Assembly (NCBI GenBank): GCA_025435555.1
Contig: JAIWWG010000087.1
Location: forward strand, 1-64,000
Origin: Chytriomyces cf. hyalinus JEL632
Taxonomy: Eukaryota > Chytridiomycota > Chytridiomycetes > Chytridiales > Chytriomycetaceae
Direction of reading: 5' to 3'
Length of the DNA stretch: 64,000 nt
The position numbers and the translations under genes were made by a program. Every line of letters begins with the position of its first letter. Position 1 is the first letter of the stretch. This document shows, one piece after another, positions 1 to 64,000 of this stretch. Under the pieces are notes generated by a model. It was given only the letters and a program-made list of their open reading frames with translations. It made no database searches and had not been told where the DNA came from.

Positions 1-1773
1 TGCATATTGAAACCTCCGATGGCCGACTCTTCGTCTCTCAGCCACATGCAATGAACGCCTCACTTCTCGACACGGATCCAGAGGTCTTTGATATTATCGA
101 GAAGGAGAAACAGCGTCAGAGAGAGCATTGTCTTGATTCCTTCAGAGGTGGCTGTACGCTTTGCTTGATCATGCATGGGCTGATGAGAACAACAATACAG
201 AACTTCACCTCGACAGCTGTCATGGGAGCTTTGGGTTCCGTGATGCAGAACAAGTACTCGGAAGGATACCCGGGAGCACGGTGGGGCATTTCAACTTGAC
301 ATTGCGTGCAAAAAGAACCTGACTCATACTTGACAGGTACTACGGTGGAAACGAGTTTATCGACCAGGCGGAAACTCTTTGCCAAAGACGCGCTTTGGAC
401 TTGTTCGACTTGGACCCCGCAAAGTGGGGGCTCAACGTCCAGGCACTTTCCGGTGCGCTTCCGATTCAAGAAAACGAAAGCCTTCAATGGTCAACCTCTC
501 TAAAAACTCCCTTCTCTCAACTCAAAGGGTGCTCCGGGCCAACCTGTACGTATACAATGCTCTCATGAAGCCCCACGAACGCCTGATGGGCCTCGACCTC
601 CCCCCACGGAGGCCATCTCTCCCACGGCTTCCAAACCGACAACCAAAAAAATCTCCGCCGTCTCAATCTACTTCGAATCCATGCCCTACCGCGTTCGCGA
701 AGACACGGGCGTAATTGACTTTGACATGCTGAAAAAACTGCAGCCTTGTACAGACCCAAAGTACTTATCGCTGGTGCCAGTGCGTATCCGCGAAACTGGG
801 AATTTGGAGCCATGAAGGAGGTTGCGTCGAGTGTGGGCGCGTATTTGCTTGCGGATATTGCGCACACGAGTGGGCTTGTTGGGGCGGGGGTTTTACCGCA
901 TCCGTTTGATCATGCGGATGTTGTTACGACGACTACGCACAAGTCTTTACGTGGACCAAGGTAACTGCCCAGTGTTTTTTTGGAATCTGAATGGGAGAAT
1001 TAACACCTTCGCCAAAAAAAAAACAGAGGTGCTATGATCTTCTACCGCAAGGGTGTCCGCTCAGTCGACAAGAAGGGCAAGGAAATCATGTACGACCTGG
1101 AAAACCCCATCAACGCCTCCGTGTTCCCAGGCCACCAAGGTGGTCCCCACAACCATACCATCACTGCCCTAGCAGTCGCATTGAAACAGGCAAAAACTCC
1201 CGAATTCAAGGCATACCAAGTGCAAGTCTTGAAAAACGCGAAAGCCATGGAAAACGCATTCCGCGCTCGCGGGTTTGACATGGTCAGCGGAGGAACCGAC
1301 ACACACTTGCTGCTCGTGGATTTGCGAAACAAGAAAATAGATGGTGCCCGCGTTGAACGGATTATGGAACTCGTCAACATTGCTGCAAACAAAAACACGG
1401 TTCCTGGAGACAAGTCGGCGTTGATTCCACATGGATTAAGGATGGGAAGCCCTGCCATGACTACTCGTGGGCTTGTGGAGAAGGACTTTGAGACTGTGAC
1501 TGGGTTTGTCGTTCGGGCGGTGGAGATTGCGGTTGCATTGAAAGGACAAGCTTCAGGTGACTCTTTAAATGTTGTTGATGCATGTTTTAAGCTCGTTTTC
1601 TTACATTTTCTGCGCAAAATCGACTGACAGGTACCAAGCTGAAGGACTTTAAGGAGCTTGTTGGAGATGGATCAAAGTTCCCTGAAATTGCGGCGCTCAA
1701 GAAGGATGTGGTCGAGTTCTCAAAGACCTTCCCAACCATTGGATTCGAGGAATCTTCGCTGAGATACAAATAA
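1..1773 (+). CDS. SHMT: Serine hydroxymethyltransferase, 5' partial, with apparent frameshifts
   Basis: PLP enzyme that interconverts serine and glycine with tetrahydrofolate one-carbon units. Family blocks are read in order: DTDPEV near the N-terminus, [45 protein letters not shown], the PLP-lysine motif [32 protein letters not shown], and [22 protein letters not shown]. It ends SLRYK-stop. Introns inferred: about 148-200, 281-336, 453-527, 961-1026 and 1557-1630. From 746 to the stop the frame is clean. Between about 130 and 745 the conserved protein jumps frame repeatedly: a short deletion near 135, extra G at the exon starting 528 and again near 538, an extra C in the C-run at 599, an extra A in the A-run near 645, and a missing T near 740. 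The true start may lie before base 1; the ATG at 51 is in frame. Either poor consensus sequence or recent decay would explain the indels. Confidence 0.9.
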
Positions 1774-1914
1774 GCGCTTGCCCGTAATTCCCTTTTCCTT
1801 TTCCCCGATCGCGATGGATCCGTTAGCAAGCGCGATTAAAGCTTGCCTGATTATGCAGACTCATGTAACATCTTGCTTTTATTTATTTGACAATAACATC
1901 AAGTCCGGAGGTTA

Positions 1915-3965
1915 CTATTCCTTCAGTTCACTTGTCGGACTCACTGCATCCGCTTTTGACTCGTTTGCTGGTAGAGCAGCTTGACTATCCTTCACTTGTG
2001 AATTGCCATTCCGCGCTGACGCCGCCGAACCAGGCCTAGCGCTATTTGCCTCAGCCTGTTTCTTCCTCGTCGAGTGAACAGAAAGCGCGTCTGTAGAAGC
2101 TTTGACAACCACAACTTGATCCTGCATAATCACACCGGGCAACTCTGGCGCACTCCGATTATCAAGACTCTGTGCCGAATTGGAAGCCGCAGCACTCGTG
2201 CGACTCGTAACAGACCCCATCTTGCTTCGAATCGTGCTCGTGTCCACATCAAACACGACATGTTCGCTGCGGTTTTCCATCAAATCGTATGCAGAGGATC
2301 TGTTTGAAGCGAGACTTGATCGCGATATGCTAACTTGTTTTTGGATTTCATCGAGTTTTTGTGTCCATATGATGGAGCGTTTGCGTTCAGTTTGCGGGGG
2401 TAAGGTGCGGAAATCGAAAAGGGTGAATTTTTCTTCAATTTTGACGTATTCTTTGGCCATTTCGACGGATTGTTTGCTCATTTTGCTAAAGTTGGCGGCT
2501 GCATTGTTGGATTTCAGAATATTGCGTCGCAAGCTAAAATGGAACAAAGACACTACTACTCACGCTTGCCTTCTTTATTCTTCTTTCGCGCTTTGGCTTT
2601 CAAAGGTGCGTCTTCGTAAAACATTTCGTCCATTTCGTGTTTATCGTCAAAGTTGAATTTTGAAGCCTGTGAAACAACAAGTCATCGACATTAACCATCC
2701 CTTAAGTGTTATCCAACTCACATCAGGAATATACGGCGGTGTCAACGTCAACTTCTCCATCGCATCCCAATCAATATCAATAAACCAGGCATGCGTATTA
2801 ATCCGTGTATCTCCGCCACTTTCTTTCGATCCAAGTCGGTCACAAGCAGGCCGTGTTAAGAACCCGCGAATCATGTCCTGACATTCGGGGGAAATGATAA
2901 TGTTTTCTTCGGCGGCGGGGAACTCGAGTGGGCCGCTCATAATGAGTTTTTTGAGGTCGTCATTTTTTTTGGCGCGGAATGGTCGCTATTGTTTTTAATT
3001 TTTTTGGAGGGAGAAGGGGTTTTGTTGGTGTTGTTTTTGGAAGAGAGATTGATTGTTTACTTTTCCGCAGAGCATTTCGTAATGGATGACGCCGAGACTC
3101 CACCAATCGATCGTGTAGGTATATCCTCCTTTCTGCTCTAGAATTTCTGGTGCTGTTTTCCAATGAATGCGATTGTGAGTGGGTGAGTGAGTGTCAACCA
3201 AGTCTGGATTCCTCCATACCCATATACACCAAACTTCCTGCTACGGCATGTAAAGATTTTCCTTCTTTCCAATACGTTGAAATGTTGAAATCCGTTAAAC
3301 ACGCGTGTCCCCTCTCGTCCAGCAGAACTGCAGACGAAAGTTGATGAATCTTTCACCGAACATTAACAAAAAATAGGCTCACTATTATCCGGCTTCAAAT
3401 CCCGATGCACAACATTCTTTGAATGTAAATACATGAGCCCGAGTGAAATCTCTGCCACATAAAACCGGACCATTTCTTCCGTCAACTTTCCCCCGAAATT
3501 CGTCAAAAGAAAGCGCATGTCGCCGCCCAGTTTTAAATCCATCACCATGAACATGTGGTCATCGTCTTGGAACGCAAACTGTAAATTACTTACAGACAAA
3601 AAAACGAGAGTTGTTTTGCCTGTCTTTGATGCCCTGACTTTTTAACAAATAGACTCACCACACAAACGGGCAGTGCACAACTTCGAGCAATTTGCGTTCC
3701 TGAATAATGTTATCGACAGCCTTCATTTTTATGCATTGCTCCTTGTTGATGTACTTGAGCGCAAACTTTTCCTTCAGTTGTTTGTGTTGGACGATTTTGA
3801 CTTTTCCAAACGCGCCTTTTCCGATAGATCGAAGAAGTTCGAAGTGGGACAAATTTACTGTGATGAAAGCGGGAATTTGGTTTTCGTGGTTGAGAAGTAA
3901 CCCAGAGAGAGCGAACCTTCTTGGTTGAAATCGACCACGTCGTCTTTCGAACAACAGGCTCCCAT
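1915..3965 (-). CDS. YANK/STK32-like AGC Ser/Thr kinase, copy 1
   Basis: Spliced protein kinase. The start at 3965 gives MGACCSKDDVVDF, a short exon ending in a phase-1 intron and followed by the kinase domain. The glycine loop is GKGAFGKV, the catalytic lysine lies in FALKYI, the catalytic loop is VVHRDLKPDN, the metal motif is TDFNIS (DFN rather than DFG), then APEIL and DWWSLGV. The MG start followed by CC predicts N-myristoylation plus palmitoylation, hence membrane attachment. After the kinase domain comes a YANK-type segment and a long polar tail of about 210 residues containing FTLFDFRTLPP. DFN instead of DFG and the C-terminal block after PPYIPD fit the STK32/YANK family. At least six introns, near 2560, 2670, 3000, 3200-3370, 3600 and 3900. 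First of three same-strand copies; substrates unknown. Confidence 0.85.
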
Positions 3966-4217
3966 GGCTTAATAGATGATTTGAGGTTTCGTAATGGATC
4001 GGTTTCAGAGCGCCTAGAGATGATGTGTCGTCGGCTGATTGTTTGATGGAAAGATTTCTCGCGTCTTCTTTTACTTCTTTCTCATGAGAATACGGGATGT
4101 GGTATCTGCTGTCCCCGCCTGGTTTTGTTTCTGGAAACTGGGCTTTATGAGTTGAACAGCTTTAGTGCTCATGATTTTATTTCGATATTTCGACAGGGCA
4201 TGATGAGTTAAAAAAAG

Positions 4218-6314
4218 TCACTCGACCGGAGTCGTTTCCATTTTTTCGGGTAGCGCCGGTTCCTGAATTTTTGGATCTGCTTCGGTAACTGACGCAACGA
4301 TTCCTGCTACTGCGGTTTCTTCTTTCGTGGCGTTTTCGTTGTTGGCGGTGCTTTCGACCTTGTTCGCCACTTCGGCGTCCAACTTAACAGCAGGCAACTC
4401 GGGTGCCAGGAAATTATCATCCGTCGTTGCAACTCTAAATCCAGAAGCATAACTCGACTTCCTTTCCGGAATCCCAGGAATCAACTCAACATAATCAACT
4501 TTATCCAAATCCACTTTCGAATTCTTCAAACTACGCAAATCTTTGGGCATATCGGGCAGCGGCTCATCAATCTTGTCCAAATCCATTCTCGAGCTTTTAC
4601 AGCTTCGAATACTGAAATCATCGGCATCAAATACAATGTATTCTGACCGTGCATCGTAGTCTTCGGCTTTGCGGTAGAGTGAGGCAGTGCTTTGGAGACT
4701 GCTGGAGAGACTGTTTTTGCTGGCTTGGCCTGGGTCTGAACCTGTTGCGACTGCGACAACGGCGGTTTGTTGTTCTTTTGGAGCAGGTTTTTCTGCTGGA
4801 GATGGGGTTGGTTTTGTGAAATCGTAGTCGCGAAATTCTTTGTCGAAGCGCTGGTTTTCTTCGGGATTGTTTAAACTGATTTTGCTGAGGCCTGTTAATA
4901 GAGGGATGTGTGGATTTGAGTTCCTTTCTTTGGTTTAAACGTGTGAGGAAGTTATGTTTACTTTTCCCGTCCGCGTCCGTTTTCCGCCGCGTTGCTTTGA
5001 GTGGCTTGTCTTCGTACAGCGCCTCTTCAATCTCGAACGCCATATCAAAGTTCTCCTTTGCCTTATTTTTCCCTCTGTAAGACGCATCAACATGAATTCA
5101 AAGGCACTCACATCCGGAACATAAAGCGGCTTCCCACCCCCAGTCTTCATCACTTCCCATTCATACCCTTTAAACCAATCATGCTCCAAGATTTTCGACT
5201 CTCCACCCATTTCTTTTGACCCCAATCGTTCTGTCAACTTGCGGTTCAAAAAGCCGCCAATAATATCGTTGCACTCTTTTGAGATGGTAAGTTTGGGATC
5301 TTCGTTGTATTTGATGCGCGAATTTGTAATGTTGTATCTGACTTCGTCGTCATTTTTGCCGCGGAAGGGACGCTGTGTAAGTTATGTGAGTTTATCTTCC
5401 TTTTTTGAGGGTTAGAGGAGGCTGCTCACTCTGCCGTAAGCAAGCTCATAAACCATGACTCCAAGACTCCACCAATCAATAGTGAACGTGTATCCGGTCT
5501 TTGCAAATATCTCGGGTGCTGTGGTGGATTCGGTGAGAATGTACTGAAAGGCTATCGCAAGATATCAAAACGTTACCCATGTAGACGAGTGTTCCCGCAC
5601 TTCGAAACATCATTTTCGATTCGGAATAATACGCGGCGAGGTTAAAGTCGGTCAGACATGCGTGGCCCGTTTCATCGAGAAGAACTGTATCATCATAAAA
5701 TGAGAGTCAGAATAACTGGAATTGCGCCACAAGGAATAAAAAATCACCATTTTCAGGTTTAATATCCTTGTGCACAACGCGTCTTGAGTGCAGATACATT
5801 AAACCCAGCGTAATTTCGGCAACCATGAATTTGACAACTTCCTCCTTCAAACAACCAAATTTTCCAATCAAGAAACGCAAGTCCCCGCCGCCTTTCAGAT
5901 CAATAACCATAAATAAGTACTCGTCGTCTTGAAACGCGTATCGAAGGTTGCTGTGTATTTGTGTTTAGCCGTGTTGGTAGACTTCTCAGATGATGGTCTC
6001 ACCAAACGAAAGGACAGTGAATATCCTCCAACATGTCGCGTTCCTGAATAATACTCGTAATCGCGCGTTTTTCGATACATAGCTGCTTTGAAATGTACTT
6101 GAGCGCGTATTCATTTTTCGTATTTTTGTGTTTGACGATCTTGACTTTTCCAAACGCGCCTTTGCCGATTTGGCGGACGAGTTCAAAGTGGGCAAGTTGG
6201 GCTGTAGTGGGGTCTGGGTTTATGGACATGATATTGCATCTAGAAGGAATCGGATTCACCCTTCTCGCTAAAGTCAGCGACGAGTTCCTCTTCCTTCGCA
6301 CAGCAGGCGCCCAT
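4218..6314 (-). CDS. YANK/STK32-like AGC Ser/Thr kinase, copy 2 (HKD catalytic loop)
   Basis: Paralogue of the upstream and downstream kinases. The start at 6314 gives MGACCAKEEELVADF, again a dual lipidation signature encoded by a short first exon; the intron is about 6198-6259. The kinase domain has GKGAFGKV, YALKYIS, then VVHKDIKPEN, TDFNLA, APEIF and DWWSLGV. The catalytic-loop Arg of HRD is Lys here, while the catalytic Asp, the Asn and the metal Asp remain, so it is probably active but atypical. The tail is the longest and most acidic of the four copies and carries FRDYDFTKP, a hydrophobic-motif-like block shared by the paralogues. It ends METTPVE-stop. Same strand as copy 1, about 250 bp upstream of it. 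Confidence 0.85.
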
Positions 6315-6521
6315 TCGTTTTTTTCTCTTGACGAGTTTTTTGTAAATCTCTTGGGAAACCTTTTGTTCAAACACATTCTGGGAAGTAAAAGGAAATTAAA
6401 AATTCAACACCTTATCGAGATTGTTTGGGTGGTACTGCATTTATGAGTAGACACACCGTGCAGCAACCAAACTTGAAATCGAATGCCAATGGAAGCCAAC
6501 TAAAAATAAAATTACACTTTT

Positions 6522-7463
6522 TTAATGTTTAGTCTCGTTTTGCAACCAACTCGACTCTTCTTTGCTTTGGGAACTGTAATTTGTTGACTGGTAGCTTGAT
6601 GCAAACAGTTTGCTGTATCCTCCCTCCAACTCCATTTTCATAGCGAGCAGTACAACAGCCAGCAAGCATGCAATCGAGTACGCGCATGCATGCATCAGAT
6701 TCACGTAGGCGTTCAAAGAGGGGAACAGTTCGCTGGGAATAAGGATCCCAAGACCCACAAAGGACAGACAAGTCGACAAGAGACCGTATCTGGCGACAAT
6801 TTCAGTGCGGTGCCATTGATTTGCAGCTTCCGGGTTTCCGTTAAATCGGCCAGAAAGCGCAGTCGGAGCAGGGTTTTGGAAGAGAAAGTACAGGAAACAT
6901 ACAAACAGGCCAACGTCCAACAAAAACAACCCAACAACAGCAGAGACCGTACATATTCGGTAGAAAAGGATGTCAACGATGCGTTCCTCATACAGAACGC
7001 ATGAAATAAACTGTGCCGAGAATAGGATCGGGTTTACAGCTGCGAGCACCGTCAAGATCCAAAACACGAAATCGCTGTGATTTCGAAGAATAGATTTGGA
7101 TCTCGACCATGAATAAACGCAGTAGCTTGATTCGAAAATGGTTCCACCCAGTGCGCCAATTGAAACAATTCCTTTTATGACCCAAGTGGAGTGGGCGTAG
7201 GTAAGGGACACCAGCAGCGAGGATACAAGTAAGGTTGATCCCAAAATCATTCCAACCAGAGAAAAGTTGAAGACGGTACAGATTCCTTTCAAAGCGCGTC
7301 CATGTTTGGACTGATTGGCGCTGGATGTTACGCGTTTCATATCACGGAGAGCTGACTTGAACAGGATGGAAGCCAGCAACAAGAAACAGATGGCCATGAT
7401 GGAGATCATAACTGCGGATATGCAGAACGCAATGAGATCGGGTTGAGTTATATCTTCCCGCAT
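6522..7463 (-). CDS. Seven-transmembrane protein, unrecognised family
   Basis: Single-exon 313-residue protein with about seven hydrophobic helices, roughly residues 10-35, 65-90, 95-115, 130-155, 165-195, 225-245 and 255-275, and a polar Ser-rich C-terminal tail. The layout resembles a G-protein-coupled receptor, but no family motif is recognised. Between helices 5 and 6 it has EIVARYG, which a second 7TM gene at 30092-31042 has as IIARYG at the equivalent position; that gene also ends its last helix in a similar MK-containing stretch, so the two look like distant paralogues. It lies directly downstream of a broken Crinkler on the same strand, inside the kinase cluster. Receptor function is inference from topology only. 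Confidence 0.7.
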   Translation of the reverse strand: MREDITQPDLIAFCISAVMISIMAICFLLLASILFKSALRDMKRVTSSANQSKHGRALKGICTVFNFSLVGMILGSTLLVSSLLVSLTYAHSTWVIKGIVSIGALGGTIFESSYCVYSWSRSKSILRNHSDFVFWILTVLAAVNPILFSAQFISCVLYEERIVDILFYRICTVSAVVGLFLLDVGLFVCFLYFLFQNPAPTALSGRFNGNPEAANQWHRTEIVARYGLLSTCLSFVGLGILIPSELFPSLNAYVNLMHACAYSIACLLAVVLLAMKMELEGGYSKLFASSYQSTNYSSQSKEESSWLQNETKH

Positions 7464-7631
7464 TTTCTTTAAGATTTACGTTTCATTTCAACACGGTTTA
7501 CTGTTTACTGATCCCCACCCACAGCCACCTGGTGCCAATATAAATCAAAGCACGCAAAACCAAAAAATATCCGAGATTGTTGAATTGCAGGAACCCACAA
7601 ACGCGCACCCACAAGAAAACTGCCGCTGAGA

Positions 7632-8988
7632 TCAAACTTTAGAAGGAAGCAACCTTTCAAAAAAGATACCAGCGACTCTCATGGGAGTGTCGATGGGTTG
7701 CCAGCCAGTATGCTTGTTCAAGAAAGAGGAATGTCCAAATACGACAAAAAATACGTTTGGAATGTCAAGCCAGACACCAAGCATGTGTCTACCAAACAAC
7801 AGGAATTGGTCGCGTTGTGCAACGCTGTCCCCTTCGAACGCGTTTTCAATCCCATCAAGCAAATTAAGACAGTACCGGCAGAATCTGTTGAATCCCGCAA
7901 GAAGTCATAGACCGTCTTGTAATCGTTTGCAAGCATTGAAGGGGGAGTGATGAACATTGGTTCCAGAGCCTCCTTCAAATACGCCAACATGACTACTTGA
8001 AACGAATCTTTAGTCTTCCGCGCTGTTGTAAACTTGACACACATAGTGTGACATCCGCAAAGACTTTCTTCCATTGGGTATCTTCAGTCACGTCCCGCAA
8101 CTCTCGCGATTCGCCAATGTAGTACTTGCCAAAGTCTGCTCAAGCCTTGTAAATTCTCAGCAATTGGAATCATCTGGTCTTTCCCCTCCCCCTCAAACGC
8201 ATTTTTCCATTTGACCAATGACGATAATAGATTGAGATCATATTTCAGCCTTCCATTGGACAAGAGAAGTGATTTCTCGTGATTCGATTTCCATGCCAGA
8301 AATGCCAGGACGAATTCCGAAACATGGGTCTTGAGGAAACCAGCACAAGCACATGGCACAGCCCCTCCGGAGGTGAATCCAGGTAAAAACTCGCCTTCTG
8401 CAATGAGTTCATGACCTGAGAAAACACAACAAAATAAAGATGCAGTTAACAAGATAAGAAAAACGTTCACCTTGAAAAAGGATCCATCCTTCTCTACGCA
8501 GGTGCCTGGGGTACTGTGGAACATGGAACCTTCATCTTCACGTTTTCCGGATCCTTGGCATAACGTGCATTGCTTAGTGCCTCCTTCAAAATTTGAAGTT
8601 CATCTTTCATGAGTCTGCCTGTATCCTTTTTGAAGGTCCTAACAAGCGTGATTCTGTGCGCGTCAACATGTGCCTGAGAAACTTTGTTTTCTGCAAGAAT
8701 GAGCTTCTTGAGTTCACAGACATAATCTGTAGCATTGAATGTGACGGCAAATGACATGAGATAAGGTTCGCTGGCCAGTGCACAAAATACTTTGAAGTAA
8801 AAGTGGTTAGTTGACATATTCGACTTTGTTCGCAGATACTGCTCACCTTGGGTCTCCTTACGCACACAGGCTTCCAGTGGGTACGAAGCTCTCTCTTGCG
8901 TGATCTTGAGTAGAAGCGCCAATGCGAGAGCTGGGATGTGGATCAAAACACTTGTTCCATCATTTTTGGTAACATTTTCCTGTTTCAT
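7632..8988 (-). pseudogene. Crinkler (CRN) gene, broken by frameshifts
   Basis: The pieces align in order with the intact Crinkler at 28107-29737. They are a ubiquitin-like CRN N-terminal domain (starting VFCALAS, with ELKKLILAENK and the DAHRITLVRTF block), a segment VMNS...FYLDSPPE, a middle region, and a C-terminal NTPase-like part with LDGIENAFEGD (Walker-B-like) and NVFFVVFGHSSFLN. The frame changes near 8528, between 8084 and 8074, and near 7850, so no full product is encoded. Upstream of the CRN domain, about 8845-8935, lies a degraded copy of exon 1 of mitochondrial EF-Ts followed by the same gtgagca splice donor. CRN proteins are known from oomycetes and chytrids as intracellular or secreted effectors; this copy is probably dead. 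Confidence 0.75.
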
Positions 8989-9378
8989 GTTTCAAAAAGC
9001 CACAAAAAAACACAATCTCACCTCCAACGAAGCACTGTTCTACCAAGACATTTTACACTCTTTCGAGGAGGCAGAGGTTTTCGAGTACATTTTTCCAGCC
9101 ATATTTAGTCGCCACCCAAACAGCCACACAATTACAAAACGATAAAAACCGCGTCAAAGGAGTTAAGTATGAACGGTACGGTTTCGAAGAAAGATTGGAG
9201 AGTGCGGTACGACAGCGTGCGATTTAACTGCAGAAATGCGCTGGAACTGCAGAAAGCAACAACGAAGGGAAAACACAGACGAAATACACTTTCCAGAAGG
9301 GACCAGTCCTATTAAAATGAACAAGAGGGGGGATATTGTGAAGAGATGCCCGAATTTATTTTAAATGCGCCGCTTGAC

Positions 9379-9960
9379 TCAAAAGAGCAGTTTCATCCAC
9401 CACGGCTTTTGCTTTTGCGCGGTTAAATTTACAGGTTTTTCGCGCTTTGGAAGCCATTTTACAGAGTTGCTGCGGAACATGGGCCATGGCGGGACACAGA
9501 TCTGGATATCGTTGTTGTTGAGTATTTTCGAAGATGGAATGCAGCTCGTGGAATTGCTCACAATCATGGCCAGTAGGAATCCAGCAACATTAATTGCGAC
9601 GAGAAGAAGGAGAGATTCGTATGCGTATCCAACAAAGAAGGAAATGATCTACGAATGCGATGAGCGAGAACAAGTCAGGATAGAAATATGCGGAGGCATT
9701 GGCCGATATAGAATGAATTGAAGACTTCATATTCGCTTGAGTAACGCACCCCAAACAAAATCATCAGTCCCTGAAAGATTCGCTCAACCAGAATCTGTCC
9801 GCTGTAATCCTGTCGAAAAGCGAAGAGAGCTGAATCAGACGAGCGCACAAGCAGCGTTTCGAAGGCTGTTCCGTTCACGCGCGGGGCACTGTTACCACAA
9901 GCGACTCTTTCTTGGCCATATCCAGTTGTTGTTTTACGAAAGGAAATATTTACGCATCGT
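9379..9960 (-). pseudogene. Possible decayed membrane-protein gene
   Basis: The reverse strand shows hydrophobic stretches scattered over different frames: MILFGVRYSSE-like near 9750, a second segment near 9690, and a convincing helix with a GYAYESLLLLVAINVAGFLL core near 9590-9640, followed by an open tail to about 9380. Stops and frame changes separate them, so no intact reading frame exists. The position, upstream of the broken Crinkler, suggests a remnant of another 7TM-type gene, but sequence similarity to the two intact 7TM genes is weak. An unrecognised intron structure is the alternative. Between 8990 and 9379 I see no gene. Confidence 0.3.
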
Positions 9961-10032
9961 AAATTTAGATTCAAGAAATGTCTGTATTTATATCGGGCGT
10001 TGTTTGTTTCGCCAGTTTTCCCAAACAGAGAG

Positions 10033-12122
10033 TCAGGCTTGTATGCCGTCATCTGCTTGTTCTGTCGGCGGTAACTCAGCCTGCTCAGCTCGTAAAATAA
10101 CAGCCGGCGAAGGCTCACTGTCAACACCAGCATTCCTTGATGCCTCTGGAAAAGCTGGCGCGGCACTTGGAGATACTTCCACTCCAGATGACACATAAGC
10201 CTTTTGAACTACCGACACTTTGACTCCAGACATAACCTCAGGAATGGAAGAAGCAGGCGCACCAGGTGATACTCCAGTCGACATGTTATTCCGTGAAGAC
10301 CTGGCAGACATTGGCACCGCATCGATTTGAATCTGAGAAGCTCGCACAGGGACATGCGGTGCGTCTAACGCTAAATAACCACCAGGAAGTTCAACAGTAG
10401 AAGCAGCAGCGCTCCTGATACTTTGCTGGTCCAAATCAATTTGCAGATTTACGACGGACCGGTTTTCCATCAAATCTGCGTGAGATTCTCTCCCAATGGA
10501 AGACACGCTGCGTTGGATTTCGCCCATCTTCTTGTCCCATGCGACTGAACGTTTTCTTTCAGAGAATGGAGGGAGCTTGCTGTGGTCGAAGAGGGTGTAC
10601 TTTGTTTCCATTTTCTCGGCTTGGACTGCATCGAGTTTTGAAATGGCTCCGCCTAAGAGATAGGGTGTTTGTGGTGGTTGCGTGAACACCAGATGAGGAA
10701 AACAAATCATAACATAAAACAGCGTACCTTTCCCGTCCTTTTTACGGGGCCTTGCTTGTAGCGGGTTATCTTCGAGCAGCATCTCTTCAAGCTCATGAGT
10801 AGCGTCAAAGTTTGCTTTCTTGTTCTGTTAAAAAGTCAGCCTTCCAGAAATCAAACTCTTCACGAAAAAAAAAAACTCACATCCGGCACAAACGGCGGCT
10901 GCACAGCCAACCTCTCAAACTCCATCCAATCATACCCTTTAAACCAGGCATGATTATAAATCTGCGCGTCGCCGCCAGACTCCTTCGCACCAAGTCGATC
11001 CACGGCAGGCCTCTTGAGCCAACCTTTAATCATGTCCAGTCCCTCCGCGGATATCTTTTTTTCGGCTGTGGCGCTGAATTCGAGTTTGCCTTTTGTGATT
11101 GCGGCTGTGAGTTCTTCGTTTGTCGAACCTCGAAATGGGCGCTGTCGTTTCATGTTACAAGTTTTCAGATGTTTGAAGTCTGTGGAATTTGAAGCAAACC
11201 TTTCCAAGAAGGAGTTCGTAGGTAATAACCCCCATGCTCCACCAGTCAATGGTGTAAGTGTACCCTGAGCGGTCTAATATTTCTGGTGCCATATATGCCA
11301 TACTTCCAGCGACAGCATGAAGCGGCTTTTCCTCTTTCCAGTACGTGGCAATGTTGAAGTCGGTCAAGCATGCGTGGCCCGCTTCATCCAATAAAACTGT
11401 ATACGAGAAAATGGTAAGTGCTCAGGATTCAACCAAACAAAAACTGATACAACGAACGCAACTATTATCCGGCTTCAAATCGCGATGCACGACTTGCTTC
11501 GAATGCAGATACATGAGACCCATCGCGCATTCAGCCATAAAGAATTTGACAACATCCTCCGGCAGTGTCCCCAGCTTGTTCAAATGAAATCGCAGATCCC
11601 CGCCCAGTTTCAAGTCAATCACCATAAACATGTTTTCGTCGTCCTGAAAAGCGTATCGCAAGTTGCTGGGAACAAAGAGTGGGCAGGCAGTGTTAGTTCT
11701 CCTCTTCCTCTCAAAACGGTTTCGAAGAAAAGACAGCGCACCATACAAAAGGACAATGAATCTCTTCCAGCAGTTTCCGCTCCTGAATAATATTATCGAC
11801 AGCTTTCATTTTTATGCACGCCTCCTTGTTGATGTATTTCAACGCATATGTGTTTTTCGTGTTTTTATGTTTCACGACTTTGACTTTGCCGAACGCGCCT
11901 TTGCCGATGGAGCGGAGAAGTTCAAAGTGGTTTAGTTCGACTGATTTTGTTATTGTATATGGTACGGGTAGTTTGTGTTTGGTAGGTTGCAGTTGATGTG
12001 GGTTGAAGCAGGATACACGGCAGGATATAGCAGAGGTGTTAGCTTTAGAGAAGCATGAAATCCAGGTGTATACCTTCGGCTGTGAAGTCAATGACCTCTG
12101 GTATGCAACAGACGCCTCCCAT
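10033..12122 (-). CDS. YANK/STK32-like AGC Ser/Thr kinase, copy 3
   Basis: The start at 12122 gives MGGVCCIPEVIDF, with N-myristoylation (MG) and palmitoylation (CC) signals on a short first exon. The following phase-1 intron is about 130 nt. The kinase domain is complete: GKGAFGKV, YALKYIN, VVHRDLKPDN, TDFNIA, APEIL and DWWSMGV, then a block ending PPFVPD, HELEEMLLEDNP and a tail with YTLFDHSKLPPFSERKRS. That tail motif is close to copy 1 (LFDFRTLPPQTERKRS), so copies 1 and 3 are the closest pair. Introns near 10660-10730, 10830-10880, 11140-11200, 11397-11460, 11665-11745 and 11940-12073. It is divergent from copy 4 across about 675 bp. Confidence 0.85.
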
Positions 12123-12797
12123 AGATGACTGATTGTATTCGAGTTATTCGGTTGGGATTCAAAGTGCGCAAGTATTCGATGGCAGCTGCGCACAGATGAT
12201 CGTCGGGATATATAGTTGTTGGTACTGCGGCTGGAAGCTTTCAAAATTGCTATCGTCTGTTTTTTTTTAAATGAGGGTGATTCTAAAGCTTCCATGGATG
12301 ATTTCGGGTTTTATTAAAGCTTGTTTAGACCGCGTTTTTCATTGAGTAGCATGGATATCTGGTGAATGCATAGTGGGTATGATGAGGTTTCTGGGTGCGA
12401 GTTAGCCACGTTCGATTTTTGTTGGATACATCCAACACGATCGCACCCAGCGAAAGCAGCATTCATCAATGCGAACATGCACACAAATTATTAGGTCCAA
12501 TTGACCCAAAATGAAACTTGGTATAAAACAAAGACGGATGCTGCAGAATTCGCCCATTGTTGACAATCCTAAAATTCTTGGACTGTTATAAAACGGCAGT
12601 GCAAGATTCCGCAGCTCGCTCAAACATCTTCAACGAGCCTTACAACATAACAACTGCGCATATTGCTCCATCAACGTTGGGACCATCGAAAGCTGCGAAA
12701 CTCTCTTGCCACTCTAAATCGAAATCGTAACTCGAAAAGAAACGCGTACTAAACCCCTTCAACACACGCAAAGAGCACTGATTACATCTTGAAAAGA
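12123..12797. promoter_or_regulatory. Shared divergent upstream region of two kinases
   Basis: This stretch separates two head-to-head kinase genes (start codons at 12122 on the minus strand and about 12798 on the plus strand), so it must hold both promoters. No open frame in it resembles a protein. No specific transcription-factor site could be assigned by eye. Confidence 0.5.
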
Positions 12798-14601
<1,804 letters not shown>

Positions 14602-14948
14602 CGCTGCGTTTATTGTTGGGGGTGGTTTTTCCTTTTCTTTTCATTGTAGTTTTTTATTGTTGTTCAGGTATCAGACTCGAGTGATACTCTTCCATACATT
14701 TTTTTCTGCATTTTGATTCGAGTTTTTGATTTCTGCACTTTTGTTTTTTAAGTAGTGGAGCGTATCGCATCGTATAGAAATCTATTCTCCCTCTCTCTGG
14801 ATAACACAAAACGCATCCCTTCTTTTTTAAAACGAACTCCCAACTCGGTCCAAGAAGCTAATATCTTTGCAGAGTATTAGCTACTAGCTACCAGCACTCC
14901 CTGTTCAGATTCTACCCACCCATTACTCACGCTACCAGCTGCCCTCCC

Positions 14949-16553
14949 TCACGTGTCTCCAGCTGTACTAGAACTTTTTAACCCCTCTCTCCTCGAAAGT
15001 CCACTCTCTTTCTTTTTCAATCCTTGCTCCAATTTCCCAACACGATCATACTCAGTCCCAGCCATCCCACTTTTCTTCTCCACTTCCTCCTCCTCCTCCT
15101 CCTCCTCCTCCTCCTCCCCTTCAAAATCATCCCCATCCGCAATCACATACGGCCTCCCTTCACTCTCCGCCCGTTCCCTCTTCAACTGCTCCTTAACAAC
15201 ACTATCATTATACTCAAACAACAACGCAACCCCTCCAACAATCACAACAAACCCCATCACAAGCGTAACACCATGCTGCGTACTATCCACAGTAAACCCG
15301 CGAAACAATACGGCACTGCTCACGAGCGTGCTTGTCGTGAATGTCACGTAGTATACGGGCGTGACGATGGCGGTGCTGAATTTGTTGAGGGCTTTGTTGA
15401 GGAAATGGATTTGGATCATGACGGTGTAGATGATGAAGAGGATGAGGGGGTAGATGGGCCATTCGAGGAACTGGTTGTCTTCTTCCCAGTGGCCGAATGT
15501 GTATGCGATGGAGGATCCGAAGCCTTGTTTTATTGTTTTAGAAAGTTGGTGAGGTGATAGGCGTGACCTTAAATTGGGGCAAGATACCTTGGCAGGAGAG
15601 TACGAGGAAAGATCCCACAAGCGAACATATTGCAATGTACACAAGTGGATTCTTTTCTCCCTCAACCGGCGCAACGTGGTAAACCAGGTAGTAAACCACA
15701 AACCCAACGCAAACAGCGTAAAAGATGAATCCTGCAAAAACCCCCTGTTATACAAATACAAAAAAAAACCGGAAAAAAGAAGTCATTGCTCACCTGGTGA
15801 CCCGACATACCCAAAAAACTCTGGAATCGTGTTACTCGAGTTGGATTCTGGCGCGTGAATGACAATCAAAATGGCGCCAATGATGCATTGGGCGCAGCCA
15901 ATTTTGCCGCTGTAGTTGAGCTGTTCATCCAGGAAAATGGATGAAAGGATTGCGCTGCGTGTTTGGGGGTGTTTGTGCGGCAGACAGTGTCAGCGGTATT
16001 CGTTGTTGTGGGGGAGGGGGATATACCTCACGACTACACTGATTGCACCCAATGGCGTCACCAGAATCGCTGGACTAAACGCGTACGCCACGAAATTAAA
16101 CACCTCACCCAACGCCACTACAACAACAAAAAAATCAAACGATCAGCACTCTTCAACAAAGCACACCCGCAAAAACACTCAACTCAAAATCAACCCAGAC
16201 CACCACATCCGACTATTCAAATACGCGTGCCCATCTCCCAACTCGCCGTGCAAACTCTTTGTATCAATCAAGCCCTTCTTTTTGAAAATGAAGCTGCAGC
16301 CAATGAATAGGCCGGAAAGCATTGCGAGCGTGATTCCGACGGCTTTGTACCAGTGCGGTTCAACCCCGGTTTCTGAGGGTTTGGCGGTTTCCATTTTGGC
16401 GCGCGCGCTTTTTTGTTTTGCTGTGGAGGGCTTTGGTAGGTTGTAGATGTAGCGAGGGCTGTGGAACCAGTCGTTGTTGAGGATGGATAAGGTTGGTGTG
16501 ACGGATTTACGTGCAAGATTTTCGTGAATTAATTTTTTTGAACACAAGGCCAT
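14949..16553 (-). CDS. NIPA-type magnesium transporter
   Basis: Multi-pass membrane protein of the NIPA/DUF803 family, thought to carry Mg2+ and related divalent cations. The first membrane segment reads WYKAVGITLAMLSGLFIGCS, followed by FIFKKKGL, a typical NIPA start. Later blocks are GEVFNFVAYAFSPAILVTPLGA, LNYSGKIGCAQCIIGAILIV and CVGFVVYYLVYH, and the last helices include a segment near VTPVYYVTFTTSTL. Introns near 15533-15592, 15743-15793, about 15953-16028 and about 16118-16180. The cytoplasmic tail has a run of about 11 Glu from a GAG/GAA-type repeat (plus strand 15085-15117). The start at 16553 gives a 50-residue leader; an internal Met just before the first helix is the alternative. 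The 3' end converges with kinase copy 4. Confidence 0.85.
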
Positions 16554-16746
16554 TTCAGTCTGTTAGAAAAAACTCAATGCATACATCCCACACGCGCGCG
16601 CATCAGTGCATCAAAAATACTTGAAATAAAAAACATAAAGAATAGAGGTCAAACACAGAAAAACGAAATCCTTACAACAAAACGACACCCTTTCATAGTT
16701 GGTATATCAATTCAACACAAGCAAAAAAAACAACATTCCATAACCT

Positions 16747-17942
16747 TTACATGAGCCCTTTCCGCGCCCCAGCAACAGCTCGTTGAGCCACAAGCGTCTT
16801 TCCACTCCCCAAATTCCTCGCACCACCTGCACCACCCATCGTCGAACTCAATGGAGGCCTTTTGGCTCCAGGCACCGGCGACGCCACACGCCGTTTTACA
16901 TCAGGCATAGTCCAGCTTGCCGCCTCTTCCGTCTTCTTTTTCGTATTCCCGCCAACCATGACGGCTCCACTCACTGATCCAACGCCAATCGCGAATCCGC
17001 CTGCAACAATCCCAACAGATCCGTCTTTTCGTACATTTCCGGTTGAAGAGTTTTCGTTTCCTTCGTGTTTCCGTTCATACGATCCAATGAGATCTTGATG
17101 GACGGCTTCGACGAGTTCTACAAGTGTTCCGTATAGGCTACGTGGGATTGCAACAGTACTGCTGCCGCCGTTTTTGTTGAAACTCGTTTGTTGCTCGTCC
17201 ATTTCGTCTTCAATTGCGCGATCTTCCTGCTCGATTGCTGAGGAAAGCGCTCGTTTCGAATATGCATGCCGCGCAGTCATCAAGAGTCGCGCTTTTTTGT
17301 ATATCCGTTCGGCGTCAACGACAATTAGTTCGACTGAAGGTTCGGAGGATGTTGATTGTTTCCTTGGGGCGGGGGGTTTGGGTGTTGTTGCTGTGGAACG
17401 AGTGGAAATTGTTGTTGCTGTTCGTTTCATGGGAGTGGGTGTGGATGTACGGCTTGATGGGTTGGATGCTGATCGTGGTGGGGAGACTGTTCCTGAGGCT
17501 CGTTTGGATGATGGGGGGGTTGTGGATGTGCTTAAAGGGCTTGGTTTTCGAGAAGTTGAGGTGGTTGTGGGTGGCGACACTGGTTTCGGGGAGGGTGTTT
17601 GACGAGGGGGTATTGGTTCTGGTTCAGCTGCGGGAGGTGAGATTGTTACTGGAAAACATATGAGCGTCAGCGATTGGTTTTTATATAAATTGGCAGAGAA
17701 TAATTGGATATTACTTGGCTCAGGCTGTGAAATTCGTTTCGGTTCTCTTAGAGTAGGTCCTCGGATGTTGAGTGCACGAGTTCCGTCTTGGATAAGTTGC
17801 GAGATGGTTCCGCAGACTCGATTGAATTGCAGTTCAATTTCTTTTTCGTCGACAGGACTTTGACTTAGATCATCAACAATCGAGTTTGTGAATGGCTGTT
17901 GCGCGGGTTGCTTTTGAATGTTAACAAACTGATTCCTAATTA

Positions 17943-17984
<42 letters not shown>

Positions 17985-18918
17985 ACACGGATGAAAACTC
18001 ACATCGACAAACTGCTTCATCCTCGATCCACCAATCGACCTTGGACTCAACAGCAAACTAGAATCAGTCCCACTTCCAAGCAACTCTTCCGAATATTCCG
18101 AACAATCCGTGTCCAAGGATAAATCATCCGGAACCACATCGGCGCCGTATTTGCGCTTCAGCATGCCAACAAGCCGCCGCATCTGTTCCAAATTGAGAGC
18201 CTGCTCTCTGATCGTGTTTTCCAGCGTCGTGTTGACTGCGAGGAGGGATTCGTTTGCAATTTCCAAGTCCATGATCTGTTGTCAAGGAATTGATAAGCAA
18301 TGTTATTTTTTTTGGAGAAGAGATACTCTATCGAATCTCTGTGTTTCTCGATGCTTACCTTGCGCACAGCCCGGTCATTCACTTGGGCCTTCATTGTCTG
18401 TGGATCCATGTCGTTGTGTGATTGCGTGGGTTTCGATGCGGGAGAGGAAGATGGAGGCGATGAAGACAGATGCGGATGCTGTGAGTTGGATGATTTGCTG
18501 CTGCGTAGATCTTTGAGAGAGATGCGGGCTGAAGGCATGGCGGTGGACTCTGGTTCTGCTGGGTATGTGTCTGCTGGAGGAGTTGGCTGGTTCTTTGCAG
18601 CAAGAGATTTGGGAAGTTTGACCTGGTTGAGTTGTGAGTGTATTGGAGATGGATATGGGTTGGCTTGTGAGTGAGTCTGGTTTTGTCATGGCTGATGTTT
18701 ACGACAGCCCCCAATGTTCGGAGGGCCCATCTGTTTTAAAAACACAAAAGCAGCAGCATACATACCCTTATCCGCTGCGGCTGCACGCCCTGGACTGATG
18801 CGGGTCCTGTGACTGGGATTCCAGAGCCTGGGTCATAGTAAGCGGTGTTTGACAGGCCGACTTGGGTGGTCAAGGTCCCGATGCCCGAGCCGGCCATGCT
18901 GGCAAAGTACGACTGCAT
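16747..18918 (-). CDS. Coiled-coil, Ser/Pro-rich protein, unrecognised
   Basis: A multi-exon gene reconstructed from conserved-looking coding blocks. Exon 1 begins MQSYFASMAGSGIGTLTTQV and ends near 18763. A phase-0 intron then leads to a Gln/Pro-rich exon containing ARISLKDLRSSK. Next comes a heptad-like segment (DLEIANESLLAVNTTLE, then REQALNLEQMRRLVGMLKRK), predicted coiled coil, followed by an acidic Ser-rich stretch. The last part has a Ser/Thr/Pro-rich linker and a helical block around VDAERIYKKARLLMTARHAYSKRA. It ends ARKGLM-stop. I recognise no family; the architecture suggests a scaffold or cytoskeleton-associated protein, which is inference. An intron near 17940-18003 contains a 41-nt homopolymer. 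The exact 5' exon joins are tentative. Confidence 0.55.
17942..17982. repeat. About 41-nt poly(A) tract within an intron
   Basis: An uninterrupted A run on the plus strand (T on the coding strand), inside an intron of the coiled-coil gene and just upstream of the exon beginning NQFVNIQ. On the coding strand it sits where the polypyrimidine tract before the acceptor is expected, but it is far longer than needed. Its length is probably unstable. Confidence 0.8.
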
Positions 18919-19424
18919 TTGTGTCTTCGGAGAAGGAAGCAGGCGATACGCTGGCTCCAGAGTGTGTTGAGGGCGAGAGTGATCAGAGGAGACTTGTGTG
19001 CTCAGAAATTGTGTGCGCTCTGAAAAAATTAAGGATTGGGGAAATTATGGTTCGTTGGAAGATGGACATTCGTTATGAGTTACGAATGAGATGCATGATG
19101 CTACTGAGCATCCTCGTCTGTGCGTAGGCACTTGCTGGTACCTTACCTACCAGTTATACATGCTACCTCTGAAGCGTCTGTCTCTGCCTGCCACTGCTTC
19201 GCTCTGCCGTCCTCCATTTTCCTTCAAGCGTCAAAGGCAGATATCTCTCGTCATAACGCCATTACCTCTTTCGGGCTGAGGTAATTAAAAGAGTTCAAAT
19301 AGCAAGCCTGCATTACTAAAGTCATTATAAAAGTGGTAAATATTCAACTACACCACCCTGAAGATTTCTCCAACCACTCAGTGAACTCAAAGCAAATGGC
19401 ATTAGCTGATCAAAACAAGCTGCG

Positions 19425-20224
19425 ATGCCCATGAAAAGACTTGCAAGCAACGCACACCGACTCGTATTAACTGCGACTCCGCGACAAGTCACCCTGAGAG
19501 TCACGCTTCCTGCCAATACCCCTTCTGCAGCAAAGGAAGCAACGCTCAATTCCATAAACCTGTCCCTCAATTGCGAAACTCCATCCAAGCCCTCTTCTTT
19601 TCTTGACGACTTGAACAAACCGACGCCTGAAGAACCCTACTTTGCCCACTTCTTGCGCGACAGGGATGCTGTAGCAGTGAAAAAGGATGCCAAGGTTTGC
19701 TTCAATTTGGCGATGCCACTTATGTTATGTACTTATGCCTTCTTTAATGTCGATACCAGGCAGTTGTGCCACAGCAGCAACACGAGCCTTCAAACTCTGC
19801 AACTTCCATCAAACATGTCAACAAACAAGAAGAAAAACCGGCAAACACGCCAACTGCTCCTGCTGCTGTGGAAAGCAATGCAGCCAAAGCGAGTGTCATT
19901 CGCAACGTGAACAACGACACAGAGTACAAATATACAGCCGTAAATCTTGAAAGAAACTTAACTTTCATGCCACAATTCAGTGGTCTCGAGGGTTTCACGG
20001 CGCGTGAAGTGCTTAAACTGTTCAACAGTTCGATTCTTGAGACATTTCCCCACCTTAACAAGGCCATTATCGAATGGTACGATATTGTGGGTCTGCCCAA
20101 AGAGCCTCTACACCCTTGGAAAGGGTATCTTGGGGTACCTGAGTTTGGGCTCCCTGGAAAAATGGCCAAGAGTCTTTCTGGACACGTTGGAAAGCGTTAT
20201 TTGGAATGGATGAACAGGGTTTGA
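19425..20224 (+). CDS. Tandem-family protein, copy 1 (intact, unknown function)
   Basis: Two exons joined by a phase-0 intron (about 19695-19760, donor after GATGCCAAG). Exon 1 encodes MPMKRLASNAHRLVLTATPRQVTLRV, basic and Ser/Thr-rich without acids, and could be a mitochondrial presequence. Exon 2 encodes a low-complexity linker and a conserved C-terminal block of about 75 residues: FTAREVLKLFN, ILETFPHLNKAIIEWYDIVGLPK, and GHVGKRYLEWM near the end. The same plan is repeated three times downstream. I recognise no domain. Copy 1 lacks the acidic linker of copy 3. Confidence 0.6.
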
Positions 20225-20496
20225 GGGGTTATTACTTTGGTTTTTGTTTTTGGGGTTGTGTTGGCTTGAAGCGGTCACGATCAGTGTGTTTTGAAATAAA
20301 GTGCTGTTGGAACATGGGTAATTTCAAGCGTATCATGCTGCAAACCTGCCGTAATGAAGTCATTGCCAAACCTGACAAACTACCTCCTCACGCCTCGCTG
20401 CATTCATGCCTCACACCCTGAATGGAACCACCACCCACGCAGAGAACTCAAAAAAAAAAAAATGTGGCATCGGTTAATCAAAATAAGTTAGCTGCC

Positions 20497-21332
20497 ATGT
20501 CCTCGAAAAGAGTAACGGCACTTGCACAACGACTTGCTTTAACGGCAAGCCAAAGACAAGTCACGCTGCGAGTCACGTTTCCAAGCGAAATTCCGTCCGG
20601 ATCAGCAAAAACTGCTTTCGATTCATTAAAGCCCTCCCTTAATTGCACACCTCCAACCAAGCCATCTTTCCATGAAGACTTGAACAAACCGGCACCGAAA
20701 GAACCCCTCTTGCACAAAAGGACTCTGCAACACTGAAGGGTGGTGTCAAGGTTTGGTTTGGATTTCGCGTTGTGGTTTTTCGTGGACTTAGAGGCTTTTT
20801 CGTCAATGCCAGATAATTGCATCAGAGAATGGGCCATTGCAGTGCGTGTCTCCAATCTTTATTACTCCTTCTCTCGGTCTTTCCTTCAAAAACACAAACA
20901 CGTTTTCCAAACAAGAAGCGCGACCGGCAAGCACACCAGCAACTGCTGAGGACAGCGACGAACTCAAAGTGAGTGTTGTTGAGACTGCTGCAGAGGAGGA
21001 TGATAAATCTGAAAAGTACTACAGCGACAAGGATAAAGAATACCGCAGATATAAGCCTGAATACCTCGAACAGGATTTGAATCGCCTATTGCACCTCGAT
21101 CCGCACGAAAGCTACTCGTCTTATGTGCTTCAGTTCTGTGATTTTAAGAATGTTTCCCGACATCAACAAAGCCATCATCGAATGGTACGACATTGTGCGC
21201 CTGCCCAAAGTGAAAATGGAGCCTTCTGAATGGCATTTTGGGGTTCTTGAGTTTCGGGTTCCAGGAAGGCTGACCAAGAGTCTTGCGAGACACGTTGGAA
21301 CTCGGTATATGGACTGGAGCAACGAGGAGTGA
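20497..21332 (+). pseudogene. Tandem-family copy 2, frameshifted
   Basis: Exon 1 begins MSSKRVTALAQRLALTAS, matching the family, but loses frame near 20705 where the other copies encode EPFFAQF or EPYFAHF, and stops early. The second exon keeps the acidic linker and reads YKPEYLEQDL. It then changes frame again near 21125, before the conserved ILRMFPDINKAIIEWYDIV block and the GTRYMDWSNEE end. With two independent frame breaks, no full-length product is encoded. Confidence 0.65.
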
Positions 21333-21830
21333 GGTTATTGTTTATTTTTTGTTTCTGTTCTTTTTTCTGTTTCAGCTTGATCCTCCATTGCGACCAGTTT
21401 TTGAAGTAAAGTAAAGAGAGACGCGCAGAATCTGTGCCTGTTAAAGAAGGGAAGCATCCTAACGTAACTAGGAAACAAACAGGGTAGGATTGAACTGCCT
21501 GATTGGGCTGTTTGAAGGGCACCAAACTCCCAAATATTTGTGAAATCAGGAATGGACAGTCTGCGAGAAAACCACCAGCAACGCGCTGCTTATCAGTTTC
21601 TCCATCCAAGACACACCTACCAACCGCTTCTCTCTCTATCCACCTTCTACCCACTCTTACAGACCCACGCTTCACTGACATCATGAGTCATTCATGAAGC
21701 ATAATCGTGATTTTATTCTTTAACCACCTGCTCACGCCTCGCCGCATATTTACCTCGCACCCTGAATTTATCTACCCACTCGGGCAACTCAAAACAAATT
21801 GCATTATCTAGTCTTCAAAAATTAACCACC

Positions 21831-22680
21831 ATGTCCTCGAAAAGACTTGTTTGCAGCGCCCACCGACTTGTTTTGACAGCGACTCCGCGCCAAGTCACAT
21901 TGCGAGTCACATTTCCTACCGATGCGCCTGCTGCGACAGCAAAAACCACTCTCGATTCATTTAAGCTCTCTTTCGTTTGCACACCTGCATCCAAGTCGTC
22001 TTTTCTTGAAGATTTGGACAAACCAACGCCGACAGAACCCTTCTTTGCTCAATTCATGCGGGAAAAGGACGGTGCAACTACCAAGGAGGAGGCCAAGGTT
22101 AGTTGCCATTTGGAGTTGTCGCGTTTTCAAGCAGTTGACATGCTTTCCATTCCATTGCCAGTCAACTGTGCCAGAGTCTGGGTCAAAGCAACACGTGCCT
22201 TCAAATTTGACTCCTGGTCTTTCCCTCAAGAACATCAACACCTTTTCCAACCAACAAGTGAAACTGACAAGCACACCAGAAACTACTGTTGACGGCGACG
22301 ACACCAAAGCGGATATTGAAGCTGATGAAGACGAGGACAATCAATGGGATGACGACGGCAACTACTTTGACGAGGGAGAGGGCACATATGACCTTCAAGA
22401 CCTTGAATATGACATGGAAGAGATGTCGACATACAAACCGTACCAAGGCTACTCGCCACGTGAAGTACTTGAAGATCTGAACCCTATAATTCTTGAGACA
22501 TTCCCGCATCTCAACAAAGCCATCAACGAATGGTACGAGGTTGTGGGTGTGCCCAAAGTGTATCTGGACCCTTCGAAAGGCTCGCTTGGAATTCTCGAGT
22601 TCCGGGTTCCGGGCAACTTGGCCAGGAGTTTTGCGAGACACGTTGGAACTCGGTACTTGGAATGGAGAAGCGAGGAATGA
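21831..22680 (+). CDS. Tandem-family protein, copy 3 (intact, unknown function)
   Basis: The best preserved member. Exon 1 is MSSKRLVCSAHRLVLTATPRQV and onward, a phase-0 intron follows (about 22099-22168), then a linker with a strongly acidic run (DIEADEDEDNQWDDDGNYFD) and the conserved C-terminal block: YSPREVLEDLNPIILETFP, LNKAINEWYEVVGVPKVYLD, ILEFRVPGNLARSFARHVG, and TRYLEWRSEE at the end. It shares upstream sequence with copies 2 and 4 (a CTCACGCCT...CACCCTGAAT block about 100 bp before the start), so the promoter was duplicated with the gene. The N-terminus is compatible with a mitochondrial presequence. Function unknown. Confidence 0.65.
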
Positions 22681-23195
22681 GGGGAGTTTGTTTGGTTTTT
22701 GTTTCTTGTTTCTGTTATAGCTCGAAGCGATTGCGACCAGTGTGTTTTGAAATGAAGTAAAAATGACGCGTACAATCTGTATTTGGCAGTAAAGAGAATT
22801 CGAATATCTGTTTCTGAGAAACAAGCAGGGAAGCATCGACAGCATTCTGATTGCATTTGAAGTGCCCCAATCTCCAGAGGTTAAATATTTGTGAAATGAA
22901 GGAAGCATGTACCGACTTATTCTGCGATATTTTCTACCCACCAGTTGCACTCTACCTATCCGTTGCTCCATCTATAACCAACCTACCAGCCATCTCTCTC
23001 TCAATCCACCATCTACCCATACTCTCACAGACCCACGCCTCACTGAAGTGATGAGTCACCTTGAAGCATGAATGTGATCCAAATTCTTTAACCACCTGCT
23101 CACGACTGGCCGTATTCGCACCCCACACCCTGAATAAATTCACCCCACTGAGATAAGTCAATGCAAAACGGGCTAATGACAATAATCTTCCCCCC

Positions 23196-23968
23196 GTGTC
23201 CTCGAAAAGACTTATTTCCAGCGCACACCGCCTCGATTTGACCACAAATCCCCGCCAAGTCAAATTGCGAGTCACGTTTCCAATCGACACACCCTCTAAA
23301 ACAGCAACAACCACTCTCGATTCTTTAAAGCTGTCTCTCACTTGTCCATCTTTATCCAAGTCGTCTTTTCTTGAACATTTGGACTTGTTTCGCGACAAGG
23401 ACCCATCCAAAGAGGATGCCAAGGTTTGTTTATATTTGGTGTTATAGAGCTTTCGAGCAGTTCAATGTCATTACCAGGCAACTCCTGGGCCATTGCCGCG
23501 CGTGTCTGCAATCGTTACAACTCCTTCTCTCGGTACTTCCTTCAAAATGCAAATTCGTTTTCCAGCCAACAAGCGCAGCCGACAAACACACCAGTGACTG
23601 CTGCTGAGGCCGATGCAACCAAAGCAACTGTTTAAATTGATGAAGACGACCATGAATGTGACAACAATGACAAATGTGAACTCCAATTTATTGAAGACGA
23701 CTTGAACGAGATGCCAGACTACACTCCGCTACAAGGCTACGCGGCAGGCCAAGTGCTTGAAGACTTCAACCCTTTTATTGTAAAAAAGTTTCCCCATCTC
23801 AGAAAGGCCATCAACGAATGGTACGAGATCCTGCGTGTACCCAAAGTGTATCTAGACCCTGCAAAAAAGTCTGGTGGAATTTTCGAGTTTCGAGTTCCAG
23901 GAAGCCTGACCAAGAGTCTTGCGAAACACGTTGGAATTCGGTACATGGAATGGTTTAATGAGGAATGA
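23196..23968 (+). pseudogene. Tandem-family copy 4, start lost and stop gained
   Basis: It aligns with copy 3 throughout, but the position of its ATG reads GTG (CCCCGTGTCCTCG against CCACCATGTCCTCG). About 11 codons are missing where copy 3 has KPTPTEPFFAQ, the frame slips in exon 2 near 23548, and a TAA lies in the acidic linker at about 23632. The C-terminal block is nevertheless open to FNEE-stop. Four lesions argue for a dead copy, although the C-terminal open frame from the Met near 23711 could still be translated. Confidence 0.65.
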
Positions 23969-24081
23969 GTGTTTTTGTTTGGTCTTGAGTTTGGTTTTGG
24001 TTTTGTGCGATTGCGACCAGCGCGTTTATCTCCAAGTTAAAATAAAAATAAACCGTAAATATTTGTAAATTCAGGGAAAGC

Positions 24082-24948
24082 ATGTTCCGACACAGCCTGC
24101 GACATTTGACCGCCAAAGCGAGACCGTTTCAAGCACCGCGATTCTTGTCCTCATCAACAAGTTTAGATCCCAGCTCTATTCCATCGAAACTTCATCTCTC
24201 TGATCGCCCGTCTACTTTTCGCAGTCTCTCGACACACGAACGCAACAAAGAAGCTGAAGGAGGGCGAAGGGTGAATACGATCATTGTTTGGATGCATACG
24301 CATGCTGACACTTTGGACTTTCACAAAGCTACGCCGTATCGTACATTCAGCAGGACGGCACCAAAAAGACAGTGTATGCAAAAGATGGATGGAATCTTCT
24401 CGATCTGGCGCATTCAAATAACATTGAGCTGGAAGGTGTGTGTTTGTCATGTGCGGTTGTTTGATTGATACAAATACTGGGGGTCGCTTTGCCGGTGATG
24501 AAACTCACATCTCTTTGGTTTTTTTTGGCTGAACAGGCGCTTGCGAGGGTTCATTGGCATGTTCGACGTGTAAGTATGACTAGGAGAGGGGAGTGTTCTG
24601 GTTTTTGCTGCAACTGAATGAGTTGGGCATTCGCAGGCCATGTTGTGATGCAGAAGGAGTTTTACGAGAAACTGGAAGAGCCGAGCGACGAAGAGAATGA
24701 TATGCTGGATCTTGGTGCGTTTGTTGTCGTTGTCTGTGTGGCAGCATTACTAATGATTTCAAACCAGCCTTCGGATTAACAGAGACGTAGGTTCCCTTCT
24801 TGGCCACACTCACATCAAAACACATTCACACGCATTATCAAAACACAGATCCCGACTCGGTTGTCAGGTTGAAATGAGCAAAGATCTGGACGGAATGACT
24901 GTTCGCATTCCAAGCGCATCACGAAACATCAAACAGGAAAAGATGTGA
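24082..24948 (+). CDS. YAH1: Mitochondrial [2Fe-2S] ferredoxin (adrenodoxin type)
   Basis: An electron carrier for mitochondrial Fe-S cluster biogenesis and heme A / ubiquinone steps. The N-terminal exon (MFRHSLRHLTAKARPFQ...) is a basic presequence. Later exons encode DGTKKTVYAKDGWNLLDLAH, the cluster motif CEGSLACSTC (Cx5Cx2C), FYEKLEEPSDEENDMLDLAFG, TSRLGCQ with the fourth ligand, and LDGMTVRIPSASRN. Introns near 24276-24336 or later, 24436-24536, 24571-24636, 24717-24767 and 24788-24848. The first acceptor is uncertain: the expected beta-strand YAVSYIQQDG is in the wrong phase with the only good donor, so either a later acceptor is used or one base is off. Its 3' end lies 65 bp from the EF-Ts stop, convergent. 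Confidence 0.9.
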
Positions 24949-25013
24949 TCCATCTTATTTAATTGACCAACGATAGTCAACGTAAGAAACGCGTGGGGGG
25001 AATAAAAGAAACA

Positions 25014-26065
25014 TCATCCAAGAGTCTCACATGCCTTCAATCCCGCCTGCTGCAGCACCTCTTCGGCAAAATTGCTTTCCTTCACTTCAATTCCTTCGCC
25101 GCAGACATACCTGCTGAATTCAACCACTTTGATGGCGACTCCGTGTTTGGTTCGAAAGTTTTCAAGCACTTGCTCGACAGTTCCTCCGCCCATTAAAAAC
25201 TGCTGTCGATACAGAATTTGCGCTTCGAGTTCTTCGGGTGAGAGTGATGCCATGTCTTTGACGTCCGTGTCTCTCACATAAATGGGATCGAATCCAACAA
25301 CTTGCTGCGCCAACTGCCGTGCCAGTGCCGCAAGCTCTTCTTTCGGTGCATTCATTGCATCCGAGATGGACAATGCCACGACAGCGCCAATACGGCCCAT
25401 CAAATCAGAAGATCCATGCGCAAAAGCTCCATAAACAAGACTCATGGACGGCTTCATTGGCGTCAAAGTCACACGACGCAGTTTCATGTTTTCGCCCATT
25501 TTCGCAATTGCTTCAACAAGAATTGGAGTCACTTTGTTTGCATTGGACCATGTTTTGAGTGACTCTGCATCGCTGCATTCGGAAAACAGCGAGGATCCTG
25601 GGACGGGTTTCACTTCCAATCCTCGTTGTTGTTGAACAATTCCACGGATAGTTGAGACAGCAGATTTGAACCCGTCTGATCTTTGAACAAAATCCGTCTC
25701 ACAGTTGACTTCAACGAGGCCTGCATGCGAGCCGGACGAGAACACGGCAACGAGGCCCTCTTTTGTGGTGCGAGATGCGACTTTTAATGAAGTCTTTGCG
25801 GCGGATGCGAGGAGGGATTCGAGCGCTTTTGTGTAGTCGTTATGGTTTTCTGTGAGTGCTTGGCGTGCTTTTGCGATGGGTGCTGGGGAGTGTGTTGTTT
25901 GTTAAGATACAGGTTGCGTTGCGCCGATGCTTGCTCACCTTGGGTTTCCTTTCGCAGACGTGCCACCAGTTGGGCGAGTGACTCTGCCTTGGGTGCTGTT
26001 GAGTAGAAGCGCAAATGGCTTTGCTGCGATACAGATCGAAGCGCCGATCGGAGAAGACTTGTCAT
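25014..26065 (-). CDS. TSF1: Mitochondrial elongation factor EF-Ts
   Basis: The nucleotide exchange factor for mitochondrial EF-Tu. Exon 1 (25939-26065, 127 nt, 42 codons plus one base) encodes the presequence MTSLLRSALRSVSQQSHLRF and the first helix of the UBA-like domain, LAQLVARLRKETQ. A 56-nt intron follows (donor gtgagca). Exon 2 continues with PIAKARQAL and the TKEGLVAVF block, then the EF-Tu contact region VEVNCETDFVQR. Further on are FVYGAFAHG-like SLVYGAFAHG, GRIGAVVALS, LARQLAQQVVGFDPIYV and EVVEF-like VVEFSRYVCGEGIE. It is complete, ending CETLG-stop. Its first exon is the apparent source of the exon found at the start of the Crinkler copies at 8.9, 27.9 and 29.7 kb. Confidence 0.9.
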
Positions 26066-26160
26066 ATTTTTTGCTCGTTTTTACTGAACTGCCAGCCCCT
26101 CACAACACACCACATTACGCAGGAAGCACGTTGGAAACAGCGACCGCGCTTGAAAAGATC

Positions 26161-26450
26161 TTAAAAATTCAGCTGTTCAAAGTCGCATCTGTCCAAATAG
26201 TGGTCACGTCGCACAGCAGCATTCTTCAAGAACTCGGCATCTCCAAGCACAACGAAGAATACTTTGGCCAAATAAAGCCAGTCACCAAGAATTTTCCTGT
26301 TGAACCACAGAAAGTGGTGTCGTACTTCGTGAATATCACCTTCGAACGCGTTTTCGATTCCGTCTGGCACGATAAAGACTGGCCCGCGACTTTTGTGAAA
26401 TCGTTCAAAAAGTCATCGTTCCTCCTGTAATCGTATAAAGTTTGCATCTT
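26161..26450 (-). pseudogene. 3' fragment of a Crinkler gene
   Basis: Only the C-terminal part remains. It has the sequence before the Walker-B-like site in one frame (YDYRRNDDFLNDFTKVAG), then PDGIENAFEGD, FNRKILGDWLYLAKVFFVVLG and a terminal FEQLNF-stop in another. It matches the ends of the Crinklers at 26626 and 28107. It lies only about 95 bp upstream of the EF-Ts start codon, which places a Crinkler 3' end directly in front of EF-Ts exon 1, the arrangement expected at the breakpoint of the duplications that gave Crinklers an EF-Ts first exon. Confidence 0.7.
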
Positions 26451-26625
26451 AAATGTCCTGGAGCTTCGTTACTGCAGCTGTTGTGTTGCTGGAGCACGTG
26501 CTTTGATGGTTGAGATCAATCAGTACCACAAATGCTGCCGGCAGCCGTCAACGTACTATTGTGCAACCCAGCCTAATTCAGTATACATTGCAGAGACTGG
26601 GAGAGTGATGGAGTGAGACAGTACA

Positions 26626-27987
26626 TTAAAAATTCAAACGTTTGAATTTGTATCCGCCCAGGATGCTGGTAGGTTGCAGTGAAATATCGTTGAAAAAAGA
26701 CGGATGATCCAAAACAACGAAGAATACTTTTGGCAAATAGAGCCAGTTCCCCACAATCTTCTTGCAAAACAAGATAAATCGGTCTTGCCCTTCGAATTCA
26801 TCCCCTTCGAAAGCGTTTCCACTTTCGTCCAGCACAATGTAGACAGGGCCAGCAACATCAGTGAAATCATTTAAGAAATGGGCAACACTTTTGTAGTTTT
26901 TCGTAAGCATTGACGGCGGCATGATAAACATCAGCTTCAGTGCTTGTTTCAAATACGCCAACACGGCAGAATTAAACGAGTCTTGATTCAACACCTCCTT
27001 TCGAAAGTTGACATAGACTGTGTGGCACTAAGCATTTGTTGAAATGGATTTCGTTTCGTCACATCAGGCCACGCCTGTCTTGATATATTGATGTAACGGC
27101 TGCTGATTTCTGATATGTCCTTGTGTGCGCTGTCAGCAATTGGAATCATCCATTCCTGCCCGCTTTTAGACACGGCTCGCTCAAAATTTGCACTTTGAAT
27201 TTTTTGAAGTTTCGCGACAGCCTCTCCTTCATTGACAGAGTTGATTTGTGGTTGGCTGAGAGAAGAGATGCTCGGCATTTCATCTTTCCACTTGAAAACG
27301 TCCGCATACGTTATTGCGCGCGATTTAATTTCAACATCAGCAACGCCATGTTTTGGAGGGGTGCTGGAGGTCCGAGATAACTTGGTCTGTTGCGGGACCG
27401 TGGTACAGATCATCTGGCGCTGAATCCAAGAAGACAGACACATTCCTAATGCTGTTCATGACTTGCAAACACCATTAAAATAATGAGTACGCAGTGACAA
27501 GGGGAAGACAAACAAACGTACCTTGAAAAATACACCCTCCCTTTGTATGCTGGCGCCTGGGGTAGCGCGGAACATGGAAATTTCATCTTTTGCGTCCTCC
27601 GGATCTCTGCCGTATGCCGCTCGACTTGAAAGCTTCTTCCATTTGTCGATATCACGTTTTGTGAATCCTCCGACTCCCTCCTTAAAGACCCTGACGAGCG
27701 CGAGTCTGATTACGTCCACGTGAGCCAGAGCGCTGATGTTCTCTGCAAGAATGGCCTGCTTCAAATTTAAGACAGTGGCTGCAGATTTGATGTTGACTTG
27801 AAGCGCACTGTGATCGGACCTGTTTCCGAGCACGCAGAACACTTTTTTCCGGTGGGCAGTCGGTTACTGCTGCTCACCTCGGACATCGTTGCGCAGACCG
27901 GCTCCCACCTGGGTCAGACACTCTGTCTTGGATGCTGCTGAGTAGAAGCGCAGACGGTAGTGGTCATCGAAACACTAGTCGGAGAAT
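26626..27987 (-). pseudogene. Crinkler gene with EF-Ts-type first exon, broken
   Basis: Exon 1 (about 27884-27987) aligns base by base with EF-Ts exon 1 and has the same gtgagca donor, but contains a TGA in its first 12 codons and length changes. The CRN domain exon is well kept: FCVLGNRSDHSALQVNIKS, LNLKQAILAEN, DVIRLALVRVFKEG, then the conserved FRATPGASIQREGVFFK exon end. The C-terminal exon begins VMNSIRN but shifts frame near 27360 and again near 27020, before the NTPase-like part with PVYIVLDESGNAFEGD and KVFFVVLDHPSFFND. The second Crinkler of the cluster; probably non-functional. Confidence 0.75.
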
Positions 27988-28106
27988 GCCAGGCATTTTA
28001 GGTAAAATCTTCCTCTCGTTTCATCTTCATATATATGTGCCAAAAACAACATTTTCACAACCACCACCAACAAGAGCAGCAACCCCACAAGCAGCAATAA
28101 AGAACA

Positions 28107-29737
28107 CTACCACCAGGATTGATTCTGAACTTGGCTTGGATTCAAACGCTCAAAGCTGAAACTACTGCCTCCCATGGGAGCGACAGGTTTTCGGCCAACA
28201 TTATTAATGAAAGAAGCGCGTCCAAGCACAATAAAAAACACGTTCGGCAACGCAAACCAGTGACTGAGAATTTTCCTGCAAAACAACAGAAACTGGTGTC
28301 GCACTTTCAAGTCATTCCCTTTAAACGCGTTTTCGATTCCGTCAAGTACAATATGGACAGGACCCGCGACTTGTGTTAAATCCTCCAAAAAGTCCTCGAC
28401 AGTCTCATACTCGTTTGAAAGCATTAACGGGGGAGAGATGAACGTTGGTTCCAAAGCGGCTTTCAAGTAATTTATCATTGTAGAGTTGAAGGAGCCTTCA
28501 GTGAAAGGCTGAGTCGTTGTAAACTGGACACGGACAGTGTGACAGCTGCAAAGAGTATATTTGAATGCATCTCGTGTCGTCATGTCCCATGTCTCTTGTG
28601 ATTTACTGATGTAATGCGTGCTGAATTCGGAAAAGCCATGCCCGTTTTCAGCTATTGGAATCACCCAGTCTGCTCCAGTCGTAGCTCGCAGGAAATTTGC
28701 TTGATGGGTTTTTTGAAGTTTCTTAACGGCATCTGTTCCATTGAATATGTTTTGGTGGCTACGCGCAGAGACAATTGGCGTTTCATCCTTCCACTTGATA
28801 TGTTCCATGCAAGTAATTGCTTGTGATTCGAGTTCCATGTTAGACGCGTCAGAACGACTTCTCAAAGAGCCTTGAAGTTGCGCATCTGTTCCATAGAAAA
28901 AGGAGTTGTTTTGATGGTTTCGCGCAGAGACAATTGGCGATTCATCCTTCCACTTGATATGTCGCATGCAAGTCATTGCTTGTGATTCCCCTTCCATGCC
29001 AGAAACGCCAGAATTTGGAGTGGGTTTGGAATCCTTTGGCGCTGTACCCAAAAAGCGTTGAAGCCGGGCAAGTCGAGGCAACTTGCTTTCGTGTGGAAGC
29101 AGGACAAGCACGTGGTACATCTCATCCGGAGTTGCATTCATGTAAAAGCGCGTCTTTTTCTTTGAGTTCATGACCTGAGAAAAACATAAATTGAAAGAGG
29201 GGATGAGGGTTAAGAAAAGAATACCAGCAAACCTTGAAAAACATTTTGTTTTTCTCCAGGCAGGCGCCGCGGGTACGGTGGAATATGGAAACGTCATCTG
29301 TCGCGTTTTCGGGATCGTTGCCGTAACTTGCTTTGCTCAAAGGTTCTTGCCATTTCTGGAGATCATTTTTCGTGAGTGTTCCCTCATTTGTTTTGAAGAT
29401 CCGGACAAGTGTGAGTTTGCATGCATCCACATGACCCAGATCCTTGATCTTCTCTGCACGAATAACCTTCTTGAGTCTTGCGACAGATGCTATGGAATCG
29501 ATTGTGACGTGGAACGCGGGAAGGTCCGGGTGGTTGGCCAGTACACAACGAACTATTTCAAGGGAAATTATGGTTCAACTGAGAGTATTTTGGGGGCGCA
29601 GATGGTTAACCTTGGTTCTCCTTGCGAAAACGAGCTGCAACCTGGGCGAGCGACTCGGTCTTTGGTATTGATGTATCGAAGCGCAGATGGGCGTGCTGGG
29701 ATCTGTGTTGAAAAACGGATCTGAGAAGCCTTGTCAT
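28107..29737 (-). CDS. Crinkler (CRN) protein with EF-Ts-derived mitochondrial leader, intact
   Basis: Three exons: 29611-29737, 29233-29552 and 28107-29174, giving 504 residues with no break. Exon 1 (127 nt, phase 1, identical in length and phase to EF-Ts exon 1) encodes MTRLLRSVFQHRSQHAHLRF and ends RFRKENQ; 25 of its 42 residues equal EF-Ts. Exon 2 is the ubiquitin-like CRN header (VRCVLANHPDLP, ARLKKVIRAEK, DACKLTLVRIFKTNEG). Exon 3 has VMNSKKKTRFYMNATPDE, an internally duplicated block of about 53 residues (each with HIKWKDE[ST]PIVSAR), and an NTPase-like end with PVHIVLDGIENAF (Walker-B-like) and NVFFIVLGRASF (sensor-like). I see no clear Walker A. Family knowledge says CRNs are modular effectors; a mitochondrial destination is inferred from the leader. 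Confidence 0.8.
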
Positions 29738-30091
29738 ATTTTCATATTTTTTTTTTTTTTTCAGCTTTGCTTGGGTTCCATCTTCACTCCTGCAAACGGA
29801 CGTGACCCCTGAATGCCACCGAGAATCTATCCCGATTTCTGGCGCTTGGTTCCATCTCTGACCCCTGAAATTCCAACAAACCCTGCCTATAAAACTTGTT
29901 GATGTAGTTGCTACTGATCTCTGACTTGAAGCCGTATGCATTGTCCGCAATTGGATTCATCCATTCTTACCCCAGCTTTCGAAACGGCTCGTTCAAATTA
30001 TGCGTCAGGACATGGCACAAAGCTTGTCATATTTCCTTCAAATTTCTTATTTCTTGTACTTCAAAACAATAGTTGCATTGTTCTGAAACCA

Positions 30092-31042
30092 ATGAACGCG
30101 ACGCTATCACTGCCGGCGGCTGAGACTGCGTTACTGTACAGCTTCCTTGGCACAGGACTCTGCGCAACTTGCGGCATCATAGCCGCACTCTTGCACCACT
30201 CCTTCTGCGTCGAACTCCTTGCGAAACCCGATCGAGAAAATGCGTTTGCACACTTTGCGTCACCGTTCAACATGCAACTGCTAGCCATGTGCGTTGCCGT
30301 CGTTGGGACGTACATTTGCGCAATCCTTCAACTAGCAACAACACAGACGTACACAATCCAACTGTTTATGGATATCTGTGTAGCAACCCTTGAACTCAAT
30401 TACCTGCGATACTCATGGGCACGCGCTGGATCCATTATGGAAATTGTATACCCGAAACTGGCTCGCTCATTGAAACGACTCGTGTTTCTGGCGCCGTTGA
30501 TTTTTTATGCGCAGACGTTACCGGCAGCTCTTGATGCAATGTGTGCGATGAGGCCTGATTTGGCGTATATTGTGGAGACTGGGAGTGTGCTTGAACAGGC
30601 GTTTTCGAGTGTTGCAGGGATTGCGTTGTTTGTATTTGATGTTGTGCTTCTGGCCGGATTCACGCGACATATCCGGAAATTGTATCAATCCATGGAAATG
30701 GGTGAAGCGGCCAGAACCGATCGATTCATGATTATTGCGCGGTATGGCCGTGTTTCGTGTTTGGTTTGGATCGTGAGCAATTTCATGTACATTGGTAGCT
30801 TAATGTTGGAGCAAGGGTCTTTTCTGTTTTGGTTGTTGATGGTGGGGTTGTATGTAGGGTCGACATTGACAGTGTTGGTGCTGTATACAATGAAGTTGGC
30901 ATTGTATAAATGTGCGGGTGGGATTGGGTCGAATGTGTTGAGTGCAAAGTCGTTGGGTGTTGTAGGTGGATCCACGACGACAACACGGAGGAAGGAGGAA
31001 GTTGTTTCTGTGAAGGAGTTGGTGCATGGTGTGAGGGATTAA
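30092..31042 (+). CDS. Seven-transmembrane protein, paralogue of the gene at 6.5 kb
   Basis: The start at 30092 gives MNATLSLPAAETALLYSFLG; the frame is open further upstream, but that part overlaps the region in front of the divergent Crinkler and is not hydrophobic. About seven membrane segments follow, with LAMCVAVVGTYICAILQLA, LFVFDVVLLAGF and a final VGLYVGSTLTVLVLYTMK. RFMIIARYG lies between helices 5 and 6, shared with the 6.5-kb gene. The C-terminal tail is Ser/Thr/basic. Receptor-like topology, but no recognised family. It is divergent from the intact Crinkler (about 350 bp between starts) and converges with a WOPR gene. Confidence 0.7.
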   Translation: MNATLSLPAAETALLYSFLGTGLCATCGIIAALLHHSFCVELLAKPDRENAFAHFASPFNMQLLAMCVAVVGTYICAILQLATTQTYTIQLFMDICVATLELNYLRYSWARAGSIMEIVYPKLARSLKRLVFLAPLIFYAQTLPAALDAMCAMRPDLAYIVETGSVLEQAFSSVAGIALFVFDVVLLAGFTRHIRKLYQSMEMGEAARTDRFMIIARYGRVSCLVWIVSNFMYIGSLMLEQGSFLFWLLMVGLYVGSTLTVLVLYTMKLALYKCAGGIGSNVLSAKSLGVVGGSTTTTRRKEEVVSVKELVHGVRD

Positions 31043-31093
31043 GTTTGTATTTAAAAACAATAGACATAACAAAAAGCTAATAATTGAAGAAAA

Positions 31094-32358
31094 TTAAGTG
31101 ATATGTGGTGCAGAATAAAAAATGCGAATGGGTTCAAGAATTGGAGTCGTGGACCAGTACGGATGATTCGAGAGGTATTCGAAACTTTTCCTGCGCAAAA
31201 GCGTTCCACCGTATTTCTGGACTTGAGTTTGGAAACGTGTCGATAAATAGTCTGAAGTTGTTTCATGCGGCAGAGGATGGTAATGTTGCGGGAATGTGGG
31301 TGGATTGAAATGGGATGAGTTTTGAAGGATCGAAAGCCGCCGATTGTGTGTGTGTGTGTTCGATTGATTTGAAGGTATTCGAGGTTGAGAGAATAAAACA
31401 GGATGATTCATGACTGATGATCTCCTTCGTTCCATTGAATGAAACACGGGCGAACTTGGAGACATGACTGCCAATGGCGGTGTCGCGTCTCTTGAATTCG
31501 CTGGCTCCAATGGATGATCATAGTACCGCCGCAGTAGCGCATCTTGCCTCGGAGTATGCAGCACTGCATGATCGATCAAGTTTATAGATGAAGCAGTGTC
31601 GTAATGGTGTTGCACGTGGTTTGGGTAAAAGTAATTGATGAGCCTAAATTTTGTGCCGCAGCTTCCTTCGACAGTCATTGTTCGTTTTGCGAGTCCACCT
31701 GTAATGAGTTGCGTATTTGGACGTACGCTTCTGAGAATGAATTCGCTGTTTTCGAGGATTTGAGGGGGTGTGTTGTTGTGGGAGTGTTGTGGGATTGGTT
31801 CGACTTCGCTGAAAAAAAATTTAAGTTTGACGTTGTTTTCTATGAAGTACAGAAAGGGGGGGTATCCTTACCGGTACAGTAAAAATGATCCGGATATGCG
31901 CGAATAAGACCAGTTGAGTCCATCTGGTTGAAAAAATGTCGTTTTTCATTATGAACAGCAAGCACATACACAACCACAGTAGCACCACTCTAACACAAGC
32001 GTAACTAACCTCTCCACCTCATTTTCTCCACCTTCGCAGTCTTTTCAGCAAACACGAGCACAGTCCCGCTTCGAATCCTGACGCCGCTCATCATGACGGG
32101 GAAGTTGTTGACGGCGTGCAATTGTCCGGTGACGACTGCTTCCACGATGCATTTTGCGTCGGCGTGGTCTTTTATGAAACCGGTCCATGTTTCTGAGGAT
32201 TGGAGGATGCGAGGGGTTGGTTGGCGTGTGTGGGTGTGAATTAAAGGGGTTTGCGACTGTTGGTGGGGTGGTGGTTGGCGTAGTGGAAGTGGTTGTTGAT
32301 GGTGTGTGTGAGAATGGCGGCGGTGTGGTTGTGGGTATGGATGCATTTTTGGCTGCAT
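31094..32358 (-). CDS. WOPR-domain (Gti1/Pac2) transcription regulator, copy 1
   Basis: DNA-binding regulator of the family that includes Wor1, Ryp1, Sge1 and Gti1/Pac2. The His/Pro/Gln-rich N-terminus starts at 32358 (MQPKMHPYPQPH; an in-frame Met at 32442 is the alternative). The WOPR first half follows: WTGFIKDHADAKCIVEAVV, IRSGTVLVFAEK and MRWRG. A small exon encodes LNWSYSRISGSFLLYR (31865-31913), and a further exon has FILRSVRPNTQLIT and GGLAKRTMTVEG, then FRLINYFYPNHVQH. The C-terminus carries YLSNHPYWSTTPILEPI, a version of a motif shared by the whole array. It keeps two introns inside the WOPR domain that most sister copies share. Confidence 0.85.
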
Positions 32359-32857
32359 GGATTGGATGGTACTTTTTAAGGAGGAAAGGGGGTAAAGATT
32401 TGCTTGACAGGCCCCGTCGGAATAAAGGTATGAAATTTCCACGCGCCGGAAAGCTGGATCGTTTTCATGATGAAATGAGAAGTATTTTTTATATTTATTT
32501 TATAACTGTAAAATGTAAAATGTAAAATGTAAAATGTAAAATGTATATTGGAAATGTGGGGTACGTCATGTCATGTCTGCCAAGTCTGTCTGTGCCAAGT
32601 CAGGTTTTTGTTTGAGGAAAGTATTAATAAAATATTTTATAAATATATTTTACTCGTTGGATCTTGGGTTGGTTGTACATGTACGTTTGTTTGTATTGGG
32701 AGATGGTTCTGGTTGAGGGTACGCGCCGTGCGTGTTTTATTGACATGATTTTCTGCCTGCGGATAATTGGTTGATGAAATTCCGCACAGGCTTTTTCAAT
32801 TCAAACATTTGCATTTTTGAATCCAAAACAATCCCTATCAAACACACTCCCCTCCCC

Positions 32858-35474
32858 TTAATCACTATCACTATCATCACTATCCGAAGAATCATCCACA
32901 TCATCCCTCACACCCTTCGAACTCTCCCCAGGAATCTTCCCACTCTTGATCGCAGCCATCTGTCCAGCAATCGTATCTTCCCCAGGCTCACTAATATCAT
33001 CCTCAATAATCTCAGCACTCAACTCTGGCGCATCAATCACCGTCAACGTCATTTCAATCGTCAAGTCACATCCCATGTTACAATCATTCTTGACAAACAC
33101 GTAAAATTTCCATGAACCCGCGTTCGGGGGCGCTTGGAATTGCAGTTTACAGGTTTGCGGTTGGGCACCGGGTGGACCCGCGTTGCTCACCTTTCCTAAA
33201 CTAATCAATCGGTTGTTTTCAAGGTTGCCCATGAGAACCCACCAGGAACTGCTTTTTTCTGTTGGGAAATAGGGGCAGTGGGTTGGGAACGCTTCGAGAC
33301 CTTGCTTGTCGAACCAGGTCGGTGGTTTGACTTCGGATTCGGCGACTGAAGGTGGTGTCACGTCTACTGGGATCACACCTTCACGCTTTTCGCGGCGGGC
33401 TTCGGATGGAGTAATGTGCTCCAATTGGACCGTGAGTGTCACAATCGAGCCAGGAGTAATAAATTCTTCACCCGCAACTATTTCCATGATCAAATTTAGT
33501 AAAACTCTTTTTCGATTGCATATAAAAACAAAAACAAACCCGCGAAGTTTGCCTTATTAATCCGCACAATGGGATACTGCTCCGCAACTTTACTCATCTC
33601 ATCCGCATGCTGACTTGGCATGATACTAAACGCCTCTTTCCGGACCTCATCGTCCAATTCGACAATCTCACGAGGACATGTTGTTCGTTTCTGAAAAGTA
33701 TAGTATGCGCATGAGGACGCCGTATCGCTGGATTCACGCGGATTGAAAAGCCGGCTCCTAACCTTCAAGGTGACAAAGTGCTTCAACGTTTCCAGGGTTA
33801 CATGCGGAAGTTGGCCCAAAGGTCCCTTGGTTGGAATCACGGCTTGAACAATGGACTGCCCAAAAAGGTTTTTTAAACTTTGAGCAAAATGATATTCTCC
33901 TCAGTCAAAAAACATTACCTGTCTCAATTCAATCGCAGCAATGGCAGGAGCAAGCCAGAATCGCGCCGCGCAAATCTGCAAAATTCCAACAACAACTAAC
34001 GCAGCGCGTTCTGCAACAAGCGCTTGTTCGGCAGCCAATTTGGGGTCCGGCAGTTGGAAGCGGCAAAAGTGCGAAAACAAAAGAATTTGGACCTTGTGAA
34101 GAAGTGCGTCTTCCACTTTGATGTACTGCAACAAAAAAAGACGCCAACATGATCAGACGAACAAGTTCAGTAACCCCCCAAAAAAAAGTACCTTCTTTCG
34201 CGATTCAAAAATGATTCCGTATTTTCCAATTTCGGCAGAAACTTGATCCCCAAGCGATTCCAAAATCGCCTTCTCCGATTTACTATACGTGACCGCATCC
34301 AACAAATCATCCGCCTTGAACACAACATCCAAAAGCGCTATTCGAAAAAAAAAGATCAGCACCACACAAAAACATCAACAACCACTGCAACACTCAACTA
34401 TTAATCCGCATCTGATCCTTCACCTCCTTATACAACGTTCCCATCGTTTCATGGCTAATTTTATCATTGTTCATGTTTTTCGACGTGTACCACCATTTGG
34501 CAACCAAAAGCGGCATCAGAATTCCAAACACGGATCCGTATACAAACAACACCATCATGTTGTTTTTCGATTCAACCAGATATTTTGGTAACGCAATTCC
34601 AAGTTGAAGTGCTGAGGGTTTCGCAACAAAAAAAAAAAATCAATAAAAAAAACTCCTTCACTACCACAACCACAAAAAAAAAATACCTTGCCGCCCATCG
34701 GGATGTCCAAACTCATCCCACGTCTTTCTCGCTTCATCGTCCGTCAACACTTTTTGAGCTTTCGCCAAATCATTGTAAACGACGGCTGCAGCTTCCTTTT
34801 CAGACTCTTCCGTCACCTTGTCGGGGTGGTATTTGAGGGATAGTTTTCTAAATGCTTTTTTGACTTCGCTTGCTGTTGCGCTCTGTAATAAATTGAATGA
34901 GATGGACGAAATGCAAGGGTTCATATATGAATGGGTTTTACCGTCGAGACACCCAAGATTTCGTAAGGATCCCAGAGCCCAGCGTCTGCAATCTTTGTTG
35001 TCGCAGTTTGGTACGCAACCGCAGCGAAAACGAGCCATCCAACAATGAGAAGCAGGGATCTAGAAAAAAAACCCAAAGTGCATGAATGCATCACATTCAT
35101 CCAATCAGTCAAACGTCAGACATGCAAAAACAACAACCCATCGCCAAGATGGATCAAGATCAAAGAGTAAATTACTTTGCAGATACGAATCCCTTCTCAG
35201 CAACCTTTCGTCGAGCGACACGGTCTCGCTTCAACTTGCATCCATCGCACGGGCATTCTGGGAGTCCTGAATTGGTGTTTTAATTGGGACATTGAAAGTA
35301 AAGGGGCGTGTGTGACTTTGAATGATTACCTCGCACATGACCCTCTGTACCGGCAGTCTGACCCTTCTTTGCAGCGAGCACCGAGTAGGTGGCCGGGACA
35401 AGCACAAGCGACAAGAATGAGATGACAAAGTAGTTGAAGATTGTCCCATTATCATCGTATTCGTATGCGCCCAT
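32858..35474 (-). CDS. SEC63: SEC63, ER translocon J-protein
   Basis: Membrane J-protein that works with Sec61/Sec62 and recruits the lumenal Hsp70 for post-translational import. The N-terminus MGAYEYDDNGTIFNYFVISF runs into a first membrane helix; a second helix follows near 35070 (LLLIVGWLVFAAVAYQ). The J domain begins DPYEILGVS and holds the catalytic HPD in LKYHPDK, then a third helix (MMVLFVYGSVFGILMPLLV). Helical Brl segments follow (LLDVVFKADDLLDAV; AIELRQ; PHVTLETLKHF), then the beta-sandwich (TLTVQLEHITPSEA; GSWKFYVFVKNDCNMGCDL) and an acidic Ser/Asp tail, as expected for Sec62 binding. At least eight short introns. A housekeeping gene embedded in the WOPR array. Confidence 0.9.
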
Positions 35475-35703
35475 TTTATTTATTTATTTAAATATTCAAT
35501 TGTGAATATATTGACACGTTTTAAACGAAACAGCCATGATCCAGAAATCTCAAGCTGTATTTCTTTTGTTTTGATGATGCGCGTTCTGACACCATCCTGA
35601 AACTTCTGATCCACCTTCGAAACACCAACTTCTGAAACAGTTTCGAATCATTCAATGCGCACCGTATAAAACCCCACTTGGACCAACCCCACTTTCTCCA
35701 AAT

Positions 35704-36079
35704 ATGCCAGCGATGATATCCCACCAACAACAGCAACAGCACAACAAGTCCATCCACGAAACCTGGTTCGGCTTCATCAAAGAAAAAATCCTGGTCGACG
35801 CATGTGCCGCAAACCTCCTCACACCCATCCGAGAACTCTCCTCATCCACAAAACACGTTTAGAAATCCGCAGCGGCAGCGTAATCATTCTCCAAAGAAAA
35901 CCAGCACAACCCCGGCGCAAAAAAGACTCGTTGGGCGTGACGCCTTCTCATGTGTCCTCCCAGCGCGCATCAGCGCTGCGTTCGAGTTTGCGCAGCGTCT
36001 TTTATTTTTCAGGAAATACCCAAACTGGACCGACTTTCCAGTTACGCTGGCGCCGTTGGGCAAATCAAACAAGTTTTGA
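35704..36079 (+). pseudogene. WOPR-gene remnant with internal deletion
   Basis: The start of a WOPR gene (MPAMISHQQQQQHNKSIHET, then WFGFIKEKILVDACAANLL and IRELSSS) is followed by a frameshift, a short IRSGSVIIL piece, and then directly by the family C-terminal motif FFRKYPNWTDFPVTLAPLGK. Everything between the middle of WOPRa and the tail is missing, and the frame changes at least twice. It is the only member on the plus strand. A dead deletion derivative. Confidence 0.7.
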
Positions 36080-36201
36080 AAAATGATTGCAAGTTTTATA
36101 TCCCCCTCTTTTTTTGTCTTGGTTGGAGAGTTGATTGGTTGTTTATACGAAGTAAATAACAAGTTTCTATATTCGGGGGGATGCATGAAAAAAAAAAGGA
36201 T

Positions 36202-37230
36202 TCAATGAAAGTTTAAAGGGGGCAGATAGACGGAAGGGTATTGTTGAGACGACTGGCTGAAGCTGGTGGTTGCACGCAGTGGTGGCAGGTACACTGGCGA
36301 TTCTGACCAATGCGGGTTTTCGCGTAAGAATTTGAGATTGGATTGTAGCAGCGCCAATGTGCCGAGGGAGTCGTCATTGTTTAGTTTGTGAAAAAGTGGG
36401 GTGTCGTCCATTTCGATGGATGCAATGAGTGGTGCGACAGTGGCAGGTGTTGAAAAGGTTGGAGTAGTGAGGCTTGCTGAGAGGGGTGGGATGGGTGTGG
36501 CAACGCTGCCAAGAGATTCAGCGCCTGGAGTAGAGTGTTTGAATGGGGTGCGGATCATGGGGATGAAGCGGTCGAATTCAGGGAGTTGTGAGGGTGTTCG
36601 TAGGGGGCTTGAGTGGAAAGTGGAAGGTTTTCGGTTGAAAAAGTGTTGGACGTCTTTGACTGTGAAGTAAGAAACGACTCTGTATTTGCGGTTGTTTGAT
36701 CCGAGGATAGAGATTGTGCGTTTTGCGAAACCGTTTTGAACGAGTTGGCTGTTTGCGCGGACGCTTGTTACAGTAAAGAGGCCTGCTGGCTTTTCACGAC
36801 ATGTTTGTTGCTTGTCAGGTGATGGGAGTGAGTTGTTGGACGACTTGACCTCAGTCTCACGGTAAAGCAAGAAGGGGCCATTGACTTTACTGGAAGACCA
36901 GCTGCACCCGTCTCTCCAACGCACACGTAAAGTTTCTTGGGACCCTTCAGGAAAGACAATGACGGTACCGCTGCGGAGGGGGAAGGAGGTCATTCCGATG
37001 GGAAGGTCAAGGACTGGGTTGTGGAAGTGGGCGATACAGCTTTCGACGAGGAGTTGGGCGTCGATCGAGTCTTTGATGAAGCCGTGGAATGTTTCGAGGG
37101 GGGGCTTTTGGGTGTGCATTTGTTTTGGATGGGAATGAATATTGCAAGGTTTGCTTTTTAGGGGGATGAGGTTATCGGGGGGAGAGGCGTATGCGCATGA
37201 AATTACGGCCGAGGCAGTCAGACTGGGCAT
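36202..37230 (-). CDS. WOPR-domain transcription regulator, copy 3 (intronless)
   Basis: A single 342-residue open frame. WOPRa: ETFHGFIKDSIDAQLLVESC, LRSGTVIVFPEGS, LRVRWRDGCSWSSSKVNGPF and LLYRETEV. WOPRb: VRANSQLVQNGFAKRTISIL and KYRVVSYFTVKDVQHF. A Ser/Thr/Pro-rich linker leads to the C-terminal FLRENPHWSESPVYLPPL motif. It lacks all the introns that interrupt the domain in its sisters, so it arose by intron loss or reverse transcription; no poly(A) tail is seen at its 3' side. The start at 37230 gives a long leader; the Met before HTQKPP is the alternative. Confidence 0.85.
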   Translation of the reverse strand: MPSLTASAVISCAYASPPDNLIPLKSKPCNIHSHPKQMHTQKPPLETFHGFIKDSIDAQLLVESCIAHFHNPVLDLPIGMTSFPLRSGTVIVFPEGSQETLRVRWRDGCSWSSSKVNGPFLLYRETEVKSSNNSLPSPDKQQTCREKPAGLFTVTSVRANSQLVQNGFAKRTISILGSNNRKYRVVSYFTVKDVQHFFNRKPSTFHSSPLRTPSQLPEFDRFIPMIRTPFKHSTPGAESLGSVATPIPPLSASLTTPTFSTPATVAPLIASIEMDDTPLFHKLNNDDSLGTLALLQSNLKFLRENPHWSESPVYLPPLRATTSFSQSSQQYPSVYLPPLNFH

Positions 37231-38100
37231 TGTAAATAATTTTCCAAATTTACGTAAATTGAATGCCCAGTCAAAATGTCGTTTGGAGACAGACTCTTGA
37301 AACGCTGTTACAAACGAGAGCGTATTTCGTATTTTGAATTGAGCGTTTATTTAAAATATTTAAAAAGATATTCTGAAACAATGGATTGATTTTATCGGGT
37401 TCAATTGTGCTTGAAACTCAGCTGCTGATCTGATCACTCCATCCCATTCCTGCTGGCCATGCATGACACGCAAACCAGATTCTGTTTAAAGAGAGTCTTT
37501 ATAAATTTCATTCTGGTTGGTGTTTGCTGGCGTTTGCTGGGTGGCTGCTGCCGGCGACTTGAATTGATTTTAACTTTACTTTGATGTCGTAATCGCTTTC
37601 ATTATTCCTTTTGTACAAAGAGGGGATGACCGTGTGAGTTCTTTCGCGCTGTTGGGCTTTTGGAGCGAGCGTGTGTCAAGCTGAACAGCGTGTGTGTTAC
37701 ATGCGAAAGCTGAAAATCCCGATCCTTGTTTTTCTCGATATTTGCAGTGTGGCGGCCGTATTGATTCCGAGCATACTCTTTTCATCTTTTTAGCAAGACG
37801 GCGTCGCTTTTGATGACTGGGTGCTGTTAAAAAGCAACTTGAATTATATGAGTGCACTTTCAAATTCAAGATTCCCTGCAAACTCTTGGCAGTGACAGTA
37901 CCAACAAAATTCATCTTCTATAGCTGGCCATAACTACTCTACTGCCTTTAATGACTTTGTTATGAGATTTTGATAAACATTTTTGTGTGCGTTGTATTTC
38001 TCATAATCACATAAAAATGGAATTTTGTCCCTCACGGACCCCCCTCTTCACATAAAAGCGTGGATGCTACCTCTAAACAACCCAACTACTAAAATTAGAA
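37231..38100. other. Intergenic region, no gene recognised
   Basis: It separates a WOPR gene and the divergent secreted Reeler-type gene, so it should hold both promoters. A 112-codon open frame on the minus strand (37576-37914) has no protein-like features. No RNA gene was recognised. Confidence 0.4.
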
Positions 38101-38739
38101 ATGCAATTCCTCCAATACTACCACCTCACAACAATACTACTCTCCCTCCTCTCCCTCACAGCCACATGCCTCCCCAACGGCGCTCCACGCTGCAAAATCA
38201 CTGAATCCATCATTGCTCAAGGCCATAAAATCCCGCAAGGCAGTTTGGGTCTCGTCATGAAACTTCCTGCAAGTTATACACCGGGGGGTGCACCGATTCC
38301 TATTACAATCACGTCTGCAAACGGAGCTGCGGTAAAGTTTGCGGGGATTTTGGCATATGTGACGACTGGCGGGACGCAAGATTCTGTATTGACTGCTTCG
38401 AAAGTGGGTGGAGGCGGCGCCGTAGCGCATGTGGGGCGGTTTCGGCGTATCCACGCACAGCAACTGCGTCCACAAACTGCCGCGTTGTGCACCGCGGTAA
38501 ATGTCAAGAATTCTCATGCAAAGAGTACGGTTACGCATAGTGTTCCGCTGAATGCTACGACGCCGTTTACAATCATGTGGAGTCCCCCGAGGAGGGATAA
38601 GGGCGTTGTTACAGTGAATGTTGTTGTGTCGTCGGGGAGTTCAAAGTCGCCTTGGCAGATTGTGCCGTCGGGGCAGATTTGGAGTCGTGCGAGACATGCG
38701 AATACTGCCAAGAAGGCTACCGTTTCCAAGAAGGCCTAG
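38101..38739 (+). CDS. Secreted Reeler-domain-like protein
   Basis: Single exon, 212 residues. Residues 1-23 form a signal peptide (Leu/Thr-rich core after MQFLQYYHLTT; likely cleavage after TATC or near LPNGAP). The mature part shows the Reeler plan: NGAPRCK at the start, VKFAGILAYVTT, VGRF, a Cys in ALCTAVNVKN, STVTHSVPLNATTPFTIMW, SPPRRDKGVVTVNVVV, and a basic C-terminus rich in Lys/Ala. Reeler domains are extracellular beta-sandwich modules of poorly defined role. It sits between two WOPR genes. The assignment rests on pattern only; an unrelated secreted beta-protein is possible. Confidence 0.6.
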   Translation: MQFLQYYHLTTILLSLLSLTATCLPNGAPRCKITESIIAQGHKIPQGSLGLVMKLPASYTPGGAPIPITITSANGAAVKFAGILAYVTTGGTQDSVLTASKVGGGGAVAHVGRFRRIHAQQLRPQTAALCTAVNVKNSHAKSTVTHSVPLNATTPFTIMWSPPRRDKGVVTVNVVVSSGSSKSPWQIVPSGQIWSRARHANTAKKATVSKKA

Positions 38740-38900
38740 ATGACAGTACACACACCATTTTTTTTATTTTTTTCATTACAAACAAATATTCACACAAAAA
38801 GGATCTTGTAACGCTGGCTGTTACACTTTTCCCTTCAAAGTGAAAAGAATTCATATTGGTAGTATACAAGAGAAATAAATACGCAGTTTTTGCATTTCGT

Positions 38901-40271
38901 TCAACTCCAATTGTCTACTTGTTGTTTACGCGAGTACGAGTACGCGTTCTGAAGCAGTGGTGGCAGGTACGTTGGATTATTGTGCCAAGACGGGTTTGAT
39001 TTGAAAAACGGGATATACTGTTGAAGACCTTGTCCACCATGTTTGATTGCGTTTTTTTCAAACTGATGGAGAAGGTTGTGGTTGAGGGAGGTGGCTGAAG
39101 GATTGGTTCGAGGTGTTTCGTCAGTGACAATGGGCAGCGGTGATTCGGAGTGATTTGGAATTCGTGGATCGGATGTGCCGCGGATCAAAGATTTTATTTG
39201 ATGAAAGGCGGGGATCATGGATGGAGTTTTTAGGAGTTGTTGTTGCTGGCATGAGCGAGTAGTTGTAGTAGCGGGTGTTGAGGTAAAATAGTGGTCCACG
39301 TCGGATGGGTAAAAGTAATTGATGACGCGGTATCTTTGGCCTGTGGATGCTGTTTTTTTTGTTTGTTTGTTTTTTTTGTTTTTTTTTTAGATTTGAGCGC
39401 GGTGTGTGGGAGGGTGAATACCTGCAATGGAGATTGTACGTTTCGCGAGTCCGTTGGGGAGGATTCGTGTATATGGACGTAGAGATGTTGTAATGAAGAG
39501 GGAGTTTTTTTCGAGTGTTGGTGGGACGGGAGTTTGTGTGGTTGTTGATTCAACTTGGCTGTTTGAAGGAATAGTGTGTGAGAGAATGTTGATTTTCGCG
39601 CATTTGGGGGATTGTTTTACCGGTATAGAAGAAATGAGCCCGAGATTCGCGAGGATGACCATTGTCCGCCGTCTTGGGGAAGTTTTGGGGAATTTGTCAG
39701 TTTTTTTTTGAAATTTTGATAAATCAACATGTAATTACCGCGCCATCGCATACGCAGCACTTGGGCAGTTGATTCAGCAAAGACAATGACTGTGCCCTGT
39801 GTCCATTCTGCAAATTAACACATGTCCACTGCAAGCATAAAATAAATTGTATATACACTGCGAATTGAGGTTAAACTCATGCCGATCGGGATTTCAGTCA
39901 TTGGAGTCAAGATTCCTTGCACGCATGCTTCGACAAGGATCAGTGCGTCGACTCTTTTTTTTTTGTTGGAATTTTTAAGCGCCACGCTTTTGTGTTTATT
40001 GAGTTTTGGGAAAATTGGGGGTTTATCACCTGTCGTGGATGAAGCCATAGAATGTTTCGTGTGATTTTTCGAGAGTGGGGTATGGACTGCTGTTGTTTTG
40101 GAGAGTGTGTCGCTGTTGCTGAGAGTGCAATGGGGTCTGTGTGAAGGGTGTTGGATGGGATCGAGATGGACCGGGAGTAGTTGCAGGTTGGTTGCTGTTG
40201 TTGGTGTAAGGGGGTTGCGGGTGCCAGACGGCTGGTTGTTGCATTCTTGGACTCGCACTGCTTGAAGCCAT
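38901..40271 (-). CDS. WOPR-domain transcription regulator, copy 4
   Basis: The start at 40271 gives MASSSASPRMQQPAVWHPQP, a Gln/Pro/Asn-rich N-terminus. WOPRa is split by introns: HETFYGFIHD, a phase-2 intron (about 39958-40034), RVDALILVEACVQGIL, an intron, GTVIVFAESTAQVLRMRWRG, an intron, QWSSSRISGSFLLYR. WOPRb: RILPNGLAKRTISIA, an intron, GQRYRVINYFYPSDVDHYF. The C-terminal motif is FFKSNPSWHNNPTYLPPLL. It has more introns than its sisters. A heptamer repeat lies just upstream of the start codon. Confidence 0.8.
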
Positions 40272-40275
40272 TGTA

Positions 40276-40331
40276 TGGATGGATTTGGGATTTGGGATTT
40301 GGGATTTGGGATTCGGGATTTGGGATTTGGA
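40276..40331. repeat. GGGATTT heptamer tandem repeat
   Basis: About six and a half copies of a 7-bp unit (gggattt, one copy gggattc) a few bases upstream of the start codon of WOPR copy 4, in the presumed 5' untranslated region. It resembles a telomere-type G-rich heptamer but is not the common fungal TTAGGG. Confidence 0.75.
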
Positions 40332-40744
40332 TGGGAATAGACCCAATTTCTTTTCTAAGGAATTTTGAATTCGAATTTTTGTGCGACAGACGGCGGCAAA
40401 GAAAGAAAGATGCATGCGCGGGGCTTTCTGTGACTCCTTTTTAACCCTAAAAGTTATTTATTTTGAAATGGAGATGGATTGAGGAGATGAGATGGATTGA
40501 TGGAGATTGGATGGGAAGGGGTAAAGCTGACCAGTCTCTTGTCAGTCAAACTGGGCTGTTGTCTGCAGTTACCGAATGCGTGGGTAGTTGTGATCCGTAG
40601 AATGCAAAAGAGTGGATACTGTCTCCATATACACGTTCTAATTGGTCGCCGTAACACACAACATTGCAAATCACTCAACCAATAAAAAATTTATTGAATA
40701 AAAATTTATAAGCAATCAAAATTTGATTTGTCAACAACAACTTT

Positions 40745-41766
40745 TTATTTTCTTTCTTTGTATTCAAGTGGTGCCAGGATCACGCGTGTCTGTGTCCAGT
40801 TTGGGTTACGTCGAAAGTATTCCGTGTTTTGTTGCATTACGCGGAATTGACATGTTTCGGAAATGAAGCGGGTGAGGAGTCTGTTGTCTGGTTCTTCTTG
40901 TTTTATGGGTGCGTGCTTTTTGAAGGCTTCCAACTGTGACATGGTGGATGGTGTGGCCAGAGTTTGTGTGAATGTTGTTTTCTTGGAAGAGTACAGGTAT
41001 TCTACCTCGGATGGGTAAAAGTAGTTGATGACACGGTACCTGTCATGGAATATATTAGCATTTAATATTGAATAAAATAAAATAAAATAAAATAGAATCA
41101 AATAAATCTTATTTTTGGGATATTTTCACCACCTCTTTTTATCAGACCCAGTCATTGTAATTGTCCGTTTCGCAAACCCATTCAAAACAAGTTTCGAGTT
41201 TTTGCGCACGGAACAAGTGATGAACAGATTGCATGACTCTTTTCTTTTGATTGGTGGTAAAGTGGGAGAACCCCCCTTTATCGCAGTTACTTGGCGGTAC
41301 AACAAGAACGGTCCGCATATCCGAGAACATGACCTGTGTGTGTTGTATTATAAAATTAATTGTATAAAATTAAAGGGGGGTCCACTCAATAAACATACCA
41401 CTGCGCTCCATCCCTCCAGCGCATTCTCAAAGATTGATCCGATTTTTCTGCAAACACGATTGTTGTTCCTGATGTTATTGGAAGTGCAGTGATTCCTGGT
41501 GGAAGATCGTGTACGAGTGGGAGGTGTCCTGCAATGCATGCTTCAATGAGGAGTTGGGCGTCTTGCGTGTCGCGCACGAAGCAGTTGATTGTTTCAAAGG
41601 GTGCATGTTGTTTTGATGTTGAGTGGGTGGGGGGTTCTTTTGTGGGGAATTGGTGGTGGTGGTTGTTGGTGTGATAGTTTGTTGATGTTGTGGTTGTTGT
41701 TGTTGTTGTTGTTGACGGACGGGGTCGTATTAGAGGCTGGAATGTGTGCTGCTGGTGTTGGGTCAT
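40745..41766 (-). CDS. WOPR-domain transcription regulator, copy 5
   Basis: The start at 41766 gives MTQHQQHTFQPLIRPRPSTT with a poly-Thr run. WOPRa: FETINCFVRDTQDAQLLIEAC, ITSGTTIVFAEKSDQSLRMRWRDGAQW, an intron (about 41342-41398), then SCSRICGPFLLYRQVTAIKG without the intron after LLYR that copies 1, 4 and 6 have. WOPRb: KLVLNGFAKRTITMTGSDKKR, an intron (about 41042-41133), RYRVINYFYPSEVEYLYS. A lysine-rich tail holds a KQEEP site and the C-terminal YFRRNPNWTQTRVILAPLEY motif. The shortest tail of the array. Confidence 0.8.
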
Positions 41767-42374
41767 GTTGAGTTGTCGATCTGGAAGGGTGGTGCAATAA
41801 ATAAATCCTTGGAATATTTATCAAGAGTTTAAGAAAATGATTGGATGGCCTCATCCAATTTTATTTTTATTTTTATTGGATGGTCCCACGTGTGTCAGCA
41901 TGTGAGTGTGAGGGTGAGTGTGAGGGTGAGGGTGAGTGTGAGGTGTGTGGCTGCAGAGTTGCCTGCATCGTGATTAAAAAAAGATTTTTTTATTTTGCCT
42001 GGGCATTAATGATAAATTTGATGTGAGGGTTTCCTTTGCGCTGCTGCTTACTTGATGAGCGACTCTGTTGAACGTTCCTAACTCCGATTCCAAGGCAAGG
42101 GTTCTATTTATCTTCTGATTTCACATTTTATATTTTATTTTACTTATATTTATTCCTCTTATTTAACGGCCCAAAATGCACCCGCTGCATCAGCCCAAGA
42201 CTTGTCCATTTCAAAAATACAGAAACGGAGATCCGAGTCGCATTTATTCAGATCCCCGATATCAACAACGACTCGGCATTTTGTACTTTGTGGTGATTGT
42301 CGATGGAGTCGTGTTTTGTGTGTAAAGGGGAGAGCGGGTTAAACTGCGTGCGTGCGTGCGTGCATGCGAGTGTT

Positions 42375-42592
42375 TTATCGATTGGAGGCGTGGTGGTTCT
42401 TTGCTTGCGTGTATGATTCCCAGCAGTCTTGTTCAAGAATCTGAATCGATGGTCTTGTGATGGCAGTTTGAATGCATGCATGCACTGTTTGAGCGTCTCG
42501 AAGGCCGTAGAAGGATGACACGTCTTGTGCCGTATAGTATGAAATGACGCGGTAGAATCTTCCGTTCGAGCCGAATCGAAAAACAGGTTCAA
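42375..42592 (-). pseudogene. WOPR-gene 3' remnant
   Basis: It encodes GSNGRFYRVISYYTAQDVSSFYG, the last part of WOPRb, then an unrelated short tail to a TAA at 42375-42377. No WOPRa or earlier WOPRb exon is found upstream to 42950, and the C-terminal NPxW motif is missing. The flanking 41770-43170 holds homopolymers (a C11/A11 run near 42870 and a 24-nt A run at 43147) and no other recognisable gene. Confidence 0.55.
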
Positions 42593-43170
42593 AATGGGTG
42601 CAGATTGGAATGGAGTGATGGAAAAACTGGGAGACTGGTTTTTGTTGATCTTGATGGGATATCCCGAACCTTGCGTTGTTGGTTACAACGCGTTAACACG
42701 ATCCAAATCCTCCCCCCCGGTAGCACGGGCGGTGACCCAGACGGAATCGAGTTTCCAGTTCCCACAACTATGGACAACATACATATTTTGTTTTTCCCGC
42801 AGGTGTCCACCGATTGCCAGTGTTGACGAGTTCACGGCGGCAAAGTTTAAACCACCTGTGAAGCCATCCCCCCCCCCCCCAAAAAAAAAAAACCAAGTTT
42901 CTAGTTCCTCGTAAATTGGTACCGCGAGATTATACGTCAAAGGCAAGCGAGAACCCGAACCAAGTTTCCAGTTACTCGTTATCTCGTGTTCAGAGTTGGC
43001 GTACCGACAGCGTATTTATTGCACCTTCATCTAATGTCTCCTCTCCCTCTCCGTCTTCCCACCACCACCCCCTCTCCAAGACTCATTCACTTCAGGTATT
43101 CCACATAATCGCCCCCTCACCCACTCAAAACAAAATAGCTTTTCAAAAAAAAAAAAAAAAAAAAAAAAAA

Positions 43171-43494
43171 TCAAAACAATTTGATATCACTGCTTGGCCG
43201 CAATGGGGCCAGAAGAACCGATTCACCCTTCCACCCACTTAATCCACTCAAATTTATGTATACGCTTTCGAGTGGCACGAATACTTTCTTTGTTTCCTTT
43301 GCCCGTTGCATCAATGGGGTGCTAGAGACTTGAGGTGGGGTTGCGAGGCCTGATGGTGCCGCCGTTGTGCTCGTAGATGGCATGTTTTGTGGTTTATGGA
43401 GACTCATGAGGATCATTTCGGGTTGAATGACTTCATTCTGATGCTGCTGCTGCTGTTGTTGTTGGAGTTGCTGTTGTTGATGTGCTGGTGGTGC

Positions 43495-43540
<46 letters not shown>

Positions 43541-44342
43541 GCTGTTGTTGGGGTTGCCAGGTGCAGCCCTTTGAATTGGTCGAGTTCCGACAGATCTGAG
43601 GGTCTTTTTAGTGTGCCGCGGGCAGTTTGTTTGTAAATGTGGTCCACGTCGCGTGGGTGAAAGTAGGAAATGATGCGGTATCTGAATCCATCTGCTCCAC
43701 GTAGAGAAATTGTTCGCTTTGCAAGCCCGTTTGGAATCAGTTTTGTGTTTGGTCGAACATTCTGGACGACAAAGTTGGAGTGGCGTTCCCGCTGCTGAGG
43801 CACTTCTGCGTTTGAATTTGCGACTTCACTGTGGAGGTGAGAGATGGGGAGGATTGAGAAAAGATGTGTGTGTTTTTTGGGGGCGGGGGGGTTGCATCGG
43901 GAACGTTGCAAAGAAAAAAAAAAAAAAAAAAAAAAGGCTCACCGGTACAACAAAAATTGTTGCGAGATTTTGGAGCATGACCATAGGATTCCGTCTGTGT
44001 GCGCAAAAGTAAGGGGGGGATTGATCGATCGATCAGATAGGATTGACATGAATGATTGGATTATACCTCGCCATCGAACTCGCATGGATTCAGAGTTTTC
44101 GCAAAACACAACGACGCTGCCGCTGCGGATGGGTTCAGTGCGGCTTCCTGCGAGGGGCATGTCTCCAATGACTGGGAGTGCGCCTTGGACGCATGCGTTG
44201 ACTAGGATTTGGGCGTCTTCGGGGTCCTGTATGTGTTTTGAGTTGGTTGGTTTGAGTGAGTGGGTTAAGGGAGGTTGCTTACCTTGACGAAGCCGTAGAA
44301 GGTCTCGATGGATTTGAGGGGTTCGTCTTCTTCTTGCTGCAT
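43171..44342 (-). CDS. WOPR-domain transcription regulator, copy 6
   Basis: The start at 44342 gives MQQEEDEPLKSIETFYGFVK, followed by an intron, DPEDAQILVNACVQGALP, IRSGSVVVFCENSESMRVRWRG, an intron, ILWSCSKISQQFLLYR, an intron, then VQNVRPNTKLIPNGLAKRTISLRG and FRYRIISYFHPRDVDHIY. The linker has runs of about 15 Thr and several Gln from GTT/GTTGCT-type repeats (plus strand 43440-43560). The C-terminus reads LSGLSGWKGESVLLAPL, a diverged form of the array motif that keeps the Trp and LAPL. Intron poly(T) near 43916-43935. SQQ in place of the usual SGP/SGS after the helix is a local oddity. Confidence 0.8.
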
Positions 44343-44620
44343 GGGAAGGGTGGAGTGGATGGGGGGGAAGGGGTAAGGGGGGTGGGCAGTAGGTAGTTGG
44401 TTGGGATGGTTGGGAGTGTCCGAGGGGACAGAAGGAAGGGGAAAGAAGAAGAAAAAGAAAAAAAATAGGTGGAGATGGAAATGATGCACTTTAAGCGGAA
44501 AATTTTAGTGTTGCGTTGGTTGGGGGATTAAAAATGATTTATTGTAAATAATTATATATTGGATATATTTTGTTGCAGTTTCGGACATTCTGTTTTCCAT
44601 CAGATTCTAGATTGTTCTAC

Positions 44621-44652
44621 GGGATTCCATTCCATTCCATTCCATTCCATTG
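44621..44652. repeat. ATTCC pentamer repeat
   Basis: Six near-perfect attcc units in the gap between WOPR copies 6 and 7 (44343-44882). Apart from this run and an AT-rich stretch I see no feature in the gap; it should contain the promoter of copy 6. Confidence 0.7.
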
Positions 44653-44882
44653 GTACTCAGCAGTCAATCTGTTCTTGTTGTTGCTGTTGTTGTTGTTTTG
44701 TTCTCGCAGAGACTGTTTGTCACTCCCACGTGTGGCACCCCAACCCCCTAATCCAATTTAATTTAATTTTAATTGGACCCAGAATGCCCAGTCTTATTGT
44801 ATATTTAAATCCCATGTTTTATTATTACTGCAATATACCCCCATACCCACAAATTCAAAATTCTCTCTTTTCATTCGCCCTT

Positions 44883-46088
44883 TTATCGCTTCGATATCGG
44901 CGCAAGCGTCACTGGAAACTCGGTCCAGAACGGATTCGTTTCAAAGTAGTTGAAATGCCGCTTTGATCCCAACCCGCCGCATTCGCATTCGCATTCGCAG
45001 TCAGATCCAGATGCATCCTTTACTTGGACTGTGGATCCATGATTTGGAGAAGCGTGAAGATCTTCAGATTGCGGTGTCATGACTTTTGGAGATGCGTTGG
45101 ATGGCGGCGATGTAAACTTGGAATGCTTTTTCGAAATGGATGTTGTTGCATGGATGGATTGAATGGATTGGTTGGTGGATTGGTTTGATTGTCGATGATG
45201 GGTTGTTTCCACCAATTGTTTCTGTTGTTGCTGTTGTTGAAATTGCGCTGCTGCTGCTTGAGCGTTTGTTGAATTTCGTAACAGCGCAGAGTATGAAAGA
45301 TCGGGCATGGAAAATGGATGCAATGCACCACCCCTTTTCGAAAACCGTGCATATTCAGGCATACTCGATGGCGTTGAAAGTCCCGATGAATTTGCGACAG
45401 GATCTCCATACAAATGCTGCACATGGCATGGATAAAAATATGAAATGACTCGGTATCGGTTTCCATCTGACCCAGATAATGTCAATGTGCGTTTTGCGAG
45501 TCCGTTCGCAACGAAACGCGTTTTCCCGCGAACGACCGTGTTGACGAAGCGAATGTCTCGTTCGTTTACGGTGTTTGTGCTTGGGGTTGTGGCGGATTCA
45601 ACTTCGCGGTATAAGAGGAAGGGGCCTTGGAGACGGGAGGCGGACCATCTGCATCCATCCCTTTTTTTTTTTTTTTTTTTTTTTTTGAAGTGCGAGTCAA
45701 AATGTCAGCAATGTGTCATGTACAAATCAACATTAATAATGATTTACCTCCATCGAACCATTTGACCCAAGTTACTGTTTTCAGCAAATACAAGCACAGT
45801 CCCACTCCGGATCTGCAAATCAGACAGCGACATGGGCACCATATTCAGTGGCTGCAGGAGTCCCTCGATACAGGCCTCGATACACAGCTGTGCATCCAGC
45901 GGGTCCTTGATGAAGCCACGGAAAGTCTCAGTGAAGCGGCGGGACTGTGGGCGTGCGATGGATTGTTCAGAGCCTTGATGGGCTCGATTCGGTGATGTGG
46001 AACCTCCGATGATGATGTGGTCGTCGAATCCCTGCCAGGGCACTGCTTGCTGCTGTTGCTGTTGTTGCTGGTGGTGTATGGATGCCAT
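44883..46088 (-). CDS. WOPR-domain transcription regulator, copy 7
   Basis: The start at 46088 gives MASIHHQQQQQQQQAVPWQG. WOPRa: FTETFRGFIKDPLDAQLCIEAC, IRSGTVLVFAENSNLGQMVRWR, an intron with a 25-nt T run (near 45662), then CRWSASRLQGPFLLYREVES with no intron after LLYR. WOPRb: GKTRFVANGLAKRTLTLSGS and NRYRVISYFYPCHVQHLYG. A Gln/His/Asn-rich linker with a CECECEC dipeptide run leads to the C-terminal YFETNPFWTEFPVTLAPISK. The cleanest member apart from copy 3, and the array's distal end. Confidence 0.85.
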
Positions 46089-46978
46089 GGTGTGGGTTCC
46101 CAGGCTGTTGTTGTTGTTGTTGTTGTTGTTTGAGTTTGAGCTCTTCGAGTCAATTGGAATTCCGAGTATTTCCGAAACAGCAATTTTTAATTTTTTTTAA
46201 TTTTTATCGAGATGAGCGAGTGAGCGCCAGAAGCCCTGTTTTTGTTTATTTATTTTATTTTATTTTATTTATTTTATTTATTTCCTCATTATCCAATGTG
46301 TATTCCTGATCAGTCCAATGCATGCAGTCGATACTGACAAGGATGATGGTGCGGAGTAATCAGATGACGTTATCGGCGATTGAAGCTGTGCGAAACATCC
46401 ATCCCTCGATTTACGCACGACTTTATGCCATCCCCCAAATTCAACAGCGCGTTGCATTGAAACATTGCGAGAAGGGTGTAAAGACTGTCGTGATGCTCAA
46501 GAATTTGCGTCTCCAAAGATGCACACCCAGTCAAGGGAGAAATGGTTGTGTGCGATTCGGATCTGTGAGTGTTGTTCACCTCAATAAGTGTTCAAATCCG
46601 AATGCTTGCACGCTGGCGGTTTAACCCCAGTGTGGAATATTAGTGCGTTGGCGTGCGATAAAGAGATGGTGGAATATGTGGATCGGATACGGAACAGGCA
46701 ACTTCGTAGGTGCTAGAATCTAATCCTTCTGGAAGTATGCACCAAAGACCGACACATTGAAGCCGAGGCAGATGGGGTACCGCACGAGAGGCTGAGGGAC
46801 GGACGGACATGCATTCACATGAAGACGGCATGAGATGCAATCGGACACGGCATGCGAGAGAGTGTTGTCAGTGACGCGTGCGTGATCTGATGGGAGCATA
46901 TTTAAAACAAACACCCATCAATAAATACCAGCATCTTCCACCCATTTAAAAAATAAAATAATAAATAAAATCACAGGT
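46089..46978. other. Intergenic region, nothing assigned
   Basis: It lies between WOPR copy 7 and the transposon. It holds the copy-7 promoter, AT-rich TTTTATTTTATT runs and a 100-codon plus-strand open frame (46322-46624) with no recognisable domain, which I do not call. Confidence 0.4.
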
Positions 46979-46986
46979 GGCGTTCA
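46979..46986. repeat. Target-site duplication, left copy (ggcgttca)
   Basis: An eight-base direct repeat immediately outside the left terminal inverted repeat. A perfect copy lies at 53071-53078, immediately outside the right one. Confidence 0.9.
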
Positions 46987-47087
46987 CACCTAGTCTGAAT
47001 TAAGGGGTGGACAAAAGTCGGAATTTAATTGAATAAATACCCCGATTTAAGTCCTCTTCTGGGATGAAATTCACCGTGAAAAAGAAA
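46987..47087 (+). repeat. Left terminal inverted repeat
   Basis: 101 bp pairing with 52970-53070, with only a few mismatches (mainly around 47033 and 47053-47063). Its inner 24 bp include the start codon and first eight codons of the cargo gene (MKFTVKKK). Confidence 0.92.
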
Positions 47088-48722
47088 AAGACTTGGAACA
47101 AAAGTTCGGACACCAAGGTGAATGTAGTCACAACAGCCTCTCATGAGCAGACAACTTACCCACTGCACATGCAAACAACTCAGATGCCATTGACAAAAGA
47201 ACAGAAGGGTCGAGTGCGCCATGAAGTCGACCATGCAGGACTGGTGAATCAAGTGAGCTGCACTGACAGAATCACTGCTTTGAGCACAGAGTTGCAATGT
47301 GACATCGAAACAATAAAGGTTGTTTCAATCCTGTTTATTCAATGACAATGCATAACTGGGTTGAGGATTGTTAACAGTGCATTTCAGATTTTCATCAACA
47401 ACTATCGGCAGGCAAGGAGAAAAGCCGCAGGGGATGTACGTGCTGTGCCTGCAGCGGGACCAGAACCCACCTGTGATCAGCAACCTGAGAAGAATCTGTC
47501 AAGTCCTGCTGATCTGCAAGAACTCAATGACATCCTGGTGCAGAGGCCTCGCAAAGTGCGCATTGTCGCCTCCGAAAAGATGCCCGGCTACCAGATGTTT
47601 CTGCGGAAGCTTGGGAGAGATCTTAACGGTAAGACAGTTGCATCATATTTGCGACAGCAGTCACAACAGCCTCACACAGATGCAAACAAAGCCCTGAAGA
47701 AAGACAACAGTCAGGCTGAACTGCTTCGGATGAACAAGTTTCAAATGGTCACCTCTGAGTCTGGTGTACAGCTTGGGAGTAAATGGGCAGCTCTGAGTCA
47801 AGATGAGCGTGATGAATACGAAAGAATGGCACGCGATCAGATATATGCAAGTAAAGAAAATATGGACTCAACTGGAGGAAGCATTTCAGAAATACGGGAA
47901 GCACAGCGAAAGGCTTATTTGACGATGGCAACTGCAATCAGAAATTTTGGTATGTTACAAAACAGCCTTTGACTGGATTGATAACTGAAACCTCTATTAG
48001 TGAAGATTGGTGGAACTCATGTTGGCACTTCAAGATTGCCATACGAATCAGATGACAATCGCCGCATTGTCTCTGTGGCTCTTGGAGATTTAGCTGAACA
48101 AACTATGAGACAAACAGCGAAAGGGGATATACAGTACCAGACATCCAAAGTGCTGACATTCTTAGATCTGAGGCAAAGGATGGGGCCAAACAGTAACATA
48201 ATTGCTCTTCGAAAAGTGGCTGTTGGAGGAGTGCACGCGCGACGTGCAACATTCCAGGGAGATTTGCTGAGACTGTATCAAAAGTTCAAGCCTGATGCAA
48301 CAAGAGTTCCACTAAGGGAACTGCGGGAAGGAAAAGTCCATGGAGTTCGAATGATGAGTGTGTACAAAAACACTTTAATATGAACATGCTATTCACTAAA
48401 CTAACAACAAACAGACTGGCCAAGTTCTGTTGCCAAGTATGCAAACTTCAATGAGATTGAATTGGATATACTGGAGCGAAATCCAGTGTTGCTTGCAGAA
48501 ACTGATGCAGTTGCCAGTGGGACGCCTATGGACGAAAACACTGATCAAGAATACATTGACAATCAAGGAAACTTGCCGGACTCACGCCTGGGTGCAGATG
48601 AAATCGAAACTTTGGACGCAGCTATGTTTTCTAGCGGCAGCTCCAATTCTACTCAGTTGATGATTCCAGCTTGTGGCGGAGTTGAGGCCATCACAACAAT
48701 GCTTAATATGCAGTTTAATTGA
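47064..48722 (+). CDS. HMG-box-like cargo protein of the KDZ element
   Basis: Four exons, 47064-47318, 47388-47949, 48001-48357 and 48415-48722, all with GT-AG introns of 51-69 nt and consistent phase; 493 residues. The N-terminus MKFTVKKKKTW is basic. The middle part has MPGYQMFLRKLGRDL and GSKWAALSQDERDEYERMARDQ, which resemble the start of helix 1 and the helix 2-3 region of an HMG box, separated by an insertion of about 50 residues. The C-terminal part (NWPSSVAKYANFNEIELDIL) is acidic at the end. DNA binding is therefore likely. Its role in transposition is unknown. Confidence 0.7.
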
Positions 48723-48957
48723 TCTAAAATAAAAACAGCATCAACAAGCTGCTTGAATTGCGCACGCTAAGCCACACAAATAAAGTTTACTCACACTATA
48801 GCAGCACCATCATCTGTCATCTCAACCACCTGACTCCAATATTACACAATTTCGATAATACAAGTTACGTGTCGGCCAGAAGAGCCGTGTTCCAAAATTG
48901 CGCAGATTTCGAAAAAGGTGGGCAGATGACCGTCACTTGTAGTGGCACATGCACGAT

Positions 48958-49329
48958 ATGCGTGAGAAATAGCGTTTCGGGGGTCAAAATGCGTGAGAAT
49001 AGCGTTTGGGGATCAAGATGCGTGAGAAATAGCGTTTCGGGGACCAAAATGCGTGAGAAATAGTGTTTCGGGGGTCAAAATGCGTGAGAATAGCGTTTGG
49101 AGATCAAGATGCGTGAGAAATAGCGTTTCGGGGACCAAAATGCGTGAGAAATAGCGTTTCGGGGGTCAAAACGCGTGAGAAATAGCGTTTGGGGATCAAG
49201 ATGCGTGAGAAATAGCGTTTCGGGGACCAAAATGCGTGAGAAATAGCGTTCGGGGATCAAGGTGCGTGAGAAACAGTGTTTCGGGAACAAGATGCGTGAG
49301 AAATAGTTTTGGGGATCAAAATGCGTGAG
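48958..49329. repeat. Minisatellite of about 12 units of 30 bp
   Basis: Units share ATGCGTGAGAAATAGCGTTT and end in one of three variants: CGGGGGTCAAA, GGGGATCAAG or CGGGGACCAAA. The variants follow each other in this order for about three cycles, giving a higher-order period near 91 bp. The array lies between the two convergent element genes, where terminators would be. Confidence 0.9.
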
Positions 49330-50275
49330 TGAGCATCATCATGGCAGGCAACATGCTTGAGCCATGGCAGATTGTCCAGATGGATTCAGCCGCTTCACCA
49401 TTGCCCCCAGGGCTCCAGGCTACAAATAGGAGAGTAGAGGCCAAAGAGAGCAGTGGCTGACAGGGACAAGTGGCAGTTCACAATCTAGGGGTGTATGGCA
49501 AACAACTGAGATTGAGGAATAACTGCCTCAGCCTTGCAAAGACTCAACTTACGCTTATGCCATGATTGGATCCTGATCCGATGGACGCCCCAAGACAGCG
49601 TGCTTGTAGGGACTATTGGGAGTAATTTTCAGCATGTTTTTATTTATGTTTAACTTGGAATGCGACAAACAGATGGGCAAAGCAGGAAGACCTGAATGAA
49701 CAAACATGCGACAGATGAGGTTCAGGTACCTCACCTGAATAAAGATTCTTAGCAAACTGTTGCAATTTCAAACCACTGCAACACTGTGACTGCATGATAC
49801 TGACTTCCAGGATGGAAATGCAGCAAACAGACTGACAACATGTTTCAAAGCTGTGAAGATGGCCACCAAATACCAAAGCCATTGTTATGCCCATTTGAAA
49901 TAGGTTATCAAGGGTTATCAAGGATGTGTATAAACAGCCATGACTTTTCAGGCATGATGCGCTTGGTAATTGCTGTTTGATCAAGTTGGCAAGTCTAACT
50001 TGAAACACTTCCAGACAGTACTTTCAAATCTCTTCATTTACTGATTTGTACTTCATAACCTTACATGCTTGCTGTGAAACTGAAGTTTTCAAACTGGGCA
50101 GGAAATTTGACGCGTCTTTGGTGTTCAACGCATCACAGAACATACTCACAACTTAGAAGGAGGATCTGCATAGCAAGGCTTAGTGTCAGTCTCTGCAATA
50201 TCATTCTTATCTCCCATCTTATTCTCCTCTAAAGGTTGATTTGGTTGGCATGCAATATTAAGCAATGGGGACCTT
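49330..50275. other. Non-coding interior of the KDZ element
   Basis: No convincing gene; a 122-codon minus-strand open frame (49640-50008) is Cys/His/Leu-rich but not protein-like. It may carry the 3' untranslated regions of the two convergent genes. Confidence 0.4.
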
Positions 50276-52959
50276 TTAAATCTTTAATTGAAAGTGCAAT
50301 TTGTGAATCTTCAGCTTGAACCCTTCATGTACCTGACTTAAGTGGGTATTAAGATAAGGTTTCCGGCCAGTAGCATAGTTTTGTTCCAAGTCCCGACCAC
50401 GTTCAAGAAATCCCGTCTCCTCTCTCAGGTTTCTTCTAAGAATTGCTTTGAAAGCTTCCTTAGATAGCAAAGGGCTGTCGCACATGTCAACAGCCTCCAG
50501 TCGCTGCACCCATTGCCCATTGTGATTGTCCACACGCTTTTCATAAAACTTTATGAAGTTTCGCAACGCGTGTCGCCAATGGTAAATGTCCTCAACTCCT
50601 CGCCAATACTTTTGAGTCAATGCTTCCTCTAATATGCCTTTCAATTCCAGTTCATCAATGATTTGCTGAACAGTTATATCAGATGTTCCATTGCTTAGGT
50701 TGTTGAGTTTGTCCAGAATAGAGTTCAACTGATTGTATTGAGATTTGAGGTGGCGGCGAAGTTTTGATGCTACATTTGTGCCGACATGAGTCTTAAGGAT
50801 TTTCCTTGTACGGGTGATTGTACGAGCTTGTTCATCAGCTTGTTCGCGAAGCAGGTACATCTCCTCCTCAACAGATGTCATGTCAGAATTATGATTGCAA
50901 CGATCTTTCATCAGATTGGTTCGCCAAGTGTTGTTTTCATCAATAAAACGTCTATAGCTCCCTCTGTTTAAGTCTGAGGGGATACCAATAGCAGCTTCAA
51001 TTGATGCCAAGTCCATGTACGCCAGATCCAATTTACGCGAAATGATTTTCAAAGCTGATCGCAGCTTTGAACGGTTGTAGTCTTCTGCAATGAGTGAGAT
51101 ATCTAGTTCACGATTGCCTTCTGTTTCACCGACTGTCAGCCCAATGCTTTTCGCAAGCCTTGAGTTCTCTCGCTCCACCCCCTCACCATCAAGTTTTGTT
51201 CCAAGGCCTGCAATAATTCGCGGACTGAATTTGATTTGGCATTCTTTGGAATGTGCTTGAGCATGCATAACTGGAAGCACTGCAATGTACGGCATTTCGA
51301 CTTTTGTCCGCAGCATGTACGGTTGCTGCAAATGTGCTATTTCTTTACATATCACGTCATATGACAGTATCAATTCGCGATTTGGATATTGCTTGCGAAC
51401 CATTTGAATCACTGTGTCACAGTACAACAGCCGCTCCCCTTTTGCATCTGTAACAAAACTTGAGTATTTGAAGTGCAGACTGAAGCAGTTGAACATACTG
51501 AAAATCCGCTCAAAGAAATCATGCATGCAGCCTTGATGGACAATTCGATCATATTGGCTTTGCTGATTTCGTTTCTTTGCCAGACTTCTCTCTTCTTCTC
51601 CAGAATGGTGCCGGGATGAGCAGCCAAGGCTCTCAACTGTCGCAGTCATTCCTTTCTCACTGGCTCCAGCAACATAGTCCTCACCAGGTTTGCACCAGAA
51701 CTGACGAGACCAACTGTAGTGCCCATGATTGTGACCCCCACCATACGCAACTGCTCTCTTTCGCGCTGATTCAAATCCATCCATTTGCTTCAAAACAATT
51801 GGATACTTGCCATCTCCATTTCCTTCACACATAGGACACACTGTTTTACCCCAACCGACAGTATCAGGTGCATAAACTGTTCCATGTTGAACAGCCTGCG
51901 ACAATCCAGAAAAGAACCGAACTGCATCCATGAATGGTTGATACAGTCCTTTATTTCGAGCACTCTTTGATGCATCAGAGAAAAAAATTGCAGCGCAGCT
52001 TTCGTATGAGGTTCCATGAATTCGAGCTTTCAATGCTACTTGCACCATAGGGACAGCAAACGCGTGATCTGCAAGATGTTTGTGTGTCAATATTTGGCAT
52101 GAGAATTCAGATTATACAAACCTGGCTTTGCAACTCTGTTCACCATGAAGCCAAGCCCCATGAGCATAGATGAAATGCTGTGATTGATGCAAGTGTGACA
52201 TACGACTTGTTCGCTGCAGTCTTGCGTATTCAGCTGTGCAACATTCCCACTGTGAACAGGTGACATTTCGCAGCAATCCAGTCGACGTAAATTGCGCTCC
52301 AGGGGTTGGTCTGAGGCATTAAGAATTCGATGGCATAGTGTTTCGTTCCAGTGAATCCCTGCATGCGCTTCGCAGTGGGCTGACTTCAAAATGCCGGCAC
52401 TTCGACATGTGTAGCATCGATAAACTGCCACCATTTCACAACCATCAACACTGCAAATGCAGCCAGTAAGATTCGCAGTGACCAGCTTCGCATATTCGGC
52501 AAGCATACCAGCCTTGTGATTGTCAAAGTCAACGAACTTCTGGCACTCGCGTTGGTGATGCCTTGACGGTGCATCTGTAAGCAGGCCATCCTCTCCAACA
52601 GTACAAAATTCGAAATCTTCGTCCATGTCTGTGTCCGTGTCTGAAGGATTGTCGACAGTTTGGTTTGAAACGGCTTCGTCAAAGGCATCCGTGACACAAC
52701 AGGCTGGATCGTCTGCAGCTTCGTCTGCTGGTGCTGGATGTTGCGATTGGGGTTCCAACTGCTGTGTTCTTGCTTGTGGCGCTGGCGGCACATGGTCAGA
52801 TGGGTGAGGATCCCTCCGCATCCAGGTCAGGAATTCGTCCTCATTGAATTCGATTTCGGCAGATGCTGCTTGTCGTCGCTTAGTTACTCGTTTTGCTGCA
52901 GGCAGACCTACGTACTGGTCGATTTTGGGTGGCCGACCTCGCTGCTTGGGTGGGCCCAT
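50276..52959 (-). CDS. KDZ (Kyakuja-Dileera-Zisupton) transposase with CxC zinc cluster
   Basis: Two exons, 52122-52959 and 50276-52068, joined by a 53-nt intron; 876 residues. The N-terminus has an AT-hook-like RGRPPKIDQY. Residues about 165-215 carry a Cys/His cluster (CICSVDGCEMVAVYRCYTC, then CEAHAG), the CxC-type module of these transposases. The catalytic domain shows GHYSWSRQFWCKP, the acidic motif ILSYDVICKEI (usual YDIAC), MHAQAHSKECQIKFS (usual HxxxHxxxCQ) and LGTKLDGEGVERENS (usual DGEGxERxW), so the expected acidic residues are present. The C-terminus is a long helical region. No stop or frameshift was found, consistent with activity. Confidence 0.9.
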
Positions 52960-52969
52960 GTTCTTGCTG

Positions 52970-53070
52970 TTTCTTTTTCACGGTGAATTTCATGCCAGGG
53001 GGGGACTTAAATCGGGGTATTTATTTAATTAAATTCCGACTTTTGTCCACCCCTTAATTCAGACTAGGTG
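52970..53070 (-). repeat. Right terminal inverted repeat
   Basis: 101 bp, inverse of 46987-47087. It contains the same MKFTVKKK-encoding ATG (at 52993), here 34 bases before and out of frame with the transposase start codon. Confidence 0.92.
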
Positions 53071-53078
53071 GGCGTTCA
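53071..53078. repeat. Target-site duplication, right copy (ggcgttca)
   Basis: A perfect copy of 46979-46986, abutting the right inverted repeat. Confidence 0.9.
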
Positions 53079-53223
53079 ATCAAGAAAATAAATTGGCCCC
53101 CCAATTTCTGAACGAAAAGCTTCTGGATCCCCAACCAACCAACCAACCAACCAACCAACCACCAACAGCCAGCAGCAACCCAACCCAGCAACCACACCCA
53201 CGCCTACCTACACTCACAACAAT

Positions 53224-55327
53224 CATGCTCTGGGACGCCCTCAAATTCGGTTACGAGTCCATCTCCTGGATCAGAAACAACTTTCTCACTTTTCTGATCA
53301 TGGCCGTCATTGGAATCTCGCTGTGGTGGAAGATGCTCATTTCGCAGCAGGTGCGTACATCTAGCGCTCTTCTTTATGTATAAACATGTCCTGACACTCT
53401 CTTCATTGAATAGGCCGACGGCATCCAAAAGTCTCTCCCCGTTGAACCCGAGGTCGAGGGCGAGAAGAAGGACGCCAAAAAGAAAGCACCCGAGCCCGTG
53501 CCCGCACCTGCCCAGGAAGTCACGTTTGCCGCACTGACACGCAAAGCGCTCACATCTCCCGCTGCCCTCCTGAAGGAGTCTGTCGAACTTGGAGTTTATC
53601 ACGTCAAATGGATCATGGCGGCCCCGCTTGTTGTCGCTGCCTCGCCCAACATTGCCACTGTTGTTTTGTCTGAGAAGTTTAACTGCAACAGGTGTGCGTT
53701 TGATTTTGCGCGCAATGTTTTAGCTTGTCTCTGTTGACTCATGGCTGATTTTGACAACAGACATGCTTATAACACCGACCCCAAGGGGACCCTCTCCCAA
53801 CAAGGCGACGAGCACGCAAAATCTCACGCTCTTCTTGTCAAAATATTTGCCGACTCCACTCTCACTGACTCGCTCATTGCCCAACTCCAATCCCGACTTG
53901 CCTCCGAAACCCTGCCCGAACTCACCGAAGCCGCTTCTTCGAAAGAAAACTTGGACCTTTTGCCCGTGTTTGAAGAGTTGTGGGTCGACGTTGTTGCGCT
54001 CTGGATCTTGGGTGTCCCGACTCCGGCCGAGTTGTCTGGCACAACTTCCGAGGTGCAGTTGCAGCAGACAAAGAGACGCGAACGTCTTGTCGAAGCTAGA
54101 AGATGTCTTGCGAATTTGACTTTTGTTTTGCCAACGGGTGAGTTCATGTTTTTTTTTTTTTGGTTGAGAAGACGGAAGGTGGAACTCTGACTCTTTATAT
54201 TTTCGCAAAGGATACGCTTGGTACTTTGACCGTCTGCGTGAAAACGTCCCATTCACAGAGTACTTCCCGCTTCCTGGATTCCGCCAATACCTTGCGCGCC
54301 GCAACGGTAAAACCAAGGCTCGCAAGATTGTGTTTGAGGAATACAAAGACATGGCCACCGAATACAAGGAACATGGAACCATCCGTGGAGGCCTTGCTGG
54401 TGCGCTCTTGAGGGAAACCATTGCGGCTTTGCCTGAAGGAAAAGTGTTGGATGATGCTGCGTGGCAAAAGATTTATGTCGAGTTGGAAGGGTGAGTCTCT
54501 TTTGATTTGGGTGTTTTCCATGGGATATTGACTTGATTTGTTTGTAAAAAAAGGATCCAAACGACGGCGCAGATGCCCCTGTTTTCGATTGTCCCGCACT
54601 TGCTCTTTTTGCTCGCACACTCGCCGACCAACCAAAAACTTGTCATGGCTGAAATCAGCAAAGTCAATGCCAAAACGGCACTCACCGTGAAACATGTTTC
54701 TGCAATGACCAACTTGAACGCGTGTCTCCTTGAAGCCTTGAGACTGTGTCCGCCGCAAGCTGTTTCGTACAACCGTACAAGTGGTCAGAATACGTATAAA
54801 TTGCCTGGACAGTGGTCTTTCCCAAAGAGTTGAGTTGATCATTTTTTTTTTTTTTTTTTGGCCGGAGTTACTCAAAGGGCGCTGAAACTGTATTACAAAC
54901 AGACGCACACATTGCCATTGACCTGTTGTCAACAATGAGAGACCAGGAAGCATTCGGAAAAGACAGCAACTCCTTTTCTCCATCCCGATTCTCTTCATTC
55001 CAGTACACACCCACTGACCAAATCTCGAAAGTGGATGCCATCAAATCGCTCAAATCCGCCATTGAAAACCAACCGCCCACACAACAATCTGCCTTCCTTC
55101 CGTTTGGATCTGGAACTTTTGCATGCCCTGCACAGAGACTCGCACTGGATGTCTGTAAAATCGCGGTTGCTGAAGTGTTGCGCAAGTTTGAACTTGTTGC
55201 TGTAAAAGGTCGTGAAAGTGTCGATGCGACTGAGATTGTGGAGGATATGGATGAGTTTGTGTATCAGCAGAGTGGGGTGTTGAGGCATGCGGATGGGGCG
55301 CCTGTTGCTGTCAAGAAGAGAAAGTGA
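53224..55327 (+). CDS. Cytochrome P450, membrane anchored, atypical heme motif
   Basis: Six or so exons. N-terminal anchor: NNFLTFLIMAVIGISLWWKM. After an Ala/Pro/Lys-rich linker the P450 body follows: VDVVALWILGVP, GYAWYFDRLRENVPFTEYFP, then the I-helix-like EGIQTTAQMP, the K-helix ExxR in EALRLCPP, a SPSRFSSFQY region in place of the PERF motif, and the heme loop FLPFGSGTFACPAQRLA. The thiolate Cys is present (FxxGxxxC), but the usual Arg and the Gly after Cys are Phe and Ala. It ends VAVKKRK-stop, a basic tail. Introns near 53350-53413, 53692-53760, 54138-54211, 54492-54553 and 54829-54900. Substrate unknown. The KDZ element ends about 145 bp upstream and may have altered its promoter. Confidence 0.8.
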
Positions 55328-55499
55328 TTTTCTTTTCTTTTCTTTTTTTTTTGATTTCTTTCTTTTGTTTGTTTTTTGGAGGTGTTGGGCGGGGATGGTT
55401 ATTATTTTTTGCTGTATAAGCAGTGTGATATTTTCTTTTTTATTGGATGATGCTTCGTTTGTGTGGTGGTGAATACACATGCAATTGAGAATGTAATTC

Positions 55500-55890
55500 T
55501 GGCAAATGAAACATGAGGAAAATGTTACCAAACATGACGAACCGTCTCCGGTCAGCGTTTCGTTCCACATCACTGCACCCATGAATTGACCAAAGTGACT
55601 GGCTCTCGTGGACGGGTACGCTGGTTCTAATGAGGCATCACACAGTGTCCATCGAGCATGTTGTTTTTGATTGGGCCAATTCGAATGCGCTTCGTCAATA
55701 TGTTTCCAAAACGAAATTGAAGCCGTCCGCCTCAAGGGCAACAGTTGTCGGCAAACCACTTCACACATCCTGCAACTATCGAATCGATCAAGAAATAAAT
55801 CGGCGTTGATCACATGCATCCACAAATGAGACAGAGTATCGTCCAGCGGTCCAGTACAATATAACTCTCGCTGTCCGTGCACATTGCGAC
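55500..55890 (-). pseudogene. Open remnant, possibly from a LINE
   Basis: The minus-strand frame reads HGQRELYCTGPLDDTLSHLW, then FDSCRMCEVVCRQLLPL and SFWKHIDEAHSNWPNQ. The Cys...DTLSHLW...Cys spacing loosely recalls the zinc-binding C-terminal region of LINE reverse transcriptases. It runs into low-complexity sequence at the P450 3' end, with no reverse transcriptase upstream. Weak evidence; it could be a chance open frame. Confidence 0.25.
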
Positions 55891-55927
55891 ATTGATTGCG
55901 TCAGCAGATACTGTGTTGTGTGGAACA

Positions 55928-56110
55928 AACCACAGGAATCTTTCGCTCAGGGCTGCTTCGTGAAATCTTCGACGAGTCGGTGACATTGGGCCAGATGTTG
56001 ATGAAGCGATTGTCGGTTTCGTGTTGACTGTGATTGCAGGTCGTATACCGCGTTTAAGACAGGATGGACCAGAAGATCGAGCTTTTCACACACGCTGGAA
56101 TATATATTTT
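55928..56110 (-). repeat. Duplicated fragment of the BDP1 coding region
   Basis: It matches about 57495-57705 of BDP1 (the region encoding ITVNTKPVIAS and RSPTKSPSRSS) with several deletions. The best block is TTTCGTGTTGACTGTGATTG and the following 70 bases. Same orientation as BDP1. It ends just before the uS19m start codon, so it now forms that gene's upstream sequence. Confidence 0.8.
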
Positions 56111-56149
56111 ACGGGTGCGTTTTTACGTTTTACCAAGAAAAGCCGCAAA

Positions 56150-56469
56150 ATGCACATCACAAGAATCGCACTGCGGAGCGTCTGGAAGGGCCCATTTTTT
56201 GTCCCGCTGCCTGCCGCCGTGGATGGCTCCGCTGTGGAAACCATGGCTCGCTCAAGCACGATCCTTCCCAACCACGTTGGCCGCAAGTTCCTGGTGCGTG
56301 CCAACAGCGAAATCTTCAACATCCCTGACACATTCTCTCGCAGGTCCACAACGGCAAAGAATACCTCCCCGTCCTCGTCAGCGAGCAAATGGTCAATCAC
56401 AAACTGGGCGAATTTGCACCGACTCGAAAACCATTCACTTTCAAAAAGAGCGACAAGAAGGGGCGGTGA
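56150..56469 (+). CDS. RSM19: Mitochondrial ribosomal protein uS19m
   Basis: Small-subunit mitoribosomal protein of the S19 family, 89 residues. Exons 56150-56293 and 56344-56469 joined in phase 0. Exon 1 has SVWKGPFF and [17 protein letters not shown]; exon 2 has [23 protein letters not shown] and [17 protein letters not shown]. These match the S19 core ([29 protein letters not shown]). The start at 56150 is chosen because homology begins there; the open upstream frame is BDP1-derived sequence. The N-terminus [10 protein letters not shown] probably serves as the targeting signal. Confidence 0.92.
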
Positions 56470-56595
56470 GCTGAAGGCGTTGACGCAATAACGAAATAAA
56501 GAATCATGCATGAAATCTGCGAGTAGAGGTTTATTGTGACAAACAAAGTACTTTCTGGCAGATGCTGATGCAGGGAATGCTGATGACCCCAAGTC

Positions 56596-56852
56596 TCACG
56601 CCCGTGACTCCTGCGATGCTCTTTCTGCATATTCCCTCTCGATCACATCCCGATATGCCTGTCGCCGCTTGATGTCCATCTCGCTTCGCACAGTGGAAAG
56701 AATGCTGAACCCAGCAACAGTGATGCCAGCCCTTTCGAACAAACAGGTAAGCTTTCACGATACTCTCAGCATGGCTCTACTTACCATCCAATCATGGACG
56801 CCCGCCACGGATTCTGCTTCACCCACAAGCTTGCTCGCTGCATCCGATTCAT
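56596..56852 (-). CDS. Small single-helix membrane protein, unknown
   Basis: Two exons, 56785-56852 and 56596-56731, with a 53-nt intron, giving 67 residues. The N-terminal MNRMQRASLWVKQNPWRA is basic, one helix follows (SMIGWAGITVAGFSILSTV), then a charged tail (RSEMDIKRRQAYRDVIEREY, then AERASQESRA). Length, charge pattern and helix resemble small mitochondrial inner-membrane assembly or subunit proteins, but I do not recognise the family. Phase and splice sites are consistent. Convergent with uS19m. Confidence 0.6.
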
Positions 56853-57007
56853 GTTATTCTTCTGAGATAAAAATTGAACCCGATCATGCATGCAGTATCT
56901 CAGAAAACCTTTATTCACACTTACAAACTTGCTTTCCTGAAAACGATCCCTTCCCCACTAGATTCAAAATGCATATTTAATGCTGTCATGCAGCCAAATC
57001 CTCTAAG

Positions 57008-59791
57008 TTAGTAATCGGCTGACCCGTCACCGTCATTGTCGGCCTGACCACTCCCACCAACTTTCTCCTGAACAAGCTCATCATGTCCATCATCTCCCAT
57101 TTCATCCACAACTTTCCTCTTTTGCTGCGTTGCCAAGATCGTGGCTGCCGATGAGATCGGCTTCCCTCGACCAATCGTGGGAGGTTTCACAAGTCGTTTC
57201 ACAACAACTGGTTCTTGAGACTCGGGTATAGTTTCCTCATTTGCCAACGAGAGCTGTGTCATCTGTTGCGAACTTGACTCTGAAGATTGAGTAAGTCCAG
57301 GCTGACTTGATGGAATCAATTCACTTTCCGGAATGAAATTCGCGTTCGGTTTTTTGGGTTTCAAAGTCGGCTTGAATCTTCCTCCAATGCCACCAGTTCC
57401 ACTCAAGACGGTCGGTTTATTTTGAACAAGAAGCGCGGCATGCTCCTTCACCGGGCTGGGAGGTCGAGTGGGACTCATAGAACGAACAACCGGAATCTTT
57501 CGCTCAGGGCTACTTCGAGAGGGACTCTTTGTAGGGCTCCGCGATCGTCGCCGAGTTGGTGACACTGCAGCAGATGTTGATGATGCGATCACCGGTTTCG
57601 TATTGACTGTGATTGCTGGTCGTATACCGCGTTTAAGGCCGGATGGACCAGAAGATCGAGCTTTCACGTTCGCCAATGCGGCTGCACGCTGGAAGATATT
57701 TTGGAACATGGATGTCGATTCCGACGGTGCCTCTGGTTCAGTTTGTGCAAGCACATCTGGCGTTGGCTCTGATATTTGAGCCGTTTCAGCAGGCTGAGCT
57801 GCGGCGTCCGCTGGTTTGCTGTTGTTTTCGTTGTTGACGGTTTCGCTGCGCGCTTTTTCATCGCCAGGTTGCTGAGATTCGGTTGGTCGCTCTTGGTACG
57901 AAGGATCCGGCAATTCATCTTGAGTTCGTGATGAGCGCCCTTGTTGCATTCTTAACAATTGATACTCCTTCATGCGTTCGAGGAGGTCTTTTGCTGCATA
58001 CGGTTGGCTGTTAGTTATAAAATCGAGATGTCATAATAATGAGATTTTACGTGGAATCAGCCTATTTCGCAATGCTCTTGTCACCCGCGTTGGGTTCGCT
58101 CTTTCTTCCGCCTTAAACTTTAACTTAACATGCCGCCGCGTAACTTCTGGAAAGAGCAACCCAATCATTGCAAAATCGGTGCCAAAGTATTGCAAATACT
58201 GTACAACAAAATAACATACCCCATCAGCTTCATAGCACTGGAAACTCATGATAAAAAAAAAGTAACTCACCAAATAAAACAGCTCTGAATCATCCGATGT
58301 CCAACGGATCCTTCGAATTTTACCATATCGGAAACTAGCACTCGTAATATGAACATTGCCTGAAGTCTCATCCACAACTTCCATGTCATCGCGATCCATC
58401 TCTTCGACAGTCGTAAGCGGCACATCCAACACCAGCGAAGATTCGTCCACAACCATTTTTCCATCAATAATTGTAATCTTCGGTCCAACGTTAGCTTGTG
58501 ACCCCGGACGAACTGAAGCCGGAGTAACGGACGCTGCGGCAGCCGATGGTGCTGCAATTGCCGTCGCACATGATCCCGTCGGTTCCTCCACTCGCGTACT
58601 ATTATTACCAACAGGATCCGCAGGCATACTCTCGTCTCTCGCAGCATTCGAATCCACAGATCCAGACCTCTGACTCCGCGATCCAACACTCCCACCACGT
58701 CCTCTCTTTCTCATTTCCGCATCTAACAGCCCGCGTTTACTCAACTTTAGAAAATCGCTCTTCAGCATCACGAGTTTATCTAAAGGCAGTTTTCGCAGCT
58801 CTTCTTCGGATTGGATGGTCAACACAACAGGTTTTAAGCGCTTTTGTTTCGCCGATTCTCCTGCTGCATCCGTTTCTTCGCTACTGTGTTCTGGTGTCTC
58901 ACGTTGAGTTTGAGACGCGTTCAAATGACGTGGTTGCGAGTTCGATTCCATTAGCGCCGATGCACTGGATTCAGGATCCGAGTGCAGTGACGGCTCTCTT
59001 CTAGCAGATCCAGAGCCCGGTTTCGAAACGGATACTCCAGGCGCACTGATACGATTTCCAGGCAGATTGATGCGTGCAGTGACTCGCAATCCAGGTGTTG
59101 CTATTTTGTTTCCTGGTGCAGAAATCTTTGTCCCAGCTTGAACCACCTTATCAAAATACCAAACAGGGCGTCAGTGTCCGGATGCAGAGCATGCGAAAAA
59201 AAAAAAATTCACCTTTGCCGGGCCATTCACTTTCGGAGGTGGAACTGCAAACTCAACAGACGCATCATCGAGATCAAATTCAGAAGTATTGCGGTTCTCT
59301 GACTCATGTCTGGAAGAGAGTTGCGACGGAGTCAATGCTGGTGATTTCAGGATAGATTTTCGAGGGGTAAGACTTGGCGATCTGTGCGCTGGCAAGTGGG
59401 TCAAATGTGTCTCTGTCTGTGGGATTTGAAGCGTGGTTGAAGTGGGTTCGAGCGCTGTTTGTGATTGCAGTTGCTGCTGCTGCTGTTGAGGTGGTTCGCC
59501 GTCCAGTGGTGTTGCTTGATCGCCGTCGAACCCACTTCCAAAAGTTTCACTGCCAGTTGGGCCTTCGAACCGGACCCTTTTCGCACTTTCGGCAGGCTGT
59601 GGAGGAGGCGGGTGGTTCGGCCGTTTGAGGATATTTGAGTCGTCTGATTGGGGTTGAGGTTGCGATAGCGAAGGCGGCTGCGTCTGATTCTGAATCTGCG
59701 ATGGTTGTGAGGCTGAAGCATTGGACGAGGATGAAGGGCCTTTTGGTTTGAACTTGATGCCGCCCTTCTTCACTTGCGACGACACAAACAT
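57008..59791 (-). CDS. BDP1: TFIIIB subunit B'' (BDP1)
   Basis: General factor for RNA polymerase III initiation. The N-terminus MFVSSQVKKGGIKFKPKGPS is the usual BDP1 start (xFKPK); a Gln/Pro-rich region follows. Exon 2 carries EEELRKLPLDKLVMLKSDFL, ITIIDGKMVVDESSLVLD and the first part of the extended SANT domain (RIRWTSDDSELFYL). An intron (about 58187-58273) leads to YLQYFGTDFAMIGLLFPEVT and RRHVKLKFKAEERANPTRV, the SANT core. Another intron (about 57992-58052) leads to a long disordered C-terminal region with SP/SR repeats and GGRFKPTLKPKKPN. A fragment of this C-terminal region is duplicated at 55928-56110. Confidence 0.88.
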
Positions 59792-59841
59792 TTTTAAGGG
59801 ATTTAAATTTATCTTTGACTTATTTACATAAATATTTTCAC

Positions 59842-61296
59842 TCAGTGTCCAACGTCTCTTCCTCTGAAATACAAATCCGCATATTCAGTCATAAGCAGAC
59901 CCGTGTAACACATGGCTTCATCATACTGACTCATTTGCTTCGCCACAATCTGCGCATTAATGGAAATCTGCCGTGCCTTGTCATCATTCCGAAGCAGCCA
60001 CTCCAACTTTTCTTCCAAATCGCCAAAATCAACCTGTATAGGCACGTAATGCTCCCACGGCTTCAACCTCGCATTCCACCAGTCTATAAACACGCCGTTA
60101 TACAAAATAACACTGTTCGTCTGCAGAAACCCTTGTAACCGTCCCGGCCACGTATGTCCATCCACAACAAGCAGATACTTGAACTTGAGCGTCGGTTTAA
60201 AGTCGTAAAACTTTTTCATTCCAAAGTCCTTGTCCAGAACCTCTTTTGCGCTTTCGAATGAATGAACCAACGCTGTGAACCCAATGTCCACTCCCACAGG
60301 TTCCGGAATGGGCCCATTGGCGGCAGCTTCGAATATCCGATCTGGATACTTTTTGCCGTAATCTTTTGCCCACTGTACAAGACGGACTCGGTGGCTTTTG
60401 CGCCATGGGATATTGTCGCCGTAATGACTGCCAGTAGTCGTTCCATGCCAAAACAGCACGTTTTTCTTGTCTTCCCATTTGACACGGTCTTTAACGGGTG
60501 AGGTGGAGATGAGAGCATAGAACTGCGGCATGAGGATATCCGCATAACAGTCGGATTTGCATTGCGTAAAGAAAGGAACTTCTGCATCAACAGATTTCCA
60601 AGGCACAGGGTTCATAAAGTAGCCATGGTTCTCGCGGATGGAAGTCTTATTGGAAATGAGATCGTACATTGGGTTCCCAGTTGATTTGGAGAAATTCGTG
60701 CGTCCAAAGCGTTCGCGGAAACACTTGTTGTCGTCAAAAACTTGCGTGGGGTTATCATAAGCGCGATTCAAGAATTTGCTGGATGTGTTGTAACTGGGAA
60801 GACTTCTCGGGTTGTCCATTCCGTTGAAATAGAATCTGAAGGGTCGCTTGTCAAACAGCACTTTGATTTCGTTGTTGCGGAGGCAGGAATCCCAGCCCTT
60901 ATGGGATATATTAAATCCGCCGCCGCTGTCGAAAGACTCCGTCAGCCCGGGACCGGTAAACTGAGACCCAGTCCATTCGTTCGGTGCACCGCCAACAGCA
61001 TCGAAAACACTGTGGTCAATGCGACCAGCATCAATCCACGGCTTCAAGTCCTTGTACAACTGAGAGTAATGCCTAGGATCAATGTGGCAGTTGCGCTTCT
61101 CCGCAAACGCAACCCATCTGCCGTAGTTCGAAGGTGGGGGCTTTCCAACAGCGGCCAAGTACATGTTTGAAACCCGTTCCGATACATTATAGTCCGCTGC
61201 ATGGCTGTGCGAGGCTAACAGGCTGCCGTCCATGGAGAGGGACATCAGGACCATGCATATGCTGAGGATGACAATCACTGCTGCGATGGCTTTCAT
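59842..61296 (-). CDS. GT90-family (CAP10/Rumi-like) glycosyltransferase
   Basis: Type II membrane protein, single exon, 484 residues. The anchor is AAVIVILSICMVLMSLSMDG near residues 4-24, so the catalytic part is lumenal (Golgi/ER). Motifs of the CAP10 domain: KKNVLFWHGTTTGSHYG, HRVRLVQWAKDYG, then KFKYLLVVDGHTWPGRLQGF, LQTNSVILYNGVFIDWW, PWEHYVPIQVDFGDLEEKLEW and LLRNDDKARQISINAQ. In fungi this family includes proteins for xylosylation or capsule glycans. It ends GRDVGH-stop. Divergent from a PC-esterase gene, which suggests joint control of glycan assembly and decoration. Confidence 0.87.
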   Translation of the reverse strand: MKAIAAVIVILSICMVLMSLSMDGSLLASHSHAADYNVSERVSNMYLAAVGKPPPSNYGRWVAFAEKRNCHIDPRHYSQLYKDLKPWIDAGRIDHSVFDAVGGAPNEWTGSQFTGPGLTESFDSGGGFNISHKGWDSCLRNNEIKVLFDKRPFRFYFNGMDNPRSLPSYNTSSKFLNRAYDNPTQVFDDNKCFRERFGRTNFSKSTGNPMYDLISNKTSIRENHGYFMNPVPWKSVDAEVPFFTQCKSDCYADILMPQFYALISTSPVKDRVKWEDKKNVLFWHGTTTGSHYGDNIPWRKSHRVRLVQWAKDYGKKYPDRIFEAAANGPIPEPVGVDIGFTALVHSFESAKEVLDKDFGMKKFYDFKPTLKFKYLLVVDGHTWPGRLQGFLQTNSVILYNGVFIDWWNARLKPWEHYVPIQVDFGDLEEKLEWLLRNDDKARQISINAQIVAKQMSQYDEAMCYTGLLMTEYADLYFRGRDVGH

Positions 61297-61993
61297 GAGT
61301 TTCTTGTTTTCATTTGCTTCCTATTTTAACTTTGTGAACATTGGTGATGCCGTAAACACGACGGTTCAAGCTCCTGTTTGCAGCATTTAAACGCACACAA
61401 GAAACTGTAATCTTAAGCTTCGATCTGAGACTTGATCCAGCACATACTAAACTGGATACGGTGTTGAACAGGCTCATTGCCGCGTGAGGGTTATTCGACT
61501 GAGGCTGCGCTGATTTATCAGAATCCAACCAATCGGAATCCAGCCAATCAGAATCCAGCAAGTCAGGAACGGGCCATCGCATTGCGACACGTGTCGGTAC
61601 GAGTTTAACAAACTCAAAACGCAGAAGCTGTGGTTGAGAACGAGCAGTAAGAATCGGTGTTCATTGAATAAGAGCGCGTTGCTATCACGGGAAGGTGCGT
61701 GTTTTGTTGAACAGGAAGTGTTCAAGCGGCAAGGATTGAGAACTCAGTAAATGGGAATTTTTCGGTTCCGGCCACTTTCCATTCAACCAATCTGTTTTAA
61801 ATAATACCAAACACTCGGGAGGAGACAGCACCGACAACCAACCAACGGTATGGTATTGTGATCCCTCCTCCCATCTGCCCATCCATCCATCCATCCATCA
61901 GCATACTCACGCATGCATACAGGCACCCATCCAGTGACCAAGAGCTTATCGACAACCGCACCCCAACTGTCATCCATCTCCCATCTCCAGATA
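61297..61993. promoter_or_regulatory. Divergent region between GT90 and PC-esterase genes
   Basis: About 700 bp between start codons. It contains a near-tandem ATCGGAATCC/ATCAGAATCC series at 61517-61560 and a CCATCCATCC run at 61880-61900. No protein-like frame. It probably holds a shared bidirectional promoter. Confidence 0.5.
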
Positions 61994-63241
61994 ATGGCCA
62001 CCAATCGCTTCGCAATCGTCATCGCTGCCATCATCATCAGTCTCCTCGGCATCTTCCTGACTTTATCTTTCAGCAGCAACACCGCCGAATCCAATCGACT
62101 CATTACCGAACACTTTTTGAATTCCCCGACTCTGCCCCCTCTTTCCACCGCCAATGGAACATGGGTCAACCTTAAATCACACAAAGAATCCGAAGAGTTC
62201 CTCACCTGCAACCTTGCAAAATCAGCGGAACCAGAAAACTGCTGCCAACAACATCACATTGAACTCGCCCAACAGCAAAAGTTTCGAATCCGAACTGGAA
62301 ACGGCGATGAAACCGTGGCTCCACGCACCAGCGCCGATCTCGTGAAACTCGCTGCAAACAAGAGGGTCATGTTGATGGGAGACAGCATGACAAACCAAGT
62401 CTTTGAAGCACTGTACTCAGACATGGATTACTTGGGCATCAAAGTTGTCGAAAAGGATTTGCACCACAAGTTTCATGTCGATGAAAATCAAAACGGGTTC
62501 GAAGTCTGGTGGAGACGCTTTTATGTCCCCATGTTCAATACCACAATTCAGACTACAAAGACGTACAAATACCATTACCACAAAGAAGAGTTTGCAATGA
62601 CTCCATCCACCGCCAACCTCCCGCTCACGCGCACGGAAAATATCACCGATCCTTTTAAAATGGACGACCTTATGGTCACCCGCCGTGAGCACGTCCAATG
62701 GATGATTGACCAGTCCGATATTATCTTGTTCCAGATGGGATACCATTACCAGCCAGAACTCTCCTTGAACGGAAAACGCCGCAACGACAATGTCGCGAAA
62801 CTGTTTGAACCAACAATACACATGCTGTTCGCCTGGTTCCACGATATTCGCAACCAAACCGGTAAACGCTTCATCGTGCGCGACATTTTACCTACAAACA
62901 ATCGCGATTTGGTACACGAAAAACTCTGCAACCAACAGACTTTTCGATACGACCAAGAGAATGCCTTGCTGCAAAAATTGGCTCAACAATATGACCTGCC
63001 GTTTGTACAAAGTGAGCAGTTTTACCTGGACAAAGGGCACGCCAAGGTTGGGGTTCGAAAAGAGTCTAAAAAGATTGACTGCCTGCATTATTGCATGAAT
63101 CGGTTCATTTACGCGCCAGTCATTAATGCGTTGTACGAAGCCATGTACGCGGATCTTTTCACACAATCGCTCCTCGGGAACGTATCACTCCTCGGGAACG
63201 TATCCTCGGAAACGCATGAATCACGTTCTTTTCCACACTGA
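61994..63241 (+). CDS. PC-esterase/TBL-like acyltransferase, membrane anchored
   Basis: The start at 61994 gives MATNRFAIVIAAIIISLLGIFL, a type II signal anchor; the frame is open further upstream, but that part lies in a CATC repeat. The catalytic motifs are GDSM in RVMLMGDSMTNQVFE (nucleophile Ser) and DCLHYC near the C-terminus (DxxH dyad plus Cys, cf. DxxHWC of TBL/Cas1-type proteins). Between them, MIDQSDIILFQMGYHYQPEL and FIVRDILPTNNRD occupy the positions of the further conserved blocks. Known relatives O-acetylate wall or capsule polysaccharides. The C-terminus carries an 18-bp tandem duplication (SLLGNV twice) of probably recent origin. Confidence 0.8.
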   Translation: MATNRFAIVIAAIIISLLGIFLTLSFSSNTAESNRLITEHFLNSPTLPPLSTANGTWVNLKSHKESEEFLTCNLAKSAEPENCCQQHHIELAQQQKFRIRTGNGDETVAPRTSADLVKLAANKRVMLMGDSMTNQVFEALYSDMDYLGIKVVEKDLHHKFHVDENQNGFEVWWRRFYVPMFNTTIQTTKTYKYHYHKEEFAMTPSTANLPLTRTENITDPFKMDDLMVTRREHVQWMIDQSDIILFQMGYHYQPELSLNGKRRNDNVAKLFEPTIHMLFAWFHDIRNQTGKRFIVRDILPTNNRDLVHEKLCNQQTFRYDQENALLQKLAQQYDLPFVQSEQFYLDKGHAKVGVRKESKKIDCLHYCMNRFIYAPVINALYEAMYADLFTQSLLGNVSLLGNVSSETHESRSFPH

Positions 63242-63451
63242 CATTTTGGACTGTGCCACCCTGCTGGAATATTTATATAAAATAGCTTTTACAATACAAT
63301 CGAGAACGCGTTTGTTTTTCTATTCAAGTCCACTGATGCATGACTACCGCGCTCGAAATCAAACATGAAAACGCGAATGCGGCAATCCTTTAATGGTTAC
63401 GTCAACTCTTAATCAGAAGGACGCACAAACACGACTTGTACCGGAAAACCC

Positions 63452-64000
63452 CTACGCTCCTAAAAACAAACTCATAATCATTCCTGCAATGGGGTCCACA
63501 ACTTGGTCATACAGAATCTCTCCCCCCATTTCTCCAATCTTTTCAGCAGCAACCTGACGAAGCCCGGAGCCGGTCTGTATACTGGACGTTAATCCACGGG
63601 AAACAGTTTCCGGCGGGGTTGGGTCATAGATGGAAACAATGACTGGATTCAAAGCCTCTCGTGAAACAGCCACCAAGCGAAGAAATAGCGCATCGTCGAG
63701 AGTCAAGACAACGTTGAAATCGTCAGCAGATGCGTCACTGACTTTATCCGTGCTCTTGACACACACTATCATCACGTGGTTCGAACACATGGTGTGCATC
63801 ACAGTGCTGTTGGCTGGGAGCCGGACCTTGCCGTATGTGAAGTCCTTGATGCCCTTTAGCGGAACAGTTTCGTACTCTAGCCATGAGTTGAATGTGTCGC
63901 AGGAGCAGGGGTCGTCACTTAGAGTGCAGAGGGGTCGTCACTTAGAGTGCAGTAGAGGAGACTGACTCTCTCTGCCACAATTTTGGAAAAGCACTTGTCT
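63452..64000 (-). CDS. Unrecognised protein, 3' part, disrupted by a 23-bp duplication
   Basis: The C-terminal part of a gene that continues beyond the window. The reading frame includes DKCFSKIVAERVSLLYC near the edge, then LSDDPCSCDTF, WLEYETVPLKGI, FTYGKVRLPANSTVMH and DDFNVVLTLDDALFLRLVAV, and ends GMIMSLFLGA-stop at 63452. A perfect 23-bp tandem duplication at about 63908-63953 inserts a stop and shifts the frame between the first two blocks. Without one copy the two parts join in one frame. I cannot name the family; the start lies outside the window. Confidence 0.45.

Follow-up and report, generated by a model that had tools for sequence, protein, structure and literature searches.

In Chytriomyces cf. 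hyalinus JEL632, a small set of Crinkler genes close to the gene for mitochondrial EF-Ts begins with an old copy of exon 1 of that gene, and its capture by the Crinklers is strongly supported by sequence comparison. The full scenario, in which a Crinkler upstream of EF-Ts was tandemly duplicated, acquired the EF-Ts leader, spread, decayed in most copies and gives a product imported into mitochondria, is assigned a probability of about 0.72. The window (C229, the whole stretch of 64,000 nt that was analysed) encodes mitochondrial EF-Ts on the minus strand, in which the PF00889 domain was detected (E 2.6e-22).

25939–26065, minus strand: EF-Ts exon 1, the donor exon (127 nt, phase 1), with the mitochondrial leader and the first residues of the EF-Ts N-terminal domain
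25883–25938, minus strand: EF-Ts intron 1 (56 nt, GTGAGC...CAG)
25014–25882, minus strand: EF-Ts exon 2, bearing PF00889
26161–26432, minus strand: Crinkler 3′ fragment (26432–26164) and its stop (26163–26161), 95 nt upstream of the EF-Ts ATG

Sequence comparison identifies EF-Ts as the donor, because EF-Ts proteins of other chytrid genera conserve the sequence at the end of its exon 1. SLAQLVA.LRKET is found in EF-Ts of Rhizoclosmatium and of Chytriomyces sp. MP71, and similar versions occur in Obelidium and others. At the protein level, R38, E40 and T41 are invariant across 12 aligned chytrid EF-Ts sequences. The reverse direction, with a Crinkler as donor and EF-Ts as recipient, is ruled out by this same conservation. 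The candidate recipients in the window are one open gene (A) and two broken ones (B and D).

29611–29737, minus strand: Crinkler A exon 1, the captured EF-Ts leader, open (127 nt, 42 codons plus 1 nt)
29553–29610, minus strand: predicted Crinkler A intron 1 (58 nt, GTTAAC...TAG)
29233–29552, minus strand: Crinkler A exon 2, PF20147 header, with its sole in-frame Met near the end
29175–29232, minus strand: predicted Crinkler A intron 2 (58 nt); the P0001 protein of C. hyalinus reads across the same junction
28107–29174, minus strand: Crinkler A exon 3, body to stop, with an HVLVLLP motif and without a Pfam family
29823–30011, minus strand: internal Crinkler remnant upstream of leader A
27878–27996, minus strand: decayed EF-Ts-like leader B, followed by GTGAGCA
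26629–27845, minus strand: Crinkler B header and body, frame broken, a relative of P0004 and P0005
8847–8963, minus strand: decayed EF-Ts-like leader D, followed by GTGAGCA (start approximate)
7620–8793, minus strand: Crinkler D header and body, broken, best matched by P0002

The first exons of EF-Ts and Crinkler A agree in length (127 nt) and splice phase (phase 1) and share 25 of 42 residues, as an earlier note on this DNA had described. Their DNA matches at 106 of 150 aligned bases and scores 60, whereas the best of 200 shuffles scored 14. The copies that the note had placed at the starts of broken Crinklers near 27.9 and 8.9 kb were recovered as leaders B (66/87 bases, score 45, shuffle maximum 14) and D (103/148 bases, score 50, shuffle maximum 13). 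Both share the intron start GTGAGCA with EF-Ts, these being the two copies said to have the EF-Ts donor, while gene A has GTTAAC. The position of the Crinkler 3′ fragment, reported as 95 bp upstream of EF-Ts, also agrees.

All three exons of Crinkler A are open, and by length its junctions fall in phase 1 and phase 0. Exon 2 scores 34 bits for the PF20147 header (cut-off 24.6), and the HVLVLLP of exon 3 is a motif of the HVLVVVP type that closes the CRN N-terminal region; a stretch LTLVRIFK loosely resembles LxLFLAK, as judged by eye. In the search for a C-terminal toxin domain, a Pfam scan of the exon 3 piece gave no family, and the best solved-structure match had E 0.16. The first in-frame ATG of exon 2 lies at residue 103 of 106. 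The header depends on the ATG of the captured leader, since no other in-frame ATG precedes it, and the leader exon is predicted to be spliced to the header exon.

Counterparts are annotated in C. hyalinus. The Crinklers P0001 and P0004 bear the leader, with none of 5000 shuffles reaching their scores, and P0002 bears its 3′ part (16/5000 shuffles as high); these three and P0005 have the PF20147 header at 31.3 to 46.6 bits. EF-Ts lies one and two locus tags from P0001 and P0004, respectively (EF-Ts P0009 and P0010, 007194 versus 007195/007196 and 000106 versus 000104), on contigs of the same size as those of the neighbouring Crinkler genes. A profile search with four C. hyalinus Crinklers, in which scoring was limited to the 8000 candidates with the most words in common, found five proteins, all from C. 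hyalinus. Identity between A and P0001, which is annotated full length, is 23/39 in the leader, 88/106 (83%) in the header and 225/293 (77%) in the body. Exon DNA homology, the conserved exon end in other genera and the genome search described below strongly support the earlier proposal that Crinklers carry a captured EF-Ts exon 1, and these gene models add separate backing.

The product of a leader-bearing Crinkler may be imported into the fungus's own mitochondria. That a Crinkler subfamily has been re-addressed there by the EF-Ts leader, and kept for work inside the producing cell, is put forward tentatively. Acidic residues are lacking from the first 20 positions of leaders A, P0001 and P0004, and the first 25 carry three to five Arg/Lys. 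The charge pattern favours targeting; the amphipathicity of leader A does not, being no better than in shuffles (P 0.41). The amphipathic moment test is itself weak, as the EF-Ts leader of C. hyalinus (P0009) also fails it (P 0.13). Between leader A and the EF-Ts exons, 34–40 of 126 bases differ, with a dN/dS of 0.26–0.31. The skew of leader A by codon position falls short of significance (11/8/15, P 0.13) and is equalled by the truncated B copy in C192 (12/9/16, P 0.13), so this skew was dropped as proof of selection; selection on the leader is at most weakly suggested.

A somewhat doubtful, though serious, alternative to import is that the leader was captured but now serves only as a spliced 5′ end giving a start codon and expression, the product staying outside mitochondria. 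This would fit the relaxed evolution of leader A, with its weak amphipathic moment and the loss of the RFY stretch, and the lower identity of A and P0001 in the leader than in the header and body. The P0001 and P0004 leaders are also a few codons shorter than that of EF-Ts near the end, a difference that could be an artefact of the gene models. However, all three leaders have the charge pattern given above, RFY is retained in P0001 and P0004, and leader A matches EF-Ts at somewhat more residues than neutral simulation gives (P 0.045 among the open simulations).

In a tree of headers, the A types of JEL632 and C. hyalinus join with support of 100/97 and the B types with 98/96. This pairing of both types across the taxa indicates that the capture predates the split between JEL632 and C. 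hyalinus and is an old event. The leader-bearing rows of the header tree need two changes, one of them forced by a leaderless copy of B in C5. It is unlikely that different Crinklers gained their leaders at different times, by separate captures or by gene conversion from EF-Ts. Such a history would accord with the weak support for the Crinkler leaders as one group in the leader tree (63/83), and with a short insertion before the start that is common to B, D and the C5 locus X and is missing from A. Nevertheless, the QQS of EF-Ts corresponds to QH[A/T] in leader A as well as in those of P0001 (A type) and P0004 (B type), and both types go far back in JEL632 and C. hyalinus alike. At this position D reads QLS and the C192 copy of B reads QNT.

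The region is present in three diverged copies, in the window, C192 and C5, and most Crinkler copies in these three segments have stops or frame breaks. This decay, together with the lack of gene A from the public protein models searched, would suit an array in which all copies, including A, are pseudogenes and the leader has no present role. Those models contain no JEL632 model of gene A, though EF-Ts and a C192 fragment of this strain are represented. Such a dead array is improbable, because A is open over three exons, and identities of 83% in the header and 77% in the body to a counterpart annotated full length would hardly persist in a gene that died long ago.

The search for further CRN genes with the EF-Ts exon that the earlier note had proposed found more, in C192 and C5. 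When the 37.8-Mb genome was searched in six frames with the EF-Ts leader peptide, six matches reached E≤1. Three of them were EF-Ts genes and three were Crinkler leaders, and every one lay in the three copies of the region. This search missed leaders B and D of the window and is thus not exhaustive, so that decayed copies elsewhere could escape. Genome DNA searches with the EF-Ts exon or the Crinkler exon did not find the other. Ordinary mitochondrial presequences have similar composition, but a chance or convergent resemblance between two of them is so improbable that it was rejected, since the DNA match spans the whole exon, including a conserved end that belongs to the EF-Ts domain and lies outside the presequence, and the leader peptide search of the genome found no other presequence at E≤1.

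Sequence upstream of 24 distinct Crinkler loci, drawn from 37 search rows, was scanned with two queries and 200 shuffles. A clear leader was found in 4/24 loci, all within EF-Ts-bearing segments, which rules out, for the loci scanned, a leader on all Crinklers of the genome. Among these loci, clear leader copies occur only in EF-Ts-bearing segments. Three more loci scored between the 95% shuffle level and the maximum, namely X in C5 for both queries and C192:119207 and C188 for a single query each; of these, only X was counted as a leader, on DNA support. Two C5 copies hold degenerate traces of leader DNA (49/72 and 22/26). Outside the EF-Ts segments, the header ATG is in frame in 11 of 18 Crinkler loci and out of frame in three, and four matches stop short of the start. 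D and X have in-frame ATGs inside the supposed intron. On the gene strand, none of eight loci of the same body family (one of them, C222, also being among the 24) matched the leader at E≤0.01.

Tandem duplication is the likeliest route for the exon. An ancestral Crinkler would have been the immediate upstream neighbour of mitochondrial EF-Ts, in the same orientation, and a duplication running from the Crinkler start into EF-Ts intron 1 would have left EF-Ts whole while placing its exon 1, with start codon, leader and splice donor, before a Crinkler header. The Crinkler's own ATG would then have been lost and an acceptor close behind it used. Before the C. hyalinus lineages diverged, more tandem copies may have carried the leader to A-type and B-type Crinklers and probably to those of D type; most leader-bearing copies would since have decayed, with one (A) staying open.

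The earlier note had proposed such a duplication with breakpoints in the EF-Ts intron. The anatomy fits, with distances from a Crinkler stop to the next ATG of 95 nt (EF-Ts), 110 nt (leader B) and 91 nt (leader X). Nucleotide alignment including the intron start, also proposed there, gave exon similarity far above shuffles but intron-only similarity that was borderline or absent. With the C5 EF-Ts intron taken at 56 nt, though it is longer, intron-only similarity to EF-Ts was not significant in three of five copies (shuffles as good, of 2000: A 958–1405, B 984–1244, X 332–1733) and borderline in two (D 32–354, B in C192 84–140). A breakpoint inside EF-Ts intron 1 thus has little statistical support. 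Intergenic similarity to EF-Ts was absent for B (556/2000 shuffles as good) and present for X (11/2000; 24 without the stretch next to the ATG). Transfer of the EF-Ts promoter, presequence and donor, as formerly suggested, holds for the exon, but upstream similarity, and with it any promoter, is visible only over about 20 nt before the ATG.

If import is correct, Crinklers can serve the producing cell, for example against mitochondrial parasites or in organelle quality control, and would not be retained only as exported effectors. An organelle-leader Crinkler kept in two Chytriomyces taxa offers a direct test of such an intracellular role. Chytrid CRN-like genes are known in Batrachochytrium, Homolaphlyctis and Spizellomyces, only two with predicted signal peptides; no function is ascribed to chytrid Crinklers, and the available part of that report mentions no organelle leader and describes different N-terminal motifs (PMC5364385). 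CRNs were viewed in older work as having a signal peptide and later as having a Ubl header without one, with the host nucleus as destination and HVLVVVP as a motif; the string "mitochondri" is absent from the accessible text of this review (PMC5289972). Gene A resembles that family in its PF20147 header, its HVLVLLP motif and its tandem and broken copies, such duplication and pseudogenes having been described for P. sojae CRNs in the portion available (PMC3726527), but differs in that an exon from a mitochondrial housekeeping gene stands in front of its header. The exon shuffling is unusually readable here, because the donor exon persists together with several recipients, decayed copies and the locus itself in three diverged versions. 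A close likeness is to plant rps11 and plant cytochrome c1, cited in the available part of PMC2031878 as having acquired presequences by exon duplication or shuffling, where a ready mitochondrial leader of one nuclear gene was likewise copied onto another; here, however, the leader went to an effector-type Crinkler, and the donor gene and its recipients are still neighbours.

The window lies in C229, a contig of 130,041 bp in the 37.8-Mb assembly. From high to low coordinates, its minus strand carries a Crinkler remnant, Crinklers A and B, a Crinkler 3' fragment and EF-Ts; Crinkler D lies at lower coordinates. A, B and D are each headed by a leader resembling the product of EF-Ts exon 1.

Crinkler and EF-Ts features of the window
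30011-29823, minus: internal Crinkler remnant
29737-28107, minus: Crinkler A, open
27996-26629, minus: Crinkler B, broken
26432-26161, minus: Crinkler 3' fragment
26065-25014, minus: EF-Ts
about 8963-7620: Crinkler D, broken

Diverged copies of this region, with main blocks 82 to 93 % identical, were found at C192:60-90 kb and C5:22-42 kb, and one EF-Ts was present in each of C229 and these two segments. Three diverged copies of part of the window suggest that the ancestry is hybrid or polyploid, or that segments were copied long ago. In C5, about 3.4 kb extra (32217-35677) separates EF-Ts from the Crinkler 3' fragment. Elsewhere in the window, a KDZ transposase (PF18758, E 5.3e-14) is located at 52111-50276 (minus) with an open frame upstream of it (52977-52087, minus), and several minus-strand open frames at 31-46 kb have NGLAKRT and YR(V/I)I-YF stretches in common, apparently as an expanded family.

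Exon 1 of EF-Ts and exon 1 of A are both 127 nt long, end in phase 1 and agree in 25 of 42 residues, as the earlier note had stated. DNA alignment with EF-Ts gave 106/150 identities for A (score 60; maximum of 200 shuffles, 14). The leader copies that the note had recognized in the broken Crinklers near 27.9 and 8.9 kb also scored above all 200 shuffles, with 66/87 for B (score 45, maximum 14) and 103/148 for D (score 50, maximum 13). The two copies said to retain the EF-Ts donor, GTGAGCA, are B and D, while the donor of A is GTTAAC. Across 12 EF-Ts proteins of chytrids, the final third of the exon 1 product is EF-Ts sequence, with R38, E40 and T41 invariant and S29, L33, A35, L37 and K39 nearly so. 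This conservation indicates that EF-Ts is the donor of the exon. The exon that was captured encodes the presequence together with the opening residues of the N-terminal domain of EF-Ts, and the proposed capture of EF-Ts exon 1 by Crinklers is upheld by both the DNA likeness and the conserved exon end.

A whole-genome search with the EF-Ts leader peptide (E<=1) gave six matches. Three are the EF-Ts genes of C229, C192 and C5; the other three are Crinkler leaders, namely leader A in C229, the corresponding leader in C192 (78.07 kb) and one at 75.2 kb of C192. The two C192 leaders show that further Crinklers carry the EF-Ts exon. This search misses the decayed leaders B and D of the window, and decayed copies elsewhere could thus escape too. 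A second scan covered the DNA that precedes 24 different Crinkler header loci, left from 37 match rows after removal of duplicates and of rows for a second part of the same gene. Four loci (A, B, D and A in C192) scored above all 200 shuffles and 20 of the 24 gave no such score, although two of these, in the C5 copy, had degenerate DNA traces (49/72 at score 22 and 22/26 at score 18, each with a shuffle maximum of 15). None of the other 18 loci, of which four are on C192, falls within an EF-Ts segment; they had an in-frame ATG at the header in 11 cases, a wrong-frame ATG in three and a match short of the start in four. None of eight related-body loci (one already among the 24) had a leader match. 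As far as these searches reached, the capture was found only in the surroundings of one locus.

When exon 3 of gene A was used as a protein query, seven relatives were returned, six labelled as C. hyalinus and one as JEL632, four of them with the header. Within this exon (28988-28730, minus), the stretch ESQA.TCM.HIKWKDE.PIVSAR is present twice, at 28988 and 28829, and is single in P0001. The N-termini of the C. hyalinus Crinklers P0001 (MPSLLRPVLRCTSQHTHLRFYTVASKAESL) and P0004 (MSLLRSMFQRSSQHTRWRFYSTATKKTESL) are plainly the leader (0/5000 shuffles as good for each). P0002 retains the 3' part (16/5000), and the start of P0005 falls within the last leader residues and is uninformative alone (253/5000). 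The locus tags of EF-Ts P0009 (HDU78_007194), P0001 (HDU78_007195) and P0005 (HDU78_007196), and of EF-Ts P0010 (HDU80_000106) and P0004 (HDU80_000104), together with equal-sized contigs, suggest that P0009 shares a contig with P0001 and P0005, and P0010 with P0004. By tags, EF-Ts is followed by the A type and then the B type, whereas in the window it is followed by B and then A; should the tags run along the contig, the array has been reordered between C. hyalinus and the window. In the header tree, P0001 grouped with A and the C192 copy of A (100/97), and P0004 and P0005 with B and the C5 copy of B (98/96), with placement of D, P0002 and X (a C5 Crinkler with a degenerate leader trace) unsupported. 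As both types group across taxa, leader-bearing A and B types were already present before the lineages split. No clear leader was detected in the C5 copy of B, and the counterpart of window 27843-29816 is missing in C5.

The likeliest route to the leader is a tandem duplication whose unit extended from the start of a Crinkler into EF-Ts intron 1, which would leave EF-Ts whole and give new Crinklers starting with EF-Ts exon 1. The 3' fragment does lie 95 bp upstream of EF-Ts, and the next ATG follows a Crinkler stop after 95 nt at EF-Ts, after 110 nt at leader B and after 91 nt at leader X, as would be expected of such a duplication. The EF-Ts and X intergenic sequences also match (11/2000 shuffles as good; 24/2000 without the part adjoining the ATG), but no similarity was detected between those of EF-Ts and B (556/2000). 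B, D and X have another short insertion in common upstream of the ATG. For the suggested passing on of the EF-Ts promoter, about 20 nt before the ATG appear shared (aaacgag..aaaatat), beyond which the evidence thins. The breakpoint that the earlier note placed in EF-Ts intron 1 fared less well: with the donor excluded, A, B and X showed no significant intron similarity to EF-Ts, and the values for D (matched or exceeded by 32 to 354 of 2000 shuffles) and for leader B of C192 (by 84 to 140 of 2000) were borderline. The acceptors of D and X fall within AAAG|TN, and Crinklers such as that in C188 have K-I-F-C close behind the ATG at the matching site, which suggests that the acceptor site is a former Crinkler start region.

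The frame upstream of the gene A header has a stop and then no ATG, and exon 2 has a single Met, at position 103 of its 106 residues, so an AUG-started, header-bearing product needs exon 1. D and X have an in-frame ATG inside the supposed intron. Leader A compared with EF-Ts exons gave dN 0.23-0.28 and dS 0.76-1.08. Neutral simulation from the C5 EF-Ts exon (20,000 runs) left 6.2 % of sequences open, with an ATG and free of acidic residues over the first 20 positions; of the open simulations, 4.5 % retained as many residues as leader A. Such tests are lenient, as the EF-Ts branch, which is constrained, contributes some of the divergence. Differences by codon position from C5 EF-Ts did not demonstrate selection on leader A (11/8/15, P 0.13), because the truncated B in C192 was equally skewed (12/9/16, P 0.13). 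The values were 3/0/8 and 5/0/8 for other EF-Ts genes, 13/9/10 for B, 12/13/9 for D, 14/11/11 for X and 14/14/17 for A in C192. Between JEL632 A and P0001, identity was 23/39 in the leader, 88/106 in the header and 225/293 in the body; the EF-Ts leader kept 35/42 in the same two-taxon comparison. Leader A is probably used but relaxed.

The first 25 residues contain four Arg/Lys in leader A, three in P0001 and five in P0004, with one acidic residue in A and none in the others. Helical moments (shuffle P) were 0.48 (0.41) for A, 0.61 (0.047) for P0001, 0.52 (0.26) for P0004 and 0.66 (0.019) for the window EF-Ts; the test is weak, since EF-Ts P0009 itself reaches only 0.55 (0.13). RFY followed by S or T, which we take to be an R-3 type cleavage pattern, occurs in the three JEL632 EF-Ts copies, P0001 and P0004, with RFDT in A. 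A leader function in the Crinklers is a prediction from sequence.

Judged from these comparisons, the exon capture is real and old, and present in two taxa. In agreement with the earlier note, no Crinkler with a captured organelle leader was found among the listed titles and abstract openings of open-licence literature. The capture varies two known phenomena, leader capture by exon shuffling and Crinkler shuffling. Plant rps11 and cytochrome c1, as cited in PMC2031878, gained a leader by exon shuffling, as did the Crinklers described here. In P. sojae Crinklers the N- and C-terminal parts are reported as shuffled (PMC3726527), whereas here an EF-Ts leader exon stands in front of the Crinkler header.
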